DNA of 64,000 bases from Candidatus Zixiibacteriota bacterium. Lineage in GTDB: Bacteria > Zixibacteria > MSB-5A5 > GN15 > PGXB01. The DNA lies in the NCBI GenBank assembly GCA_016933695.1, contig JAFGAL010000008.1:1-64000 (forward strand), in the 5' to 3' direction. Position numbers and translations under genes: made by a program. Shown here piece by piece: positions 1 to 64,000 of this stretch (positions are counted from its first letter, which is position 1; each line of letters starts with the position of its first letter). Under the pieces are notes generated by a model. It was not told where the DNA came from, made no database searches, and saw only the letters and a program-made list of their open reading frames with translations.

Positions 1-471
1 ATCGTTCTCGATTCGAATCTGTATCAGGCATATATCAATCTGGGCGATATCAATCAGGCGCAGGAGCAGTACGATCAGGCCGAACCGTATTATCGTCGGG
101 CGGCCGAGATCGATCCCCGGAAAAAAGACGCCTTCACCAAACTGGGAACCCTGTACGCCCGTCAGCAGAAATTCCCGCAGGCCGATGACATGTTTCGTCA
201 CGCGGAGGGCATCGCTGATTTAAGTGCGATCGACCTGCTCAACTGGGGCAATGTGTATCTCGCGACCGGACAGGGCGAACCGGCCATTGAACGATACCGC
301 ACAGCACTGGGGCTCGATCCGAATTTCGCCCGGGGATATTTCAATCTCGCGGTGGCATACCGCAATTTCAATTATCCGGTCGATTCGGTGCGGACGAATC
401 TGGAGACCTGCCTGCGCCTGGATCCGACCTTCGCGCCGGCCAGAGACCTGCTGGAGCAAATCGGCAATTGA
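1..471 (+). CDS. TPR repeat protein, C-terminal part (5' end outside window)
   Basis: Frame 1 is open from base 1 to the stop at 471; repeated TPR-like helices (YINLGDINQAQEQYDQAEPYYRRAAEIDP, RYRTALGLDPNFARGYFNLAVAYRN). Confidence 0.85.
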   Translation: MVLDSNLYQAYINLGDINQAQEQYDQAEPYYRRAAEIDPRKKDAFTKLGTLYARQQKFPQADDMFRHAEGIADLSAIDLLNWGNVYLATGQGEPAIERYRTALGLDPNFARGYFNLAVAYRNFNYPVDSVRTNLETCLRLDPTFAPARDLLEQIGN

Positions 472-487
472 ACGTTTGTGTCGTGAT

Positions 488-1423
488 TTAATACTTCTTG
501 CGTCGTTCCACGACGAAGTTCGATCCCGGAAGTGATTTCGAATATTTTTTCAGGTCGGCCAGCATGTGCGACATCTCGCCGACGTGGTTGAACGTGTCAC
601 CGTGATTGACCAGCACCGCGACCGAAATGGTCAACAGACGAAACGTCTCAATCTCCCCCTTGCGGTTGGTGGTGGTAATGGTGCCGCGTTCGCGGTCGCG
701 TTCGGCGTACCGAAACGGAACCAGCGTATCGAACACCTTGATCACGTTTTCACAGACCAGCGACACCAAATCGGACGGGATGATATAGATAAAATCATCG
801 CCGCCGATATGCCCGACAAATCCCTCACGGCAGATATCGAACACACAGTCGCGGATGATCCGCGCGGTCAGTTTGATCACGCGGTCGCCGTAGTAATACC
901 CGTAATAGTCGTTGTAGGGTTTGAAATCGTCGATATCGGCATAGCAAACCGCGAAGTCCGCTTCAAGCTTGAGCAGGCGTTCGATTTCTTTCTCGATCAA
1001 TCCCGGTCCGGGCAGACGAGTCGAGGGATTGAACGAAATGTCGCGGGCGGAGCGCTCGGCGATCATGCGCAGTTCCGCCTCGAACAATTTCTCCCGCCAC
1101 TTTCCCCTGAGAAAGCCGTCGGCACCGTTTTGAAAGCCCGCGATCAGATCGGACTCATTCGGTTGCGGATGGTAGAGCACGGTCGGAATGGCCGCCAGGA
1201 AAATATGGCTTTTCACCAGCCGCACCAGTTCCAGTTCATGGTTGAAATCCCCGTCACCCGCGATAATCGCCAGATCGAGATGGTACCGTTGAGACAGGAT
1301 CAGCAGTTCGTCCAGAGAACGATAATAGTGCAGGGAGATTTTGCTTTCGGCAAACGCTTTCGAGAGAAAGAAAGCGATATCGACTCCCTCCTGGCGGATG
1401 GCACAGTGAAACATGTCAGGCAT
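488..1423 (-). CDS. GGDEF-domain protein with N-terminal receiver-like region
   Basis: YADIDDFKPYNDYYGYYYGD and HIGGDDFIYI motifs; the track start at 1486 overlaps xerC, so a start at 1423 or 1414 is more likely. Confidence 0.8.
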   Translation of the reverse strand: MPDMFHCAIRQEGVDIAFFLSKAFAESKISLHYYRSLDELLILSQRYHLDLAIIAGDGDFNHELELVRLVKSHIFLAAIPTVLYHPQPNESDLIAGFQNGADGFLRGKWREKLFEAELRMIAERSARDISFNPSTRLPGPGLIEKEIERLLKLEADFAVCYADIDDFKPYNDYYGYYYGDRVIKLTARIIRDCVFDICREGFVGHIGGDDFIYIIPSDLVSLVCENVIKVFDTLVPFRYAERDRERGTITTTNRKGEIETFRLLTISVAVLVNHGDTFNHVGEMSHMLADLKKYSKSLPGSNFVVERRKKY

Positions 1424-2342
1424 TCTCCATGGCAACGGCCTTTTCCCGCGGATGGAATTCCCGATGCACCGACAGCAGGTATTCACGGTCGACCTGCGTG
1501 TAAATTTGCGTGGTGGTGATACTGGCGTGCCCCAGCAGTTCCTGCACCGTGCGCAAATCCGCGCCGCCGTCGATCATGTGCGTGGCGAAACTGTGCCGGA
1601 ACACGTGCGGCGTGACCTTTTTGGCGATGCCGGCTTTCAGGGCATACTTCTTGATGATTTTCCACACCCCCACGCGCGAAAACGCGGTTCGGTTGCGCGA
1701 CAGGAACAAATGGTCGCTTTCGCATTCGGCCCGAAGCGCCTCGCGCACGGCGGTCAGGTATTTTTCCACGGCTTCGCGGGCATATCGTCCAAAGGGCACC
1801 AGACGCTCTTTGTTTCCTTTGCCGATCACGGTGATAAACCCGACTTCGCCGTACACCGCCGACATTGTCAGGTTGATCAATTCCGAGATACGCACTCCCG
1901 TGCCGTACAACACTTCAAGCATCGCGGCGTCGCGAATACCGTTCGGGGTGGTTTGGTCCGGTTGCCGGAGGATGGTCTCGATATCGGCGACCGACAGGTA
2001 ATCGGGATGATAGCGGGCAATGCGCGGCACCCGGGCGTATTCGAAGGGATTGTCCGCCACCAGTCCCCGCTCGGCCAGGTACCGATAGAAACTGCGCACC
2101 GATGAAATCTTGCGGGCAATCGATGCGGGGCGGCGGTTGGCCGAACTCAGGCGGGCGAGAAAGTCATTGACCGTCCGGTAGGTAACCGCATAATCGCCGT
2201 GTATCTTAAACAGCTTCCGAAACTCAGTGATATCCCGCCGATAGGCCTGCACGCTGTTGGAGGACAGCCCGCACTCCAGTTCGAGATGCAGAAGATACTC
2301 GGCAAGAATCGGCTCGTTTTGTCGTATGTCGGTCATAGGCAT
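1416..2342 (-). CDS. xerC: Tyrosine recombinase XerC/XerD family
   Basis: GTGVRISEL, HVFRHSFATHMIDGGADLRTVQELLGHASITTTQIYTQVD; about 300 aa. Confidence 0.9.
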   Translation of the reverse strand: MPMTDIRQNEPILAEYLLHLELECGLSSNSVQAYRRDITEFRKLFKIHGDYAVTYRTVNDFLARLSSANRRPASIARKISSVRSFYRYLAERGLVADNPFEYARVPRIARYHPDYLSVADIETILRQPDQTTPNGIRDAAMLEVLYGTGVRISELINLTMSAVYGEVGFITVIGKGNKERLVPFGRYAREAVEKYLTAVREALRAECESDHLFLSRNRTAFSRVGVWKIIKKYALKAGIAKKVTPHVFRHSFATHMIDGGADLRTVQELLGHASITTTQIYTQVDREYLLSVHREFHPREKAVAMENA

Positions 2343-2345
2343 CCG

Positions 2346-3095
2346 TCATCTTCCTGCGGCGGCAAGCACAATACCGCAGACGGGGATCACTCCCGCGTGT
2401 ATCAGCGCCTTACGCGCTTCCTGCATGGTCGCCCCGGTCGTGAACACATCATCGACCAGCGCGATCCGCTTTCCCGCAAGGTTGTCACCGTCGACCGCAA
2501 AAGCCCCGGCGATGTTTTTCCAGCGATCGGCCGGGTCAAGCCGGGCTTGATCGCGGGTTTTCCTGATCTGCCACAAGGTGGTATCGTCGACCGGCAGTTG
2601 CAGGCCGTTTCCCAGTATATCGGACAAAATGCCCGCCTGATTAAAGCCCCGTCGCTTTTCCCTGCGGCTATATAAAGGAATCGGCACAATATCCTCAGGA
2701 TCAAGCGCCGCCAGCCGCTTTCCGTGGGCATCGAGAAGACGTCCGGCGAAAAACCGCCCTACTTCATGGAAACCGTGATATTTGAACTCATGAATGCCCG
2801 ACCGCAGGGGATCGACATACGATCCAAGTGCAAACACCGGCATGCTGTCCTCCGGCGGGCACTCCCGGCAGACGGTCCCGTTCACGAGGATGCCACCACA
2901 ATTCATGCAAAATGGCTCGGTCAGGATATCAATCCGATGGATACAATCCGAACACAGCAGACGGTCGCAGAGATCGGCCTGACTACCACATAGCAGACAT
3001 CGCGGCGGATAAATAAAATCCAACACATGCGGCAAACCCAGTTTTTTTGCCGCCAGGTGTGTCCATGTCATCGCGGAAACGGTGTTGGTCGCCAT
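2346..3095 (-). CDS. ComF family phosphoribosyltransferase-like protein
   Basis: N-terminal CxxC zinc-finger region (CLLCGSQ...CMNCGG) and PRPP motif IALVDDVFTTGATMQEA. Confidence 0.88.
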   Translation of the reverse strand: MATNTVSAMTWTHLAAKKLGLPHVLDFIYPPRCLLCGSQADLCDRLLCSDCIHRIDILTEPFCMNCGGILVNGTVCRECPPEDSMPVFALGSYVDPLRSGIHEFKYHGFHEVGRFFAGRLLDAHGKRLAALDPEDIVPIPLYSRREKRRGFNQAGILSDILGNGLQLPVDDTTLWQIRKTRDQARLDPADRWKNIAGAFAVDGDNLAGKRIALVDDVFTTGATMQEARKALIHAGVIPVCGIVLAAAGR

Positions 3096-3177
3096 CGCTA
3101 TCTCCTGCGAACGAAAGTACGGTTTTGGAAACCTTGGCGCAACAGAGAATTACCGATGAATTTCGGAGAGAGAATGT

Positions 3178-3813
3178 CTACCATTGCCGCATGTAGGCAC
3201 GAAGCGTGTCGGCAATGGGGGATTCGGGCATGAGTTCGATATATTTATTCCAGTGGAGTTTGGTGCGTTCGAAATCGTTCAGACTGCTGTACACCACCCC
3301 CAGATTGAAATGCGCAATGGCATGATCGGGATCAAGTGATATTGCCCGTTGCAGGGCCTGCAGGGCGTTATGCCACTCCCCGACCGCATGCAGGCAGGCG
3401 CCAAGATCGGTATATATGTCGGCACTGCTTGAATCGATTTCCAGTGCGCGGCGATAGCAGGCGACGGCCGTCGCGTACTTGCCCTGATCCATGTTGATAT
3501 TACCCATCGCGATCAATTTGTCATAGTCTTCGGGAAGATCGATATTCACCGTAGCCATATCCCCGGCGGAGGCGTTTTCCATGCCGGAAATATCAGAGTG
3601 CTGAAATTCGGAGTGAGGTCGTTCGGGACGCGCCTTGTACAAGACATAGCCGACTCCGCAGATCACGATCAATGAGATCAGGACGATCATATCACGGCGA
3701 AACAGACCGACAAGGCCGGACGAATTTTTCCCGACGGGCTTTCCGCATCCGTTGCAATAAACGGCCTCGGAGGCCAGCGGTGCACCACAGGCGGAACAGG
3801 CAGGCGTATTCAT
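3178..3813 (-). CDS. Zinc-ribbon / transmembrane / TPR protein
   Basis: CSACGAPL...CNGCGKP zinc ribbon, one hydrophobic segment, TPR repeats; start chosen at internal Met (track start 3855). Confidence 0.75.
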   Translation of the reverse strand: MNTPACSACGAPLASEAVYCNGCGKPVGKNSSGLVGLFRRDMIVLISLIVICGVGYVLYKARPERPHSEFQHSDISGMENASAGDMATVNIDLPEDYDKLIAMGNINMDQGKYATAVACYRRALEIDSSSADIYTDLGACLHAVGEWHNALQALQRAISLDPDHAIAHFNLGVVYSSLNDFERTKLHWNKYIELMPESPIADTLRAYMRQW

Positions 3814-3867
3814 GTCGTTCCCTTTGCTCTGATTTCCCATGTTCTCCCTGAACACCGCCCGGACCGA

Positions 3868-5337
3868 TTAGTTCCGGATTTGTCGCGGCGGATGATTGAT
3901 CAACAGCGAATCGACCGCCTGTTGATTCTTTTTCAGGCGGATATAGTAATACCCGGTTTCGTGGGTATCCGCCCCGGGCGGAGTCGAGATTCCGGCATAT
4001 CGATAGGTCGTGTTGAATCCGCGGCATTTGGATATCAACCGCTCGCGCCCGAACCGCAGGGTGACATGTCCCTGGTCATCGAAATTCCCCACCAGCACGA
4101 AATAGTCCGGGAAACGCAGGTACTCGGTCATCGGATTGAATCCGTTCTGCCCGATGTCTTCTGACACCAGCCCGTAAATGTCATGATAGCGTTTGTCGGT
4201 GTAATAGGGAATCCGCCCGACATCGGTAATCGAGATAACGGCATCGGATGGCAGGCTGTCGATCCAGGCGATCAGACTTCGTTGCGCACTCATGACCGTC
4301 ACTTCGGTTTCAATTTTGGCATCGATCGCCGCATACGGCGCAAACAGCGTCACCATGCCGACCGCCAGCACCACGCGCAAACCGCGCGTGTCGTATTTCG
4401 AGACCACCAGCGCGGCGACCAGAATCAGCAGTGGCAAAAACGCCGCCATGTATCGAAAATGGAAATTCATGATCGGATCGACCAGCGAACTCACAATGGC
4501 CTGCACAATAAAAAGGGTTACGGCCACAGTCAGGGTCTTGTCGCGCAGACGGTCCCGGAGCGCTATGATTCCCCCGGCCGCAAACAGCAGTGTCAACGGC
4601 AGATAATACAACAGGGTTCTGCCCATCGGGCCGAACCCGTATTCCACTCCGCCCATTTTGGTATAGAACGTATTGGGGAAAATATATCCGAATTCAATCA
4701 GGCGGAACAGCATAATAAACGCCGTGGCCATAACCAGGGCGAGTCCGTTAATCAACAGGTACCGGATATCGTTTTTCTTGTTCAGATGGTCCACGATTGC
4801 CGTTGTCGCAATCAGGACAAAACCGACAATGAATCCTTCCGGGCGGTTCAGCACCAATATCGCCAGACCGGGCACGGACCAGTACGATCGCCTGAGACAG
4901 GCCACCATCCCGCCCGCCAGTGCGAACGCGTACAATCCCAGTTCCAGCCCGCTTACCGCCCAGAACGCGGTAATGGGCGACACCAGATACGCCGGACCGG
5001 CCAGCCACACCCATGCGGATTTATCATTGTGATAGTTCCAGAACCAGATTCCCCCTGCCAGTGCACTGAAGACCACGCCGAGTATTTTGGCGCAGAGATA
5101 CGTTGACAGACCAAACTTGTATAGCAACGCCAGCAGCAACAGCCAGAGAAAATTGGAATACCCCTCGACCGGTTTGTCACCGATATTGAATACCATCCCG
5201 TGCCCGTCGGCGAAATGTTCGGCGTACCGGAACGTGATAAAGGCGTCGTCGATGGAATACTCCCAGAAGGTTATCACGAACAGGATGAACAGAACCAACG
5301 ACAGGGCAAAGGTGATATAACGATAACTCGGTTTCAT
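3868..5337 (-). CDS. Polytopic membrane glycosyltransferase-like protein (arabinofuranosyltransferase/GT-C like)
   Basis: 489 aa, many TM segments, [24 protein letters not shown]...VEGYSNFLW motif. Confidence 0.7.
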
Positions 5338-5340
5338 GGT

Positions 5341-7488
5341 CTAATAATCGGGATAGGATTCGCCCCCGGTGGCGCGGCGAACGGCGATAACGCCTTTCAC
5401 TTTCTTGATTCGCTTCAGGACGCGCTCCAGCTGACTGAGGTTGTTGACTTCGATAACGATCTGCCCGACCGAGCTGATGTCGGAAATATCGATATCCACG
5501 CCGCGGACGTTGGTGTCGTTGTCGGCGATGGCGTCGGTGATATCGACCAGGACGTTCTTGCGCGGCTCGACCTTGACTTCCAGCTGCACCACGAAGGTCT
5601 GATCACGGGTGACATCCCATGACACCGGGATAAGGCGTTCCGGATCATTGGCCAGGCTCTGGATGCTGGGACAGTCGGCGCGATGAATGGTGACCCCGCG
5701 CCCGCGCGTGATATAGCCGACGATTTCCTCGCCCGGCACCGGCTGACAGCATCCGGCGAAACGGAACATCATGTTCGACAGACCCTGCACCTTGATCCCG
5801 CGTTCGGAACGGAACCGCTCCAGCACCTGCTCGACCACCGATTCCTTTTTCTCCTCATCCGTGGGAATGATTTTCATCGCGACATGCTGGGCGGATACCT
5901 GCCCGTTTCCCAACGCGTAAAACAGGTTGCTGACCGAATTGAGCGACATCCCCTGCGCAATCTCCAGCAGTTCCTCGTCACCCGGCAATTTCACCCGGCT
6001 CTTTTTCAACTCCCGTTCCAGCAGTTCGCGCCCGAGCGCCACCGCCTGATCGTATCCGGCCTGCTTGAGCCAGCGGCGGATGCGCGACTTGGCGTTGGAC
6101 GTGGTGACGATTTTCAGCCAGTCCTGCGAGGGGTGACGATGCGGGCTGGTGATCACTTCGACCTTGTCACCGGACTGCAATGGCGTTGTCAGGGGACGAA
6201 TCCGTCCGTTGATTTTGGCTCCGCTACAACGCAGGCCGACTTCGGTGTGAATGGCAAAAGCAAAATCGAGCGCCGTGGCCCCGGCGGGAAGGTGCTTGAT
6301 CTCGCCCCTGGGGGTATACACGTAGATGTCATCGGTGAACAGGTCGATCTTGAGATATTCCAGGAACTCCGAGGGGTTGGTCATGTCTTTCTGCCATTCG
6401 AGCACGTCGCGAAGCCAGGCCATCTGCTGATCGGCCTTGTCCATTTGCTGACGGCCCTCTTTATACAGCCAGTGCGCCGCGATACCGTTTTCCGCGATAT
6501 GGTGCATCTCACGGGTGCGGATCTGCACCTCGATCACCTTGTTTTCCGGCCCGAAGATGGCCGTGTGCAGGGACTGGTAATTGTTCGGCTTGGGATTGCC
6601 GATATAATCGGCGAACTTGCGCACCACCGGGTTCCACAATTCATGCACCACGCCCAGCGCATGATAGCATTCCGCCTTGGTGGTGGTGATCACCCTGATG
6701 GCGAACAGGTCGGAGATTTGATCGAACGGCACATTGCGGTATTGAATTTTACGATAGATCGAATCGATGTGTTTGGCGCGGCCGTACACCTGCGCCTTGA
6801 TCCCCGCCTCGAAAATCGCCCGGCTGATCGGTTCGACCACCTGCTGGATATAGTGTTCGCGTTCCTCGCGGGTCAGTTCGACTTTTTGCACCAGCTCGGA
6901 ATACACATCCGGCATGAGAAACTTGAGCGACAGATCCTCCAGTTCGGTTTTGACCTTGGCGATACCGAAGCGATGCGCCAGCGGAGCATACACCTCTCGC
7001 GTTTCCTGCGCGATTCGCTTGCGCTTGCGCGGCTGAAGGTATTCCAGGGTACGCATGTTGTGCAGGCGGTCGGCCAGTTTGATCAGGATAACCCGGATAT
7101 CGCGCGCCATCGACAGCAGCATCTTGCGGAAATATTCCACCTGCTGTTCCTCGGCCGATTTGAATTCCACCTGTCCCAGCTTGGTAACCCCGTCCACCAG
7201 TTCCGCGATTTCGTCGCCGAATTCCTGTCGAAGACCATTCAGGCCGATCGGCGTGTCCTCGACCACGTCATGCAGAAGTCCCGCGGCAATGGTGGTGGAA
7301 TCGAGATGCAGTTCCGCCAAAATCAGTGCCACATTCAGACAGTGCACGGTAAATGGCTCCCCGGATTCGCGGATCTGTCCCTCATGCGCCTTGATACTGA
7401 ACTCATGCGCCCGACGAATCAGACTGATATCGATATTGGCGTTGAACGCCTCGACCTGAATAATAAACTCCGCCAGATTCATAAACAC
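5341..7488 (-). CDS. rel: RelA/SpoT family (p)ppGpp synthetase/hydrolase
   Basis: HD domain (LLHDVVEDT), synthetase domain, TGS and ACT-type C-terminus; 715 aa. Confidence 0.95.
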   Translation of the reverse strand: MFMNLAEFIIQVEAFNANIDISLIRRAHEFSIKAHEGQIRESGEPFTVHCLNVALILAELHLDSTTIAAGLLHDVVEDTPIGLNGLRQEFGDEIAELVDGVTKLGQVEFKSAEEQQVEYFRKMLLSMARDIRVILIKLADRLHNMRTLEYLQPRKRKRIAQETREVYAPLAHRFGIAKVKTELEDLSLKFLMPDVYSELVQKVELTREEREHYIQQVVEPISRAIFEAGIKAQVYGRAKHIDSIYRKIQYRNVPFDQISDLFAIRVITTTKAECYHALGVVHELWNPVVRKFADYIGNPKPNNYQSLHTAIFGPENKVIEVQIRTREMHHIAENGIAAHWLYKEGRQQMDKADQQMAWLRDVLEWQKDMTNPSEFLEYLKIDLFTDDIYVYTPRGEIKHLPAGATALDFAFAIHTEVGLRCSGAKINGRIRPLTTPLQSGDKVEVITSPHRHPSQDWLKIVTTSNAKSRIRRWLKQAGYDQAVALGRELLERELKKSRVKLPGDEELLEIAQGMSLNSVSNLFYALGNGQVSAQHVAMKIIPTDEEKKESVVEQVLERFRSERGIKVQGLSNMMFRFAGCCQPVPGEEIVGYITRGRGVTIHRADCPSIQSLANDPERLIPVSWDVTRDQTFVVQLEVKVEPRKNVLVDITDAIADNDTNVRGVDIDISDISSVGQIVIEVNNLSQLERVLKRIKKVKGVIAVRRATGGESYPDY

Positions 7489-7577
7489 ATTATACGCGAT
7501 AATCGGCTTGCTGGCAACTACAAGTGTCTTCCAAACAACAGATTCCGGGAAGCGATTGTCCGGCGGGACGATAATTA

Positions 7578-8324
7578 CTATTTCCGTTTATTCAGTTCAC
7601 GAAGGGTGTCATATTTCCGGTAATTCCGGCGGCTGGACAGCATCGCAATATACCATCCCTCCCAACCGTCCAGAAAACCGCCCCGAAGGATAAAGTGACG
7701 GTAAAATGTCCCGACCGCTCTCAGCCAGACCGCAAGGCGTCCGGAAGTACGCCCGCGATCGTGCATTTCTTGCGCGGACAACCTGGCGTAGCGATCCCCC
7801 TTGGCATGAAACGCGTGCAGGTCGGGGTAGGAATAGTGTAACAGGGGATGTTTCAAACGACCCGGCGGGCCGTCGAGTTCGACATGTTCATGCACCGCCG
7901 ACGATGAAAACCGGCCCCGGCCCCGGCGAAACAGCCGCACCACGTAATCCGGGTACCACTGTGAATGATAAATCCAGCGATCGAGAAAACAGGTTAACCG
8001 CGGCAGACGATATCCGGCGCAGGACGAATCCGACGAACACGTATCGCGAATTTCAACGGCCAATCCCGACGACACCACCTCATCGGCATCCAGCGACAGA
8101 ATCCACTCCCCGGTCGCCTGCTCGATACCGTACTGCTTGGTCGGCCCGTAGCCCATCCATTCCGGGGAATGTATTTTGGCGTTGTATGATTCGGCGATTT
8201 CGACCGTGCGGTCTTCGGACTGGCTGTCGACGATGATGATCTCATCCACCCAGCGAATCGAATGCAGACAACGGGCGATATTCCGTTCTTCGTTTTTCGT
8301 GATTATCACCGCGGAAATTCGCAT
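7578..8324 (-). CDS. Family 2 glycosyltransferase (WaaE/KdtX-like)
   Basis: MRISAVIITKNEERNIARCLHSIRWVDEIIIVDSQSEDRTVEIA...LSLDADE; ATG at 8324 overlaps the stop of the upstream gene. Confidence 0.85.
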   Translation of the reverse strand: MRISAVIITKNEERNIARCLHSIRWVDEIIIVDSQSEDRTVEIAESYNAKIHSPEWMGYGPTKQYGIEQATGEWILSLDADEVVSSGLAVEIRDTCSSDSSCAGYRLPRLTCFLDRWIYHSQWYPDYVVRLFRRGRGRFSSSAVHEHVELDGPPGRLKHPLLHYSYPDLHAFHAKGDRYARLSAQEMHDRGRTSGRLAVWLRAVGTFYRHFILRGGFLDGWEGWYIAMLSSRRNYRKYDTLRELNKRK

Positions 8325-9430
8325 CACGACACCGTCAGTCCGGTCGCCGCCAGGGCCGTTTCGAATGCCGCGAAGGCCTGCCCCGGCGTGATGTTGAAAA
8401 TATCGTCGCCGCCCGGTGACAGCACCAGACCGTACTCCTGCCCGTACGGACGCCACTGACGATACACGCCGCTGAACTCGGGATACATCCCGACCACCGG
8501 GACCCGGAACGACCGCGCGATATGCACCACCGCCGTATCCGCCGTAATCAGCAGATCGAGATTGGCGATCACGGCCGAGGCTTCGATTATACTCAGCCTT
8601 TCCGGCACCTGGTACACGCCGTCGGCAAACGGCTGTTGCAGTTCATCGCCTTTGTGCCGGTCGGGCGGTGATGTGAGGATTATTATCTTACTATTGGGAT
8701 ATTTCTCGCGGATCATTTCCACCAGTTTTTTCGATTTTGCATATCCCCAGATACGATTGGGCAGACGAACCGAAAGATTAATTCCGATTGTCACGCCGCC
8801 CGTGTCGGGAAGACTGTCCAAAAAATCCTTCGCCCTTTGCATTGCGGTGTCGGGGATAAACGGCGGTGCGAATCCGTCCGGCACCGCCGGATCAAGCGCG
8901 AATGCTTTCAGCAGTTGCAGATTGATGGTGATGATATGATCGTGACTGCCGGTGAAATCATGATTGTAATCATAGTACCGTGCGAATCGCTTTTTACCGA
9001 CCCCGATCCGGACCCTCCCGACCGAACACAACTGCGAAAGAAAGAGCGTCGTCACGGAATCATCGCCGAGCAAATCGACCACACAGCCGAATTTCTCTTT
9101 GCGGATGGCGCCGACTTCCTTGATATCCTTGAAAATACTGCGGCGATAGATAAAAATTTTATCGAAACGCGGATCGTTGCGAATCAGCGCGATATTGCGA
9201 TCCGACGCCAGTATGCCGATTTTGACCTGTGGGAATCGTCGCTTCACTTCATCGATCAGCGGAAACGAACAGATCGTGTCGCCGAGACGGTCGGGACGAA
9301 GAAACAGCACCGAGCGCAATCGAGAACCGTCAAGCGGTGTCAGTCCGGCGCGTCCCTTTTTCAGGAACACGCGAAACAGCGCAAAGAACGCCGCCTTGAT
9401 CCTGAACTCCAGCGGTTTCAGGCGATTCAT
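8324..9430 (-). CDS. Glycosyltransferase family 9 (heptosyltransferase-like)
   Basis: LFLRPDRLGDTICSFPLIDEVKRRFP...TADTAVVHIARSFRVPVVGMYPE. Confidence 0.88.
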   Translation of the reverse strand: MNRLKPLEFRIKAAFFALFRVFLKKGRAGLTPLDGSRLRSVLFLRPDRLGDTICSFPLIDEVKRRFPQVKIGILASDRNIALIRNDPRFDKIFIYRRSIFKDIKEVGAIRKEKFGCVVDLLGDDSVTTLFLSQLCSVGRVRIGVGKKRFARYYDYNHDFTGSHDHIITINLQLLKAFALDPAVPDGFAPPFIPDTAMQRAKDFLDSLPDTGGVTIGINLSVRLPNRIWGYAKSKKLVEMIREKYPNSKIIILTSPPDRHKGDELQQPFADGVYQVPERLSIIEASAVIANLDLLITADTAVVHIARSFRVPVVGMYPEFSGVYRQWRPYGQEYGLVLSPGGDDIFNITPGQAFAAFETALAATGLTVS

Positions 9431-9431
9431 C

Positions 9432-10577
9432 TCAGGTCCTCTCCGCGCGTCCGGCTTCGGATTCGGTCATCGGGCCGAATTCCCGAAATACGTCCTGCAT
9501 TTCATGATACACCTGCTCGACCGTGATATCGTACACATCGTCTTCGCTTTTGGCCAGCACCATGCCGGCCTCCTGACCGTACGGCCGCCATAATTTGTAT
9601 TCGTTCATGAACCGTCGGTACAATCCGACCACCGGGACCGTGAACGACCGCGCGATATGAATCAGCGACGTGTCCGGCGAAATGAACACATCGAGTTGCG
9701 ACAACAACGCCGCGACCTGTACCAAATTCCGCCCCGGTGGGATCAGATGCACGGCACGATCGAATGACCGCAACAGCATCTCCCCGAGATTACGTTCCCG
9801 CGGGGCGGTGATGATATACACCGTGCATTGGTCATATTCCGCGAGAATGCGACGGATCAATTCGGTCGATTTCTCGACACCCCAGAATCGCGAGGGCGCC
9901 CCCGCTGAGAGATTCACGCCGATTCTCGGTCCCGACGACGTCGTCTGTTCATAAAACCGTTTGGCGTCCGCCAGATCATCATCGGATACGTATGGCCGGG
10001 CCAGTCGCCCCGTCTCCGACGGATCCATGCCGAACGCCGTTGCGATGTACAGGGTATGATCGATAACATGGTTTTCCTGGGTCAGCGGGTGCGTGAAATT
10101 GAAATTGTAGTACTCCCGAAACCGGGTCTTGCCCATCGCAACAGTCGGGACACCCCGCGCACAGAGATGAGTCAGAAACAACGCCGTGACCGAATCACTG
10201 CAGATCATGTCAACCACGCAGTCGAATTTGATACGGCGAATGGCGTTAAGATCACTTAGATCGCGACGGGCGTTTTTGCGATAAAGAAATATTCCGGCAA
10301 AACGCGGATCGTGTTTGATCAATCCGACATTGCGCGGCGATGCCAGCACATATATTTCCAGTTGGGGATGGCGTGCCTTAAGGGCATCGAACAGCGGCAG
10401 GGATACGAACATGTCGCCGATTTTTTCCGGACGGATAATCAGGATTTTTTTCATGCCGGAAAGATCCAGGGTTCCCTCGTGATGATCGCTTTTGCGGACC
10501 AGGAGAAAGAAAAGTCGTAGTACCATGGCTTTGACCGCCCGCTCCAGCGGTTTGAGTTTGTGCATGAGTTTGTTCAC
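9432..10577 (-). CDS. Glycosyltransferase family 9 (heptosyltransferase-like)
   Basis: IIRPEKIGDMFVSLPLFDALKARHP...SPDTSLIHIARSFTVPVVGLY. Confidence 0.88.
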   Translation of the reverse strand: MNKLMHKLKPLERAVKAMVLRLFFLLVRKSDHHEGTLDLSGMKKILIIRPEKIGDMFVSLPLFDALKARHPQLEIYVLASPRNVGLIKHDPRFAGIFLYRKNARRDLSDLNAIRRIKFDCVVDMICSDSVTALFLTHLCARGVPTVAMGKTRFREYYNFNFTHPLTQENHVIDHTLYIATAFGMDPSETGRLARPYVSDDDLADAKRFYEQTTSSGPRIGVNLSAGAPSRFWGVEKSTELIRRILAEYDQCTVYIITAPRERNLGEMLLRSFDRAVHLIPPGRNLVQVAALLSQLDVFISPDTSLIHIARSFTVPVVGLYRRFMNEYKLWRPYGQEAGMVLAKSEDDVYDITVEQVYHEMQDVFREFGPMTESEAGRAERT

Positions 10578-12484
10578 GATTCCGGCCGGTCCTTGAACTG
10601 CATCAGATAGAGATGCTTGTATAATCCGTCCTGCGCCATCAGTTGTTCATGCGTTCCGCACTCGGTAATACGCCCCTGATCGAGCACCATGATGCGGTCG
10701 GCGTTTTGAATGGTCGAAAGACGATGCGCGATCACCAGTGTGGTCCGGTTGGTCATCAGACGGTCGATTGCCTCCTGCACCAGCAGTTCCGATTCGGTAT
10801 CCAGTGCCGAGGTGGCTTCATCGAAAATGAGTATTTGCGGGTTTTTCAGCAACGCGCGCGCGATGGCGATGCGCTGGCGTTGTCCGCCGGAAAGCCGCAC
10901 CCCGCGATTGCCGACGATGGTATCGTACTTGTGTTCGAACCGTTCGATAAAGTCATGCGCGTTGGCCGCGCGCGCGGCGGCGCTAATTTCATCCTGCGGA
11001 ATGCCGTTCAGACCATAAGCGATATTATGCGTGATAGTATCATTGAATAAAAACGTTTCCTGCGTGACAATGCCGAGCATACCGCGCAGTGACGCCAGTT
11101 TCATCTCCCGGATATCCACCCCGTCAATAGTGATCCGCCCCCTGACAGGATCGTAAAAACGCGGCAGAAGATCGAACAGCGTGGATTTGCCGGCGCCCGA
11201 TGATCCCACCAGCGCGACCACCTCCCCCCGTTTCACCTCGAAGCTGATATCTTCCAGCACCGGTTCGCCGGGAGTGTATGCGAAATTGACATTTTCGTAT
11301 GTTATAACCGACGTAAAATCAGTTTTCTCAACCGGGTGCTCCGGTTCCCTGACCTGTATCGGTGTTTCCAGCACGTCGAAAATACGTTCCGCCGCCGCCA
11401 ACCCCTCTTGTATTTTAATATGAATCTGAAGCAACGACTTGGCGGGTTTGATCAGTGAGAACATGGCCAGGATAAAAGTCATGAAATCGCCGGCGTCCAT
11501 CTCGCCGCCGCCCTCAAGGATTCTGGCCCCGGCGAAAATTAAAATTAAAATACCGGCGATCACGATCAGCACTTCATTGACCGGATTCGACAGGTGACGA
11601 ATACGGGTCATCCGCACCAGCGCGCGGAAATACTCACCGGTCGCCCTGAAAAATTTGCCGATTTCGAATTTCTCCATCGCGTAGCCTTTGACAATGCGGA
11701 TATTGGAAATCGTTTCCTCCAGCACCGAATTGACATCGGCCATTTTTTCCTGGGAACGACGGGAGTATTTGCGCAGTTTGCGCCCCATCCACCAGATGAA
11801 TCCGAACACCACCGGCAACACCAGCAAAGCCAGAAGCGTCAGTTTCCATGACAGCAGTATCAAAAAGCCGATCAACAACAGCACCGTCAGCGCATCGGTC
11901 ACGAGACGATTGAATCCGAGGTCGACCGTTTCGTTGAGCACGATCACGTCATTGGTAACCCGTGAGATCACCTGCCCGGTGCGGCGTTTGTGGAAAAACC
12001 CCAGCGACAACTGCTGATATTTCTCGAACAGCCGGTTGCGAAAATCGCGAATCACCGCCTGTTGCACGAAGGCCATGAAAAAGCCCTGTAAGTATAAAAA
12101 CAGGTTGGAACTGACCGCGATGAAAATAATCAACCAACAGAAATTGATCAGCGTTTCCTTGTGCGTGTCGGCCGTCACCAGACGATGAATCTGCTCCTTG
12201 AAATCCTCTTTGGTCCGCGCCAGAAAATCCAGATCGGGTAGCATGTCGCTCTCGCCCGCCGTGGCGGTCGGCGATGTCGGCGCGGTTTGCGTAGTGACCG
12301 TCTCGATTCGGTCGGCGCCGGGGATAGTGATATCGCTGACTTCAAACAACGTCATCAACAGCGGCCCCGCAATCCAGATCAACAGCGACGCCATCACGGC
12401 GTGCAAAGCCGCGGAAATCGACGCAATGATAATCCGATGCCAGTACGGCTTCAGGCAGGCCAGTGTTTTCCAAAGCAGACTCAT
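10574..12484 (-). CDS. ABC transporter, fused permease/ATPase (MsbA-like lipid exporter)
   Basis: TM domain, Walker A GSSGAGKST, signature LSGGQRQRIAIARALL, Walker B ILIFDEATSALD. Confidence 0.92.
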   Translation of the reverse strand: MSLLWKTLACLKPYWHRIIIASISAALHAVMASLLIWIAGPLLMTLFEVSDITIPGADRIETVTTQTAPTSPTATAGESDMLPDLDFLARTKEDFKEQIHRLVTADTHKETLINFCWLIIFIAVSSNLFLYLQGFFMAFVQQAVIRDFRNRLFEKYQQLSLGFFHKRRTGQVISRVTNDVIVLNETVDLGFNRLVTDALTVLLLIGFLILLSWKLTLLALLVLPVVFGFIWWMGRKLRKYSRRSQEKMADVNSVLEETISNIRIVKGYAMEKFEIGKFFRATGEYFRALVRMTRIRHLSNPVNEVLIVIAGILILIFAGARILEGGGEMDAGDFMTFILAMFSLIKPAKSLLQIHIKIQEGLAAAERIFDVLETPIQVREPEHPVEKTDFTSVITYENVNFAYTPGEPVLEDISFEVKRGEVVALVGSSGAGKSTLFDLLPRFYDPVRGRITIDGVDIREMKLASLRGMLGIVTQETFLFNDTITHNIAYGLNGIPQDEISAAARAANAHDFIERFEHKYDTIVGNRGVRLSGGQRQRIAIARALLKNPQILIFDEATSALDTESELLVQEAIDRLMTNRTTLVIAHRLSTIQNADRIMVLDQGRITECGTHEQLMAQDGLYKHLYLMQFKDRPES

Positions 12485-12564
12485 GATCGCATCACCAGGT
12501 AATATCCGGATTTATCATAACGAGAGAATTAACCAGAAATCGACCCGAAAGTCAAGCGGTCGCC

Positions 12565-13248
12565 TTACGGCTCGATACGCACCGCTGTTTCGGGGATCGT
12601 AATCGCGAATTTATCCGCGGGGATATCGACATTCATCCTGACCGTGCGTCGCCTGGCCTCGAACCGGAATGAATCATCATCCCTGGCATATGCGATCAGG
12701 TAGGGAATATACCGTCCGTCCTCACGGCGATATTCCAGCAGGATGGCATCATTGCACCTGGTCGACATCAGCCGATAGACGCGCTCATTCGGGCCTTCAC
12801 GAACGACATTGACATAGAAATTGTCGGTGGCATAATCGATTTGTACCGGGAGAATGCGAAACATATCGAGAATGAGTTGTTCGAATGCAAACCGATCCGC
12901 GCATCCGTTGGTCACCAGCGCGTTCAACGGCCCGGCGTAATACTGGTTCTCAGTCGGGAAATACACCAGTGCGGAATCGCGCACCAACAGGGCTTTCATC
13001 ACGCCCTTGCCGAGATACGCCCGCGCGAAAAAACTCAGGGAATCAGTGGTGCGATACACATCGAGCCGCGTGGATTTTTTCTTCCCCTCACGGAATACCT
13101 TGACATCGAACAAGTACGCATCCCCCTTGCCCGGCCCCGGCTCGGCAATGGTTCCGGCTTCGCTTCCGGCACGGACCTTGTTCCGGTCGGCGGTCGTACA
13201 TCCAACGATCAGAGATCCGATCAGCAGGGCCAAAATCAGGCCGGCCAT
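12565..13248 (-). CDS. Predicted lipoprotein, DUF4292/LolB-like
   Basis: Lipobox signal MAGLILALLIGSLIVGC when started at 13248; beta-rich remainder. Confidence 0.6.
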   Translation of the reverse strand: MAGLILALLIGSLIVGCTTADRNKVRAGSEAGTIAEPGPGKGDAYLFDVKVFREGKKKSTRLDVYRTTDSLSFFARAYLGKGVMKALLVRDSALVYFPTENQYYAGPLNALVTNGCADRFAFEQLILDMFRILPVQIDYATDNFYVNVVREGPNERVYRLMSTRCNDAILLEYRREDGRYIPYLIAYARDDDSFRFEARRRTVRMNVDIPADKFAITIPETAVRIEP

Positions 13249-13264
13249 ATGCAGGGATTTACCG

Positions 13265-13894
13265 CTAAAAATACCGAATTCCCGTGAAAAGGTTGACAAA
13301 TATCGAAATAAACGGTCCGAGAATCATCCAGAAACCGCCCACGATAATCAAAAAGATCAAGATGTACGGTGCAAACCGGTCGAACTCGGCCAGGCGCAGC
13401 TCATACCGCGCGGGTAAAACGCTTTTCAACATATGTGATCCATCCAGCGGATACAGTGGTATCAAATTGAAAAACGCCAGCGAGACATTGATGATAACGC
13501 CGACAAGCAAAAACTGCACGACCGGCGACGGCACCGGAAGCATCCCGCTGTACGCCATGCGGAACAAGACGCCGAAAATCAGACCCAATCCCAGATTGGA
13601 CAGCGGTCCGGCGGCGGAAATCCAGAAATCCGCCACGCGCGGATTACGCAGATTGTACGGGTTCACCGGCACCGGCTTGGCCCAGCCGAAACGGAATCCG
13701 GACAGAAACATCATCAATGTTCCGAACAGGTCGAGATGCGCCAGCGGATTCAGGGTTAACCGCCCGGCATCGCGGGCGGTTGAATCTCCAAACCGGTATG
13801 CCAGGTAGGCATGAAAAAACTCATGCACGGTCAGCGAGAAAAAAATCGCCGGAGCCGCAATCAGGGCACGTCGTAAAAAGTCGGCATCAAACAT
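13265..13894 (-). CDS. Site-2 protease family (M50) membrane metalloprotease
   Basis: HEFFHAYLAYRFGD (HExxH) and NLIPLYPLDGSHML; hydrophobic. Confidence 0.88.
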   Translation of the reverse strand: MFDADFLRRALIAAPAIFFSLTVHEFFHAYLAYRFGDSTARDAGRLTLNPLAHLDLFGTLMMFLSGFRFGWAKPVPVNPYNLRNPRVADFWISAAGPLSNLGLGLIFGVLFRMAYSGMLPVPSPVVQFLLVGVIINVSLAFFNLIPLYPLDGSHMLKSVLPARYELRLAEFDRFAPYILIFLIIVGGFWMILGPFISIFVNLFTGIRYF

Positions 13895-13908
13895 AACTGT
13901 CCTAAAAC

Positions 13909-15186
<1,278 letters not shown>

Positions 15187-15198
15187 TGTGTTTACCTG

Positions 15199-15816
15199 TC
15201 AATCTTCATACTTTTTCGGTTTTACCGACACATAGGGCGACAATGATTCATACAGGCGCCAGTGTCTTTCCGTTGCCTTTTTTATGCCGATGCGCCCCGA
15301 ACGTTCGATTTTTTCGGGCCTATAGCCGCGATCTTCAAGATAGAGTTTTTCACCGGTCAAATCAATACCGTTCTGGTCGCGGGTCAGACCCAGCGCCTTG
15401 CACAGTTTGCCGGGGCCGTTGGTGAGTAGGTTGCCGTCGGGACGGTCATACCGTTTTTTCATTATCTCCACCCCCTCGACCGGTTCCGCGCCGCGAATCA
15501 GCACTGCCGCCGCAAAGCCCTCGGCTTCGGTGACGACATTCAAACAGTGATACATACCGTAAATGAAATAAATATAGCTGAATCCTCCCGGACCGAACAT
15601 TACGGCATTGCGCTCGGTTTTCCCCACCGAGGCATGGCATGCCGGATCATCCGTCCCGATATACGCCTCCACTTCCACCAGCCGCACCGCCATGCGGTGA
15701 CGGCCGTCATGATAGACTAAGAATTTTCCGATCAGATCCTGCGCGACCTCAAGGGTCGGGCGAAGATAAAAATCACGACTCAGTTTGATTCCTGCTGACG
15801 TCATGGGATTGGTCAC
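15199..15816 (-). CDS. DNA-3-methyladenine glycosylase (AAG/MPG family)
   Basis: VEVEAYIGTDDPACHAS, GMYHCLNVVTE, NGPGKLCKALGL. Confidence 0.92.
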   Translation of the reverse strand: MTNPMTSAGIKLSRDFYLRPTLEVAQDLIGKFLVYHDGRHRMAVRLVEVEAYIGTDDPACHASVGKTERNAVMFGPGGFSYIYFIYGMYHCLNVVTEAEGFAAAVLIRGAEPVEGVEIMKKRYDRPDGNLLTNGPGKLCKALGLTRDQNGIDLTGEKLYLEDRGYRPEKIERSGRIGIKKATERHWRLYESLSPYVSVKPKKYED

Positions 15817-16643
15817 TCGTCACAATACGGGAACAACTCATATGCGACCTGCGCCGCCGATTCGAGATTGCCGCCGACATCTTCCGGCTTGTGGGCATCG
15901 GAACCGATCGCGGCAATGCGTACGCCCATCGACCGGGCCAGATTGACAATGTCCATGGTCGGGTAAAACTGGTCGAAACCGTGACGGAAACCCGACGTGT
16001 TAATCTCATACCCGGTACCGTTGGCGGCCATGATTTCGAAAATCGACTCGATTCGTTCCCTGTGGATATCGTATACGCCGTCGCCGTAAAACGCCAGACC
16101 GAAGCGGCGGTAGACGTCGAGATGCGCGATGGAATCGAACAGACCGCTTTGCGCCATCTCTTTGATCAGTACGAAATATTTATCCGCGAACTGCTCAAGC
16201 GTATTTTGGGCAAAACACTTATTCGCCGTTTTGTGATAGCAGAAACATTCATTGTCGAGATCATGTAAACCGACCAGCTTGTAGGCAAAGGGAAACCTCG
16301 CAAACAGGGCCGCGATTTTTTCTTCGCAGCCGCGGTACCAGCCGACTTCGATTCCGGCATTCACCTGCAGGCCCAACGGGAAATACGCTTCATTCGCGCG
16401 GGCGACCGCCTCCAGATAGGCGTTCACGGCCTCATCCGAGACCGGCTGTAACCGGCCGCCGATCCGGATGGAGCGCACCGCCTCGGGAAGGGTGGGATCG
16501 CTGTCAAAATGCGTGGTGAAGCAGACCTCCGCCAGGCCGGCGTTCAATGCCGCCTGACAGAACTCGTCAACAGACCCCTCCGCATCGATGGAAAAATCGG
16601 GATGAACGTGATAATCAGCCAGAGCATAACCGCTGTATGCCAT
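15813..16643 (-). CDS. PHP-domain histidinol-phosphatase-like protein
   Basis: DYHVHPDFSIDAEGSVDEFCQAA, CFTTHFD, AIGSDAHKPEDVG. Confidence 0.85.
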   Translation of the reverse strand: MAYSGYALADYHVHPDFSIDAEGSVDEFCQAALNAGLAEVCFTTHFDSDPTLPEAVRSIRIGGRLQPVSDEAVNAYLEAVARANEAYFPLGLQVNAGIEVGWYRGCEEKIAALFARFPFAYKLVGLHDLDNECFCYHKTANKCFAQNTLEQFADKYFVLIKEMAQSGLFDSIAHLDVYRRFGLAFYGDGVYDIHRERIESIFEIMAANGTGYEINTSGFRHGFDQFYPTMDIVNLARSMGVRIAAIGSDAHKPEDVGGNLESAAQVAYELFPYCDE

Positions 16644-16654
16644 ATCGCCTCCTG

Positions 16655-17290
16655 TCAGGCAAATCGCCGGGGATTGAGAAACGGATTGAACTTGCGTTCA
16701 TTGCCGACCGTGGTCAGCGGGCCATGGCCGGGATAACATTTAATCTCATCCGGCAACGTAAGGATATTTCTTTCGATTGATCTGAGTAACTGCTCGAGAT
16801 TGCCGCCCGGCAAATCGGTTCGCCCGATCGAGCCGTTAAACAGCGTATCGCCGCAAAACAGATTATTGCCGCCGAAATAGCACACCCCGCCCCGAGTATG
16901 ACCGGGCGTGGCGAACACGGTGAACGTCAATGACCCCGCCGTGATCACATCGCCGTCCGACACCACGTGTTCGGCGGGCGGGCAGATGATTTCATGCCCG
17001 AACAGGGCGGAGATATTGGCCGACGGTGACGCCAGCAGTTCCTCGTCGCCCGTGCCGATATACAGCGGAACACCGTATTTTTCCTTGAGCGGTTTGACCG
17101 CGGCAATATGATCGCCGTGACCGTGCGTCAGCAGGATAGCCTTGACGGCGATATTGTTCCGCGCGATCCGCTCGATAATCAGTTCGTCCTCGTCACCGGG
17201 ATCGATAATCACACCGGCGCCGTCTTCCTTTTTCCAGACCAGATAACAGTTGACCTCAAACGGTCCGACAACAATGGTTTCAATAGTCAT
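16655..17290 (-). CDS. MBL-fold metallo-hydrolase (glyoxalase II-like)
   Basis: LLTHGHGDHIAA, TPGHTRGGVCYF, CGDTLF; start placed at MTIETIVVG. Confidence 0.88.
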   Translation of the reverse strand: MTIETIVVGPFEVNCYLVWKKEDGAGVIIDPGDEDELIIERIARNNIAVKAILLTHGHGDHIAAVKPLKEKYGVPLYIGTGDEELLASPSANISALFGHEIICPPAEHVVSDGDVITAGSLTFTVFATPGHTRGGVCYFGGNNLFCGDTLFNGSIGRTDLPGGNLEQLLRSIERNILTLPDEIKCYPGHGPLTTVGNERKFNPFLNPRRFA

Positions 17291-17319
17291 AATCACTTCC
17301 ACTTGCATCAAAACGCGTT

Positions 17320-17347
17320 AAGATATGCATTCCACTCTCTTTGTCAA
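17320..17347 (-). promoter_or_regulatory. Sigma70-like promoter for the MBL hydrolase gene
   Basis: Minus strand TTGACA (17342-17347), 16-nt spacer, TATCTT (17320-17325). Confidence 0.6.
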
Positions 17348-17423
17348 TTCTTTCCTAACAAATGAAAACCGGTTTTGTTTTGTATTTTAGAGTTTTTTGT
17401 TAAAATATCTTCCGGCAATTGGT

Positions 17424-17451
17424 TTGACTTTTCGCCAAAAAGATATATCAT
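17424..17451 (+). promoter_or_regulatory. Sigma70-like promoter for prfB
   Basis: TTGACT (17424-17429), 16-nt spacer, TATCAT (17446-17451), upstream of ATG 17476. Confidence 0.5.
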
Positions 17452-17475
17452 ATTCCCTTTGTAAAGGACGGCAAA

Positions 17476-18583
17476 ATGAGCGTTGATACTAATTCTACCA
17501 TAAGCGATCTGAAAACGCGGCTTGCCAAACTCGGGAGGTTCCTTTGACCTCGACGCGCGCCGCGAGCAAATTACCCGGTTGGAAAAGCTGACCGCCGATC
17601 CCGATTTCTGGAACGACAACCAGAAAGCCCAGGGTATTCTCAAAGAAATTTCCGGACATAAGCGTTGGGTCGAGAAAATCGACACGTTTGAACAGGAACT
17701 GGCCGATGTCGAGGAATTGCTGACACTGACCGAAGGCGAAGAGGATTCCGCCGACGCCAAAGAACTGCAGGAATCACTGGCAGCGCTGGAAGCCGAGATG
17801 GGTCGGCTGGAATTTACCACGCTCCTGTCCGGGCCGGACGATGCCCGCAACGCGATTCTCACCATTCACCCGGGCGCGGGCGGCACCGAGTCGCAGGACT
17901 GGGCCAGTATGCTGTTGCGGATGTATACCCGCTGGTGTGAAAACCGCGGCTATACCACGCAGCTTCTCGACTATCAGCCGGGCGATGAGGCCGGATTGAA
18001 ATCCGCCACACTGCAAATCGAGGGCGAATACGCCTACGGATACCTTCGCGCCGAATCGGGCGTGCACCGGCTGGTGCGGATTTCACCGTTCGATGCCAAC
18101 AGCCGGCGACACACATCGTTCGTGTCCATCTATGTCTATCCCGAAATCGACGACAATATCGAAATCGAAGTCAACGACGAGGATTTGCGGGTTGACACCT
18201 ATCGCGCCTCCGGGGCGGGCGGCCAGCATGTCAACAAAACCTCCTCGGCGGTGCGTATCACGCACCTGCCCACCGGGATTGTCGTCCAGTGCCAGAACGA
18301 GCGAAGCCAGCTGAAAAACCGCGCCACCGCCATGAAAATGTTGCGTTCGCGGCTGTACCAGATGGAACTGGAAGAGCAGATGAAAAAACGCAATGAAATG
18401 GAAAAGACCAAAAAGAAAATCGAATGGGGAAGCCAGATTCGCAGTTATGTGTTTCACCCGTACAACATGGTCAAGGACCACCGCACCGACACGGAAACAT
18501 CGAACGTACAGGCGGTAATGGACGGCGATATCGACACCTTCATCGAGGCCTTTCTGTCCGATCCGGATTTTCGAATAACCTGA
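17476..18583 (+). CDS. prfB: Peptide chain release factor 2, expressed by programmed +1 frameshift; join(17476..17544,17546..18583)
   Basis: GGAGG-like motif, TTC spacer, CTT TGA C slippery site at 17542-17548; [10 protein letters not shown] motif (the RF GGQ) in the downstream frame. Confidence 0.95.
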
Positions 18584-18633
18584 GCCAATGATATATTCTT
18601 ATCTGTATATACAACCGTAACAAGGAGACATTC

Positions 18634-19644
18634 ATGTCTGCGTCAAACAATCAAGTTCTCGAGTCCATCAAACAAAAAGCTCGAGCCAAAAATAGAAAAG
18701 TGGTTCTGCCCGAGGGAACCGAACCCCGCACGATCCAGGCCGCCAAAACGATGGTGGCCGAAAAGATCGCCCGGGTGACCCTGCTCGGCGACAAAAATGA
18801 AATCGCCAAACTGGCCAAAGAGCATGGTCTGAATCTCGATACGGTCGAGGTGATCGATCCGGCTCATGCCGACAATCTCGACGAGTTCGTCGATGCATTC
18901 TGCGAACTCCGCAAGAAAAAAGGCATCACCAAAGACGAAGCCGCCAAGACCATGAAAACCGTACTGTTTTACGGCGCGATGATGGTCCGCAAGGATATCG
19001 CCGATGCGTCCGTGGCCGGCGCGGTGAACACCACCGGCGACGTGCTTCGGGCGGGCATTCAGGTGATCGGGCTGGCCCCGAACATCACCACCGTCTCGGG
19101 CGCGTTCATGATGACCATTCCCAAATACCGCGACACGGTCAACAAGGTGTTCATGTACGCCGACGGCGCGGTGGTGCCAAACCCGAATGCCGAACAGCTG
19201 GCGTCGATTGCCGCCGCGACGGCGCAGACGATGAAAAGTCTCACCGGCGAGGAGCCGCGCGTGGCAATGCTGTCGTTCTCGACCAAAGGCTCGGCCAAGC
19301 ACGAGGATGTCGATAAAGTGCTGGCGGCACTGGAAATTCTCAAGAAGAATCACCCGCATATCAAAGCCGACGGGGAATTGCAACTCGATGCCGCGATCGT
19401 GCCGGAAATCGGCAAGAAAAAGGCCCCGGGTTCGGATATCGCCGGCAACGCCAACGTGCTGATTTTCCCCGATCTCGATGCGGGCAATATCGGCTATAAG
19501 CTGACCGAACGGCTGGCCGGAGCCACCGCCACCGGGCCGATTATCCAGGGCATGGCTAAACCGGCCAATGACCTTTCGCGCGGATGCTCGGCGCAGGATA
19601 TCGTGGATGTTTCGGCAATCGCGGTGCTGATGCGCGGCGAGTGA
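18634..19644 (+). CDS. pta: Phosphate acetyltransferase
   Basis: KAKNRKVVLPEGTEPRTIQAA, DGAVVPNPNAEQLA, PGSDIAGNANVLIFPDLDAGNIGYKL; SD AAGGAG before ATG 18634. Confidence 0.9.
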   Translation: MSASNNQVLESIKQKARAKNRKVVLPEGTEPRTIQAAKTMVAEKIARVTLLGDKNEIAKLAKEHGLNLDTVEVIDPAHADNLDEFVDAFCELRKKKGITKDEAAKTMKTVLFYGAMMVRKDIADASVAGAVNTTGDVLRAGIQVIGLAPNITTVSGAFMMTIPKYRDTVNKVFMYADGAVVPNPNAEQLASIAAATAQTMKSLTGEEPRVAMLSFSTKGSAKHEDVDKVLAALEILKKNHPHIKADGELQLDAAIVPEIGKKKAPGSDIAGNANVLIFPDLDAGNIGYKLTERLAGATATGPIIQGMAKPANDLSRGCSAQDIVDVSAIAVLMRGE

Positions 19645-19675
19645 TGATTTCGTAAGTAGAATATTGATTACAAAC

Positions 19676-19699
19676 AAAGGCCGGCAATTGCCGGCCTTT
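19676..19699. terminator. Bidirectional terminator-like palindrome
   Basis: Perfect 24-nt palindrome AAAGGCCGGCAATTGCCGGCCTTT between convergent genes. Confidence 0.75.
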
Positions 19700-19726
19700 A
19701 GTTTGTACGATACAAAATCCTCGTAG

Positions 19727-19842
19727 GTCAGCGATCCTCTCGAAGACCCTGAGTTTTCGAAGGGTGGATCCTGACATTTCATGCGAAGCATGAAAACTTG
19801 CTATTTCCCGTCTTGTCATTGCGAACGAAGTGAAGCAATCTC
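19727..19842. repeat. Cluster of REP-like intergenic stem-loops
   Basis: Imperfect palindrome GTCAGcGATCC...GGATCCTGAC (19727-19775), hairpin TTTCATGC-GAA-GCATGAAA (19777-19795), ATTGCgaacgaagtgaaGCAAT element (19815-19842). Confidence 0.65.
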
Positions 19843-19854
19843 CATCGCGACGCG

Positions 19855-22341
19855 CTATTTCAACAACACCATCCTCCTGGTTTCGATATACTCCCCGGCT
19901 TGTAACCGATAGAAATATATCCCCGTCGCGGCATCTTTGCCGTTGTCGACTTTGCCGTCCCATGTCACGATATGCTCACCGTGTGTCATTCGTTCATCGA
20001 CCAGTGTCGCGACCTTCCGCCCCAGAATATTGAATACCTCAAGCGTTACCTTCGAAGTCTTGGGCAAATAGAACCGAATTGCGGTACTCGGGTTGAACGG
20101 ATTCGGATAATTCTGTCCGAGGCTGAAATCACGCGGCAGGGTCTTGTCATCCGGTTCGACCGGGGTCGGCTCCAGAAGCGACGCGGAATCGTAGATACCG
20201 TAAATTTCAATGTCATCGAGATTCCACCCGCCCATGGCATGAACATCGTTTATGGATTCCATCTCCCAGCGCACATAAACAGTGGACTGGCTGTCCGCAA
20301 TCGCTGAAATGTCAATATCAGCCTGAGTCCAGGCGTCGGGCAAGGGCCAGTAATTCGTACACTGCCACACTTGTAACCAATCAGTTGCGTTATTCGACAC
20401 CTCGACGGAGGCCCGTCCTCCGGTTCCCATACAAATCCATTTCCAGAATTTCAACTGCACCTTCAAAAGCATGGAACAGTCAATTGCGGTTGTTGTCAGA
20501 TACGTGGGGGAAAGGTTCTGCGGGTAATTACCCTCAAGATTGTATCCATATACATTATCTCCGGTATTTCCACTGGTCGGGTCGGGACCCAAACCATTCC
20601 ATCCCCCACCGCCGGTCGGCACACCATACTCCCAATCCCCTTCGCAGATCCAGCCCGGATCAGTATCCAGTGTCCAGGCATACCGCGGCGACGGGGTTCC
20701 GATCACCAGCTTGACATACCGTTCGACATCATCTTCAGGATGGCTGAGATTCTTGATTTTCACATGTGCATAATGCGCACCATCACAGAGCACATCGGCG
20801 TTGCTGTTAATCGTAACAACCACTTCGGCCGTATCAAACGCCGTTAACATCCCACCGACATCACCGGAAAGCGTGATCCAATCCTGGTACGGCTCAACGA
20901 CAACCTCGTAGGTAACGGGATCATTGTACTTATGCACGAACGTATACGTAGTCCAGGTGGTGTCGAACGGGCCGCCTGACGGTCCCTCCGATTCCAAATT
21001 GGAAGGCGGCTCCGTTTTCATGGCATAGTTATACGCCAGACCTTTAATACAGAAATTGGCGGTACTGTCATCCTCATATACATCATGCCATCCGGAGACG
21101 GTTTTATAATAGCTCTGTCCCGGCTGAGATGCCGACCGCACGGTTGCGCGCGTTTTGGCACCAAGTAAAACGGGCACATCGGATGTGCAATCATACGGCT
21201 GTCCTCCGTCGGATAAAGCCAGGTACAAGTAAAAATCATCACCGGCCGTAAGCTCGACCCCCTTATCCAGCGACACGGTGTGCAGGCCTTTATAATCAAT
21301 ATTTCCTGACGCTGTTGCCAATTCATCCAGCAACTGCCCGCCCTCGAATCGATCAAAAACAATAACCGTATAATCCACGCTGTCGACAGCGGTGTAGAAA
21401 TTCACCGCCGATAACTGGCTGTTACACTCTGCAGCAAAAGCGTTGAACACTTCGGAACAATCTGCTTTGGTGTTTCGCCAGCCGTGATAATCATGATAAT
21501 AAGCCCGGTCATATGGATTGCGGATAACATTCCGAAACGACACGGCCCCCATTTCCGGATGTTTGGCGCAGTGTTTGTCATAATAGGAAATCCAGAAAAA
21601 GCCGGCATACCCCCAGCTCTCTCACCAGCTGTTCTTGCACAGCCAGGCACCCGGTAATGGCGCATGGGTTGTGAGAGTGTCGTCCCATCCGATAATCGCC
21701 ACAGCATGAGTCGGATCAATGTTAATATCAGGCGGTTGGTAATAGATATAGTTATACATGAAGTAGTCGTCTGCCAAAAACGCCGTTCCCAGCGCCCCGT
21801 CTTCCATAATCCGCGTTTTAATCTCATCGATCCGGCTTAAATCCTCACCGGCAGTGAGAAATTCGATATCTCCTGCATAGTAATAATGGTAGCCGGATTT
21901 ATATCTTTCAGGTGCATTATCAAACGACTGCCCATCGATATCCCGCACCGCGCCCTCAAGTCGGGAAAGGTAGGCCGAGACCATCAAATAATCGCCGCCC
22001 TGGTGAACGGTTACACCTTCACCGTCCGGCGGATTGATATCATCATTATTGTAATCATTAAAGCCATTCCACCAGTCCAGATGGTATTCGGCCAGATTCG
22101 GCTCACCGGTTTCGCCCGCCGCGGTCCAGTAACCGGTCATCATCAGGTTGCTTTCGATAGCCGCCATCGTGCCGTGAGTCCAGCAGGTGCCACCGCTTTG
22201 GCTCTTTATCGACGAGATATAATCCTGCCCGGCAACATTCCGTAAATCGAAACGGGTTGGCAATTCGGCGGCGACGGCGCCGACGAACGCAATTAAGAAA
22301 ACAAGTATTGACAGAAACATTATTTTTAGAAAAGCATTCAT
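19855..22341 (-). pseudogene. Secreted papain-like (C1) cysteine protease with C-terminal T9SS-like sorting domain, interrupted by one in-frame TGA (21622-21624)
   Basis: ORFs 21622..22341 and 19855..21552 share one frame; [32 protein letters not shown]-terminus FSLGQNYPNPFNPST...GIYFYRLQAGEYIETRRMVLLK. Confidence 0.75.
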
Positions 22342-22549
22342 ATGACCTCCGGATCCGGGATGATTACGACATTCATATCTAATATACTATATTCTGTATA
22401 GCCAACAAGGATATCTTACTCATCAGCTTTCATCATAAGAAACCCCTGAAAATGGTCTTTCTTTCACAAGACGTTTTACCGATACAAGATATCCAATCTC
22501 ATGTTTTTTTTACCGCTCTCCACTTCGTGAAAAATTTCGCAAATATCGG

Positions 22550-22577
22550 TTGACATCGCATACAGGACTATTATCTT
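22550..22577 (+). promoter_or_regulatory. Sigma70-like promoter upstream of flotillin-like gene
   Basis: TTGACA (22550-22555), 16-nt spacer, TATCTT (22572-22577). Confidence 0.45.
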
Positions 22578-22655
22578 TCACGCCGTAAATGGTTGACTTT
22601 TATGGGCGGCGGGCTGTTCTACCGCCTTTTCATCTTTCTGAAGGAGAGCAAAACC

Positions 22656-24056
22656 GTGAGTCCTCTCATCTATGTCATTATTGCCGTTGTCGTCATCGCG
22701 GCGGCCATTATCGTGGTGGTTCTCAAGAACTATCGTAAAGTTGGACCAAACGAGGTCCTGATTGTCTCGGGCGGCAAAAAACGAACGGTCAAAATGCCGG
22801 ACGGGACCGAACGAGAGGTGGGATATCGCTTACGGATCGGGGGGGGCACATTCGTAAAGCCGTTTATCGAACAGGCACAAATTCTTCCGCTGGAAATCAT
22901 CCCGATGGAATTCCAGGTCACCGATGCCATCTCCACCAACGGCATCCGGTCGACGGTGCGGGGCACCGCCGAAGTGAAAATCGCCGGCGATGAAACCTCG
23001 ATTATTCTCGCCGCGGAGCAGTTTCTCGGCAAACCCCTGACCGATATTCGCGATGTGGCCCTGCGCACGCTCGAAGGTTCCACGCGCGCCCTGATCGGTT
23101 CCATGCATCTCGAATCGATCAATAAAAACCGCAAGGAATTCGGTCAGAAAGTGTTCGATGATGTCGGTGAGTATTTCTCCAATATGGGTTTGAAACTGCT
23201 CTCCTATAACTTAAAGGAAATTACCGATCCTTCCGGATATCTGGAAGCCCTCGGGAAACCAAAAATCGTCGAAGCGCGTCGCGACGCAGAGGTGGCCGAA
23301 GCCGAAGCCGCCCGCGATGCCATTATCAAATCGGCCGAGGCCAAGAAAGAGGGAGACATCGCCAAGATTCAGGCCGATGCCGAAGTGGCCGAGGCCAATC
23401 ATCAGCTGGAACTGAAAAAAGCCGACCTGATGAAAGGTTTGAATATCAAGAAGGCCGACGCCGATTTCTCATACGAGTTGGAACGGCATAAACTCAATCA
23501 GGACCTCAAGGCCGAAGAAGCCAAGGTCAAACTGATCGAAAAAGACACGTCGATTCAGCTTGAAAAGAAAGAAATCGAACGCGTCGAGCAGGAACTGGAA
23601 GCCAAAGTCCGCAAACCCGCCGAGGCCGAGCGGTTCCGTCTGGAAGCCGAAGCCAAAGGTATGGGCGAGGCCAAACGGATTCAGGGTATTATCGAGGCCG
23701 AGCTGGTCGCGAAAGTCGGCCAGGCCGAAGCCGAAGCCCTGCGCAAGAAAGCCGAATCCTGGAATGCCTATTCCCAGCCGGCCCTGTTACAGTTGATGTT
23801 CGAGCGCCTGCCTGATCTGGCCCGTGAGATGGCCGCCCCGATTTCCAAGGTGGACAAGATCGTCATGGTGTCCAATGACGGTAAATTGGGCACGTCGAAA
23901 ATTACCGGCGAAGTGGCTTCGATGATGAGCCAGCTTCCGACCGTTGTCAAGTCGCTGTCTGGTTTCGATCTTGAGGACTGGCTCAAGCGGCTGACTGAAA
24001 AGAACAAAGAGCAGGGGACCACAACTCCGCGGTCGAGCGGTTCAGACAAGGAATAA
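22656..24056 (+). CDS. Flotillin-like SPFH-domain protein
   Basis: N-terminal TM, SPFH region, long coiled coil rich in AEAEA; GTG 22656 preceded by AAGGAG (track start 22593). Confidence 0.88.
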   Translation: MSPLIYVIIAVVVIAAAIIVVVLKNYRKVGPNEVLIVSGGKKRTVKMPDGTEREVGYRLRIGGGTFVKPFIEQAQILPLEIIPMEFQVTDAISTNGIRSTVRGTAEVKIAGDETSIILAAEQFLGKPLTDIRDVALRTLEGSTRALIGSMHLESINKNRKEFGQKVFDDVGEYFSNMGLKLLSYNLKEITDPSGYLEALGKPKIVEARRDAEVAEAEAARDAIIKSAEAKKEGDIAKIQADAEVAEANHQLELKKADLMKGLNIKKADADFSYELERHKLNQDLKAEEAKVKLIEKDTSIQLEKKEIERVEQELEAKVRKPAEAERFRLEAEAKGMGEAKRIQGIIEAELVAKVGQAEAEALRKKAESWNAYSQPALLQLMFERLPDLAREMAAPISKVDKIVMVSNDGKLGTSKITGEVASMMSQLPTVVKSLSGFDLEDWLKRLTEKNKEQGTTTPRSSGSDKE

Positions 24057-24059
24057 GCC

Positions 24060-26405
24060 ATGATATCCAACAGGATCGGCCGTCTGGAGATGTCGCCGAC
24101 GTTGCGCATCAATGCCAAAGCCAAGGCAATGAAGGCCGGCGGGATCGATGTCATTGATTTCTCGGTCGGCGAGCCGGATTTCCCCACTCCGCACGATATC
24201 AAAGAGGCCGGCAAAAAAGCGATCGACGATAATTTCACCGGGTATACCGCCAACGACGGGATTCCCGAACTCAAAGCCGCGATTTGCAAACGGTTCAAAG
24301 AAGATCACAATCTCGAATACAAGAACAACGAGATTATCGTCTCGTCCGGCGCCAAACAAAGCCTCTATAATCTGTTCGTCTCGATTCTCAATCGCGACGA
24401 AGAAGTGATCATACCCGCCCCGTACTGGGTGTCCTATCCCCAGCAGGTGCTGATGGTCAAGGGCAAGCCGGTGATCGTGCCGACGCGCGAGGAAAACGGT
24501 TTCCGCATCACTCCCGACGAATTGAAAGCCAATATCAATTTTAATACCAAAGCGATTATTATTAACAATCCCAGCAACCCGACCGGTTCGGCGTATACCC
24601 GCGAGCAGTTGCAGGAAATCTGCGAGATCGCGGTAGCCGAGGGGTTGTTGATCGTCGCCGATGAGATTTACGAAAAAGTCGTCTACGACGGCTATCGGTT
24701 CTGTTCGATCGCGTCGCTCGGCGACAAGATCAAAGAGAAAACAGTCGTCATCAACGGCGTCTCGAAAGCGTATTCCATGACCGGGTGGCGGATCGGTTAT
24801 GCCGCCGGCCCGCGCGAGATTATCTCGGCCATGAATATCGTGCAGTCGCATACGACCTCGAACGCCAACTCCATCGCCCAGAAAGCGGCCGCGGAAGCGC
24901 TTTCGGGTCGGCAGACCGAGATCAATAAAATGGTCGCGGAATTCCAGGCCCGTCGCAATTACATGCTGAATAAACTCAACCGGATTCCGGGCGTTTCGTG
25001 TTATCAGCCGCAGGGTGCGTTTTATCTCTTCCCCAACACGTCGGAGTATTACAACACCGAATACGGCGGGATGAAAATTCGCAACTCGTACGGCCTGTCG
25101 TACTATCTCCTGAAAGAGGCGGCGGTGGCGGTGGTGCCGGGAAGCGCATTCGGCGCCGAGGACAATATCCGGCTGTCGTATGCCACATCGATGGATAAAA
25201 TCGAGAAAGGCACCGACCGCATTGTCGAGGCGATGTCGAAACTGAAGGAATCACCCAAATACAAGCGTATCGCTCTGCAGAACGTGATGACGCATCCGCG
25301 CGGCAATGCCGAAGCCGATACGGCGATTTCGGTCGACGAGCGCGATGCCCTGGTGCAGGAAGCCGAAGCGGCACTCCCCTATGATCGCTATTTCGAATGG
25401 AACGCCAATATCAACGGCATTATCATCCAACTGCGCACCAATGTCCCGCACCTGTATGATTTCTGGGTGGAGAACTGGTATCCGGCGCAACTGGAGTCCG
25501 ATCTGGAACCGCACGGCATTCTCTACGCCGTCGAGGGAGTCCCCGGACGCAAGCCGTACGGATACTACTGCCCCGAGATGCGCACGGCGGTGCTGTTCAA
25601 CACGTCGTACTACGGACAGGTGCGAAGCTGGGCGCTGGCCATGGCGGCGCAGGCCAGCGAGCGTCTGCTCGATGTCCACGGCATCCGCGCGGCCTGTCTG
25701 GATTACAACGGCCGCGGACTGGCGCTGATCGGTCCCAGGGGACTCAAGCGCGGTTCGACGTTTTTCCGCATGCTCGAAGACGGCGATGCGCGGTTCTTGT
25801 CGAACGACTGGGTGTTTGCGCGGTATCGCGGCAATGATGCCATTGCCGATGCACCGGAACGGAAATTCTACATCAAGACCAACATCGCCAAAACGTTCTC
25901 GCGCTTCAATCGCATTTTCGATCGGAGCAAGTGCGAAAACGTGGTCACCACCCGCGCCGACTGGACCAACATGAAAGAACTCGAAGACGAATGTCCGCTC
26001 GATCTCGGGGAACCATACTGCTACTGGGGGTCCGATGATTCCCGGGCGCTGGTTGATCCGGCCTGGATCGGCGGTCCGAATAAATATGTCAAACGTTCCC
26101 GTCTGAAAACGGTCGTGGTGTTATCGCACAACCCCAACGCCCCGGCGGTCGAGAAACTCTCGCAGGAAGAGGCGCTCGATCTGATTACCGAGGGCAAATA
26201 CCGGGTCCCGACCGGTGCGGGAATGTCCCCGTTTAAAACGCAACCGTTCTTCAATCCGTATATGCTGGCGACCTCGGTCGACCAGGAGGATTTGCAGCGG
26301 CGCAATTTCCACCAGTTGTTGAGGGTCGCGAAAGCCTTCAGGGTCAATATCGGATCGATTCCGCCCGAGACGCTGAAATCACGGATCAAGGACTTACTGG
26401 GCTAG
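24060..26405 (+). CDS. Class I PLP aminotransferase (aspartate-aminotransferase-like) fused to C-terminal HprK/PEPCK-like P-loop domain
   Basis: N-term SVGEPDFPTP, NNPSNPTG, GVSKAYSMTGWRIGY; C-term about 380 aa with DYNGRGLALIGPRGLKRGSTFFRMLEDGDARFLSNDWVFARY. Confidence 0.85.
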   Translation: MISNRIGRLEMSPTLRINAKAKAMKAGGIDVIDFSVGEPDFPTPHDIKEAGKKAIDDNFTGYTANDGIPELKAAICKRFKEDHNLEYKNNEIIVSSGAKQSLYNLFVSILNRDEEVIIPAPYWVSYPQQVLMVKGKPVIVPTREENGFRITPDELKANINFNTKAIIINNPSNPTGSAYTREQLQEICEIAVAEGLLIVADEIYEKVVYDGYRFCSIASLGDKIKEKTVVINGVSKAYSMTGWRIGYAAGPREIISAMNIVQSHTTSNANSIAQKAAAEALSGRQTEINKMVAEFQARRNYMLNKLNRIPGVSCYQPQGAFYLFPNTSEYYNTEYGGMKIRNSYGLSYYLLKEAAVAVVPGSAFGAEDNIRLSYATSMDKIEKGTDRIVEAMSKLKESPKYKRIALQNVMTHPRGNAEADTAISVDERDALVQEAEAALPYDRYFEWNANINGIIIQLRTNVPHLYDFWVENWYPAQLESDLEPHGILYAVEGVPGRKPYGYYCPEMRTAVLFNTSYYGQVRSWALAMAAQASERLLDVHGIRAACLDYNGRGLALIGPRGLKRGSTFFRMLEDGDARFLSNDWVFARYRGNDAIADAPERKFYIKTNIAKTFSRFNRIFDRSKCENVVTTRADWTNMKELEDECPLDLGEPYCYWGSDDSRALVDPAWIGGPNKYVKRSRLKTVVVLSHNPNAPAVEKLSQEEALDLITEGKYRVPTGAGMSPFKTQPFFNPYMLATSVDQEDLQRRNFHQLLRVAKAFRVNIGSIPPETLKSRIKDLLG

Positions 26406-26415
26406 GAGAGAGATC

Positions 26416-26838
26416 ATGGCCAATACCCTGGGTATTATCAAGCCGGACGGTGTTCGCAGGAGACTGGTCGGCAAAATAATCGATAAAATAGAAAACGCCG
26501 GTTTGATCATTCGCGGTTTGAAAACACTCAGACTGTCCCGCGAACAGGCGGAGAAGTTCTATGCCGTTCATGAGAGCAAACCGTTTTACAAATCGCTGGT
26601 GGAGTTTATGACTTCCGGACCGATTGTCGTGATGGTTATTGGCGGCCACGGCTCGATCGAACGCTGGCGCGAACTGATGGGCGCCACCGATCCGGCGAAA
26701 GCAAAATACAACACCATCCGTCGGGAATTCGCCACCTCGGTTGAAAAGAACGTGGTGCACGGCTCCGACGGACCGGACACGGCGAAAACCGAAATCGCCT
26801 TTTTCTTTAAAGAGGATGAAATCCTTCCAAAGGAATAA
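26416..26838 (+). CDS. ndk: Nucleoside diphosphate kinase
   Basis: TLGIIKPDGVRRRLVGKII, KNVVHGSDGPDTAKTEIAFFF. Confidence 0.95.
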   Translation: MANTLGIIKPDGVRRRLVGKIIDKIENAGLIIRGLKTLRLSREQAEKFYAVHESKPFYKSLVEFMTSGPIVVMVIGGHGSIERWRELMGATDPAKAKYNTIRREFATSVEKNVVHGSDGPDTAKTEIAFFFKEDEILPKE

Positions 26839-26844
26839 ATCATT

Positions 26845-28701
26845 ATGTCGGATTCCCTGTATGATACCCGCCTGTATGACCGGTTCAGCCGGGATTTACA
26901 GCGCCGCCTGAACGGACCCAATATCAAGGATATGGCGCTGGAGGATCTTCGCGATGCCGCCCTGCAAACCGGCACCCAGACCAAATTCGGCTCCTGGGGA
27001 TGGCGTTCGGCAGTATCCAGTCGCATTGCGGAAAAGACTGTCAATCTCGGTACCGAAAAATCCCGGGAATATCATCTCAGCGATAATAAAAGGAAAATTA
27101 TCGCCGCCGCTCCCGCCGAACTGGACAAGGTTTTACATCTGATGGAAACGCTTCCCTTTGTCCGCCTCCGGCGGCAAATGGGTGACAATGCCGAGTACAA
27201 TCCAAAATGCAACCTGTACATATCGGTTGCCGACCTGAAAAACTATCGCCTGGCGTACATGTGGGGACACACCATGGGCCCGGTCACCAAGGCGCCCGGC
27301 CCGGAGTTCACGCTGATTCATATCCCCGAAGAACACCAAATCCGCCAGCAGGCATTGGTGATGGCCGAACACAATATCACCATGGTGCTTGGATCGGACT
27401 ACATGGGCGAGGACAAGAAGGGTTTCCTGCGCAACGGCATGTTTGCCGCCGGGGCGCTGGACATGCTCGGCCTGCATGCCGGAACCAAGGTCGTGGTCAT
27501 CAGGGATGCCAAAACCAACAAGCTGAAAAAATTCGGCGTCTTCCTGTTCGGGCTATCGGCAACGGGCAAAAGCACCTGGTCATGCCATCAGCTGGGACTG
27601 GACTGGAAAAAAGGCGAGCGGACGCTGGTCTGTCAGGATGATATCTGCTTTTTAAAACACGATGGTTCCGCCTTCGGCTCGGAGCAGAATTATTTCGTCA
27701 AAACTGATGTCGACGCCAAACTGCAGGAATCAATGTATAACGCGCTGGTGCATAGTAGTGCCCTGTATGAAAACGTCATGATCAACGCCGATGGCTCGCC
27801 GGATTTTCTTGATGAAAACCTTTGCGGCAACGGCCGTGCCGTTATCATGCGCAAGCAGTTGAAAATCAACCGTGGACACTGGCCGTTCCATATGAAGGAT
27901 ATCTGGTATTCAAGCCTGAACCTCCCCCCCGTTGAGGAACTCGACGGACTGGTGTTCGCCTTTATCACGCGCCGCAATACAATCATGACTTTCTCGCAGC
28001 GGCTGAATCCGATTCAGGCCGCGCTGGCGTATCTCTGGGGGGAATCATCGCACAGTTACGCCTCCAATCCGGCCAAGGCCGGCGAATCGGTCCGCACGGT
28101 CGGAACCGATCCGTTTATTGTCGGATCGCGCGCCCACAAGGTCAACCAGTTTTACCGTATTATCATGGATCTGGCTGATAATTATCCCGGCAAGGTCTTT
28201 TTCTATCAGTACAATACCGGCGGTATGGGCGAAATTATCGAGGTCGACAAGGAATCCGGCAAAAAGAACATGATCCGCAAGACCGAACGCGTGCCGATCG
28301 ATATCATGGCGGCGATTCAGCGCGGCGATCTTCGCGATACCAACAAATACCGCCGGAGTTTCCTCGGCACCGAGGAAATCGTCTCCGCCGAGGGCGCCGA
28401 TCTCAGCCAGTATGTCCCGGAGAAATACTACTCGCAGGAGCAAATCGACGACTATTTGCGGGACCTGGTCGACGGCCGTCGTAAGTTTACCGAGAAAGTC
28501 GCCGAAGAGGGGCTGATGCCGGAGATCCAGCGGGCCGCGGAAGAATCATACCGTATCGCGCCGGAGAAATCGACCAGCGTGTTTATCCCGGCCAGAAAGA
28601 CCGATATCCCGCCGCCGCCGAAAGACAAGCCCGCCGGCAAACTGACCGACTGGAAACCCAATCCGCGTCTGGTGCGGGACCGGGGCTGGCGCTACGGATG
28701 A
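26845..28701 (+). CDS. pckA: Divergent ATP-type phosphoenolpyruvate carboxykinase
   Basis: MGEDKKGFLRNGMF, FGVFLFGLSATGKST (cf. PckA GLSGTGKTT), ALYENVMINADG. Confidence 0.78.
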   Translation: MSDSLYDTRLYDRFSRDLQRRLNGPNIKDMALEDLRDAALQTGTQTKFGSWGWRSAVSSRIAEKTVNLGTEKSREYHLSDNKRKIIAAAPAELDKVLHLMETLPFVRLRRQMGDNAEYNPKCNLYISVADLKNYRLAYMWGHTMGPVTKAPGPEFTLIHIPEEHQIRQQALVMAEHNITMVLGSDYMGEDKKGFLRNGMFAAGALDMLGLHAGTKVVVIRDAKTNKLKKFGVFLFGLSATGKSTWSCHQLGLDWKKGERTLVCQDDICFLKHDGSAFGSEQNYFVKTDVDAKLQESMYNALVHSSALYENVMINADGSPDFLDENLCGNGRAVIMRKQLKINRGHWPFHMKDIWYSSLNLPPVEELDGLVFAFITRRNTIMTFSQRLNPIQAALAYLWGESSHSYASNPAKAGESVRTVGTDPFIVGSRAHKVNQFYRIIMDLADNYPGKVFFYQYNTGGMGEIIEVDKESGKKNMIRKTERVPIDIMAAIQRGDLRDTNKYRRSFLGTEEIVSAEGADLSQYVPEKYYSQEQIDDYLRDLVDGRRKFTEKVAEEGLMPEIQRAAEESYRIAPEKSTSVFIPARKTDIPPPPKDKPAGKLTDWKPNPRLVRDRGWRYG

Positions 28702-28785
28702 TCCGACGGGAGAATGACACCGAATTCTGAACTTTTATTTAGTTAACTTGTTTTCATTCGTACGAGTTAAGTTGGACTGGAGATT

Positions 28786-29067
28786 ATGACGATGCCGACC
28801 TATCAATATAAATGCACCAAATGCGGCCATGAGTTCGAGGAGTTCCAATCCATGAACGACAAGCCGCTGGAGACCTGTCCGAAATGCGGCGGGAAACCGG
28901 AACGGATTATCAGCGGCGGTGCGGGGTTTTTATTCAAGGGATCGGGGTTTTACATTACCGATCACCGCTCCAAGGCATATAAAGAGGCCGCCGGCAATGA
29001 AACAGGCGGCGCGGTCGTCGAGAAAAGCGACAAATCCAAAAAGGAGACGACCTCATCGGCGGCATGA
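28786..29067 (+). CDS. FmdB-family zinc-ribbon protein
   Basis: MPTYQYKCTKCGHEFEEFQSMNDKPLETCPKCGG. Confidence 0.9.
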   Translation: MTMPTYQYKCTKCGHEFEEFQSMNDKPLETCPKCGGKPERIISGGAGFLFKGSGFYITDHRSKAYKEAAGNETGGAVVEKSDKSKKETTSSAA

Positions 29068-29071
29068 GACC

Positions 29072-30433
29072 ATGAACGACAATCGCCGGCACTATCAGTC
29101 GTTAATCGACCGTTTCGGCACCAGGATTTTGTTCGACACCGATCACTATCCCGAATACTCGCGGGATGCATCGGAAGTCAACGTAAAGCCGGGGTGCCTT
29201 TTTTTTGCGGAAAACGAAACCGATGTCATTGATGCGGTAACGCTCTGCCGGGAATCTTCCATTCCCATCGTGTTCCGTGGCGCCGGAACCGGCTACACGG
29301 GCGGAGCGGTTCCTGTCCCGGACGGACTGGTGCTTTCTTTGGAAAAACTTCGGAAACTGGAAATCGACATCGTTGGCCGTCGCGCCTTCTGCGGGTCGGG
29401 GGTCATTACCATTGACGTGATGCGCGAAGCGGAAAAAGCCGGGTTGTTTTATCCCCCCGATCCTGCCAGTTACGACGAATCCACTCTCGGCGGCAATGTC
29501 GCCGAAAATGCCGGAGGCCTGCACTGCAAAAAATACGGCGTCACCAGAGATTATATCATCGGCCTGCGCGCGGTAACCGCCCGGGGAGAACTCCTGACAA
29601 CCGGCGTCTTTGCAAACCATGAGCTGTTTAATCTCACCGGTGTTTTGATCGGATCGGAGGGCCTCCTGGCCGCGATTACCGAAATCGCCGTGCGGCTGAT
29701 CGATTTCGACCGGACCGGACCGACCATTCTGGCCGCGTTCGACAACGCCGAAAACGCCGCCCGCACGGTGGCGGATATCACCAGAAGCGGCATTATCCCG
29801 TCGGTGATGGAATACCTGGACCGCGACGCGGTCGTTTGCTCGAATCGATACGAAACGACCGTCGAGATCGACCGTGCCGAGGCGGTGTTGCTGTTCGAGA
29901 CCTCCGGCCCGGACGCGTCCGCAACCGCCACGCGGATTCATGATATCTGCCGTTCCCATGCGGCGGTATTACTGCAGAGAGAGGATGATCCCGAACAGGC
30001 GGCACCGCTCTGGAAAGTCCGCCGGAACCTGTCCAAGGCGGTCAAAGCCTCGGCGGAGCAGAAAATTGCCGAGGACGTCTGCGTTCCGCCCTCGCGCCTT
30101 CCGGAGCTGGTGGCGTTCGTGGCCGAACTCAACGCCCGCCTGCCGCTGCGGGTTAATTCCTATGGCCATGCCGGCGACGGAAATCTGCATGTCAATTTCC
30201 TGGTTGAGGAGCCGGAACGGGTCGATCAGGCGCTTATCAACAACGCAATCGGCGGCTTGTTCGCAAAAACCCTGGCACTGGGCGGCACCCTCACCGGGGA
30301 ACACGGCATCGGGCTTTCCAAGAAGGCGTTTCTGCATCTTGAATTCGACGCGGCGACCCGTGCCCACATGAAAAAAGTCAAAGAGGTCTTTGATCCCGAC
30401 GGCATTTTGAACCCCGGCAAAATGTTTGTATGA
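29072..30433 (+). CDS. FAD-linked oxidase (glycolate oxidase GlcD / D-lactate dehydrogenase-like)
   Basis: FRGAGTGYTGGAVPVPDGLVLSLEKL, NVAENAGGLHCKKYGVTRDYI, GHAGDGNLHVNF, GEHGIGLSKK; start ATG 29072. Confidence 0.88.
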   Translation: MNDNRRHYQSLIDRFGTRILFDTDHYPEYSRDASEVNVKPGCLFFAENETDVIDAVTLCRESSIPIVFRGAGTGYTGGAVPVPDGLVLSLEKLRKLEIDIVGRRAFCGSGVITIDVMREAEKAGLFYPPDPASYDESTLGGNVAENAGGLHCKKYGVTRDYIIGLRAVTARGELLTTGVFANHELFNLTGVLIGSEGLLAAITEIAVRLIDFDRTGPTILAAFDNAENAARTVADITRSGIIPSVMEYLDRDAVVCSNRYETTVEIDRAEAVLLFETSGPDASATATRIHDICRSHAAVLLQREDDPEQAAPLWKVRRNLSKAVKASAEQKIAEDVCVPPSRLPELVAFVAELNARLPLRVNSYGHAGDGNLHVNFLVEEPERVDQALINNAIGGLFAKTLALGGTLTGEHGIGLSKKAFLHLEFDAATRAHMKKVKEVFDPDGILNPGKMFV

Positions 30434-30506
30434 TTGCCTGAAACATTCTTACCGGAAAAAAAACGACATTTCCTCGTGAAATATCATAAAACCACCTTCT
30501 GCAATC

Positions 30507-30535
30507 TTGACAAACAATAGCGGATAGCATAATAT
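30507..30535 (+). promoter_or_regulatory. Sigma70-like promoter for citrate synthase
   Basis: TTGACA (30507-30512), 17-nt spacer, TAATAT (30530-30535). Confidence 0.7.
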
Positions 30536-30620
30536 GGCACAATATCATTACGTTCGGAAGGACAGTTGTGAAAGATCCAATTTCTCGTTTTCAATACACG
30601 TTCAACTGTAGGAGTATATA

Positions 30621-31895
30621 ATGGCGACCTTACAGAAAAAAATGGCGGCCATGATTCCTTCACTTCGTGAGGAACTCAAGGAACTCGCCCAAAAAGTCGG
30701 CGACAAGAAGATCTCTGACGTCACCGTGGCTCAGGCGTACGGTGGAATGCGCGGTGTGAAGGGAATGATCTGCGATACGTCAGTCGTATATCCCGACAAG
30801 GGACTCGTGATCCGTGGGATTCCGATTATGGAACTGCGTGAGCGGTATCCCGAAGAAATCTTCTACCTGCTCTGCACCGGTGAACTGCCGGACAAGGCGG
30901 CGTTAAAGGCGTTGCAGAAGGAATTTGCCGAGCGCTCCACCGTACCGAAATACGTCTGGAACGTTCTGGAGGCCATGCCGAAGGATTCACATCCGATGGC
31001 CATGCTGGACACCGGTATCCTCGTTATGCAGAAGGAATCGGAATTCAAGAAGGCCTACGACAAGGGCATGAAAAAAACCGATTACTGGCAACCGATGCTT
31101 GAGGATTCTCTCAACCTGTTGGCCAAGCTTCCGGGAATCGCGGCCGGTGTCTATCGTCTGCGCTTCAAGAAAGGCAACCGCATCGCCTACAAGAAAGACC
31201 TCGACTGGGGTGCCAACTATGCCCGGATGCTGGGTATCACGGATAAAACCGGTATCTTCACGAAGCTGATCCGGCTGTATCTGACCCTGCATTGCGACCA
31301 CGAAGGCGGCAATGTCAGCGCCAACACCTGCCATACGGTCGGTTCCGCGCTGTCCGACGCCTACTATGCGGTTTCGGCGGGTTTGAACGGACTGGCTGGC
31401 CCTCTGCACGGTCTGGCCAACCAGGAATGCCTCAACTGGATTCTGGAAACCATGAAGAAGTTCAAAGGCGTGCCGACCGATGAGCAGATTCGCAATTATG
31501 CCTGGGAAACCCTGAATTCCGGCAAGGTGATTCCGGGGTACGGCCATGCCGTCCTGCGTGTCACCGACCCGCGCTTCAGCGCCTTTTTGGCATTCGGCAA
31601 AGAGTATTTGCCGGACAGCCCGGTCTTCCAGACCGTCGCCAAGGTGTACGATGTGGTTCCGAAAGTGCTCGAAGAGCACGGCAAAGCCAAGAACCCGTGG
31701 CCGAACGTCGACGCCGGTTCGGGTGCGCTTCTGTATCACTTCGGCCTGAAGGAGTTCCCGTACTACACGGTGCTCTTCAGCGTATCGCGTGCGATGGGTA
31801 TGCTCGCGCAGTTGGTTCTCAACCGTGCCATGGGCACCGCCATCACCCGTCCGAAATCGGTCAGCACCGAGTGGGTGAAACAGAACGTCAAGTAG
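30621..31895 (+). CDS. gltA: Citrate synthase, eukaryotic-like type
   Basis: HCDHEGGNVSANTCHTVGSALSD, NGLAGPLHGLANQE, VIPGYGHAVLRVTDPRF, GKAKNPWPNVDAGSG. Confidence 0.93.
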   Translation: MATLQKKMAAMIPSLREELKELAQKVGDKKISDVTVAQAYGGMRGVKGMICDTSVVYPDKGLVIRGIPIMELRERYPEEIFYLLCTGELPDKAALKALQKEFAERSTVPKYVWNVLEAMPKDSHPMAMLDTGILVMQKESEFKKAYDKGMKKTDYWQPMLEDSLNLLAKLPGIAAGVYRLRFKKGNRIAYKKDLDWGANYARMLGITDKTGIFTKLIRLYLTLHCDHEGGNVSANTCHTVGSALSDAYYAVSAGLNGLAGPLHGLANQECLNWILETMKKFKGVPTDEQIRNYAWETLNSGKVIPGYGHAVLRVTDPRFSAFLAFGKEYLPDSPVFQTVAKVYDVVPKVLEEHGKAKNPWPNVDAGSGALLYHFGLKEFPYYTVLFSVSRAMGMLAQLVLNRAMGTAITRPKSVSTEWVKQNVK

Positions 31896-31914
31896 ATTGC
31901 ATTCCAGTGACAAT

Positions 31915-31943
31915 AAAAACGGCGGCTGAGGCCGCCGTTTTTT
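31915..31943. terminator. Rho-independent terminator
   Basis: AAAAACGGCGGC-TGAG-GCCGCCGTTTTTTT. Confidence 0.85.
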
Positions 31944-33985
31944 TATGACTGTTTTTTGAAGATGACGCGGAATTCGGTCCCGCCGGACGGCGGCGAATGA
32001 ATTTCGATTCGTCCCTCGTGCTCTTCAACAATCCGGTGTACGATTGACAGCCCCAGCCCCGTGCCGGAATCCTTGGTGCTGACATACGGCGAGAACACCC
32101 GGCGTTTGAGGTCATCGGGGATTCCCGGCCCGGTATCGATCACCGACAACACGACCTCATCGCCTTCTTCGCGAAGCACCACGGTCACCTCTCCCCCCTC
32201 GGCCTCGCAGGCCTCGATGGCGTTCCGCCCCAGATTGAAAAGCATCTGCTTGAAACGATCCTCGGTTCCGTTAAGCGTGATATCCGGCGGCACGGTGGAG
32301 ACAATCGTGATATCCTTTCGCTCCAAACCGAGGCGAAGCAGTTTGACGGTTTCCTCGACAAGGGTGCTGAAATCGATTGTTTTGCCCTGCCGGCCTTTAC
32401 TTCGGGTCAGGGCCAGAAAACGGGTGACGATTTCATTGAGACGATTGGCTTCGGATTTGATCTGGCGGGTGAACTCCTGAAATTCATCGACATTGGTCTT
32501 CGGCTCGAATTCACTGAGCAGACGCTGGGCGGCAATGGAGATTGCGTTCAACGGATTGCGGATCTCATGTGCCACCCCGGCGGCCAGGTCGCCGAGTTCT
32601 GTCAGACGTTCCCGGCGGCGCGAATCCTCCTCCAGTTCCCGCACCCGGGTATAGTCGTAAATCACTGCCGCGACTCCGGTCGGCTGATTCTCCTGACGGT
32701 ACAATCGCGCCATGGTGACGAGTAAATACCGCCGCCCGGCCGGTCCGGCATACATGGTTTCCAACTCTGCGGCGGTTTCCCGTCCGGCCAGTAGCTCCGC
32801 AATCGGGATCACTTCCGCAAACGGCAGATCACGCCATTTGTGTCCAAGCACAACGCCTTCCTCGACACTGAACGTCCGCAAGAACTCGGGATTGGCCAGT
32901 TCGATGGTCCCGTCCGGCCCAACCACCACCAGCCCGGAGTTCATACTTTCAAAGACTTTTTCCGCCAGCGATTGAATGCGACGATACGAACGATCCAGGT
33001 ACATACGCTTTTGCTTGCCCTGAGAGTACATTACGTACAACACCAGCACCGCGAATATCACCAGGCTGAGAATGATCATCTGGCGGTCGAATCCGGTGAC
33101 GATTTCATGATACCGGTCGAGGGCAATTCCCAGGCGAAACACGCCCGATCCGTACTCATCCGACTCGAACGCCTTTGCCATCTCCAGTATCTCGCGCCCG
33201 TCGAATATATACTGCCGACTGCAGGTCGTATCGCAGATCAGCGCCTGTGATAAAAATTCGTCTTTTTCGATTTTAAGAACCGGGCCGATATTGCGCGATG
33301 AAAAGATAATCCCGTCGGGAGTCTGGAAGAGAATGTAGACGATCCCCAGTTCGTGCCCGATATTCTGCACCAGGTATCCGATCCCGATGTTTTTCTTGGC
33401 CTCCGAATAAAACAGGGCATCGGCGGCGATGACGACGATGTATTCGCGATTCATGGTCCGTTCGAAATAATACATGGATACATCACCCGGCAAATCGCCG
33501 GCTTTGGTCATAAAATCGCGGAAACCCGCCGAATCGTTCCGGAATGCTTCGAGTTCGGTAAAGTAGTCGTCGATAATGTCATCGGGATTGAGAAACACCC
33601 CCCGCAAACCGTATGTCACCAGTCCAAGTTCGGCATCGAAAATGAAAATCCCGTCGACACCGTATGCCGCCGCGAAGTCCGCCAGTTCCTCATACGAGAA
33701 ATCAAGCTGTTCGCGCGACATGACAAAACCCGCCAGATCGGAAAATTTCTCCTGCACCAGCAAATCGAAAAAGGAATTGGCCTTGATGGCGTTGTCCGCC
33801 GACCGGGTCAGGCTGGAAATCAGCGCCGCGCCCTGAATGCGCAAAAGTTCCAGACTGTCATTGCGGCTTTTTTGTATTCCCAGATAGGCAAAGACAAACA
33901 GCAAAATCCCCAGAACGATGAGAATCGGCAGACGGTAGCGCGGACCGGCCCAGCGGCCGCCGTCGGATGCATCGGATCGTACCAT
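31943..33985 (-). CDS. Sensor histidine kinase (extracytoplasmic sensor, PAS, HisKA, HATPase)
   Basis: DLAAGVAHEIRNPLNAISIAAQRLL; VIDTGPGIPDDLKRRVFSPYVSTKDSGTGLGLSIVHRIVEEHEG; two TM segments. Confidence 0.9.
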   Translation of the reverse strand: MVRSDASDGGRWAGPRYRLPILIVLGILLFVFAYLGIQKSRNDSLELLRIQGAALISSLTRSADNAIKANSFFDLLVQEKFSDLAGFVMSREQLDFSYEELADFAAAYGVDGIFIFDAELGLVTYGLRGVFLNPDDIIDDYFTELEAFRNDSAGFRDFMTKAGDLPGDVSMYYFERTMNREYIVVIAADALFYSEAKKNIGIGYLVQNIGHELGIVYILFQTPDGIIFSSRNIGPVLKIEKDEFLSQALICDTTCSRQYIFDGREILEMAKAFESDEYGSGVFRLGIALDRYHEIVTGFDRQMIILSLVIFAVLVLYVMYSQGKQKRMYLDRSYRRIQSLAEKVFESMNSGLVVVGPDGTIELANPEFLRTFSVEEGVVLGHKWRDLPFAEVIPIAELLAGRETAAELETMYAGPAGRRYLLVTMARLYRQENQPTGVAAVIYDYTRVRELEEDSRRRERLTELGDLAAGVAHEIRNPLNAISIAAQRLLSEFEPKTNVDEFQEFTRQIKSEANRLNEIVTRFLALTRSKGRQGKTIDFSTLVEETVKLLRLGLERKDITIVSTVPPDITLNGTEDRFKQMLFNLGRNAIEACEAEGGEVTVVLREEGDEVVLSVIDTGPGIPDDLKRRVFSPYVSTKDSGTGLGLSIVHRIVEEHEGRIEIHSPPSGGTEFRVIFKKQS

Positions 33986-34044
33986 GAGGCAAAAGTAGAA
34001 TGTTGAATGGTGCCGGTCAACGGTTTATTTCCGTCGCGACGGGA

Positions 34045-35949
34045 TCAGCGGGCCGCGGCCTGCGATGTCGCCGTTTCCTTCGGGGACTCCTCGCCTTCGG
34101 ACACGGGATGCGCGATCGGAAGCGTGATTTCAAACCGGGATCGACCGTCGGCATCACGATACCCGATTTCACCGTGATGGTTGTCAACCACGGTCTTGCA
34201 GGTAATCAGTCCCAGACCGGCGCCATTGCGCCTGGTGCTGAAACGCTGGACGAACAGTTTGGGACGATCATCCTGGGGAATGAGCGGGCCGTTGTTGATC
34301 ACATCCATACAGAACCGATCTCCCGATGCGGCCAGCCGCGTGGTCACCGTAATTTGTCTTTCCGCTTCGCACGATTCCAGCGCTTCGGAGGCGTTATACA
34401 GCAGGTTGACCAGCAGGACCTGGACCTGTCCGGCATTGATTTCCACCAGCGGGACAGTGTCGGCCAGAACCGATTCGATTCTGATATTGTCGAATTTGTT
34501 CTGCGGTTTGACAAAGGCGATCAGGTTTTGCACCAGCTGATTGAGATCTTCCTTGCGGAATTCGCTGGCTTCGTCGCTGAACCGGCTCAGCCCGGACGTG
34601 AACCGGGTGATATTGTCGACCGTTTGGCGCATGACTTCGATTTTCTGTCCCAGTTTGTCGTACTGCTCCCTGGCGATAAACAGCGGAAGCAGTTCCAGAT
34701 TCCCCTGCAGAACCGCCAGGTAATTGTTGATTTCATGTGCGATATCGCGCGCCATTTTTCCACGTGTGGCAAACCGGTCAAGTTGCACCACCATACTCTG
34801 ATAATTGCGACTCTCGGAAATGTCTTTGACAAAATACAGCTTCGCCACCGGCGCCTGTCCGCGGACTCCGAGTGCGCTGTATACCAGCGTGGCAGGGAAT
34901 TTTTCCTTGTTGCGATTGCGGCAGATGACTTCCTGAACGTCCGCACCCTGTTCGGCCGAGGCGATGCCGGTGATCGTTTCCGGTGACAGCAGTAACAGCT
35001 CGCCGATCGGGACGTTCAACATATCGCTACTCCCGTATCCGAAATTTGCGGCGGCGGTTTGGTTGTAGATGATTACCTTGTCGTTGAGATTGGTCACGAT
35101 AATCGCATCCGGCGAGTAATCGATCAACGCCGTTAAAAACGACTCCGACTCTTTCAGGGCCTTATTGGCCTGGATTAATTCCTTGTTGGTATTCTTCAGC
35201 TGTTTTTGTTTTTCCGCCAGACTGGTGGTCATGTTGTTAAAGGCGTCGATAATGGCGCACATGTCGGGATCACGGCATTTCCAGGTGATATAATATTCCT
35301 GGCCCTCGGCGGTTCTGGCAAAACCGGCGGCAAGATGCGTCAACGGCAGTTTGATCCCTTTATGGATCAAATAAATCAACAACAGCGAAATCAACGCGGA
35401 GATTAAAAACAGCAAAACCAGCAAATAGGCCAGGTCCTTGTCGGCGCTTTGGGTCAGGACATTGGGCGACGCGATTAACAGGCCGTAACTCGATTGCGGA
35501 CTGCGCGGTGCGAAATAGCAATGGATATAATTGCCGTCCTCGCTGAGAAACACCTGTCGTTCGGGATTGAGGCCGATGGCCTCCGCTTTGGCATCACCGC
35601 CCAGAATCGGCCGTATCGCGGGAAATCCGGTGGGCGCCGTAAGCCGATCGAGGAAAACCGGTTCGATGTGGTTGATATACTCGTATTGTGACTCAATGCG
35701 TTCCACCGCCTCCACGAAGGCGGAGTGGTCGGGGGCAAACGCGGAATCGTTCTCCATAATATCAAACAACTGCCCCGCGATCGGTGCGATTTTCTGCTCC
35801 AGAGTCTCAAAATGCCTGGCCAGCTGGCTGTCATCGTTTTGATAGAACAACACCAGGGCCAGCGCGATAAAAATAAAAACGATATGAATAATAATGAACC
35901 GCGAGACGCGTGTGAGGAGTGCGGGGGACTTTATTTCTGACATACCCAA
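34045..35949 (-). CDS. Sensor histidine kinase (HAMP-like, PAS, HATPase)
   Basis: MARDIAHEINNYLAVLQGNLELL; FVQRFSTRRNGAGLGLITCKTVVDNHHGEI; TM segments. Confidence 0.88.
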   Translation of the reverse strand: MGMSEIKSPALLTRVSRFIIIHIVFIFIALALVLFYQNDDSQLARHFETLEQKIAPIAGQLFDIMENDSAFAPDHSAFVEAVERIESQYEYINHIEPVFLDRLTAPTGFPAIRPILGGDAKAEAIGLNPERQVFLSEDGNYIHCYFAPRSPQSSYGLLIASPNVLTQSADKDLAYLLVLLFLISALISLLLIYLIHKGIKLPLTHLAAGFARTAEGQEYYITWKCRDPDMCAIIDAFNNMTTSLAEKQKQLKNTNKELIQANKALKESESFLTALIDYSPDAIIVTNLNDKVIIYNQTAAANFGYGSSDMLNVPIGELLLLSPETITGIASAEQGADVQEVICRNRNKEKFPATLVYSALGVRGQAPVAKLYFVKDISESRNYQSMVVQLDRFATRGKMARDIAHEINNYLAVLQGNLELLPLFIAREQYDKLGQKIEVMRQTVDNITRFTSGLSRFSDEASEFRKEDLNQLVQNLIAFVKPQNKFDNIRIESVLADTVPLVEINAGQVQVLLVNLLYNASEALESCEAERQITVTTRLAASGDRFCMDVINNGPLIPQDDRPKLFVQRFSTRRNGAGLGLITCKTVVDNHHGEIGYRDADGRSRFEITLPIAHPVSEGEESPKETATSQAAAR

Positions 35950-36035
35950 TGACCCTGTACTAATGTTGGTATACGATGGATATCGGCAGGTCAGATGCTT
36001 ATTTTAGAGGATCGCAAAAAGTGGATATAAAAATA

Positions 36036-36103
36036 GGGAGTGGTGGAGGGGGGATGCCCGACTCTAACGTCAGGTGGCTGGTAAACCAGCGCACACCACT
36101 CCC
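36036..36103. ncRNA. Unassigned structured intergenic RNA candidate
   Basis: 10-bp perfect closing stem GGGAGTGGTG (36036-36045)/CACCACTCCC (36094-36103) enclosing hairpin GCTGG-TAAA-CCAGC (36077-36090); strand unknown. Confidence 0.4.
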
Positions 36104-36365
36104 TAAAATCTCTAACAACTCAGGGAGCGTCATGGTTCGACGCCGCCGAAGATAAAAGCAACTTATGTACCGAACCGAAAACCATCAGGCCGCAATCTTG
36201 CCCGATGCCGCACTCTTCGGTTCTGATTGATGTTAGTTACCCAACAACGCGCAGATTATAATTCATGATGCGTGAGGAAAATCATCACGAATGTGCAAAC
36301 TCATTCACATTACCTGCAAGTCCTGCTGTCACATGCAGTACCAGAGGTCGCTGACGGGATGCACT

Positions 36366-37295
36366 CTACCCCTTCAGCTCTTCAATACGTTTTTCCGCGG
36401 CCATCGCGGCGGTGGTGCCGTCGCCGACCGCATTGGTGATCTGCCGCACCAATTGCGCGCGCACATCACCGCAGGCATAAATGCCCTTTACCGACGTTTC
36501 CATTCTGGCGTCGGTGATGATATATCCGCCGGAGTCTTTTTCAACTCCTTCACGAACGATATTTGAATTGGGGACGAAACCGATGAAGATGAAAATGGCC
36601 CCCACATCGACAGTCGACTTTTCACCGGTCTTGACATGTTTCAGCGTGAGTGACGTAACCCGGGTGTCGCCGTTTATCGATTCCACCACGGTATCCCAGA
36701 TAAATTCCATTTTGGGATTTCTAAACGCGCGTTCCTGAATGATTTTCTGCGCCCGCAATTGATCGCGGCGATGAATCAGGATCACCTTGCTTCCGAACTT
36801 GGTCAGAAACATTGCTTCCTCGACCGCGGCATCACCGCCGCCGACCACCGCGATAATTTGATTCTTGAAGAAATTGCCGTCGCAGATGGCGCAGTACGAA
36901 ACGCCCCGGCCGCTGAATTCTTTCTCGCCCGGGACATTAAGCAAATTCGGCGATCCCCCGGTGGAAAGAATCACGGCCTTGCCCCGATAGCGATCCCCCG
37001 ATGCCGTCGCTGCCAGGCGATCCTCCCCTTCGCAATACACCTCGGTGACTTCATCCGAGACAATCTCAAGTCCGAACTTTTTGGCATGCTCAGTCATTTT
37101 CATGGCCAACTCAGGTCCGGAAATCATTTCGAATCCGGGATAATCCTCGATTTCATCGGTTTTGGCAATTTGGCCGCCGGGCATGTATTTTTCAATCAAC
37201 ACCGTGCGGACATTGGCGCGCGCGCCGTACAGACCGGATGTCAGACCTCCCGGTCCCCCTCCCACGATGATAATGTCATATTCTTTTTCCGCCAT
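36366..37295 (-). CDS. trxB: Thioredoxin reductase
   Basis: IVGGGPGGLTSGLYGARA, YCAICDGNFFKNQIIAVVGGGDAAVEEA, GIYACGDVR. Confidence 0.93.
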   Translation of the reverse strand: MAEKEYDIIIVGGGPGGLTSGLYGARANVRTVLIEKYMPGGQIAKTDEIEDYPGFEMISGPELAMKMTEHAKKFGLEIVSDEVTEVYCEGEDRLAATASGDRYRGKAVILSTGGSPNLLNVPGEKEFSGRGVSYCAICDGNFFKNQIIAVVGGGDAAVEEAMFLTKFGSKVILIHRRDQLRAQKIIQERAFRNPKMEFIWDTVVESINGDTRVTSLTLKHVKTGEKSTVDVGAIFIFIGFVPNSNIVREGVEKDSGGYIITDARMETSVKGIYACGDVRAQLVRQITNAVGDGTTAAMAAEKRIEELKG

Positions 37296-37404
37296 TGGAA
37301 AACCCCATCTCCGCTTGCAAAAACTCGCTCACACAACAGCCCACAATATATACAATATTAGCCCGGATTCAACAGCTTTTTCAGCGAGAACGGCTGTCAG
37401 CCCG

Positions 37405-37998
37405 CTAAAAATCAACTCCCTGCTGGGCCAGGATGCCTTTCTGAAACGGGTGTTTGATCTCGGTCATTTCCGTAACGAGATCGGCCCGCTCGATCAGCCA
37501 CGGCAAGGCGTTACGACCGGTAATTACCAGATGCAACGGTTCCGGTTTTTGCGCCACCAGCTCTTCAAGTTCCTCCGGTGAGATCAGTTTGAGATTGACC
37601 GCGACATTGAGTTCATCGAGAATAACCAACCGGTATTTTCCGGATTGCATCTTCTCCAGTGCCAGGTCATACGCCCGTTTGGCCGCCGCGCGATGCTCCG
37701 CGAATGATTTGGTGTCGTCGATGATCCCGACAAAGCCCTCTCCCATCACGTGCAGTTCCACATTCGGCGCCAGACGTGTGATTCCGTCGAGTTCCCCGTA
37801 TTTCCAGCTTCCCTTGATAAACTGCACCACACAGATATTCCAGTCATAGCCGACCGCGCGGACCGTCATGCCCAGCGCGGCGGTGGTTTTGCCTTTGCCG
37901 TTGCCGGTGTACACCACCAGCAGTCCCTTGGTTTCCGGTTTGGTAGTTTGCCCGTCCATATCCTCTTTCTCTTTCTCTTTCTCTTTCTCTTTCGTCAT
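37405..37998 (-). CDS. cobO: Cob(I)yrinic acid a,c-diamide adenosyltransferase
   Basis: LLVVYTGNGKGKTTAALGMTVRAVGYDWNICVVQFIKG, LVILDELNVAVNL, HLVITGRNA. Confidence 0.92.
   Translation of the reverse strand: MTKEKEKEKEKEDMDGQTTKPETKGLLVVYTGNGKGKTTAALGMTVRAVGYDWNICVVQFIKGSWKYGELDGITRLAPNVELHVMGEGFVGIIDDTKSFAEHRAAAKRAYDLALEKMQSGKYRLVILDELNVAVNLKLISPEELEELVAQKPEPLHLVITGRNALPWLIERADLVTEMTEIKHPFQKGILAQQGVDF
37963..37992. repeat. Hexanucleotide microsatellite (CTCTTT)x5 inside the 5' end of cobO
   Basis: Five perfect copies; encodes KEKEKEKEKE on the minus strand. Confidence 0.95.
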
Positions 37999-38010
37999 AC
38001 AGATATGTCC

Positions 38011-40707
38011 TTAGCAACCGGTATTCTTCGCCAAACGTTCCGCGAGAATGTGAATCGGATGCACCACGGCAAAGCGATGCTCGGTTTCGGCGCTGATTTT
38101 CATCTGGCACGACGGGCACGAGGTCATCAGGTAATCCGCCTCAATCCGCTTGTATGCATCCCTTTTCTTCCGAAACATCCGCCGCGATTCCTGATAATGA
38201 AAATAGCCGTACGATCCCGCCTGCGCGCAACAGCGGTCGGCATACGCGACATGACAGATCTCGACATGGCCGATTTTTGCCAGAAGCCTTTCCGGTTCCT
38301 TGTGCAGGCCCGCCGCGCGCAGGTGGCAGGGATGATGATAGGTCACCCGAATCGGCTCGTCGCCGTCAAATGCCGAAAAATCGATCTTTTGCAGATTCAA
38401 ATACTGACTGATATCATAGCACTTGCCCGCCAGTTCGTTTGCGGCCGGACCGTACTCGGCATCACCCCTGAACAGCTCCGCGTATTCTTTCAGACGCAAC
38501 AGGCAGGACGCACATGAGACAACGACGGCATCGAATTTCCGTAAAGAGTCGATATTGGATTTCGCCTTTTCGATCAAATTGCCGCGATGGCCGTACACCT
38601 CCTGCGGCAGGCCACAACATTTCTGCGGCGGCATTTTGATATCGATTCCCAGATGATCGAACACCGCAAAGAGTGCCTCGCCGGTTTTCGAATCCAGCAG
38701 GTTGTCCGCACACCCGTGAAAAAACGCCACCGTGCCGGATTCGGCCAGACGGTCCGGATGTCTCTGCCGCAGGCTTTTCGCCGCGGGAACCGGAAGTGAA
38801 AGCGTCCGGTCGATGCCGAACAGCGGTTTGCCGGGAATACTCAGCGCCAGCCGCCCCAGTCTGCTGGAACTGATCGGATTCATCAGCCGTCCCATCTTCA
38901 GCGACAGGCCCAACAGCGCCTCATTGTCGGTGAATGCAATCGCGAGTTGGGATGTTCGCGACGGTGCTTTGGCGCGATGTTTGAGAATTTCCGACGCGAT
39001 ATCCACGCCCGCCGGGCACACGGTCGTGCAACTCTTGCAATTAAGACAATACGAAAGGTAGGCATTCAACTCGTCATGCGACAGGCCGGATTGATTGAGC
39101 AGGCGCAACCATCCCCGCGGGGAGTAATCCTCACGGCGGAAGATATCATACGCCGGGCAATAGCCGTTGCACTTGCCGCAGGCGGCGCAGTACGATTTTA
39201 TTTTCTCGTAGTCGATGTTATCGGTGAACGAAATATCGGCCAGCACGCACTCCGGAGACAGGATCCCATCCGGATCGAGCGCCTGTTTTATCTGCACGAA
39301 TAAGGCATAAATGTCGTCACCGTACACCCGTTTCAGCACCGGGGCGCGCAGACGTCCGTCGGCATGCTCGGCGGTCGATGATCCTCCGATGTCGATTACC
39401 CTCTCGTACACGCTGTCATACAACTGTCGCGCCAGATCGAAATCGTTCGGGTCATTCAAGTCGAACAGCGGCCGGATATGCAGATTGCCGTCGCCGATAT
39501 GCCCGAAAACGCCGAAGGTCAGATGATAATTTTGAAACAAGTCGGTAAGGTATTCGATAAACGATGGAATTTTCTCCGGGGGAATCGAGACATCCTCAAT
39601 GATCGATACCGGACGTTTGGTCGGGTGGTGACGGTACAAGGTCGGCACGATCGCCTTGCGGGCGCTCCACAATGCCGAAGCGGTCTCCGGATCGGCGGCG
39701 AACTCCACCGGGGCCGACAGGTTCAGCTGTTTTGCCAGCGCCTCGAAAGCCGCGCGCCGTTCGGAAATATGATCGTCGAATTCCATTAACAACATCGCTC
39801 CCGCGTTGGCGGGAATCCCGAATCGGTCCCGACCGATGAGATTCAATGTGGCGCCGTCGACAATCTCCAATCCGCACGGCCCGGTTGCGAGCACCGGCAC
39901 GACCGCGCGGCCGGCATCGACCAGCGACGAAAAATACGTGCGCGCCGTCAGTGTTTCCTCAGGCAGGGGCAATAATCGCAGCGTGGCGGTCGCGATCAAG
40001 CCGAGCGTTCCCTCGGAGCCAACCAGTAACGCCGGCAGATTGCATACTCCTCTCTTGATATCATCCACGACCTGTTTGAGATTGTACCCGGCGGAATTTT
40101 TTTTGAGTCGCGGCCAGCGCGACTGAATCAATTCCGCCTGACTTTCGATCAGCGCGAACGCCTCGCGGAATTCCGGATTGTCAGCGAAAAATACCGCCAG
40201 CGCCGGGGAGTCGATTGGCAGGGCCTGAAGGTTCAGGTATTTGCCGGACGCGGTCACGATTTCCAGCTCCTCGACAAAATGCGACGTCAACCCGTATTTC
40301 ACCGATCGCGGCCCGGAGGAATTGTTGGCCAGCATGCCGCCGATCTGGCAGGAGTCGCCCGAAGACGGATCGGGCGGGAAAAACAATCCGTACGGCTTCA
40401 GCGCCAGATTCAATTCGTCATAGATAATCCCGACCCGGGTGCGCACCAGACGGTGTTCGGGATCGATCATTTCGATTTTTCGGAAATCGCTGAAATCGAG
40501 AATCAGTCCCGGTCCGAGTGCTCCGCCGGCCAGACCGGTGCCGCCGCCGCGCGGAGTCACCGTGAGATTGTTCCGGCGTGCTTCGTTCAGCGCGTCGTGA
40601 ATATCATCGACGGTTCGAATGTGGACTACCGCCTGCGGTGCGACGGCGTAGATGGAGCCGTCGGATGCGTAGGCCGTCAGGGTTGCCCTGTCACGCGAAA
40701 TGTGCAT
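38011..40707 (-). CDS. FAD-linked oxidase fused to Fe-S (GlcF/CCG) domain, D-lactate/glycolate dehydrogenase-like
   Basis: TPRGGGTGLAGGALGPGLILDFSDF, CxxCxxC clusters CAACGKCNGYCP and CLNCKSCTTVCP, CCG-type motifs FFHGCADN, KCCGLP. Confidence 0.88.
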   Translation of the reverse strand: MHISRDRATLTAYASDGSIYAVAPQAVVHIRTVDDIHDALNEARRNNLTVTPRGGGTGLAGGALGPGLILDFSDFRKIEMIDPEHRLVRTRVGIIYDELNLALKPYGLFFPPDPSSGDSCQIGGMLANNSSGPRSVKYGLTSHFVEELEIVTASGKYLNLQALPIDSPALAVFFADNPEFREAFALIESQAELIQSRWPRLKKNSAGYNLKQVVDDIKRGVCNLPALLVGSEGTLGLIATATLRLLPLPEETLTARTYFSSLVDAGRAVVPVLATGPCGLEIVDGATLNLIGRDRFGIPANAGAMLLMEFDDHISERRAAFEALAKQLNLSAPVEFAADPETASALWSARKAIVPTLYRHHPTKRPVSIIEDVSIPPEKIPSFIEYLTDLFQNYHLTFGVFGHIGDGNLHIRPLFDLNDPNDFDLARQLYDSVYERVIDIGGSSTAEHADGRLRAPVLKRVYGDDIYALFVQIKQALDPDGILSPECVLADISFTDNIDYEKIKSYCAACGKCNGYCPAYDIFRREDYSPRGWLRLLNQSGLSHDELNAYLSYCLNCKSCTTVCPAGVDIASEILKHRAKAPSRTSQLAIAFTDNEALLGLSLKMGRLMNPISSSRLGRLALSIPGKPLFGIDRTLSLPVPAAKSLRQRHPDRLAESGTVAFFHGCADNLLDSKTGEALFAVFDHLGIDIKMPPQKCCGLPQEVYGHRGNLIEKAKSNIDSLRKFDAVVVSCASCLLRLKEYAELFRGDAEYGPAANELAGKCYDISQYLNLQKIDFSAFDGDEPIRVTYHHPCHLRAAGLHKEPERLLAKIGHVEICHVAYADRCCAQAGSYGYFHYQESRRMFRKKRDAYKRIEADYLMTSCPSCQMKISAETEHRFAVVHPIHILAERLAKNTGC

Positions 40708-40884
40708 TGTCTATCCAAAAGCAGACGTTATTTCATCACTCGGTTTCCCGGGAATCGACGGCGACTATCACCGGTAATCCGTCGGTCCCGGATGTAATAT
40801 ATCCATAATGGACTTACGGTCAAATCATAAAGAACAGCAAGGGAAAAAGCGCGTTCATTTGTGAAATAAATAACAAAATTATAA

Positions 40885-40913
40885 TTGACTTTCCCGGCAT
40901 CCGCGTCTATTAT
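40885..40913 (+). promoter_or_regulatory. Sigma70-like promoter for the Rrf2 regulator gene
   Basis: TTGACT (40885-40890), 17-nt spacer, TATTAT (40908-40913). Confidence 0.6.
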
Positions 40914-40991
40914 ACATGGTTTGAAGAAAAGTGCATCAGGATCGCTCGCTTTAGCAATTTTGTGACCTACAGGTAACCGGAGGTATTCGGG

Positions 40992-41414
40992 ATGCAGTTT
41001 ACAAAAGCGGAAGAATACGGGGTCTTGGGGGTTATCTATCTTGCCCAGCGGGGAAATGAAAACGTGGTTCCACTTTCGGAGATTGCGGAGACACAGGACG
41101 TTCCCGAAAAATTTCTGGCCAAGATATTTCAGAACCTGACCAAAGCGTCGATCGTGAGATCACATCGCGGCATTAAGGGGGGATTCAGCCTGGCCAAGGA
41201 CCCGGCGAAGGTCACCGCTCGGCAGGTCATTGAGGCGATTCAGGGGCCGTACAGCCTGATTCGATGTCTGCATGATCCTGACAGTTGCGACCGGCAGGAG
41301 ACATGTCCGGTGAGATACTTGATCGAAGAAGCGGAACACAACCTGCTTGACGTGTTTGACAGGTATACCATTCACGATTTGGTCGAATGGCAAAAGACGC
41401 AAGTGCCCGTGTGA
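40992..41414 (+). CDS. Rrf2-family transcriptional regulator (IscR-like)
   Basis: MQFTKAEEYGVLGVIYLAQ, SEIAETQDVPEKFLAKIFQNLTKASIVRSHRGIKGGFSLAK, Cys-containing CLHDPDSCDRQETC loop. Confidence 0.9.
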   Translation: MQFTKAEEYGVLGVIYLAQRGNENVVPLSEIAETQDVPEKFLAKIFQNLTKASIVRSHRGIKGGFSLAKDPAKVTARQVIEAIQGPYSLIRCLHDPDSCDRQETCPVRYLIEEAEHNLLDVFDRYTIHDLVEWQKTQVPV

Positions 41415-41507
41415 ACGATGATGAAACGGAACGAATCAAAACCTGCTTTGCCTGCGGAATCTTCTACGTATATGTAGAAACCGAGTAATACGTACGGAGG
41501 TATCTTC

Positions 41508-42062
41508 ATGTCAGTCAAGTCCGACCGCTGGATCAAACGAATGGCCCGCACCCACGCGATGATTCGTCCTTTCTGTGACCATCTGATCAAAACGGGAATC
41601 AGTTACGGTCTGTCGTCATACGGCTATGACATTCGTGTCGCGAACGAATTCAAGATATTCACCAACGTCAATTCCGAAATCGTCGACCCCAAGCGGTTTT
41701 CCACGAATTCCTTCGTTGACGTCAAAGCCAAAACGGTGTTGATCCCGCCGAATTCATTCGCGCTGGCGCGGTCCGTCGAGTATTTCAAAATCCCTCGTGA
41801 CGTGATCACGATCTGCCTGGGCAAATCGACCTACGCCCGGTGCGGCATCATCGTCAACGTCACGCCGTTTGAGCCGGAGTGGGAAGGGCACGCGACGCTG
41901 GAAATTTCCAACACCACTCCCCTGCCGGCCAAGATTTACGCCAACGAGGGACTCGCTCAAATCATTTTTCTGGGTGCCGATGAAATCTGCGAGACATCGT
42001 ACAAGGATCGCGGGGGCAAATATCAGGGACAAAAGTTTATCACCCTGCCGCGCGCACGGTGA
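41508..42062 (+). CDS. dcd: dCTP deaminase
   Basis: [64 protein letters not shown]. Confidence 0.92.
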
Positions 42063-42124
42063 GGTATCGGGAGTAAGCGGGGTATATACCGGGAACATTA
42101 TGAAGCAATTTGGAGATACGTACT

Positions 42125-45100
42125 ATGACTGAGAATACCAAAAGACGATTGGTAACGATCGACGGCAACTCCGCCGCCGCCTACGTCGCTCACGCCGTCA
42201 GTGAGGTTATCGCCATCTATCCCATCACGCCGTCATCCGGCATGGGAGAGATCTCGGACGCCAAGTCCGCGGCCGGCGAAACCAATATCTGGGGCACCAT
42301 TCCCAATGTGATTGAAATGCAATCCGAAGCGGGCGCATCCGGCGCCATTCACGGTGCGGCCACCGCGGGCAGCCTGACCACCACGTTCACGGCGTCGCAG
42401 GGACTGCTGTTGATGCTCCCGAACATGTTCAAGATCGCCGGTGAATTGACCCCGACCACGTTCCACGTAACCGCGCGGTCCATCGCCACTCATGCCCTCT
42501 CGATTTTCGGGGATCATTCCGATGTCATGGCGGCGCGTTCCACCGGCTTCGGTCTGATGGCATCCGGTTCCATCCAGGAAGTGATGGATCTGGCCCTGAT
42601 CGCCACCGCCTCGTCGCTGGACAGCAAGATCCCGTTCGTGCATTTCTTTGATGGGTTTCGCACCTCGCACGAGGAACAGAAAGTCGAAGAAATCTCGTTC
42701 GACGATATGCGGGCCGTAATCGATGACAAGGCGGTCAGCGAACTGCGCGAACGTTCGCTCAGCCCGGATCACCCGACCCTGAAAGGCTCATCGCAGAATC
42801 CCGACGTCTTCTTCCAGGCGAGGGAAACCGTGAACACCTATTATGACGCGGCCCCGGCCAAAGTCCAGGCGGTGATGGATCGTTTCGCCAAACAGGTGGG
42901 ACGCCGGTACCACCTGTTCGACTATGTCGGCGCCCCCGATGCCGAACGCATCGTCATCATGATGGGCTCCGGCGCCGAAACCATGCATGAAACGGTCGAG
43001 TACCTGGTTGACCAGGGCGAAAAAGTCGGTTTGATCAAGGTCCGTCTGTATCGGCCGTTCTCCACCGAAGCCCTGCTTGGAGCCATTCCGAAAACCGTGA
43101 CCAAAATCGCCGTCCTCGACCGAACCAAGGAACCGGGCGCCGTCGGCGAACCGCTGTATACCGACATCCAGACCGCGGTCAGTGAGGGTATGAAAGACGG
43201 CACCGCACCGTTTGCAAATTACCCGATGATTGTCGGCGGACGGTACGGTCTCAGCTCCAAGGAGTTCAATCCGGGCATGGCCAAAGCGGTGCTGGACAAT
43301 CTGAAAACCGACCAACCCAAAAACCATTTTACGGTCGGTATCAATGACGATGTCACCCACACCAGCCTTGACGTCGACAAGAAATTCGACATCGAAGGCG
43401 AAGACACCTTCCGGGGATTATTTTACGGTCTGGGCGCCGATGGGACGGTTGGTGCCAACAAGAACTCAATCAAAATCATCGGTGAAAACACGGACAACTT
43501 CGCCCAGGGCTATTTCGTCTACGACTCGAAAAAAGCCGGTGCCATCACGGTGTCGCACGTCCGCTTCGGCAAAAAAGAACTGCGGCGTCCCTACCTGATC
43601 AGCACCGCCAATTTCGTCGCCTGTCACAACTTCTCCTTCCTCGAGAAATACGACATGCTCGGCGATATCAATCCGGGCGGCACGTTCCTGCTGAACAGTC
43701 CCTACGGCCCCGACGAGGTCTGGGATAAGATGCCGATGGAAGTGCAAAAACAGATAATCGACAAAAAGCTGAAGTTCTACGTCATCGACGGCATCAAGCT
43801 GGCCAGGGAACTCGGTCTCGGGGCGCGCATCAACATGATTATGCAGACCGCATTCTTCATGATCAGCAACATTCTACCCAAAGAAAAAGCGATCGACGCC
43901 ATCAAAAAGGCGATCGTCAAGACCTACGGCGCCAAGGGCGAGAAGATCGTCAACATGAACTATGCTGCCGTCGACACCGCGACCAGGAACCTGCACGAAG
44001 TCAAATATCCGCAGAAAGTGACCAGCAAGCTGAAAATGCCGCCGACCGTCCCCGAGGACGCTCCGGAATTCGTGAAAACGGTCACCGCAACCATCATTGC
44101 CAACAAAGGCAACGATGTTCCGGTCTCGGCCATGCCGTACGACGGCACGTTCATGACCGGCACCACGCAGTATGAAAAGCGCAACATCGCGGTCGACATC
44201 CCGGTCTGGGATGAGGAAACCTGCATTCAGTGCGGCATCTGCTCCATCGTCTGTCCGCACGCCGCCATTCGGATGAAAATCTACGATCCGAAATATCTTG
44301 AGGGTGCGCCGAAGACATTCAAGGCGGTTGACGCCAAGACCAAGCCGTTCGCCGGGATGAAATTCACCCTGCAAACCGCACCGGAAGACTGCACCGGTTG
44401 CGAATTGTGCGTGCAGGCCTGTCCGGTCGAGGTGAAAGACGCCGACGGCAACAAGACCGGCAAGCGGGCGGTGTACATGATGCCGCAAATCCCCCTGCGC
44501 AAACCGGAAGCGGAGAATTTCAAATTCTTCCTGACCATCCCGGATATCGACCCGGCCAGGATCAACATCGCCTCCACCAAGGGCAGTCAGCTGGTTACAC
44601 CGCTGTTCGAGTTCTCGGGAGCCTGTGCCGGATGCGGTGAAACGCCGTATGTCAAACTGCTGACCCAGCTGTTCGGCGACCGCGCCCTGATGGGCAACGC
44701 CACGGGATGTTCCTCCATTTACGGCGGAAACCTGCCGACCACGCCGTACTGCAAACGAGCCGATGGACTCGGCCCGGCCTGGTCGAATTCGCTGTTCGAG
44801 GATGCCGGTGAGTTCGCGTTCGGGATGCGGCTGGCGGTGGACAAACTCAATGTCTATGCGCTGGAACTTCTGCACAAGCTCTTTCCCGCCGACTACGAAG
44901 CCATCGCGGGCGCCGATCAGTCCACACAGGTGGGTATCGAACAGCAACGCGCCCGGATCAAGGCGGTGCTGTCCAAGCTGAACGGAAACAACAGCCCGGA
45001 AGCGGCCAAACTCAAGGACCTCGCCAATTACCTGGTGAAAAAATCGGTCTGGGCAATCGGTGGTGACGGCTGGGCGTACGATATCGGATTCGGAGGACTG

Positions 45101-45706
45101 GATCATATCCTCGCCTCCGGCCGCAATATCAACGTGCTGGTGCTGGATACCGAGGTGTATTCCAATACCGGCGGGCAGATGTCCAAGTCGTCCCCGATGG
45201 GAGCGGTCGCGAAATTCGCCGCCGCCGGAAAACCGATCCCCAAGAAAGATCTCGGCCGCATGATGATGGCTTACGGCAGTGTCTATGTGGCCCAGATCGC
45301 CATTGGCGCCAGCCACAATCAGGCGGTGAAGGCCTTTATCGAGGCCGAGCAGTATGACGGGCCGTCGATTGTGATCGCCTATGCGCATTGTATCGCCCAC
45401 GGTATCAACATGATCAACGGTCTTGAGGATCAGAAACGCGCGGTCGATTCCGGCCACTGGATACTGTATCGCTACAATCCCGATCTGATCGCGCAGGGCA
45501 AGAACCCGCTTCAGCTCGACAGCAAAGCGCCGTCAATCAGCTATGCGGACTACGCCTACAAACAGACCCGTTTTCGCACGCTGAAAGCCGGCATGCCGGA
45601 ACGCGCGGAAATGCTGATGACGAAGGCACAGAGCGAGGCCGATCGCCGCTACAGTATTTATAAACAGTTGGCGGAGATGGATTACAGCGCCTTTGCCGCA
45701 AAATAG
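42125..45706 (+). CDS. nifJ: Pyruvate:ferredoxin (flavodoxin) oxidoreductase, single-chain
   Basis: PITPSSGMGE, two 4Fe-4S motifs (CIQCGICSIVCPH, CTGCELCVQACP), TPP domain GDGWAYDIGFGGLDH, LDTEVYSNTGGQMSKSSPMGAV. Confidence 0.95.
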   Translation: MTENTKRRLVTIDGNSAAAYVAHAVSEVIAIYPITPSSGMGEISDAKSAAGETNIWGTIPNVIEMQSEAGASGAIHGAATAGSLTTTFTASQGLLLMLPNMFKIAGELTPTTFHVTARSIATHALSIFGDHSDVMAARSTGFGLMASGSIQEVMDLALIATASSLDSKIPFVHFFDGFRTSHEEQKVEEISFDDMRAVIDDKAVSELRERSLSPDHPTLKGSSQNPDVFFQARETVNTYYDAAPAKVQAVMDRFAKQVGRRYHLFDYVGAPDAERIVIMMGSGAETMHETVEYLVDQGEKVGLIKVRLYRPFSTEALLGAIPKTVTKIAVLDRTKEPGAVGEPLYTDIQTAVSEGMKDGTAPFANYPMIVGGRYGLSSKEFNPGMAKAVLDNLKTDQPKNHFTVGINDDVTHTSLDVDKKFDIEGEDTFRGLFYGLGADGTVGANKNSIKIIGENTDNFAQGYFVYDSKKAGAITVSHVRFGKKELRRPYLISTANFVACHNFSFLEKYDMLGDINPGGTFLLNSPYGPDEVWDKMPMEVQKQIIDKKLKFYVIDGIKLARELGLGARINMIMQTAFFMISNILPKEKAIDAIKKAIVKTYGAKGEKIVNMNYAAVDTATRNLHEVKYPQKVTSKLKMPPTVPEDAPEFVKTVTATIIANKGNDVPVSAMPYDGTFMTGTTQYEKRNIAVDIPVWDEETCIQCGICSIVCPHAAIRMKIYDPKYLEGAPKTFKAVDAKTKPFAGMKFTLQTAPEDCTGCELCVQACPVEVKDADGNKTGKRAVYMMPQIPLRKPEAENFKFFLTIPDIDPARINIASTKGSQLVTPLFEFSGACAGCGETPYVKLLTQLFGDRALMGNATGCSSIYGGNLPTTPYCKRADGLGPAWSNSLFEDAGEFAFGMRLAVDKLNVYALELLHKLFPADYEAIAGADQSTQVGIEQQRARIKAVLSKLNGNNSPEAAKLKDLANYLVKKSVWAIGGDGWAYDIGFGGLDHILASGRNINVLVLDTEVYSNTGGQMSKSSPMGAVAKFAAAGKPIPKKDLGRMMMAYGSVYVAQIAIGASHNQAVKAFIEAEQYDGPSIVIAYAHCIAHGINMINGLEDQKRAVDSGHWILYRYNPDLIAQGKNPLQLDSKAPSISYADYAYKQTRFRTLKAGMPERAEMLMTKAQSEADRRYSIYKQLAEMDYSAFAAK

Positions 45707-45734
45707 ATTTGCGACAGACCGCATGAAAACACAG

Positions 45735-45762
45735 GGGCAGGATTTTTTCCTGCCCTTTTTTT
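45735..45762 (+). terminator. Rho-independent terminator after nifJ
   Basis: GGGCAGGA-TTTTT-TCCTGCCC followed by TTTTTTT. Confidence 0.88.
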
Positions 45763-45886
45763 GCACACCGGATTTCCTAATCATAAGCGTCCAAAGCGAT
45801 TGCCGTTCCGTACGAAATACAATCGGCCTTAAGATTCCCCCCCTAATGTCCGATAACTAAAGGGAAAATCATTTTAAGGAGGACTT

Positions 45887-46717
45887 ATGCTTAGAAGAAT
45901 CGTTCCAGTCGTGGCGGTGCTGTTTCTCATGACCGCCGTCGCCCCCGTCTTCGCGCAAACCGAGGACGAAATCGTGGCAAAATATCTCCAGAAAGCGGAG
46001 AAAAAACATAAAACCAAAGTCGGTTTCCTCTCGGCCAATTTCTCGTACGGCCGTCTTGCCGAGGACAACGGATACCGCCAATTCAATTTCGCGGCAACGT
46101 CCGATTTGTCCACCCTGGAAGGACTCGCCGGTCCCACCGAGGGTATTTTCCGTTCCAAACAGTTCGGACTCGATTTCGGCATGATGCTTGCCCCCAAGAT
46201 GGCAGTCAAGATGGGGTTCGAATACTGGCTGAAGATGAGTACCGATATCAATGTCGATTATGACATGAGCATCGGCGTGCTCGAGGTTGAGGATATGTAC
46301 CAGTCGGAATCCGAAGTGAGTGTATACGGATTCAGGCTCGGATTTGACTATTACCTGCTCAATCCACCCGACCGCTACGGCAAACTCAACAATCTGGCGG
46401 TCAAGGTCGGTGCCGGCGGCGGGATGTACATGGCCAGCTGGGATTTCTGGCAGTCCGGAGATGCCGAATCCGATCCGCTGAAAGCCAATTCGCCCGGATT
46501 CTGGGTGCAGGGCGGCGTGGAATACCCGATTGGGTTCTTCGATATGGCTGTCGCGGCCGATTTGTCATACTTTTATCTGAACTTCAGCGGCTTTGAATCG
46601 TACAATGCATCAAGTGGTGACTTGCAGTTGACCTACCCCGGAAGCACTGATGAAATCGAGCTGGATTTCTCCGGTCTGCGCGGCAAGGTCGAGCTGAAGA
46701 AATTCTTCTCGTGGTGA
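45887..46717 (+). CDS. Secreted/outer-membrane beta-barrel-like protein
   Basis: Signal peptide MLRRIVPVVAVLFLMTAVAPVFA, alternating beta pattern, aromatic C-terminus FFSW; SD AAGGAGG. Confidence 0.65.
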   Translation: MLRRIVPVVAVLFLMTAVAPVFAQTEDEIVAKYLQKAEKKHKTKVGFLSANFSYGRLAEDNGYRQFNFAATSDLSTLEGLAGPTEGIFRSKQFGLDFGMMLAPKMAVKMGFEYWLKMSTDINVDYDMSIGVLEVEDMYQSESEVSVYGFRLGFDYYLLNPPDRYGKLNNLAVKVGAGGGMYMASWDFWQSGDAESDPLKANSPGFWVQGGVEYPIGFFDMAVAADLSYFYLNFSGFESYNASSGDLQLTYPGSTDEIELDFSGLRGKVELKKFFSW

Positions 46718-46790
46718 TTTAGCCGTTGACAGGACGACTCCAGTCACTATTTTGGTATGACAATGGACAAACGTTAATACAGGATAGGAT

Positions 46791-47807
46791 TTGGTTTTGA
46801 AACAGGTTTGTATCGTATTTCTGGCGTTGGTAGGACTGTTGACCGCAAACGGTTTGGCGCAACAAAGCCAACCGCCGAAACTGTCTATGGAAAAAGCCGG
46901 CAAGATTTCGGCTCCATCCGGTCAGATCGCATTCATCCGGGATAAAAACGTATGGGTCATGAACTGGGACGGCTCCAATCAACAGAAGCTGGTAACGGCG
47001 GAAAACGCCGATGGCAGACTGTCCTGGTCGCCCGACGGGAAACAGATCGCCTTCGTGCGGCAGGGATCGATCAATCTCCAGGGACCGAACAATCTCGGCG
47101 GCTTTCACAAGTTGTACGATGTGTTTGTTGCCTTCATGGACTCACTCGGACAAAACAGCAACTGGTGGCAACAGATAACCGACAACCTGGGTGGTCGGTA
47201 TCCGGAATGGCAACCCGACGGCAAGACGATCGTGTTTACCAATGATATGAATGCCAATTATGTCAATTCCGTATTTCCCAACTACCAGACCTGCGCGGTG
47301 AACATCGAAAGCGGAAAGGTGACGCCGTTTTTAAGCGATTTGGCGGATTCCACCGATCTGTATGCCATCATGCCGACGGTCGGTCCGGACAGTTTGTATG
47401 CGTTTGTCCTGTTTAACAAGATGACCCCCGCGGGGGTGATCATCTCACCGATCGACGTGAAAACGTTCGATGAAACGACCATCAGACAGAAATTCAAATC
47501 GATTCCCAAGGGATATGCCCCGGCCTGGTCACCGGACGGCAAGTGGCTGGCATATATCCTGAACGACATGTCGAACCAGGCAATATATATCACCACGCCG
47601 GATGCCGCGGAAACGTATTTTATCTACAAACCGCCGGTGAAACAAAATCTCCAGACCTATCCCCTTTCCTGGGCGTCGAACTCCCAATGGCTGACCTTCG
47701 GACTGTCGGACGGTTCGCTGTGGATTATCGATATAACCGGAAACGGACTCAAGCAGATTGTTCCGGCCGGCATGAACATCGCACCGGCCTGGTCTAAGCA
47801 TAAGTAA
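46791..47807 (+). CDS. TolB-like beta-propeller secreted protein
   Basis: WD40-like repeats (NVWVMNWDGSNQQKLVTAENADGRLSWSPDGKQIAFVR, APAWSPDGKWLAYILN); TTG start. Confidence 0.78.
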   Translation: MVLKQVCIVFLALVGLLTANGLAQQSQPPKLSMEKAGKISAPSGQIAFIRDKNVWVMNWDGSNQQKLVTAENADGRLSWSPDGKQIAFVRQGSINLQGPNNLGGFHKLYDVFVAFMDSLGQNSNWWQQITDNLGGRYPEWQPDGKTIVFTNDMNANYVNSVFPNYQTCAVNIESGKVTPFLSDLADSTDLYAIMPTVGPDSLYAFVLFNKMTPAGVIISPIDVKTFDETTIRQKFKSIPKGYAPAWSPDGKWLAYILNDMSNQAIYITTPDAAETYFIYKPPVKQNLQTYPLSWASNSQWLTFGLSDGSLWIIDITGNGLKQIVPAGMNIAPAWSKHK

Positions 47808-47824
47808 TGATCGGCGCTAGCCGT

Positions 47825-47855
47825 AAAAAAAACCCGCCGTCAGGCGGGTTTTTTT
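47825..47855. terminator. Bidirectional rho-independent terminator
   Basis: AAAACCCGCC-GTCA-GGCGGGTTTTTTT between convergent genes. Confidence 0.88.
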
Positions 47856-47858
47856 ATG

Positions 47859-49346
47859 CTATACTTTTTTCCATTGCGATAACAGCTCCACCAGAAGCCG
47901 CATTCCGAATGCGGTATATCCCTTGGGTATGTAGGGTTTGCCGGACTCCTCGAGATCAACCGAGGCGATGTCGATATGTGCCCAGGGCCAGTCGCCGACT
48001 CCGCCGACTTCCAGAAACGCCGCCGCCGTGCATGATGTCGCCGGTTTGCCGCCGGAGTTTTTCAGATCGGCAACCGGGGATTTCATCCAGTCCCGGTAAT
48101 CGTCCCAGATCGGCATCGGCCAGACCCGCTCCCCGGTGGCGTCCGACGCTTCCCGAATACTTGCCTTGAGCTTGTCGTTGTTTCCCATCAACAAGGCCGC
48201 GGCATACCCGGTGATATACATGGCTCCCCCGGTCAGGGTGGCGATATCGATCACCGCCTGCGGATCGAATTCATTGGCGTAATCGAGCGCATCGATCAGA
48301 ATCAGCCGCCCCTCGGCATCGGTGTTGATGATTTCGACCGTTTTCCCCTTGCGGGATGTCAACACGTCCCCCGGTTTGAGGGCGGTGCCGGAGGGAAGGT
48401 TTTCCGCCAGCGGCAGAAGACCAACCACGTTGCGCTTGAGTCCCAGCCGCGCGGCGGTCACGATGGCCGCCAGCACGCATCCCGCACCGGTCATGTCGGA
48501 TCGCATATGATGCATGTCCAATCCCGGCTTCAGCGATATACCGCCGGCATCGAACGTAATCCCCTTGCCCACCAGTACGATCGGTTTGCCTTCGGTGGTG
48601 CCGGCATATTTCAGGACCAAAAATCTCGGCGGTTCGGTGGAACCGTTCGCAACACCGAGCAGGCAGTTCATCCGTTCCGCTTTGATCTGTTTTTCATCGA
48701 GAACGGTGCACGCAAATCCATGCATTTTCGCCAGGGCCGTTGCCTGCGATGCGAATTTTCGGGGGGTTAGGACATTGGCAGGCGTCCCGGACAGATCACG
48801 CGCCAACACCACCCCTTCGGCAATGATCAGTCCGCGTTCCGCCCCGCGAGTCAGTTTGTTGATACCGGTTTTCGCACCGGTACACAACAACAGACTGCCG
48901 GTGCTTTCGTTGTTGTTATCCGAGCTTTTAAACTGCGTGAAACGGTACTGCCCGAGGATAAATCCCTCGACCACTGCCTGAGCGATTTCCGCGGAGGCAT
49001 CGGCATCGAAATAAAACGCCACCGTCGCCGACTTGCGAACGGCCGTCAGGCGCGAAAGCACTCCCGCCGACCGCCGGTAGGTTTCATGATCGATTTTCTT
49101 TTTCTCGCCCAAACCCGCCAGGATCACCCGCTCGGCCGGCATTCTGGTCAGGGTATGGACGACTGCCGTCTGTCCCGGCTTTCCCTCGAATTCACCACTG
49201 GCATACACTTTTCCGATGCCGCCGTCAAGTATCCGGTCGAGCTCTTTGAGACTGCTCACCCGTTCGACAGGCGCTTCCGGACAGAATATCACCAGCGATG
49301 AGGTCGCAATATCCTTCAGTCCCGCTGTGTCAAACCGTAATTGCAT
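47859..49346 (-). CDS. pepA: Leucyl aminopeptidase (M17)
   Basis: VGKGITFDAGGISLKPG, MRSDMTGAG, NTDAEGRLILIDALDYA. Confidence 0.94.
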   Translation of the reverse strand: MQLRFDTAGLKDIATSSLVIFCPEAPVERVSSLKELDRILDGGIGKVYASGEFEGKPGQTAVVHTLTRMPAERVILAGLGEKKKIDHETYRRSAGVLSRLTAVRKSATVAFYFDADASAEIAQAVVEGFILGQYRFTQFKSSDNNNESTGSLLLCTGAKTGINKLTRGAERGLIIAEGVVLARDLSGTPANVLTPRKFASQATALAKMHGFACTVLDEKQIKAERMNCLLGVANGSTEPPRFLVLKYAGTTEGKPIVLVGKGITFDAGGISLKPGLDMHHMRSDMTGAGCVLAAIVTAARLGLKRNVVGLLPLAENLPSGTALKPGDVLTSRKGKTVEIINTDAEGRLILIDALDYANEFDPQAVIDIATLTGGAMYITGYAAALLMGNNDKLKASIREASDATGERVWPMPIWDDYRDWMKSPVADLKNSGGKPATSCTAAAFLEVGGVGDWPWAHIDIASVDLEESGKPYIPKGYTAFGMRLLVELLSQWKKV

Positions 49347-49480
49347 AAATCATCCCTTTGTCGTGCAATCAAATCATTGCATCAATGAGGTTTTTTCTTT
49401 CCCTGAGAATACGGGCTTTAACCGGGAGAAACAAGGTTTTTATTCGGGTGAAGATCAGGAACGAAAGACTGCGGACGCGA

Positions 49481-50800
49481 CTATTTACTGCGTCGCATGG
49501 GCTGATCGATATTTGCCAGGCGGGCTTTGATCTTCTCGTCGATATTCAGAATCCGCGATTTGTCAAAAAACTCCAGGTCATCGAGCATATTGACTTCGGA
49601 CAATTCTTCGATAACCGCCACGATTTTGCGAACAGCGATATCGAAAACGTCCAGCTCATGGGGCAACATTGCGGCGATGGCATTGCTGTCCCTGGTGTTC
49701 AGCGACATGCGCAGAATCTGGGAATGGCCGGAAATCTCCATCGCGGCATTGTTGATATAATGCGCCAACGTCGAGGTCGCCACCTGTTTGGCCTCGAGAA
49801 TGCCGCGTTCGCGCTCCTCGTTGAGAAGCCGACTGGTCAACTCCTGCCGTTCCTGAAACAGGCGCTGGAGCGACATATACGTGCAGAAGATTTCCTTGTT
49901 GGCGCGTGACAGGATGACCTCGAAGTCCTCGACCTCGATATCGATGGTTCGGGCAAAGGCCAGTGAATCCCGGATAATCGCGCCGGAGATATCCCCCAAC
50001 TGCTGTTCGTTGACTCCGAGTCGCCTGGCCATAAAGGTAATCTTGGTGATTTTCTCCTCGTAATCCGGGTTTTCATCTTCCATGATGACATCGCGCCCGA
50101 GCACCACCGCCAGACGAATGATGTCGTCAAGGCTTTTGTGGGGTTGACTGCCGTGAATATGATGATTACCGATTGCGGAAATCAGGTGTTCCGGTAAACA
50201 CCATTTCTGGGCGATCAGTTTCCCGACCTCTTCATGCGTGATGCCGAATTTCTGCCGTTCCGCCTGAAGCAGACTGCCGGACTGCCGGGCGTTGCGAATC
50301 ACCACCCGATACTCATCGAGATAATGATCCAGAAAATACAACAGCCCGATTTCAAGCAACAGGCCGCAGGTAAACGCGTCCTCCGGCGCCGGGTAATCGC
50401 AGGCCACCGCCAGTTTCCGGCAGGTCATGGCAGTTGTCACGAAACCGCCGTACAAGGCGTTGATGTCGATTTCCAGATCGCTTTTTAGACGATTGGCATT
50501 GAACAGCGATGCCGACAGGGCCAGACATTTGACGGTGGTCACCCCCATCACCATGATCGCCTGAGGAATGCTGTTGACGCGGTGGGTTAGCCCGTAGAAC
50601 GAGGAATTGGCAATCTTCAGCAATCGCCCGGTCAGGGCCGGATCACGGCGAATGATATCGGCCAGCGCCTCGAAGCTGATATCGTCCTTTCCGACCGATT
50701 CCAAAATCTCCAGGACGGCATCCGGCAACGCCAGCAAATCATTGCTGTGCGCAATCTGGCCCCGGATATCAGGTACGTTTACTGTCTTGGTCGTAGGCAT
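49481..50800 (-). CDS. HDOD-domain protein with C-terminal DHp (HisKA)-like segment
   Basis: IIRRDPALTGRLLKIANSSFYGLTHRVNSIPQAIMVMGV; C-term STLAHYINNAAMEISGHSQILRM. Confidence 0.85.
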   Translation of the reverse strand: MPTTKTVNVPDIRGQIAHSNDLLALPDAVLEILESVGKDDISFEALADIIRRDPALTGRLLKIANSSFYGLTHRVNSIPQAIMVMGVTTVKCLALSASLFNANRLKSDLEIDINALYGGFVTTAMTCRKLAVACDYPAPEDAFTCGLLLEIGLLYFLDHYLDEYRVVIRNARQSGSLLQAERQKFGITHEEVGKLIAQKWCLPEHLISAIGNHHIHGSQPHKSLDDIIRLAVVLGRDVIMEDENPDYEEKITKITFMARRLGVNEQQLGDISGAIIRDSLAFARTIDIEVEDFEVILSRANKEIFCTYMSLQRLFQERQELTSRLLNEERERGILEAKQVATSTLAHYINNAAMEISGHSQILRMSLNTRDSNAIAAMLPHELDVFDIAVRKIVAVIEELSEVNMLDDLEFFDKSRILNIDEKIKARLANIDQPMRRSK

Positions 50801-50845
50801 AGTCTGCCTAATTAATCGGCAGAATTCAAGTAAATTTGAGAATGA

Positions 50846-53770
50846 TTACCTGTTTGGGGATGTCTTTTTAAGACGATTGATAGCATCCGACAGCTGTTCC
50901 AGGCGAAACGGCTTGTGCAAAACATAGTCGATACCGGAGTCGGTCAACTGCCGCTGGTCCAGTTCCACCCCCCAGCCGGTGATCAGGATAATCGGCGCAT
51001 TCGGGGACACCGCCTTGATGTGCCGCGCCAGTTCCAGACCGTTCATTTCCGGCATGGCGTAATCGACAATCACGATATCGGGCCGATGCTCCTGATACAG
51101 TGCCGCCCCCTTGCGACTGTCGCGGGTGGTGACGATCGTATACCCGAGCGACTGGCACATTGCCGCCAGCAGATCGAGAATCACCACCTGATCGTCGACC
51201 GCCAGAATGGTCAGTGGTCGCTCTGCCGGGATCTCATAATCGGCGTTTTTTGCTGCTGTTGTCAGCGGCAGGCGGAATGAATAGTACGACGGCACGCGGG
51301 AATACCGGTCGACCGCCGCCTCGCCGTGAAACGCCTGCAGGAGTTTCAACAGCGATGAATCCGCGATTTGGCCGGCCAACTGCTCCGGCGGAAGGTATCG
51401 GCCGAAACGCGCCACCGGTTCCACCGGCGGGAAATTTTTGCGATGCCGCGAAATGTCCAGATAGATCCGGTCTTCACGGGTGTACGTACTGATGGTGATA
51501 ATTTCATCCTCGCTGACACTCGCGGTAAAGACCTGACAGGCTTCGTTCAACAGGGCGATCAGGCTGTCGCGACGCATATCACTGTCGGGAATTTCTCCCA
51601 GCACCAGGTTGACCTCGAACGGTCGCCCGCCAATCATATGCAGATTGCCGGAAATGCTGTTCCTGGTGAAGATCGCGCGCACCACGTCGTTGAGATTGGC
51701 CGATTCCCCCTGTTTCGCGGCACCGGTATCGACCCCGAGAGTGATCCCGCGAAACCGTTTCGCCATCCGTTCCGTGGTCTTGAGCACTTCGGTCAGCGCG
51801 CCGCTGACATCGCCGGGGAGATTGGGTTCACGCTCTGCCAGCTGGCAATATCCGGCGATGGCCGACAAATCGTTGTTCACCTCGTTGATCAGTTGTTCGG
51901 GAACGGTCAATGGCGATGCGGTTGTCTCGCCCGACACCCGGTCGGCCACGGCGAGCAGTTCGATGCGAAGGTTAAGCAGGCCGACCAGCACCGTCAACAG
52001 CCGGTGCCGATCCTGATGTTCGGCGGTTTTCTCGCCAAAGCCGTACCAGGTGAGGATATAGTCGGTGCGATCATGGAATACAACCGGGTAGTCGCCCTGA
52101 AACGACGGTCGCTCCCGTTCACCGAAGAGTCGGCGAAGCGCGATACGATTTTCCTCATCGTACTCCGAGAGATTCTCCTCCACGGCCGTAACCGTTGCCA
52201 GTGCCTCAGGAATCCGGAGAATCGCCGTCTTGCCGGTTGTTCCTTCTCCCATCCCAAGCGATATCTCATGGACGTCCTCGCCGTTTCCTTTGGATTGCAC
52301 GACTTTGAATCGTCCATTGGCGCGGCGATACAGCAAAAGAACGTCCTCATCGGTGCAAATCTCAACGACATTGGCGAAAAACGCCGCGATATCATCGTCG
52401 GGACGGTCAAGCGATATCGACATTTTCAGAACGTCGGTAATGGCGTCGAATCCCCGCTTGTGCGTCGCACTCATGCCTTGCACACTGACGCCCTCGATGA
52501 TAATCGCCGCAACCGACGCCATCGTTTCGACCAGCCGCAAATCCTCGGGATGCAGTGTGATCGCGCCGGTGTTTTTGCGAAGCAGGATGGCGTTGTCGCC
52601 CTCGCCCACCGGGCAAAACACCGATGACCGCGCGATGAAGGCGTTGCCGTCGTCGCCGACACCCTCCTGATTGAGGATCACCGCCTTGCGCTTGTTGATC
52701 GCGCCGACCAACGCAGTCTTGAAGTTTTCGGAAAACTCGGCACGCGCCTTGGTCCCGCCATGCACCGTCAGCCGACCGTTGACCAGCCCCAGAAGCCAGA
52801 CCTCATCGGCCTCGGCCAGCCCCAGACACCGTTCCGTAAAAGCCGCCGGTGATAACATCCTGCCGGAGGACTCCAGCATCCGATGCAGGCGACGGGAAAA
52901 CTCCTGCCAGTACCGATTGCGCTGGGTAAGTTCATTGTCTTTGCGTTTGAGTTCGCGCGTCAGACGCGACACTTCGATTTTCTGCACCAGCCACTCCGCG
53001 ATCGGCGCGGTGATCTGCATGTATTCCCGCGTGTACCGCCTTTCCTCCGTCGAGAAAAACAACATCGCCCCCACCGCCCGCGTGCCGGATTTCAGCGGTG
53101 TCACCAGAATGGAACGATAGTTCGACGCCGCCAATTGCGCTTTCCCGCCGAGACTGCGGAAATCGCCGGTGATCATCGCGGTATCATCCTCGATTGCCTG
53201 GCTGACAATATTATGTCCGTAGGGATAGTACTCCAACAGCGCGATCTCTTCTTTTTTCAACCCGACCGCGGTCGCCAGAACGAATGTCCGTTTGTCGCGA
53301 TTGAACAAAAACACCGCCCCGGCCTGCTCGTCGAGTCCCGCCAGAAGACCTTTCAGCACCCGTTCCAGAAGTTCCATCATCGGATACGGATACCGGCTTT
53401 CCTGTTGCAGAGAATCGAGCAGTTTCAGTTTCTCGAGGTGATTGGCGACCTCGACATCGCGGTCCCCCCAGAAAGTGAAATACATGATCAGGCCCGTTAC
53501 AAACAGCACCGCCCCGGTCCCAAGCAGGACAAATTCCAATATGTCGATGTACGGATAGACGCCAGGCAAAAACCACAGGAGATATCCCGGCAAAGCCTGG
53601 ATAACATTGACCAGCGACGCACCGACAATAAATCCCGCCCCGGCATACAGTAAACCGCGTCCGCCGGCCTCGCGGCTGACGGAGACCTTCAGGCGGTAGA
53701 TGACAAAAATCGCGAGCGTGGTCACGATCAGGGTATACGCGATGGCAAGAATCAGTTGCATCATGTTCAT
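50846..53770 (-). CDS. Membrane GAF-domain protein with degenerate histidine-kinase core and C-terminal receiver domain
   Basis: N-term TM helices, GAF-like regions, LINEVNNDLSAIAGYCQ, receiver TILAVDDQ...VIVDYAMPEMNG...LITGW...HKPF. Confidence 0.82.
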   Translation of the reverse strand: MNMMQLILAIAYTLIVTTLAIFVIYRLKVSVSREAGGRGLLYAGAGFIVGASLVNVIQALPGYLLWFLPGVYPYIDILEFVLLGTGAVLFVTGLIMYFTFWGDRDVEVANHLEKLKLLDSLQQESRYPYPMMELLERVLKGLLAGLDEQAGAVFLFNRDKRTFVLATAVGLKKEEIALLEYYPYGHNIVSQAIEDDTAMITGDFRSLGGKAQLAASNYRSILVTPLKSGTRAVGAMLFFSTEERRYTREYMQITAPIAEWLVQKIEVSRLTRELKRKDNELTQRNRYWQEFSRRLHRMLESSGRMLSPAAFTERCLGLAEADEVWLLGLVNGRLTVHGGTKARAEFSENFKTALVGAINKRKAVILNQEGVGDDGNAFIARSSVFCPVGEGDNAILLRKNTGAITLHPEDLRLVETMASVAAIIIEGVSVQGMSATHKRGFDAITDVLKMSISLDRPDDDIAAFFANVVEICTDEDVLLLYRRANGRFKVVQSKGNGEDVHEISLGMGEGTTGKTAILRIPEALATVTAVEENLSEYDEENRIALRRLFGERERPSFQGDYPVVFHDRTDYILTWYGFGEKTAEHQDRHRLLTVLVGLLNLRIELLAVADRVSGETTASPLTVPEQLINEVNNDLSAIAGYCQLAEREPNLPGDVSGALTEVLKTTERMAKRFRGITLGVDTGAAKQGESANLNDVVRAIFTRNSISGNLHMIGGRPFEVNLVLGEIPDSDMRRDSLIALLNEACQVFTASVSEDEIITISTYTREDRIYLDISRHRKNFPPVEPVARFGRYLPPEQLAGQIADSSLLKLLQAFHGEAAVDRYSRVPSYYSFRLPLTTAAKNADYEIPAERPLTILAVDDQVVILDLLAAMCQSLGYTIVTTRDSRKGAALYQEHRPDIVIVDYAMPEMNGLELARHIKAVSPNAPIILITGWGVELDQRQLTDSGIDYVLHKPFRLEQLSDAINRLKKTSPNR

Positions 53771-55071
53771 TTCACCGGTTCGCCGTGCAGGGTCCAGCTA
53801 TCTGCAGTAATAACGTTGACCTTCTGTATGGTTCCAATATATTCCGGCCCGGCTTTAAAAAGCAAGGTCTTATTTCCTTCGGTTTTGCCTTTTACCACGG
53901 ATGGATCGCGGCGGGAAACCCCGTCGACCAGCACCTCCCGCACCAGGCCGACCTCTTCCTGGTTCTTTTCATACGAAACGGTCTTCTGCAGTGTGATCAG
54001 CTCGGTCAGGCGTCGGATTTTCTCCGGCTCGGGAACATCGTCGATCAGGCGCGCCGCGGCGGTTCCCTCGCGCACCGAATAGCGGAACATGAACGACGAA
54101 TCATAACGAATCTCGCGCACCGCATCGAGCGTCATCCGGAATTCCTCCTCGGTTTCCGACGGGAATCCGACAATCAAATCGGTCGTGATCGAGATATCCG
54201 GAACCACCTCGCGAAGGGTGCGCACGCGGTCATGATAATGCGCGAAGGTATACCCCCGCCCCATTTTTTGCAGAATCCGGTCCGAGCCGGACTGCAGCGG
54301 CAGATGAAAATGCGTCATCATTTTCGGTTCCGTCGCCAGCACTTCAATCAACTTGTCCGACAGGTCTTTGGGATGCGAGGTCATGAATCGAATCCGACGG
54401 ATATCCGTCTGCGATGCGACCGCTTTCAGTAAATCGGCGAAATCCGAATCGCCGTCCCGATACGAGTTCACGTTCTGCCCCAGCAGTGTCACTTCCAGCA
54501 CGCCATCGGCGACAAAATCGCGCACCTGTCCGACAATGCGGTCCACCGGATAGGACCGCTCCCGGCCGCGCACGTACGGTACGATACAATACGTGCAGAA
54601 ATTGTCGCACCCGCGCGAGATCGTCACGAACGCGCTGTACGGACTGTCGCGTTCCGGCACAATGCCGTCGATATGCTCATAGCCGAAATCGGTGTGAATC
54701 GACGGGATCGGTTCACCATTGGCAAGATACCCCGGCAGTTCATACAACCGGTCGGTGCCCAGCACGAAATCGACATACGGCGCGCGTTCGAGAATTTCAT
54801 CGCCCATCCTCTGCGCCATACACCCGACCACGGCGATTTTAACGCCGTTGCGACGTTTGATCGCAAGCAACTCCCCCAGCCTCCCGAACACGCGATCCTC
54901 GGCCTTCTGCCGCACCGAACAGGTGTTGAGAATAATCACCTCGGCGTCCTGTTCGGTCTCCACCGCCCGGTATCCGTGGGCATTGAGAATCGCCGCCAGC
55001 ACGCCTGAATCGGCGAGATTCATCTGACAACCGAACGTGACAATTTTATACGTGCCGTTTTTCAATACCAT
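53767..55071 (-). CDS. miaB: tRNA-2-methylthio-N6-dimethylallyladenosine synthase
   Basis: TFGCQMNLADSG, NTCSVRQKAEDRVFGRLG, SRGCDNFCTYCIVPYVRGRERSYP radical SAM motif. Confidence 0.94.
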   Translation of the reverse strand: MVLKNGTYKIVTFGCQMNLADSGVLAAILNAHGYRAVETEQDAEVIILNTCSVRQKAEDRVFGRLGELLAIKRRNGVKIAVVGCMAQRMGDEILERAPYVDFVLGTDRLYELPGYLANGEPIPSIHTDFGYEHIDGIVPERDSPYSAFVTISRGCDNFCTYCIVPYVRGRERSYPVDRIVGQVRDFVADGVLEVTLLGQNVNSYRDGDSDFADLLKAVASQTDIRRIRFMTSHPKDLSDKLIEVLATEPKMMTHFHLPLQSGSDRILQKMGRGYTFAHYHDRVRTLREVVPDISITTDLIVGFPSETEEEFRMTLDAVREIRYDSSFMFRYSVREGTAAARLIDDVPEPEKIRRLTELITLQKTVSYEKNQEEVGLVREVLVDGVSRRDPSVVKGKTEGNKTLLFKAGPEYIGTIQKVNVITADSWTLHGEPVK

Positions 55072-55152
55072 TGCCTTAGTATACTAATCATTTCATCAGT
55101 ATAATACGAGAGCAATAAACGATTTGCAATGTAATATGAAATATTAGGAACG

Positions 55153-55176
55153 ACGGCGGGCCGTTCGACCCGCCGT
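55153..55176 (-). terminator. Possible terminator hairpin downstream of the M1 peptidase gene
   Basis: ACGGCGGG-8 nt-CCCGCCGT; weak U-tract. Confidence 0.45.
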
Positions 55177-55193
55177 GGTATTTATGGTTTTTC

Positions 55194-57449
55194 TTATTCG
55201 GCACAGCCTATTTGCGGGACAAAACTCCCGTCGCCGTATACGTAATTGATCACGCCGAGAGTATCCAGCAGATTGATTGCGCAGTCGGCGTTGGCGTCGG
55301 CGAATCGCGGCTTGGTCGGCGCCGGACCGTCATTGTAGAGAAAATCGATCACGAATAAAATGTCCAGCAGATTCAACTGCCTATCGAGATTGGCATCGCC
55401 GGGAATCCCGTCGCCCTGTGCAAAAAACATGGTCATCTCAAGCGTGTCCCGCACCGCCGGATTGTTCCGGTCGCGCGCCTCCAGCATGAACGTGAACTCC
55501 CCCATCACCTTGGGCAGACCGGAGATGACGCCGGTCAGTGTATCAAGCGTCAGACCGAACGGCACATAGGTGTGACTCACGGTTTTGTACACCTGCTCCC
55601 CGGAGCCGCCGCGCGCCGCCACGGTATCCTCGTACGGTTCGTACTGCTGGCCGGTATCGAGTGCGTTCGGCAGGATATGATAGGTCCAGCTCTCTTCGGT
55701 TGCATAGCGCAAAATCCAGAGGGCGGGATCGAGAGTCACGGCGATCGGCTCGAAATCGGTTCTGAGAGTATAAATCGAGTCGCGCGAGTCGTTGAACACG
55801 GTCAGCGTTTCGGCAGGCGCAGACGCATACGTCATCTCGAAATCAACCGGCATAACAAACACTCTCGGATTGGTCATCTGCACCTGACGGAGACGGATAT
55901 ACGTAAGCCAGGAACCGTCGGACGGGTCTTGTTCGATAAAGTGTTCATGGACATAGTCGGGACGATAGGTGCCGTACAACCATTCGTCGAATAAATAATC
56001 CAATTCCTGCCCGTAAACCGACTCGCAAACACTCTCGAAAAACTCCGAGTTGGCATGGCTGTATTTTGCGGAGCTGTTGGCGTAGGCATGTAAAATCGCG
56101 AAAAAGTCATCGTCACCGACCACCCCGCGTAACATGTGCAACAGCCAGGCTCCCTTATCGTACGCGGCAAGGTCGAAAATGCTGTCGAGACATGATGTAT
56201 TAAACCGGTAAATCGTTTCTCCGTCGGGGTAATCTATCCACTCCATATATTGCTTAACGGGAACGCTGTCAATGGCATCGAAATACAACGCTTCGGCATA
56301 CGTTGCAAATCCTTCATTGAGCCAGATATCATGCCAGGTTTCACAGGTAATCATGTCCCCCCACCATTGATGCGCAAGTTCATGTGAAATTAACGACTGG
56401 AAATAACCTGTCCATCTGCCGGACATCGATGAACAGGTCTGGTGTTCCAAACCGCCGGGGCTTTCAAAACTGGCATGGCCGTATTTCTCGTTAATAAATG
56501 GATACTCCCCGAACATCCCGGCAAAAATCGTGATAATGTCCGGTGTGATATTGTACGTTTCCAGTGAATGATTGTACATCCAGGGATACACATGATGAAC
56601 GATTTCCATCGAATCAGTCGGGCTGTAATGATAATAATTCGTCCAGACCTTGTATTTCGAAATGGCAAGGGAAAACAGGTACGCGGCAATCGGATACCGC
56701 TCTTCATAGGTAAACGTCCAGGTTCCGTCGCCGTTGCGGGTGGTGTCAATTAGCTTGCCGTTCGACGCTAAGTACAACGCGGTGTCACACGTAATGATAA
56801 TATCCATGGAATCGGCTTTATCATCGGGACGATCCTTGCACGGCCACCAGGAGTGAGCCATGTACGGCTCCGACAGTGACGTTATCACCAGTATGCCGGA
56901 GTGCCAGTCAAACAGCAATCCCGTGGCGAATTCATCGCCATCCAGGATTCGTGCCGGCGATCCATGATATTCGACCGTCACGGCGAATGTCTCACCGGTG
57001 TCGTACACCCGGTCCAGTTCCACATCCAGCGATTCTCCGCTAAAAGAATATGGCGTCGCCACACCTGACATGTACACCGAATCGATCGTGAGACTGTCAT
57101 GAAAATCGAGATCAAGCGAATCGAGACCGTCAACCAGCGATTGACCGACGATCAGGACCGCTCCGTCGATAGATTCCGTCGGGACGTCAACACTCAGTTC
57201 CACCCGGTAAAAAGCTACGTCATAATCGGACTGGTCGGATCGTGACGGCTTGGCGACGCTTTGAATCGCCCAACTTCTTTCCAAACTCCGGGCTTTGAGT
57301 TTGGCGAGAATCGTGTGAAATTCGGATGGGGTCAGCGGACGTTCCTCGCCGATTATCTCCGCGATGTCATTGGCAAATACGGTTGCAAGAGATTGCCAAA
57401 GGATAAAAATCGCCGCTACCAGTGTCAAGGCATACATTCTGGCTTTCAT
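55194..57449 (-). CDS. Secreted M1-family aminopeptidase with C-terminal dockerin-like domain
   Basis: HELAHQWWGDMITCETWHDIWLNEGFATYAEAL (HExxH-x18-E); GDANLDRQLNLLDILFVIDFLY...DANADCAINLLDTLGVINYVY. Confidence 0.9.
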   Translation of the reverse strand: MKARMYALTLVAAIFILWQSLATVFANDIAEIIGEERPLTPSEFHTILAKLKARSLERSWAIQSVAKPSRSDQSDYDVAFYRVELSVDVPTESIDGAVLIVGQSLVDGLDSLDLDFHDSLTIDSVYMSGVATPYSFSGESLDVELDRVYDTGETFAVTVEYHGSPARILDGDEFATGLLFDWHSGILVITSLSEPYMAHSWWPCKDRPDDKADSMDIIITCDTALYLASNGKLIDTTRNGDGTWTFTYEERYPIAAYLFSLAISKYKVWTNYYHYSPTDSMEIVHHVYPWMYNHSLETYNITPDIITIFAGMFGEYPFINEKYGHASFESPGGLEHQTCSSMSGRWTGYFQSLISHELAHQWWGDMITCETWHDIWLNEGFATYAEALYFDAIDSVPVKQYMEWIDYPDGETIYRFNTSCLDSIFDLAAYDKGAWLLHMLRGVVGDDDFFAILHAYANSSAKYSHANSEFFESVCESVYGQELDYLFDEWLYGTYRPDYVHEHFIEQDPSDGSWLTYIRLRQVQMTNPRVFVMPVDFEMTYASAPAETLTVFNDSRDSIYTLRTDFEPIAVTLDPALWILRYATEESWTYHILPNALDTGQQYEPYEDTVAARGGSGEQVYKTVSHTYVPFGLTLDTLTGVISGLPKVMGEFTFMLEARDRNNPAVRDTLEMTMFFAQGDGIPGDANLDRQLNLLDILFVIDFLYNDGPAPTKPRFADANADCAINLLDTLGVINYVYGDGSFVPQIGCAE

Positions 57450-57593
57450 AATGGGTATCCCATGCGATGGGCATGATCATATGGCGTGAAGATCTCAACT
57501 GGAAGATGCCCATCATTGTGATGTTACACATTTATTTCCTCCAATCACTCAGTTGAGTATGGCGCGCGTATCTTTCACCCATTTGGATAAAAA

Positions 57594-57619
57594 AAAGCCG
57601 CCTTGAACCAGGCGGCTTT
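57594..57619 (-). terminator. Rho-independent terminator for the BACON-like/dockerin gene
   Basis: AAAGCCGCC-8 nt-GGCGGCTTT with T-run on the minus strand. Confidence 0.8.
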
Positions 57620-57637
57620 GAACTTCGGTTGCTTTGT

Positions 57638-60043
57638 TTAATACGGGTTACCGCATAACGGCGGACCACCCATGTACAGGTACTGGATAATCAACTGCAG
57701 GTCGATCAGATTAACCCGATAGTCGCAATTGCAGTCCCCCACGATCATCTCGGGTATCGGTGAAACACCGCTTCCCATATACAGGAAATAGATCAAATCC
57801 AACAGATCAATCAGATTGATCAGCCCGTCATAGTTGACATCGCCGTGCAGTTTCCACACCCACAGCTTGAAACCGATCTTCACCGGTGTGTTGGTGGCAT
57901 CGGGCGACAGAATAAAACAGGAATCGTTGTACTCGCCCATCACTATCCCATACCCGTTGGGGATGAACTCTATCAGCCAGGGATAACTGATGGAATCGGG
58001 GGTGACGATCGTCGATCCCACCCAGGAAACGGTTTCATCAAGCTCCCATTCCATGCACCCCGGGTTCTCGTTGTCGACACTGAGGTACTTAATTTTCCCC
58101 GTTTTGTTTTCCTGGCAGGCCATTTCATAAAAAGTATTGCCGACCCAGATCGTCGGATCGGTATCGGTCGGCAGAATGTTCATATAAACCGGCAGGGAGA
58201 ACGGGTTATTGATGGCATTGATCGCATACAAGACGATACTGTCCGCATACAATCCCTGCGGATATCCCTCGTATCCGACATCGCAACGCACCTGTGTTCC
58301 GTGTGATCCGGTCATGGTATTGGGAACCATCCACTCCGGATAATGCGTGATTTCCCAGTTTAACGCGTCCCCGCCGGCATTATATACGATAAAGGCGGGA
58401 CCGGGCGGTTCGACAAAATCGATTCCCTGATGGCATTCGTAAAATTCCGCATAGAGCGAATCCCGACTGATAAAAAACTCCGCCGCTTCGGAGACGACAT
58501 GAAAATGCAGTTCCACCGGAATCGGCGAATTGACCGCTTCATCGGAATACACCCAGATCGTATCATAGAAATCCTCCGGCGGGTCGCCGTTGAGGATTTT
58601 GAATTCCAAATCGACCGTCTGCGGCACGGTGCCGGACGACGGTGTCATGTACAAAACCCGGGGGGAATTTTCCTCGAGATAATAGGTCATCGAACCGGCG
58701 CCGTCATTGTAAATCGTGAATTGACGGTTGGCCGGTGAACCCGGCGGAATCTCCACGATAATGAAAATGGACGGCGAATCGACCGCCAGTACCGGCAGAT
58801 CGGATGCGATTTCCAACCGCACCACCGCCTTCTGCGGATCGTTGGTCGCGGCCGGATCGGACACCACCACCGTATCGTAGTATATGCCAAACGACATCCC
58901 GGTAATATCGACCGAAAGTGTAACGTCGCCGTCATCAACACCCGAGGTCGGGAACAGCGACAGCCAAGTCGAGGAATTGGACGCCGTCCAGTTCAACACA
59001 CCCGCACCGACATTGGCGACATGCAACACCTGATCGTCGGGATTGGCAGAATCGGCAATGGCGCTGAAATAAAACTGGGTCGGATTGATCGCAATGACCG
59101 GCGGCGGCTCGGTCAGGGTCAGCATGACCGGTACCTTGATCGGGCTGTTGCCTGCGGCCGGATCAGAGACCACAATGGTATCTTTGTACACGCCGGAGGG
59201 CATGCCGGAGATGTTCACCGTAATCTGCACCGTTGACGGGATATTGGTTACCGAACCGAACGCCGGTTGCACCAACAGCCAGCTGGAATCCCAGGTGGCG
59301 GTCCAGCTCAGGGTTCCGGCGCCGACATTGTCGATGGTCAACACCTGCGGGCCTGGCCCGGAACTGCCGGCCAGGGCGCTGAAATTCAGAGAGGTCGGCA
59401 CGACATCGATCACCGGCGGAACATTGTCGGCGACATTCCAGCAATACGGGCCGCCATACTCCGGTGACTGCGGCGGCGACCACAGCCAGTCATAGGTCGG
59501 ATTGGCATGGGCAATCGAGTCGATACAAAACACGCCGTCCTCTTCGATTCGCAATCCCATCTGCATATGCAGTTTTTCAATTCCCTCCGATGGCCACCCC
59601 GGAAGCGGCGGAGTCAGCGGCAGGGCGATCGTGGTATGATTGATCGTATCCGGCAGAACACCGTCCCAGCTGTCCAGACGGAAGTTATTGGACGCGTTCC
59701 AGAAAATGCTGTCTCCGGGCACCGCGGCTTTCTGGAAACCGTTCATCAGTAAAATCGATCCATCCGGGATCTGAGCCGGATCGCCGCCGATATTGCGATG
59801 CACGATACTGGTGATACTGGCGTCGGGGCTGTACAGACCGTAGGTGGCACTGAATCCGAAACAGGTTGACCCGCTGCTCTGGGTCATGTAAAAATCAAGG
59901 GTGAAATCCTGGTTTTTCTTGATATACCCGGGGGCCAGCTCCGGGTTGGCTTCGGTCCGGATAATGACATTTCCGGCCTGGACTTCTCCCACCGCCATCA
60001 GCGCGAGGAGAAACAAGGTTAGGACTGCATACTTCCTTTGCAT
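57638..60043 (-). CDS. Secreted protein with tandem BACON-like beta-sandwich repeats and C-terminal dockerin-like domain
   Basis: Signal peptide; repeated ...VDNVGAGTLSWTATWDSSWL...ISGMPSGVYKDTIVVSDPAA units; GDVNYDGLINLIDLLDLIYFLY...GDCNCDYRVNLIDLQLIIQYLY. Confidence 0.8.
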   Translation of the reverse strand: MQRKYAVLTLFLLALMAVGEVQAGNVIIRTEANPELAPGYIKKNQDFTLDFYMTQSSGSTCFGFSATYGLYSPDASITSIVHRNIGGDPAQIPDGSILLMNGFQKAAVPGDSIFWNASNNFRLDSWDGVLPDTINHTTIALPLTPPLPGWPSEGIEKLHMQMGLRIEEDGVFCIDSIAHANPTYDWLWSPPQSPEYGGPYCWNVADNVPPVIDVVPTSLNFSALAGSSGPGPQVLTIDNVGAGTLSWTATWDSSWLLVQPAFGSVTNIPSTVQITVNISGMPSGVYKDTIVVSDPAAGNSPIKVPVMLTLTEPPPVIAINPTQFYFSAIADSANPDDQVLHVANVGAGVLNWTASNSSTWLSLFPTSGVDDGDVTLSVDITGMSFGIYYDTVVVSDPAATNDPQKAVVRLEIASDLPVLAVDSPSIFIIVEIPPGSPANRQFTIYNDGAGSMTYYLEENSPRVLYMTPSSGTVPQTVDLEFKILNGDPPEDFYDTIWVYSDEAVNSPIPVELHFHVVSEAAEFFISRDSLYAEFYECHQGIDFVEPPGPAFIVYNAGGDALNWEITHYPEWMVPNTMTGSHGTQVRCDVGYEGYPQGLYADSIVLYAINAINNPFSLPVYMNILPTDTDPTIWVGNTFYEMACQENKTGKIKYLSVDNENPGCMEWELDETVSWVGSTIVTPDSISYPWLIEFIPNGYGIVMGEYNDSCFILSPDATNTPVKIGFKLWVWKLHGDVNYDGLINLIDLLDLIYFLYMGSGVSPIPEMIVGDCNCDYRVNLIDLQLIIQYLYMGGPPLCGNPY

Positions 60044-60357
60044 ATTACACTCCCATTGGGTAATGTGAAAAAATCCTGTCTTCGGTGACTGTCGGGTGGT
60101 GTGTTTTTCTATTCACGTTAGAAAGTAACACTTACATACTTGGTTACTGTTACCGTTGCGTTAAAAGATGAGAAAGACGGCAGGTATCTCTATCGCTTCT
60201 CATCATTGTCAACCAGCGACCAGGGATTCGGATTATCACGTCAGGTTCTGTCAACAGGACGATTCGGAAAACCGACACTCCCGTGTTTAACCGGTGGAAG
60301 TTGGGAGTAAGATTCGATGTAAAAATCGATAATAATTACCCTGCTCTGCTTGAATAA

Positions 60358-60387
60358 AATATACCCCTCAACCCCGGATTATGTCAA
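60358..60387 (-). promoter_or_regulatory. Sigma70-like promoter giving a long leader for the dockerin gene
   Basis: Minus strand TTGACA (60382-60387), 18-nt spacer, TATATT (60358-60363). Confidence 0.45.
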
Positions 60388-60430
60388 GGGAAATCATTGG
60401 ACGCCAACTGGCGGGATTTGAGGAAGAGAC

Positions 60431-62905
60431 TTACTTTTTGCGGCGGGATTTGGCCGCGATGCGCTTGGTGGGCTTGGTTTTCTTACGCTTTTTCGCCTTT
60501 TCGATTTCCTGCGCGAAGATTTTTTCGAGGGTGTAACTCGACGGAACAAAGTCCATCAACGCCTGTTCAAACAGCTCATCGACGGTGTCCAGATAGAAAA
60601 ACCTGGTCTTTTTAATAATGGCATCAGGAAGGTTTTTCAGATCCTTCGCGTTCTCACGCGGAAGAAACACCTTGCGTATCCCGGCGCGAAACGCCGCCGA
60701 CACCTTTTCCTTGACGCCGCCGACCGGAAGCACTTTGCCGCGAAGCGTGACCTCGCCGGTCATGGCGATATCGTTGCGAATCGGCCGTTCCGCCATCAGC
60801 GACGCGATCACCAGCGAAACCGTGACACCCGCCGATGGGCCGTCCTTGGGAATCGCTCCCGATGGAAAATGAATGTGTATGTCGAATTCACTGAAATCAT
60901 TGTGGTCAATACCGAGCACGTCCGCCTTGGAACGGACATAACTGTGCGCCGCCTGAATCGATTCTTTCATCACTTCGCCCAGCGAGCCGGTCGAGGTAAC
61001 CTCGCCGCTTCCCTTTACTCGTAATCCTTCGATAATCATCAGGTCGCCGCCCATACCGGTCCACGCCAAACCGACCCCGACGCCGATTTCGGGAGCGGAA
61101 TCGGGCATTTCGGGAATATACTGCGGCGTGCCCAGGTAGGTCTCAAGTGTACGCGCGTTGACATTCCAGGTCTTTTTCGTATTGCGGTTTTTTTCGCGGG
61201 CGACATGACGACAAATCCGTTCGATCTGCCGCGTGAATGAAAGCAATCCCGCCTCAAGAGTGTAATTGCGGATGATCCGCTCCAGCCCCTCATTGCTGAA
61301 ACTCACATCGGTTTTAACCAGCCCGTGTTTTTTCAACATCTTGGGGATGATATGCTTGCGAGCTATTTCCAGTTTCTCGTTTTCGATGTATCCCGGAAGT
61401 TCGACCACTTCGAAGCGATGGCTGAACATCTCCGGAACGTCATCGACCGATTTCACCGAACAGATAAACATCGCCCTGCTCAAGTCAATCGGCACCCCGA
61501 TATAGCTGTCCAGAAAACGGGCGTTCAGACGCGGGTCGATCGCTTCCAACAACGCCAGCGGAAGCGCGGAATTGACATCCTCCGCGAAATATTCAATATC
61601 CTCGATCAAAACCACCGGATCGCACACGCCGGTCTCTTTGATTGTGCGGATAATCATCCCCGGACTGGCCCCGAGATAGGTCCGCGCGGTTCCCTTGATA
61701 TCGGGAATGTCAACCATTCCGCCCACGGAAATGCGAACGAATTTCTTGCCCAGCGCCTTGGCGATAGCCCGCGTCAGCGACGCTTTCCCGGTTCCCGGCG
61801 CGCCGGCCAGACACAGCACCGGCCCCTGGCTCGATCCGCCGGACAATTGCCGCACCGCCAGTCGTTCGAAAATCTGCTTTTTTACCTGCGGGGAACCGTA
61901 ATAATCGCGGTTGATGATTTTCTCCGTATTCTGTATGTCAGTTTTTTCCTCGGTGCATTCACTCCAGGGAATATCCAACAGCCAGTCCAGATACAGCTTG
62001 GTCGCAGCGAACTCCGCCGACGCGCTTGACAGGTGCCCCAGCCGTTCGGCCTCGACAATGGCCTGCTCGCGTGCTTCCGGCGGAAGGGATTTCTGTTTTT
62101 TATTGATCCGGCTTTTTATCTGATGAGAGATTTGGTCTTCGACGAACTCATCGCCCAGTTGACGCTTGATTTCATACAGTTGCTGTTGCAGGAAAAACCG
62201 CCGCCGCTCATCCTCGTTGCGCTCCTCAATATTGATCCGGATTTCGCGTGAAATCGTCACCCGTTCCAGTTCCGCCTGAAGAAAGTCCTGCACTTTACGC
62301 AGACGCTGATCCACACGAACAGTCTCTAAAATTACCTGTTTGGAATCGATGGGAAAATGAAAAGTCGCGGCGACTTTATCGGCAAACTGCCCGGGATGCT
62401 CCGCGTTCAGTCCGATCACATACGCCAGTTCATCGGAATAGGTCTGGTCAAAGCGGGTAATTTGTTCGATGATACCGATGATTTCGCGGCACAGTTTGTC
62501 GGTGTTTTTGGTGCGTTTGTCGCTTTCTTCGATATATCCCACCCCGGCCAGCAAATACGGACTTTCCCGTACGATTCCATGCAGGGCGATCCGCCGAACT
62601 CCCTCAAGCGAAACCACCCGGGAATCGCCGGGGCCCTCTTTCAAAGCCACGATACGGGCCGCCGTGCCGATCTGGCACAGGTCGATGTCGCGTTCACCGA
62701 TTCCCCCGCGAGGTGAAAATGTCACGCCGATCAGGTTATTGGTCCCGGCCTTGTCTTCGACCAGCGCCACATTGGACGGGCGGCCGACCTGTATCGAAAC
62801 CAGTTCCCCCGGAAAGAGAATCACCGTCTTGGCTGGAATAATGGCCAGCTCCGACGGTTCATCGGTTGCCAACAGCGGGATGCGCGACACGGTCTTGATA
62901 ATCAT
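60431..62905 (-). CDS. lon: Lon family protease with degenerate AAA+ motifs
   Basis: LON N-domain, AAA+ region, protease motifs [18 protein letters not shown] and [24 protein letters not shown]. Confidence 0.92.
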
Positions 62906-63017
62906 TGTTTGTCCTCTTCTATCGTATCGGTCTATCTGAAAAACTCCTAAATGACGTTACTCAAAAAAGACCGTTTCCACTGTATAAAACCGCATCCCGC
63001 AAACAGTCGTTCCCCGA

Positions 63018-64000
63018 CTATCCCGCCAAACGAGGCGCCAAACGCTCGGCAAGAACCCGTAACTCGAAATCCGGATGATTCTTAAGATTTTCCAGATTAA
63101 TCCGGATCTGCGACGGCTCCAGATCGAGCCGATAATAGCCCAGACGATTATTCTCGAAAATCCCCCACGGAATTCCCGCGTCCCGATTCATCTCCTGTTT
63201 GAGGCGGTATAAATACCGCGCCTGATTGAAACCCGCCTCGATGTCATCCTTATACACCCATCCCTTGGCATCCAGCAGGCGAAAACAGGCCAGTTTGGTG
63301 AGATATTTGAATGATTTCCCGGTCAGGCGCACCGGAAAACCGTCGACCCGAACCAGATACCGCTCCCGTTCATAGGAGCCGTCAAGTTCGACCACGCTCG
63401 GATTCGCACCGGGTTTCGCCGGCGCGGCATACGGGCGGCCGCCCGTAATATCGGTGTACTGTACGGCATTATGCATACCATCCTCCTGTTTGTTCATGTT
63501 ATTTTTGTCGTGTAATTTGTCATACCTGGATTGAGAAATAATACCGGGAACCATCACTTCACGCGGGGCAATCATGAAATCCCGGCGCGATATAATTCCG
63601 CTGTCGGCCAGCCGCTTGTAGTCGGAACGATTGAGAATATCCCCGGCGAAATAATACAAATCGCGCACGCGGCAGTCGATGCCGTGTTGCACCCGAAAGG
63701 CATAATCACCCAGCAGGGCCGGAAACGACGATTGACAATCATCGGCTTCAATCAAACGTCCCAGCGCCCCCAATAGCCACGCCGCGGTCTCGGCCAGATT
63801 GACAATTTGACCGTGATGAAGCCGATAGCGGTGTTCCAATTGCTCCAGCGGAATTTCGTCGGCCCAGTCGCTGAGGACAAATACCGCCTTCAATACGGCT
63901 GTTGTGCGATAATCCAGACGCTGTCGTCCCAGATCGAAATCCATATAGGGACCGATGTCACCGATATAATCGGCGAACTTCTCGTACAGGACCCGTTCAT
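63018..64000 (-). CDS. Hel308/Ski2-like helicase C-terminal region fused to wHTH-like C-terminus (5' end outside window)
   Basis: Frame stays open to the window edge above the track Met at 63944; LSDWADEIPLEQLEHRYRLHHGQIVNLAETAAWLLGALGRL resembles helicase C-terminal domain; DGFPVRLTGKSFKYLTKLAC...RYLYRLKQEM resembles a winged helix. Confidence 0.55.
   Translation of the reverse strand, partial: ERVLYEKFADYIGDIGPYMDFDLGRQRLDYRTTAVLKAVFVLSDWADEIPLEQLEHRYRLHHGQIVNLAETAAWLLGALGRLIEADDCQSSFPALLGDYAFRVQHGIDCRVRDLYYFAGDILNRSDYKRLADSGIISRRDFMIAPREVMVPGIISQSRYDKLHDKNNMNKQEDGMHNAVQYTDITGGRPYAAPAKPGANPSVVELDGSYERERYLVRVDGFPVRLTGKSFKYLTKLACFRLLDAKGWVYKDDIEAGFNQARYLYRLKQEMNRDAGIPWGIFENNRLGYYRLDLEPSQIRINLENLKNHPDFELRVLAERLAPRLAG

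Follow-up and report, generated by a model that had tools for sequence, protein, structure and literature searches.

In a window of Candidatus Zixiibacteriota DNA (the whole stretch that was analysed, 64,000 nucleotides long) we identified a gene whose predicted product joins a class I aspartate aminotransferase (AspAT) to a degenerate domain with the predicted fold of PEPCK. The fusion is encoded beside a separate, intact-looking PEPCK and in most genomes occurs together with it, an arrangement suggestive of a dedicated assembly of enzymes centred on oxaloacetate. The positions of the relevant features are given in Table 1.

Table 1 Features of the fusion locus, with their positions in the window
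Feature	Position	Strand	Basis
Sigma-70-like promoter match (TTGACA-16-TATCTT), upstream of flotillin gene	22550..22577	+	Consensus scan only, 10/12 matches
Flotillin (FloT-like SPFH protein), 3 bp before fusion gene	22593..24056	+	PF01145 4.1e-22, PF15975 4.1e-9
Fusion gene, class I aspartate aminotransferase and degenerate PEPCK domain	24060..26405	+	ATG start, 781 aa, without internal stop
Aspartate aminotransferase domain, residues 1-395	24060..25244	+	PF00155 8.2e-81
PLP-binding lysine K236, motif SKAYSMTGWRIGY	24765..24767	+	Invariant in alignment A5
Predicted pseudo-PEPCK domain (P0002), residues 396-781, a domain of ~370 residues	25245..26402	+	AlphaFold2, Foldseek, hhalign
Flexible linker, residues 400-411	25257..25292	+	pLDDT below 50 in full-length model
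R543, at PEPCK metal-ligand histidine position (E. coli H232)	25686..25688	+	All fused clades carry Arg, stand-alone relatives carry His
Degenerate Walker A GPRGLKRG, residues 558-565	25731..25754	+	APTGTGKS here in stand-alone relatives
SND, residues 581-583, at PEPCK Asp-Asp pair (E. coli D268-D269)	25800..25808	+	Alignment to PEPCK
R662, at PEPCK R333 position	26043..26045	+	Present in Zixibacteria clade, missing from most other fused clades
Nucleoside diphosphate kinase (NDK)	26416..26838	+	PF00334 1.6e-54
Divergent PEPCK (P0003), 618 aa, catalytic residues retained	26845..28701	+	PF01293 6.6e-25, above curated cut-off
Intact Walker A GLSATGKS, residues 236-243 of the divergent PEPCK	27550..27573	+	Sequence alignment

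Architecture of the fusion protein

The initial annotation of this DNA had described one uninterrupted 781-codon reading frame that opens with a complete class I aminotransferase, and both points were borne out. The Aminotran_1_2 match (8.2e-81) spans residues 30-388, and this Pfam match together with the PLP lysine in SKAYSMTGWRIGY assigns the N-terminal half to the class I aspartate aminotransferases; its nearest solved relatives are the AspAT structures 1j32, 6f77 and 6f35 (E < 1e-101). The resemblance to enzymes such as 1j32, 6f35 and 5wmh covers the complete N-terminal half, PLP lysine included, whereas those enzymes lack a PEPCK-like domain. Judged by its sequence, this half is a catalytically complete-looking aspartate aminotransferase, with aspartate as the predicted substrate.

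No missing stop codon was found between the two halves, and since a single frame runs across both of them in 59 loci from several phyla, a missed stop or an assembly error is excluded. The full-length model contained two folded domains connected by a flexible linker, and their mutual placement was unreliable (whole-protein pTM 0.52); the model is compatible with a tethered partner, without being proof of one.

Fold of the C-terminal domain

The last 386 residues gave no match in Pfam, PF01293 and PF07475 included, and a sequence search of the PDB returned chance-level matches only (E = 1.7). AlphaFold2, supplied with 49 aligned relatives, modelled the domain with a pLDDT of 90.6 and a pTM of 0.90. 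A structural comparison, which the initial annotation had proposed for this half, was made with Foldseek and led to PEPCK: the PDB gave 134 matches at E <= 0.001 (best E = 1.5e-18), and the best 50 of these 134 were all PEPCK, ATP-type first, with none from HprK. Furthermore, hhalign aligned the domain with canonical PEPCK from relatives of the source genome over 324 columns (P = 6.5e-10) and with the PEPCK of the cluster at 1.1e-9. Based on the model and the profile alignments, the domain is predicted to adopt the whole PEPCK fold, with a similarity to PEPCK that is not due to chance.

In comparison to ATP-dependent PEPCK (PF01293; T. thermophilus 1j3b, E. coli 1ayl), the domain shares the overall fold, with TM-scores of about 0.69-0.76 by query length against the ATP-type matches, and the order of the motifs, i.e., Y-x-G, P-loop, Asp pair, ENV, Arg and NTG. 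It differs in its length (~370 residues versus 520), its degenerate P-loop, the swapped metal-site residues, the fused aminotransferase and the lack of a PF01293 match when searched alone.

The initial annotation had proposed an HprK/PEPCK-like core. HprK and PEPCK have been placed in one fold group (PMC1079889), and therefore this lead was correct, with the PEPCK side being the right one, over the whole fold, and the HprK side not holding. Weak profile matches to HprK structures (0.0017) and to the Hpr_kinase_C and hpr-ser models extended over only ~60 residues near the P-loop. This region is what the domain has in common with HPr kinase/phosphorylase (PF07475), the domain of which is much smaller, and the remainder follows PEPCK. 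An HprK identity was ruled out by the length of these matches and by the Foldseek result.

Degeneration of the active site

The numbering and roles of PEPCK residues used here are those of the E. coli enzyme; several of these residues are also named in mutant structures among the listed Foldseek matches. The initial annotation had read the P-loop as GPRGLKRGST and the Asp pair as ND, and both were found as described, at residues 558-567 and, as part of SND, at 581-583. All 19 sequences of the Zixibacteria clade carry R-G in place of the K-[ST] of the Walker A motif GxxGTGK[ST], and two further Zixibacteria loci (L034 and L072) have a nearly intact P-loop. At the positions of the metal ligands K213, H232 and D269 the domain has Ser, Arg and Asp, D269 alone being retained. 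Both K212 and H232 are replaced by Arg in all fused clades, and Asn occupies the first position of the Asp pair in most fused proteins. The equivalent of the substrate arginine R65 could not be placed by profile alignment, the N-terminal lobe being too divergent. Degeneracy of the nucleotide and metal sites, as first suggested, thus stands, although only the main Zixibacteria clade has lost the P-loop Lys-Thr; elsewhere the fused proteins mostly retain this pair yet have lost other catalytic residues. Taken together, the alignments and the model indicate that the domain is a PEPCK-fold pseudoenzyme which has lost its own phosphotransfer site.

The dN/dS ratio of the C-terminal domain was ~0.05-0.10 in seven of the eight computable pairs, near the values for the AspAT half; the members of the eighth pair were nearly identical and their ratio is not meaningful. 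The domain is therefore maintained, and a decaying, functionless domain was ruled out.

Gene cluster

The cluster in the window consists of four genes in the order flotillin, fusion, NDK and PEPCK, separated by gaps of 3, 10 and 6 bp; the NDK and the divergent PEPCK downstream had escaped the initial annotation. A single terminator-like match on the + strand between 22300 and 29000 falls within the PEPCK gene (28098). The flotillin matched the FloT scaffold model at 6.3e-102, with a score under the curated cut-off of that model. A flotillin gene lies directly upstream in all fused loci with enough upstream sequence (53/53), and in the remaining six the contig ends within 468 bp upstream. Six large gaps between flotillin and fusion probably arise from a flaw in the stop-codon scan, because the flotillin match ends close to the fusion. 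The NDK adjoins these genes mainly in Zixibacteria. The source genome encodes separate copies of PckA (the canonical one, on contig C31), NDK and other class I aminotransferases elsewhere, and therefore the set of genes in the cluster looks dedicated. On C31 (138909-142906), another class I aminotransferase gene lies ~1.6 kb downstream of the canonical PckA.

Central-carbon genes flank the cluster at 18634-19644 and 28919-31895, i.e., phosphate acetyl/butyryltransferase, an FAD-linked oxidase of the glycolate/lactate dehydrogenase type, and citrate synthase. Elsewhere in the window, prfB (17477-18583, + strand) contains the classic site for programmed +1 frameshifting, AGGTTCCTTTGACC, a known and unremarkable feature. 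On the - strand, a papain-like C1 peptidase is encoded at 21622-22341 and, in a different frame, a lectin-like/FlgD-type/secretion-tail part at 19855-21552; together (19855-22341) they probably represent a single gene interrupted by a frameshift, which may be genuine or due to the assembly.

Distribution and origin of the fusion

Scanning 85,462 species genomes yielded 80 related loci, 59 of which encode the single-frame fusion, in Zixibacteria, Calditrichota, Bacteroidota/Ignavibacteriota and Aminicenantota. The closest relatives by fusion protein are Candidatus Zixiibacteriota, and about one third of the sampled Zixibacteria carry the fusion. The fused proteins form one clade in the tree (support 100/98), which points to a single origin of the fusion. 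The sole "stand-alone" entry within this clade (L053) comes from a contig that is cut inside the gene. A few host assignments look out of place, namely Acidobacteria (L018), Clostridiales (L046) and Thermoplasmatota (L048); these loci fall deep within other groups, and errors of binning or naming are the probable cause.

The operon PEPCK and its co-occurrence with the fusion

The PEPCK of the cluster matched PF01293 at 88.2 bits (cut-off 26.5) and retains the catalytic residues, which assigns it to PEPCK, although against the stricter NCBIfam, with NF006821 as the nearest model, its 284.3 bits lie under the cut-off of 369. An hhalign comparison also identified it as PEPCK (3.3e-13), and in an alignment with canonical PEPCK the equivalents of Y207, K212, K213, H232, K254, D268, D269 and R333 were all kept. 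It has the PEPCK core and the gene cluster in common with the fused domain, from which it differs in its length and intact catalytic residues. A recent duplication of this gene as the source of the fused domain was unsupported, as the profile score between the two is no higher than that to canonical PEPCK.

Co-occurrence was counted from strong matches in genomes that are mostly incomplete MAGs. Among 134 genomes of the Zixibacteria phylum, both genes were present in 37, the fusion without the PEPCK in 3, the PEPCK without the fusion in none, and neither gene in 94 (Fisher 6.6e-30, a value that ignores shared ancestry). The corresponding counts were 11, 0, 0 and 30 in 41 genomes of Calditrichota and, for the two phyla pooled, 48, 3, 0 and 124, kinship being ignored in both. 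The two genes lie on different contigs in several genomes (G046, G111 and G120, among others), and in one single-contig genome (G115) they are 0.58 Mb apart; their coupling is therefore more than linkage. The Saccharicenans group (Aminicenantota) and three Zixibacteria encode the fusion without the operon PEPCK, and the domain must therefore work without it there.

Stand-alone relatives

Proteins of ~357 aa belonging to no known family (L054-L077, e.g., L057:5998-7068) correspond to the C-terminal domain alone. They occur in Deltaproteobacteria, Nitrospirota and other MAGs and are ~35-43% identical to the fused domain; in contrast to it, they have an intact Walker A motif (APTGTGKST), the DD pair and the His at H232, and no aminotransferase. 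R333 is also retained, and all of these proteins have Ser at K213. PF07475 gave weak matches in 14 of 16 (best 5.4e-4), the first member scoring 13.8 bits versus a cut-off of 33.3. In Deltaproteobacteria MAGs the gene often follows guaB, guaA and a LOG-like gene and precedes an S49 peptidase gene, guaB, guaA and LOG being named by eye from the sequences, without a family search. These neighbours, together with glycosyltransferase-like and transporter genes, gave no clear functional hint. No flotillin was found nearby in the loci examined, and the operon-type PEPCK was absent from all searched genomes with a stand-alone protein. Two Zixibacteria without the fusion (G048 and G047) encode a longer stand-alone relative of ~580-600 aa (L114 and L115), with an intact APTGTGKST P-loop and extra inserts. 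The stand-alone proteins with an intact P-loop deserve separate study.

Proposed function and alternatives

The initial annotation had suggested a regulatory or substrate-channelling fusion, and an operon with a separate, intact-looking PEPCK makes such a role more plausible. We tentatively propose, at a little under even confidence, that the aminotransferase belongs to a dedicated module linking Asp, oxaloacetate and PEP, to which it is bound by the pseudo-PEPCK domain acting as a partner or regulator of the operon PEPCK. Whereas the architecture, the fold and its degeneration, the purifying selection, the order of the genes and their co-occurrence come from the data, physical contact, docking, channelling and the direction of flux within this module are what we infer. 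The domain would hold the aminotransferase beside the operon PEPCK, and the flotillin membrane scaffold may also be bound into the assembly. Oxaloacetate derived from aspartate could then be handed directly to PEPCK and converted to PEP, or the path could run in reverse, from PEP to aspartate; the NDK next to PEPCK would recycle nucleotide. The full version of this scheme, in which AspAT, a dedicated PEPCK, NDK and flotillin are assembled through an inbuilt docking or control module, itself a pseudoenzyme derived from PEPCK, so that oxaloacetate is channelled, seems rather unlikely to us as a whole.

The domain may instead be an allosteric sensor in cis, through which oxaloacetate, PEP or a nucleotide tunes the aminotransferase without the domain touching the operon PEPCK directly. 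We regard this as unlikely, although together with the flotillin tether described below it is one of the main alternatives. The Zixibacteria clade retains, in the oxaloacetate/PEP site, the residues equivalent to Y207, G209 and R333 and has lost the nucleotide site, while fused clades outside Zixibacteria mostly keep the P-loop Lys-Thr and have mostly lost R333 and often Y207. A sensor would also account for retention of the domain in genomes without the operon PEPCK. However, the half-sites kept differ between clades, and therefore one conserved ligand is unlikely; moreover, a sensor leaves unexplained why the operon PEPCK occurs only with the fusion.

The constancy of the upstream flotillin gene in the assessable fused loci, greater than that of the PEPCK gene, would fit a domain that tethers the aminotransferase to a flotillin scaffold and so places amino-acid metabolism at a membrane microdomain. 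The membrane-scaffold role of this flotillin is our assumption from the flotillin family, gene adjacency is no proof of contact, and no stand-alone relative has flotillin nearby; we consider this reading quite improbable.

Strong purifying selection on the domain, and the P-loop Lys-Thr retained in fused proteins outside Zixibacteria, could be expected of a domain that has remained an enzyme but whose chemistry has changed and does not require the canonical PEPCK residues. This is very unlikely given the Arg in place of the metal-ligand His in all fused clades, the Asn in place of the first Asp in most fused proteins and, in the Zixibacteria clade, the additional loss of the P-loop Lys and Ser/Thr. 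Least credible of all is a remnant of an HprK-like protein kinase that formerly modified the aminotransferase or another protein, since the weak HprK profile matches that would favour it cover ~60 residues around the P-loop versus 324 columns for PEPCK, and the best 50 of the 134 Foldseek matches are all PEPCK.

Significance

The component families of the fusion and of the cluster are already known. In the literature searched, with most subscription papers outside it, we encountered no description of a pseudoenzyme with the PEPCK fold, of a PEPCK-aminotransferase fusion or of a PEPCK fold acting as a docking or control module. Cells contain little oxaloacetate, which is also unstable, and the physical pairing of the enzymes that flank it has long been debated. 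Here, a predicted oxaloacetate-making enzyme is covalently joined to the remnant of an oxaloacetate-using one, and the combination has been kept in several phyla and paired with an intact-looking PEPCK. The fusion system would thus provide a genetically defined setting for testing channelling or allosteric control.
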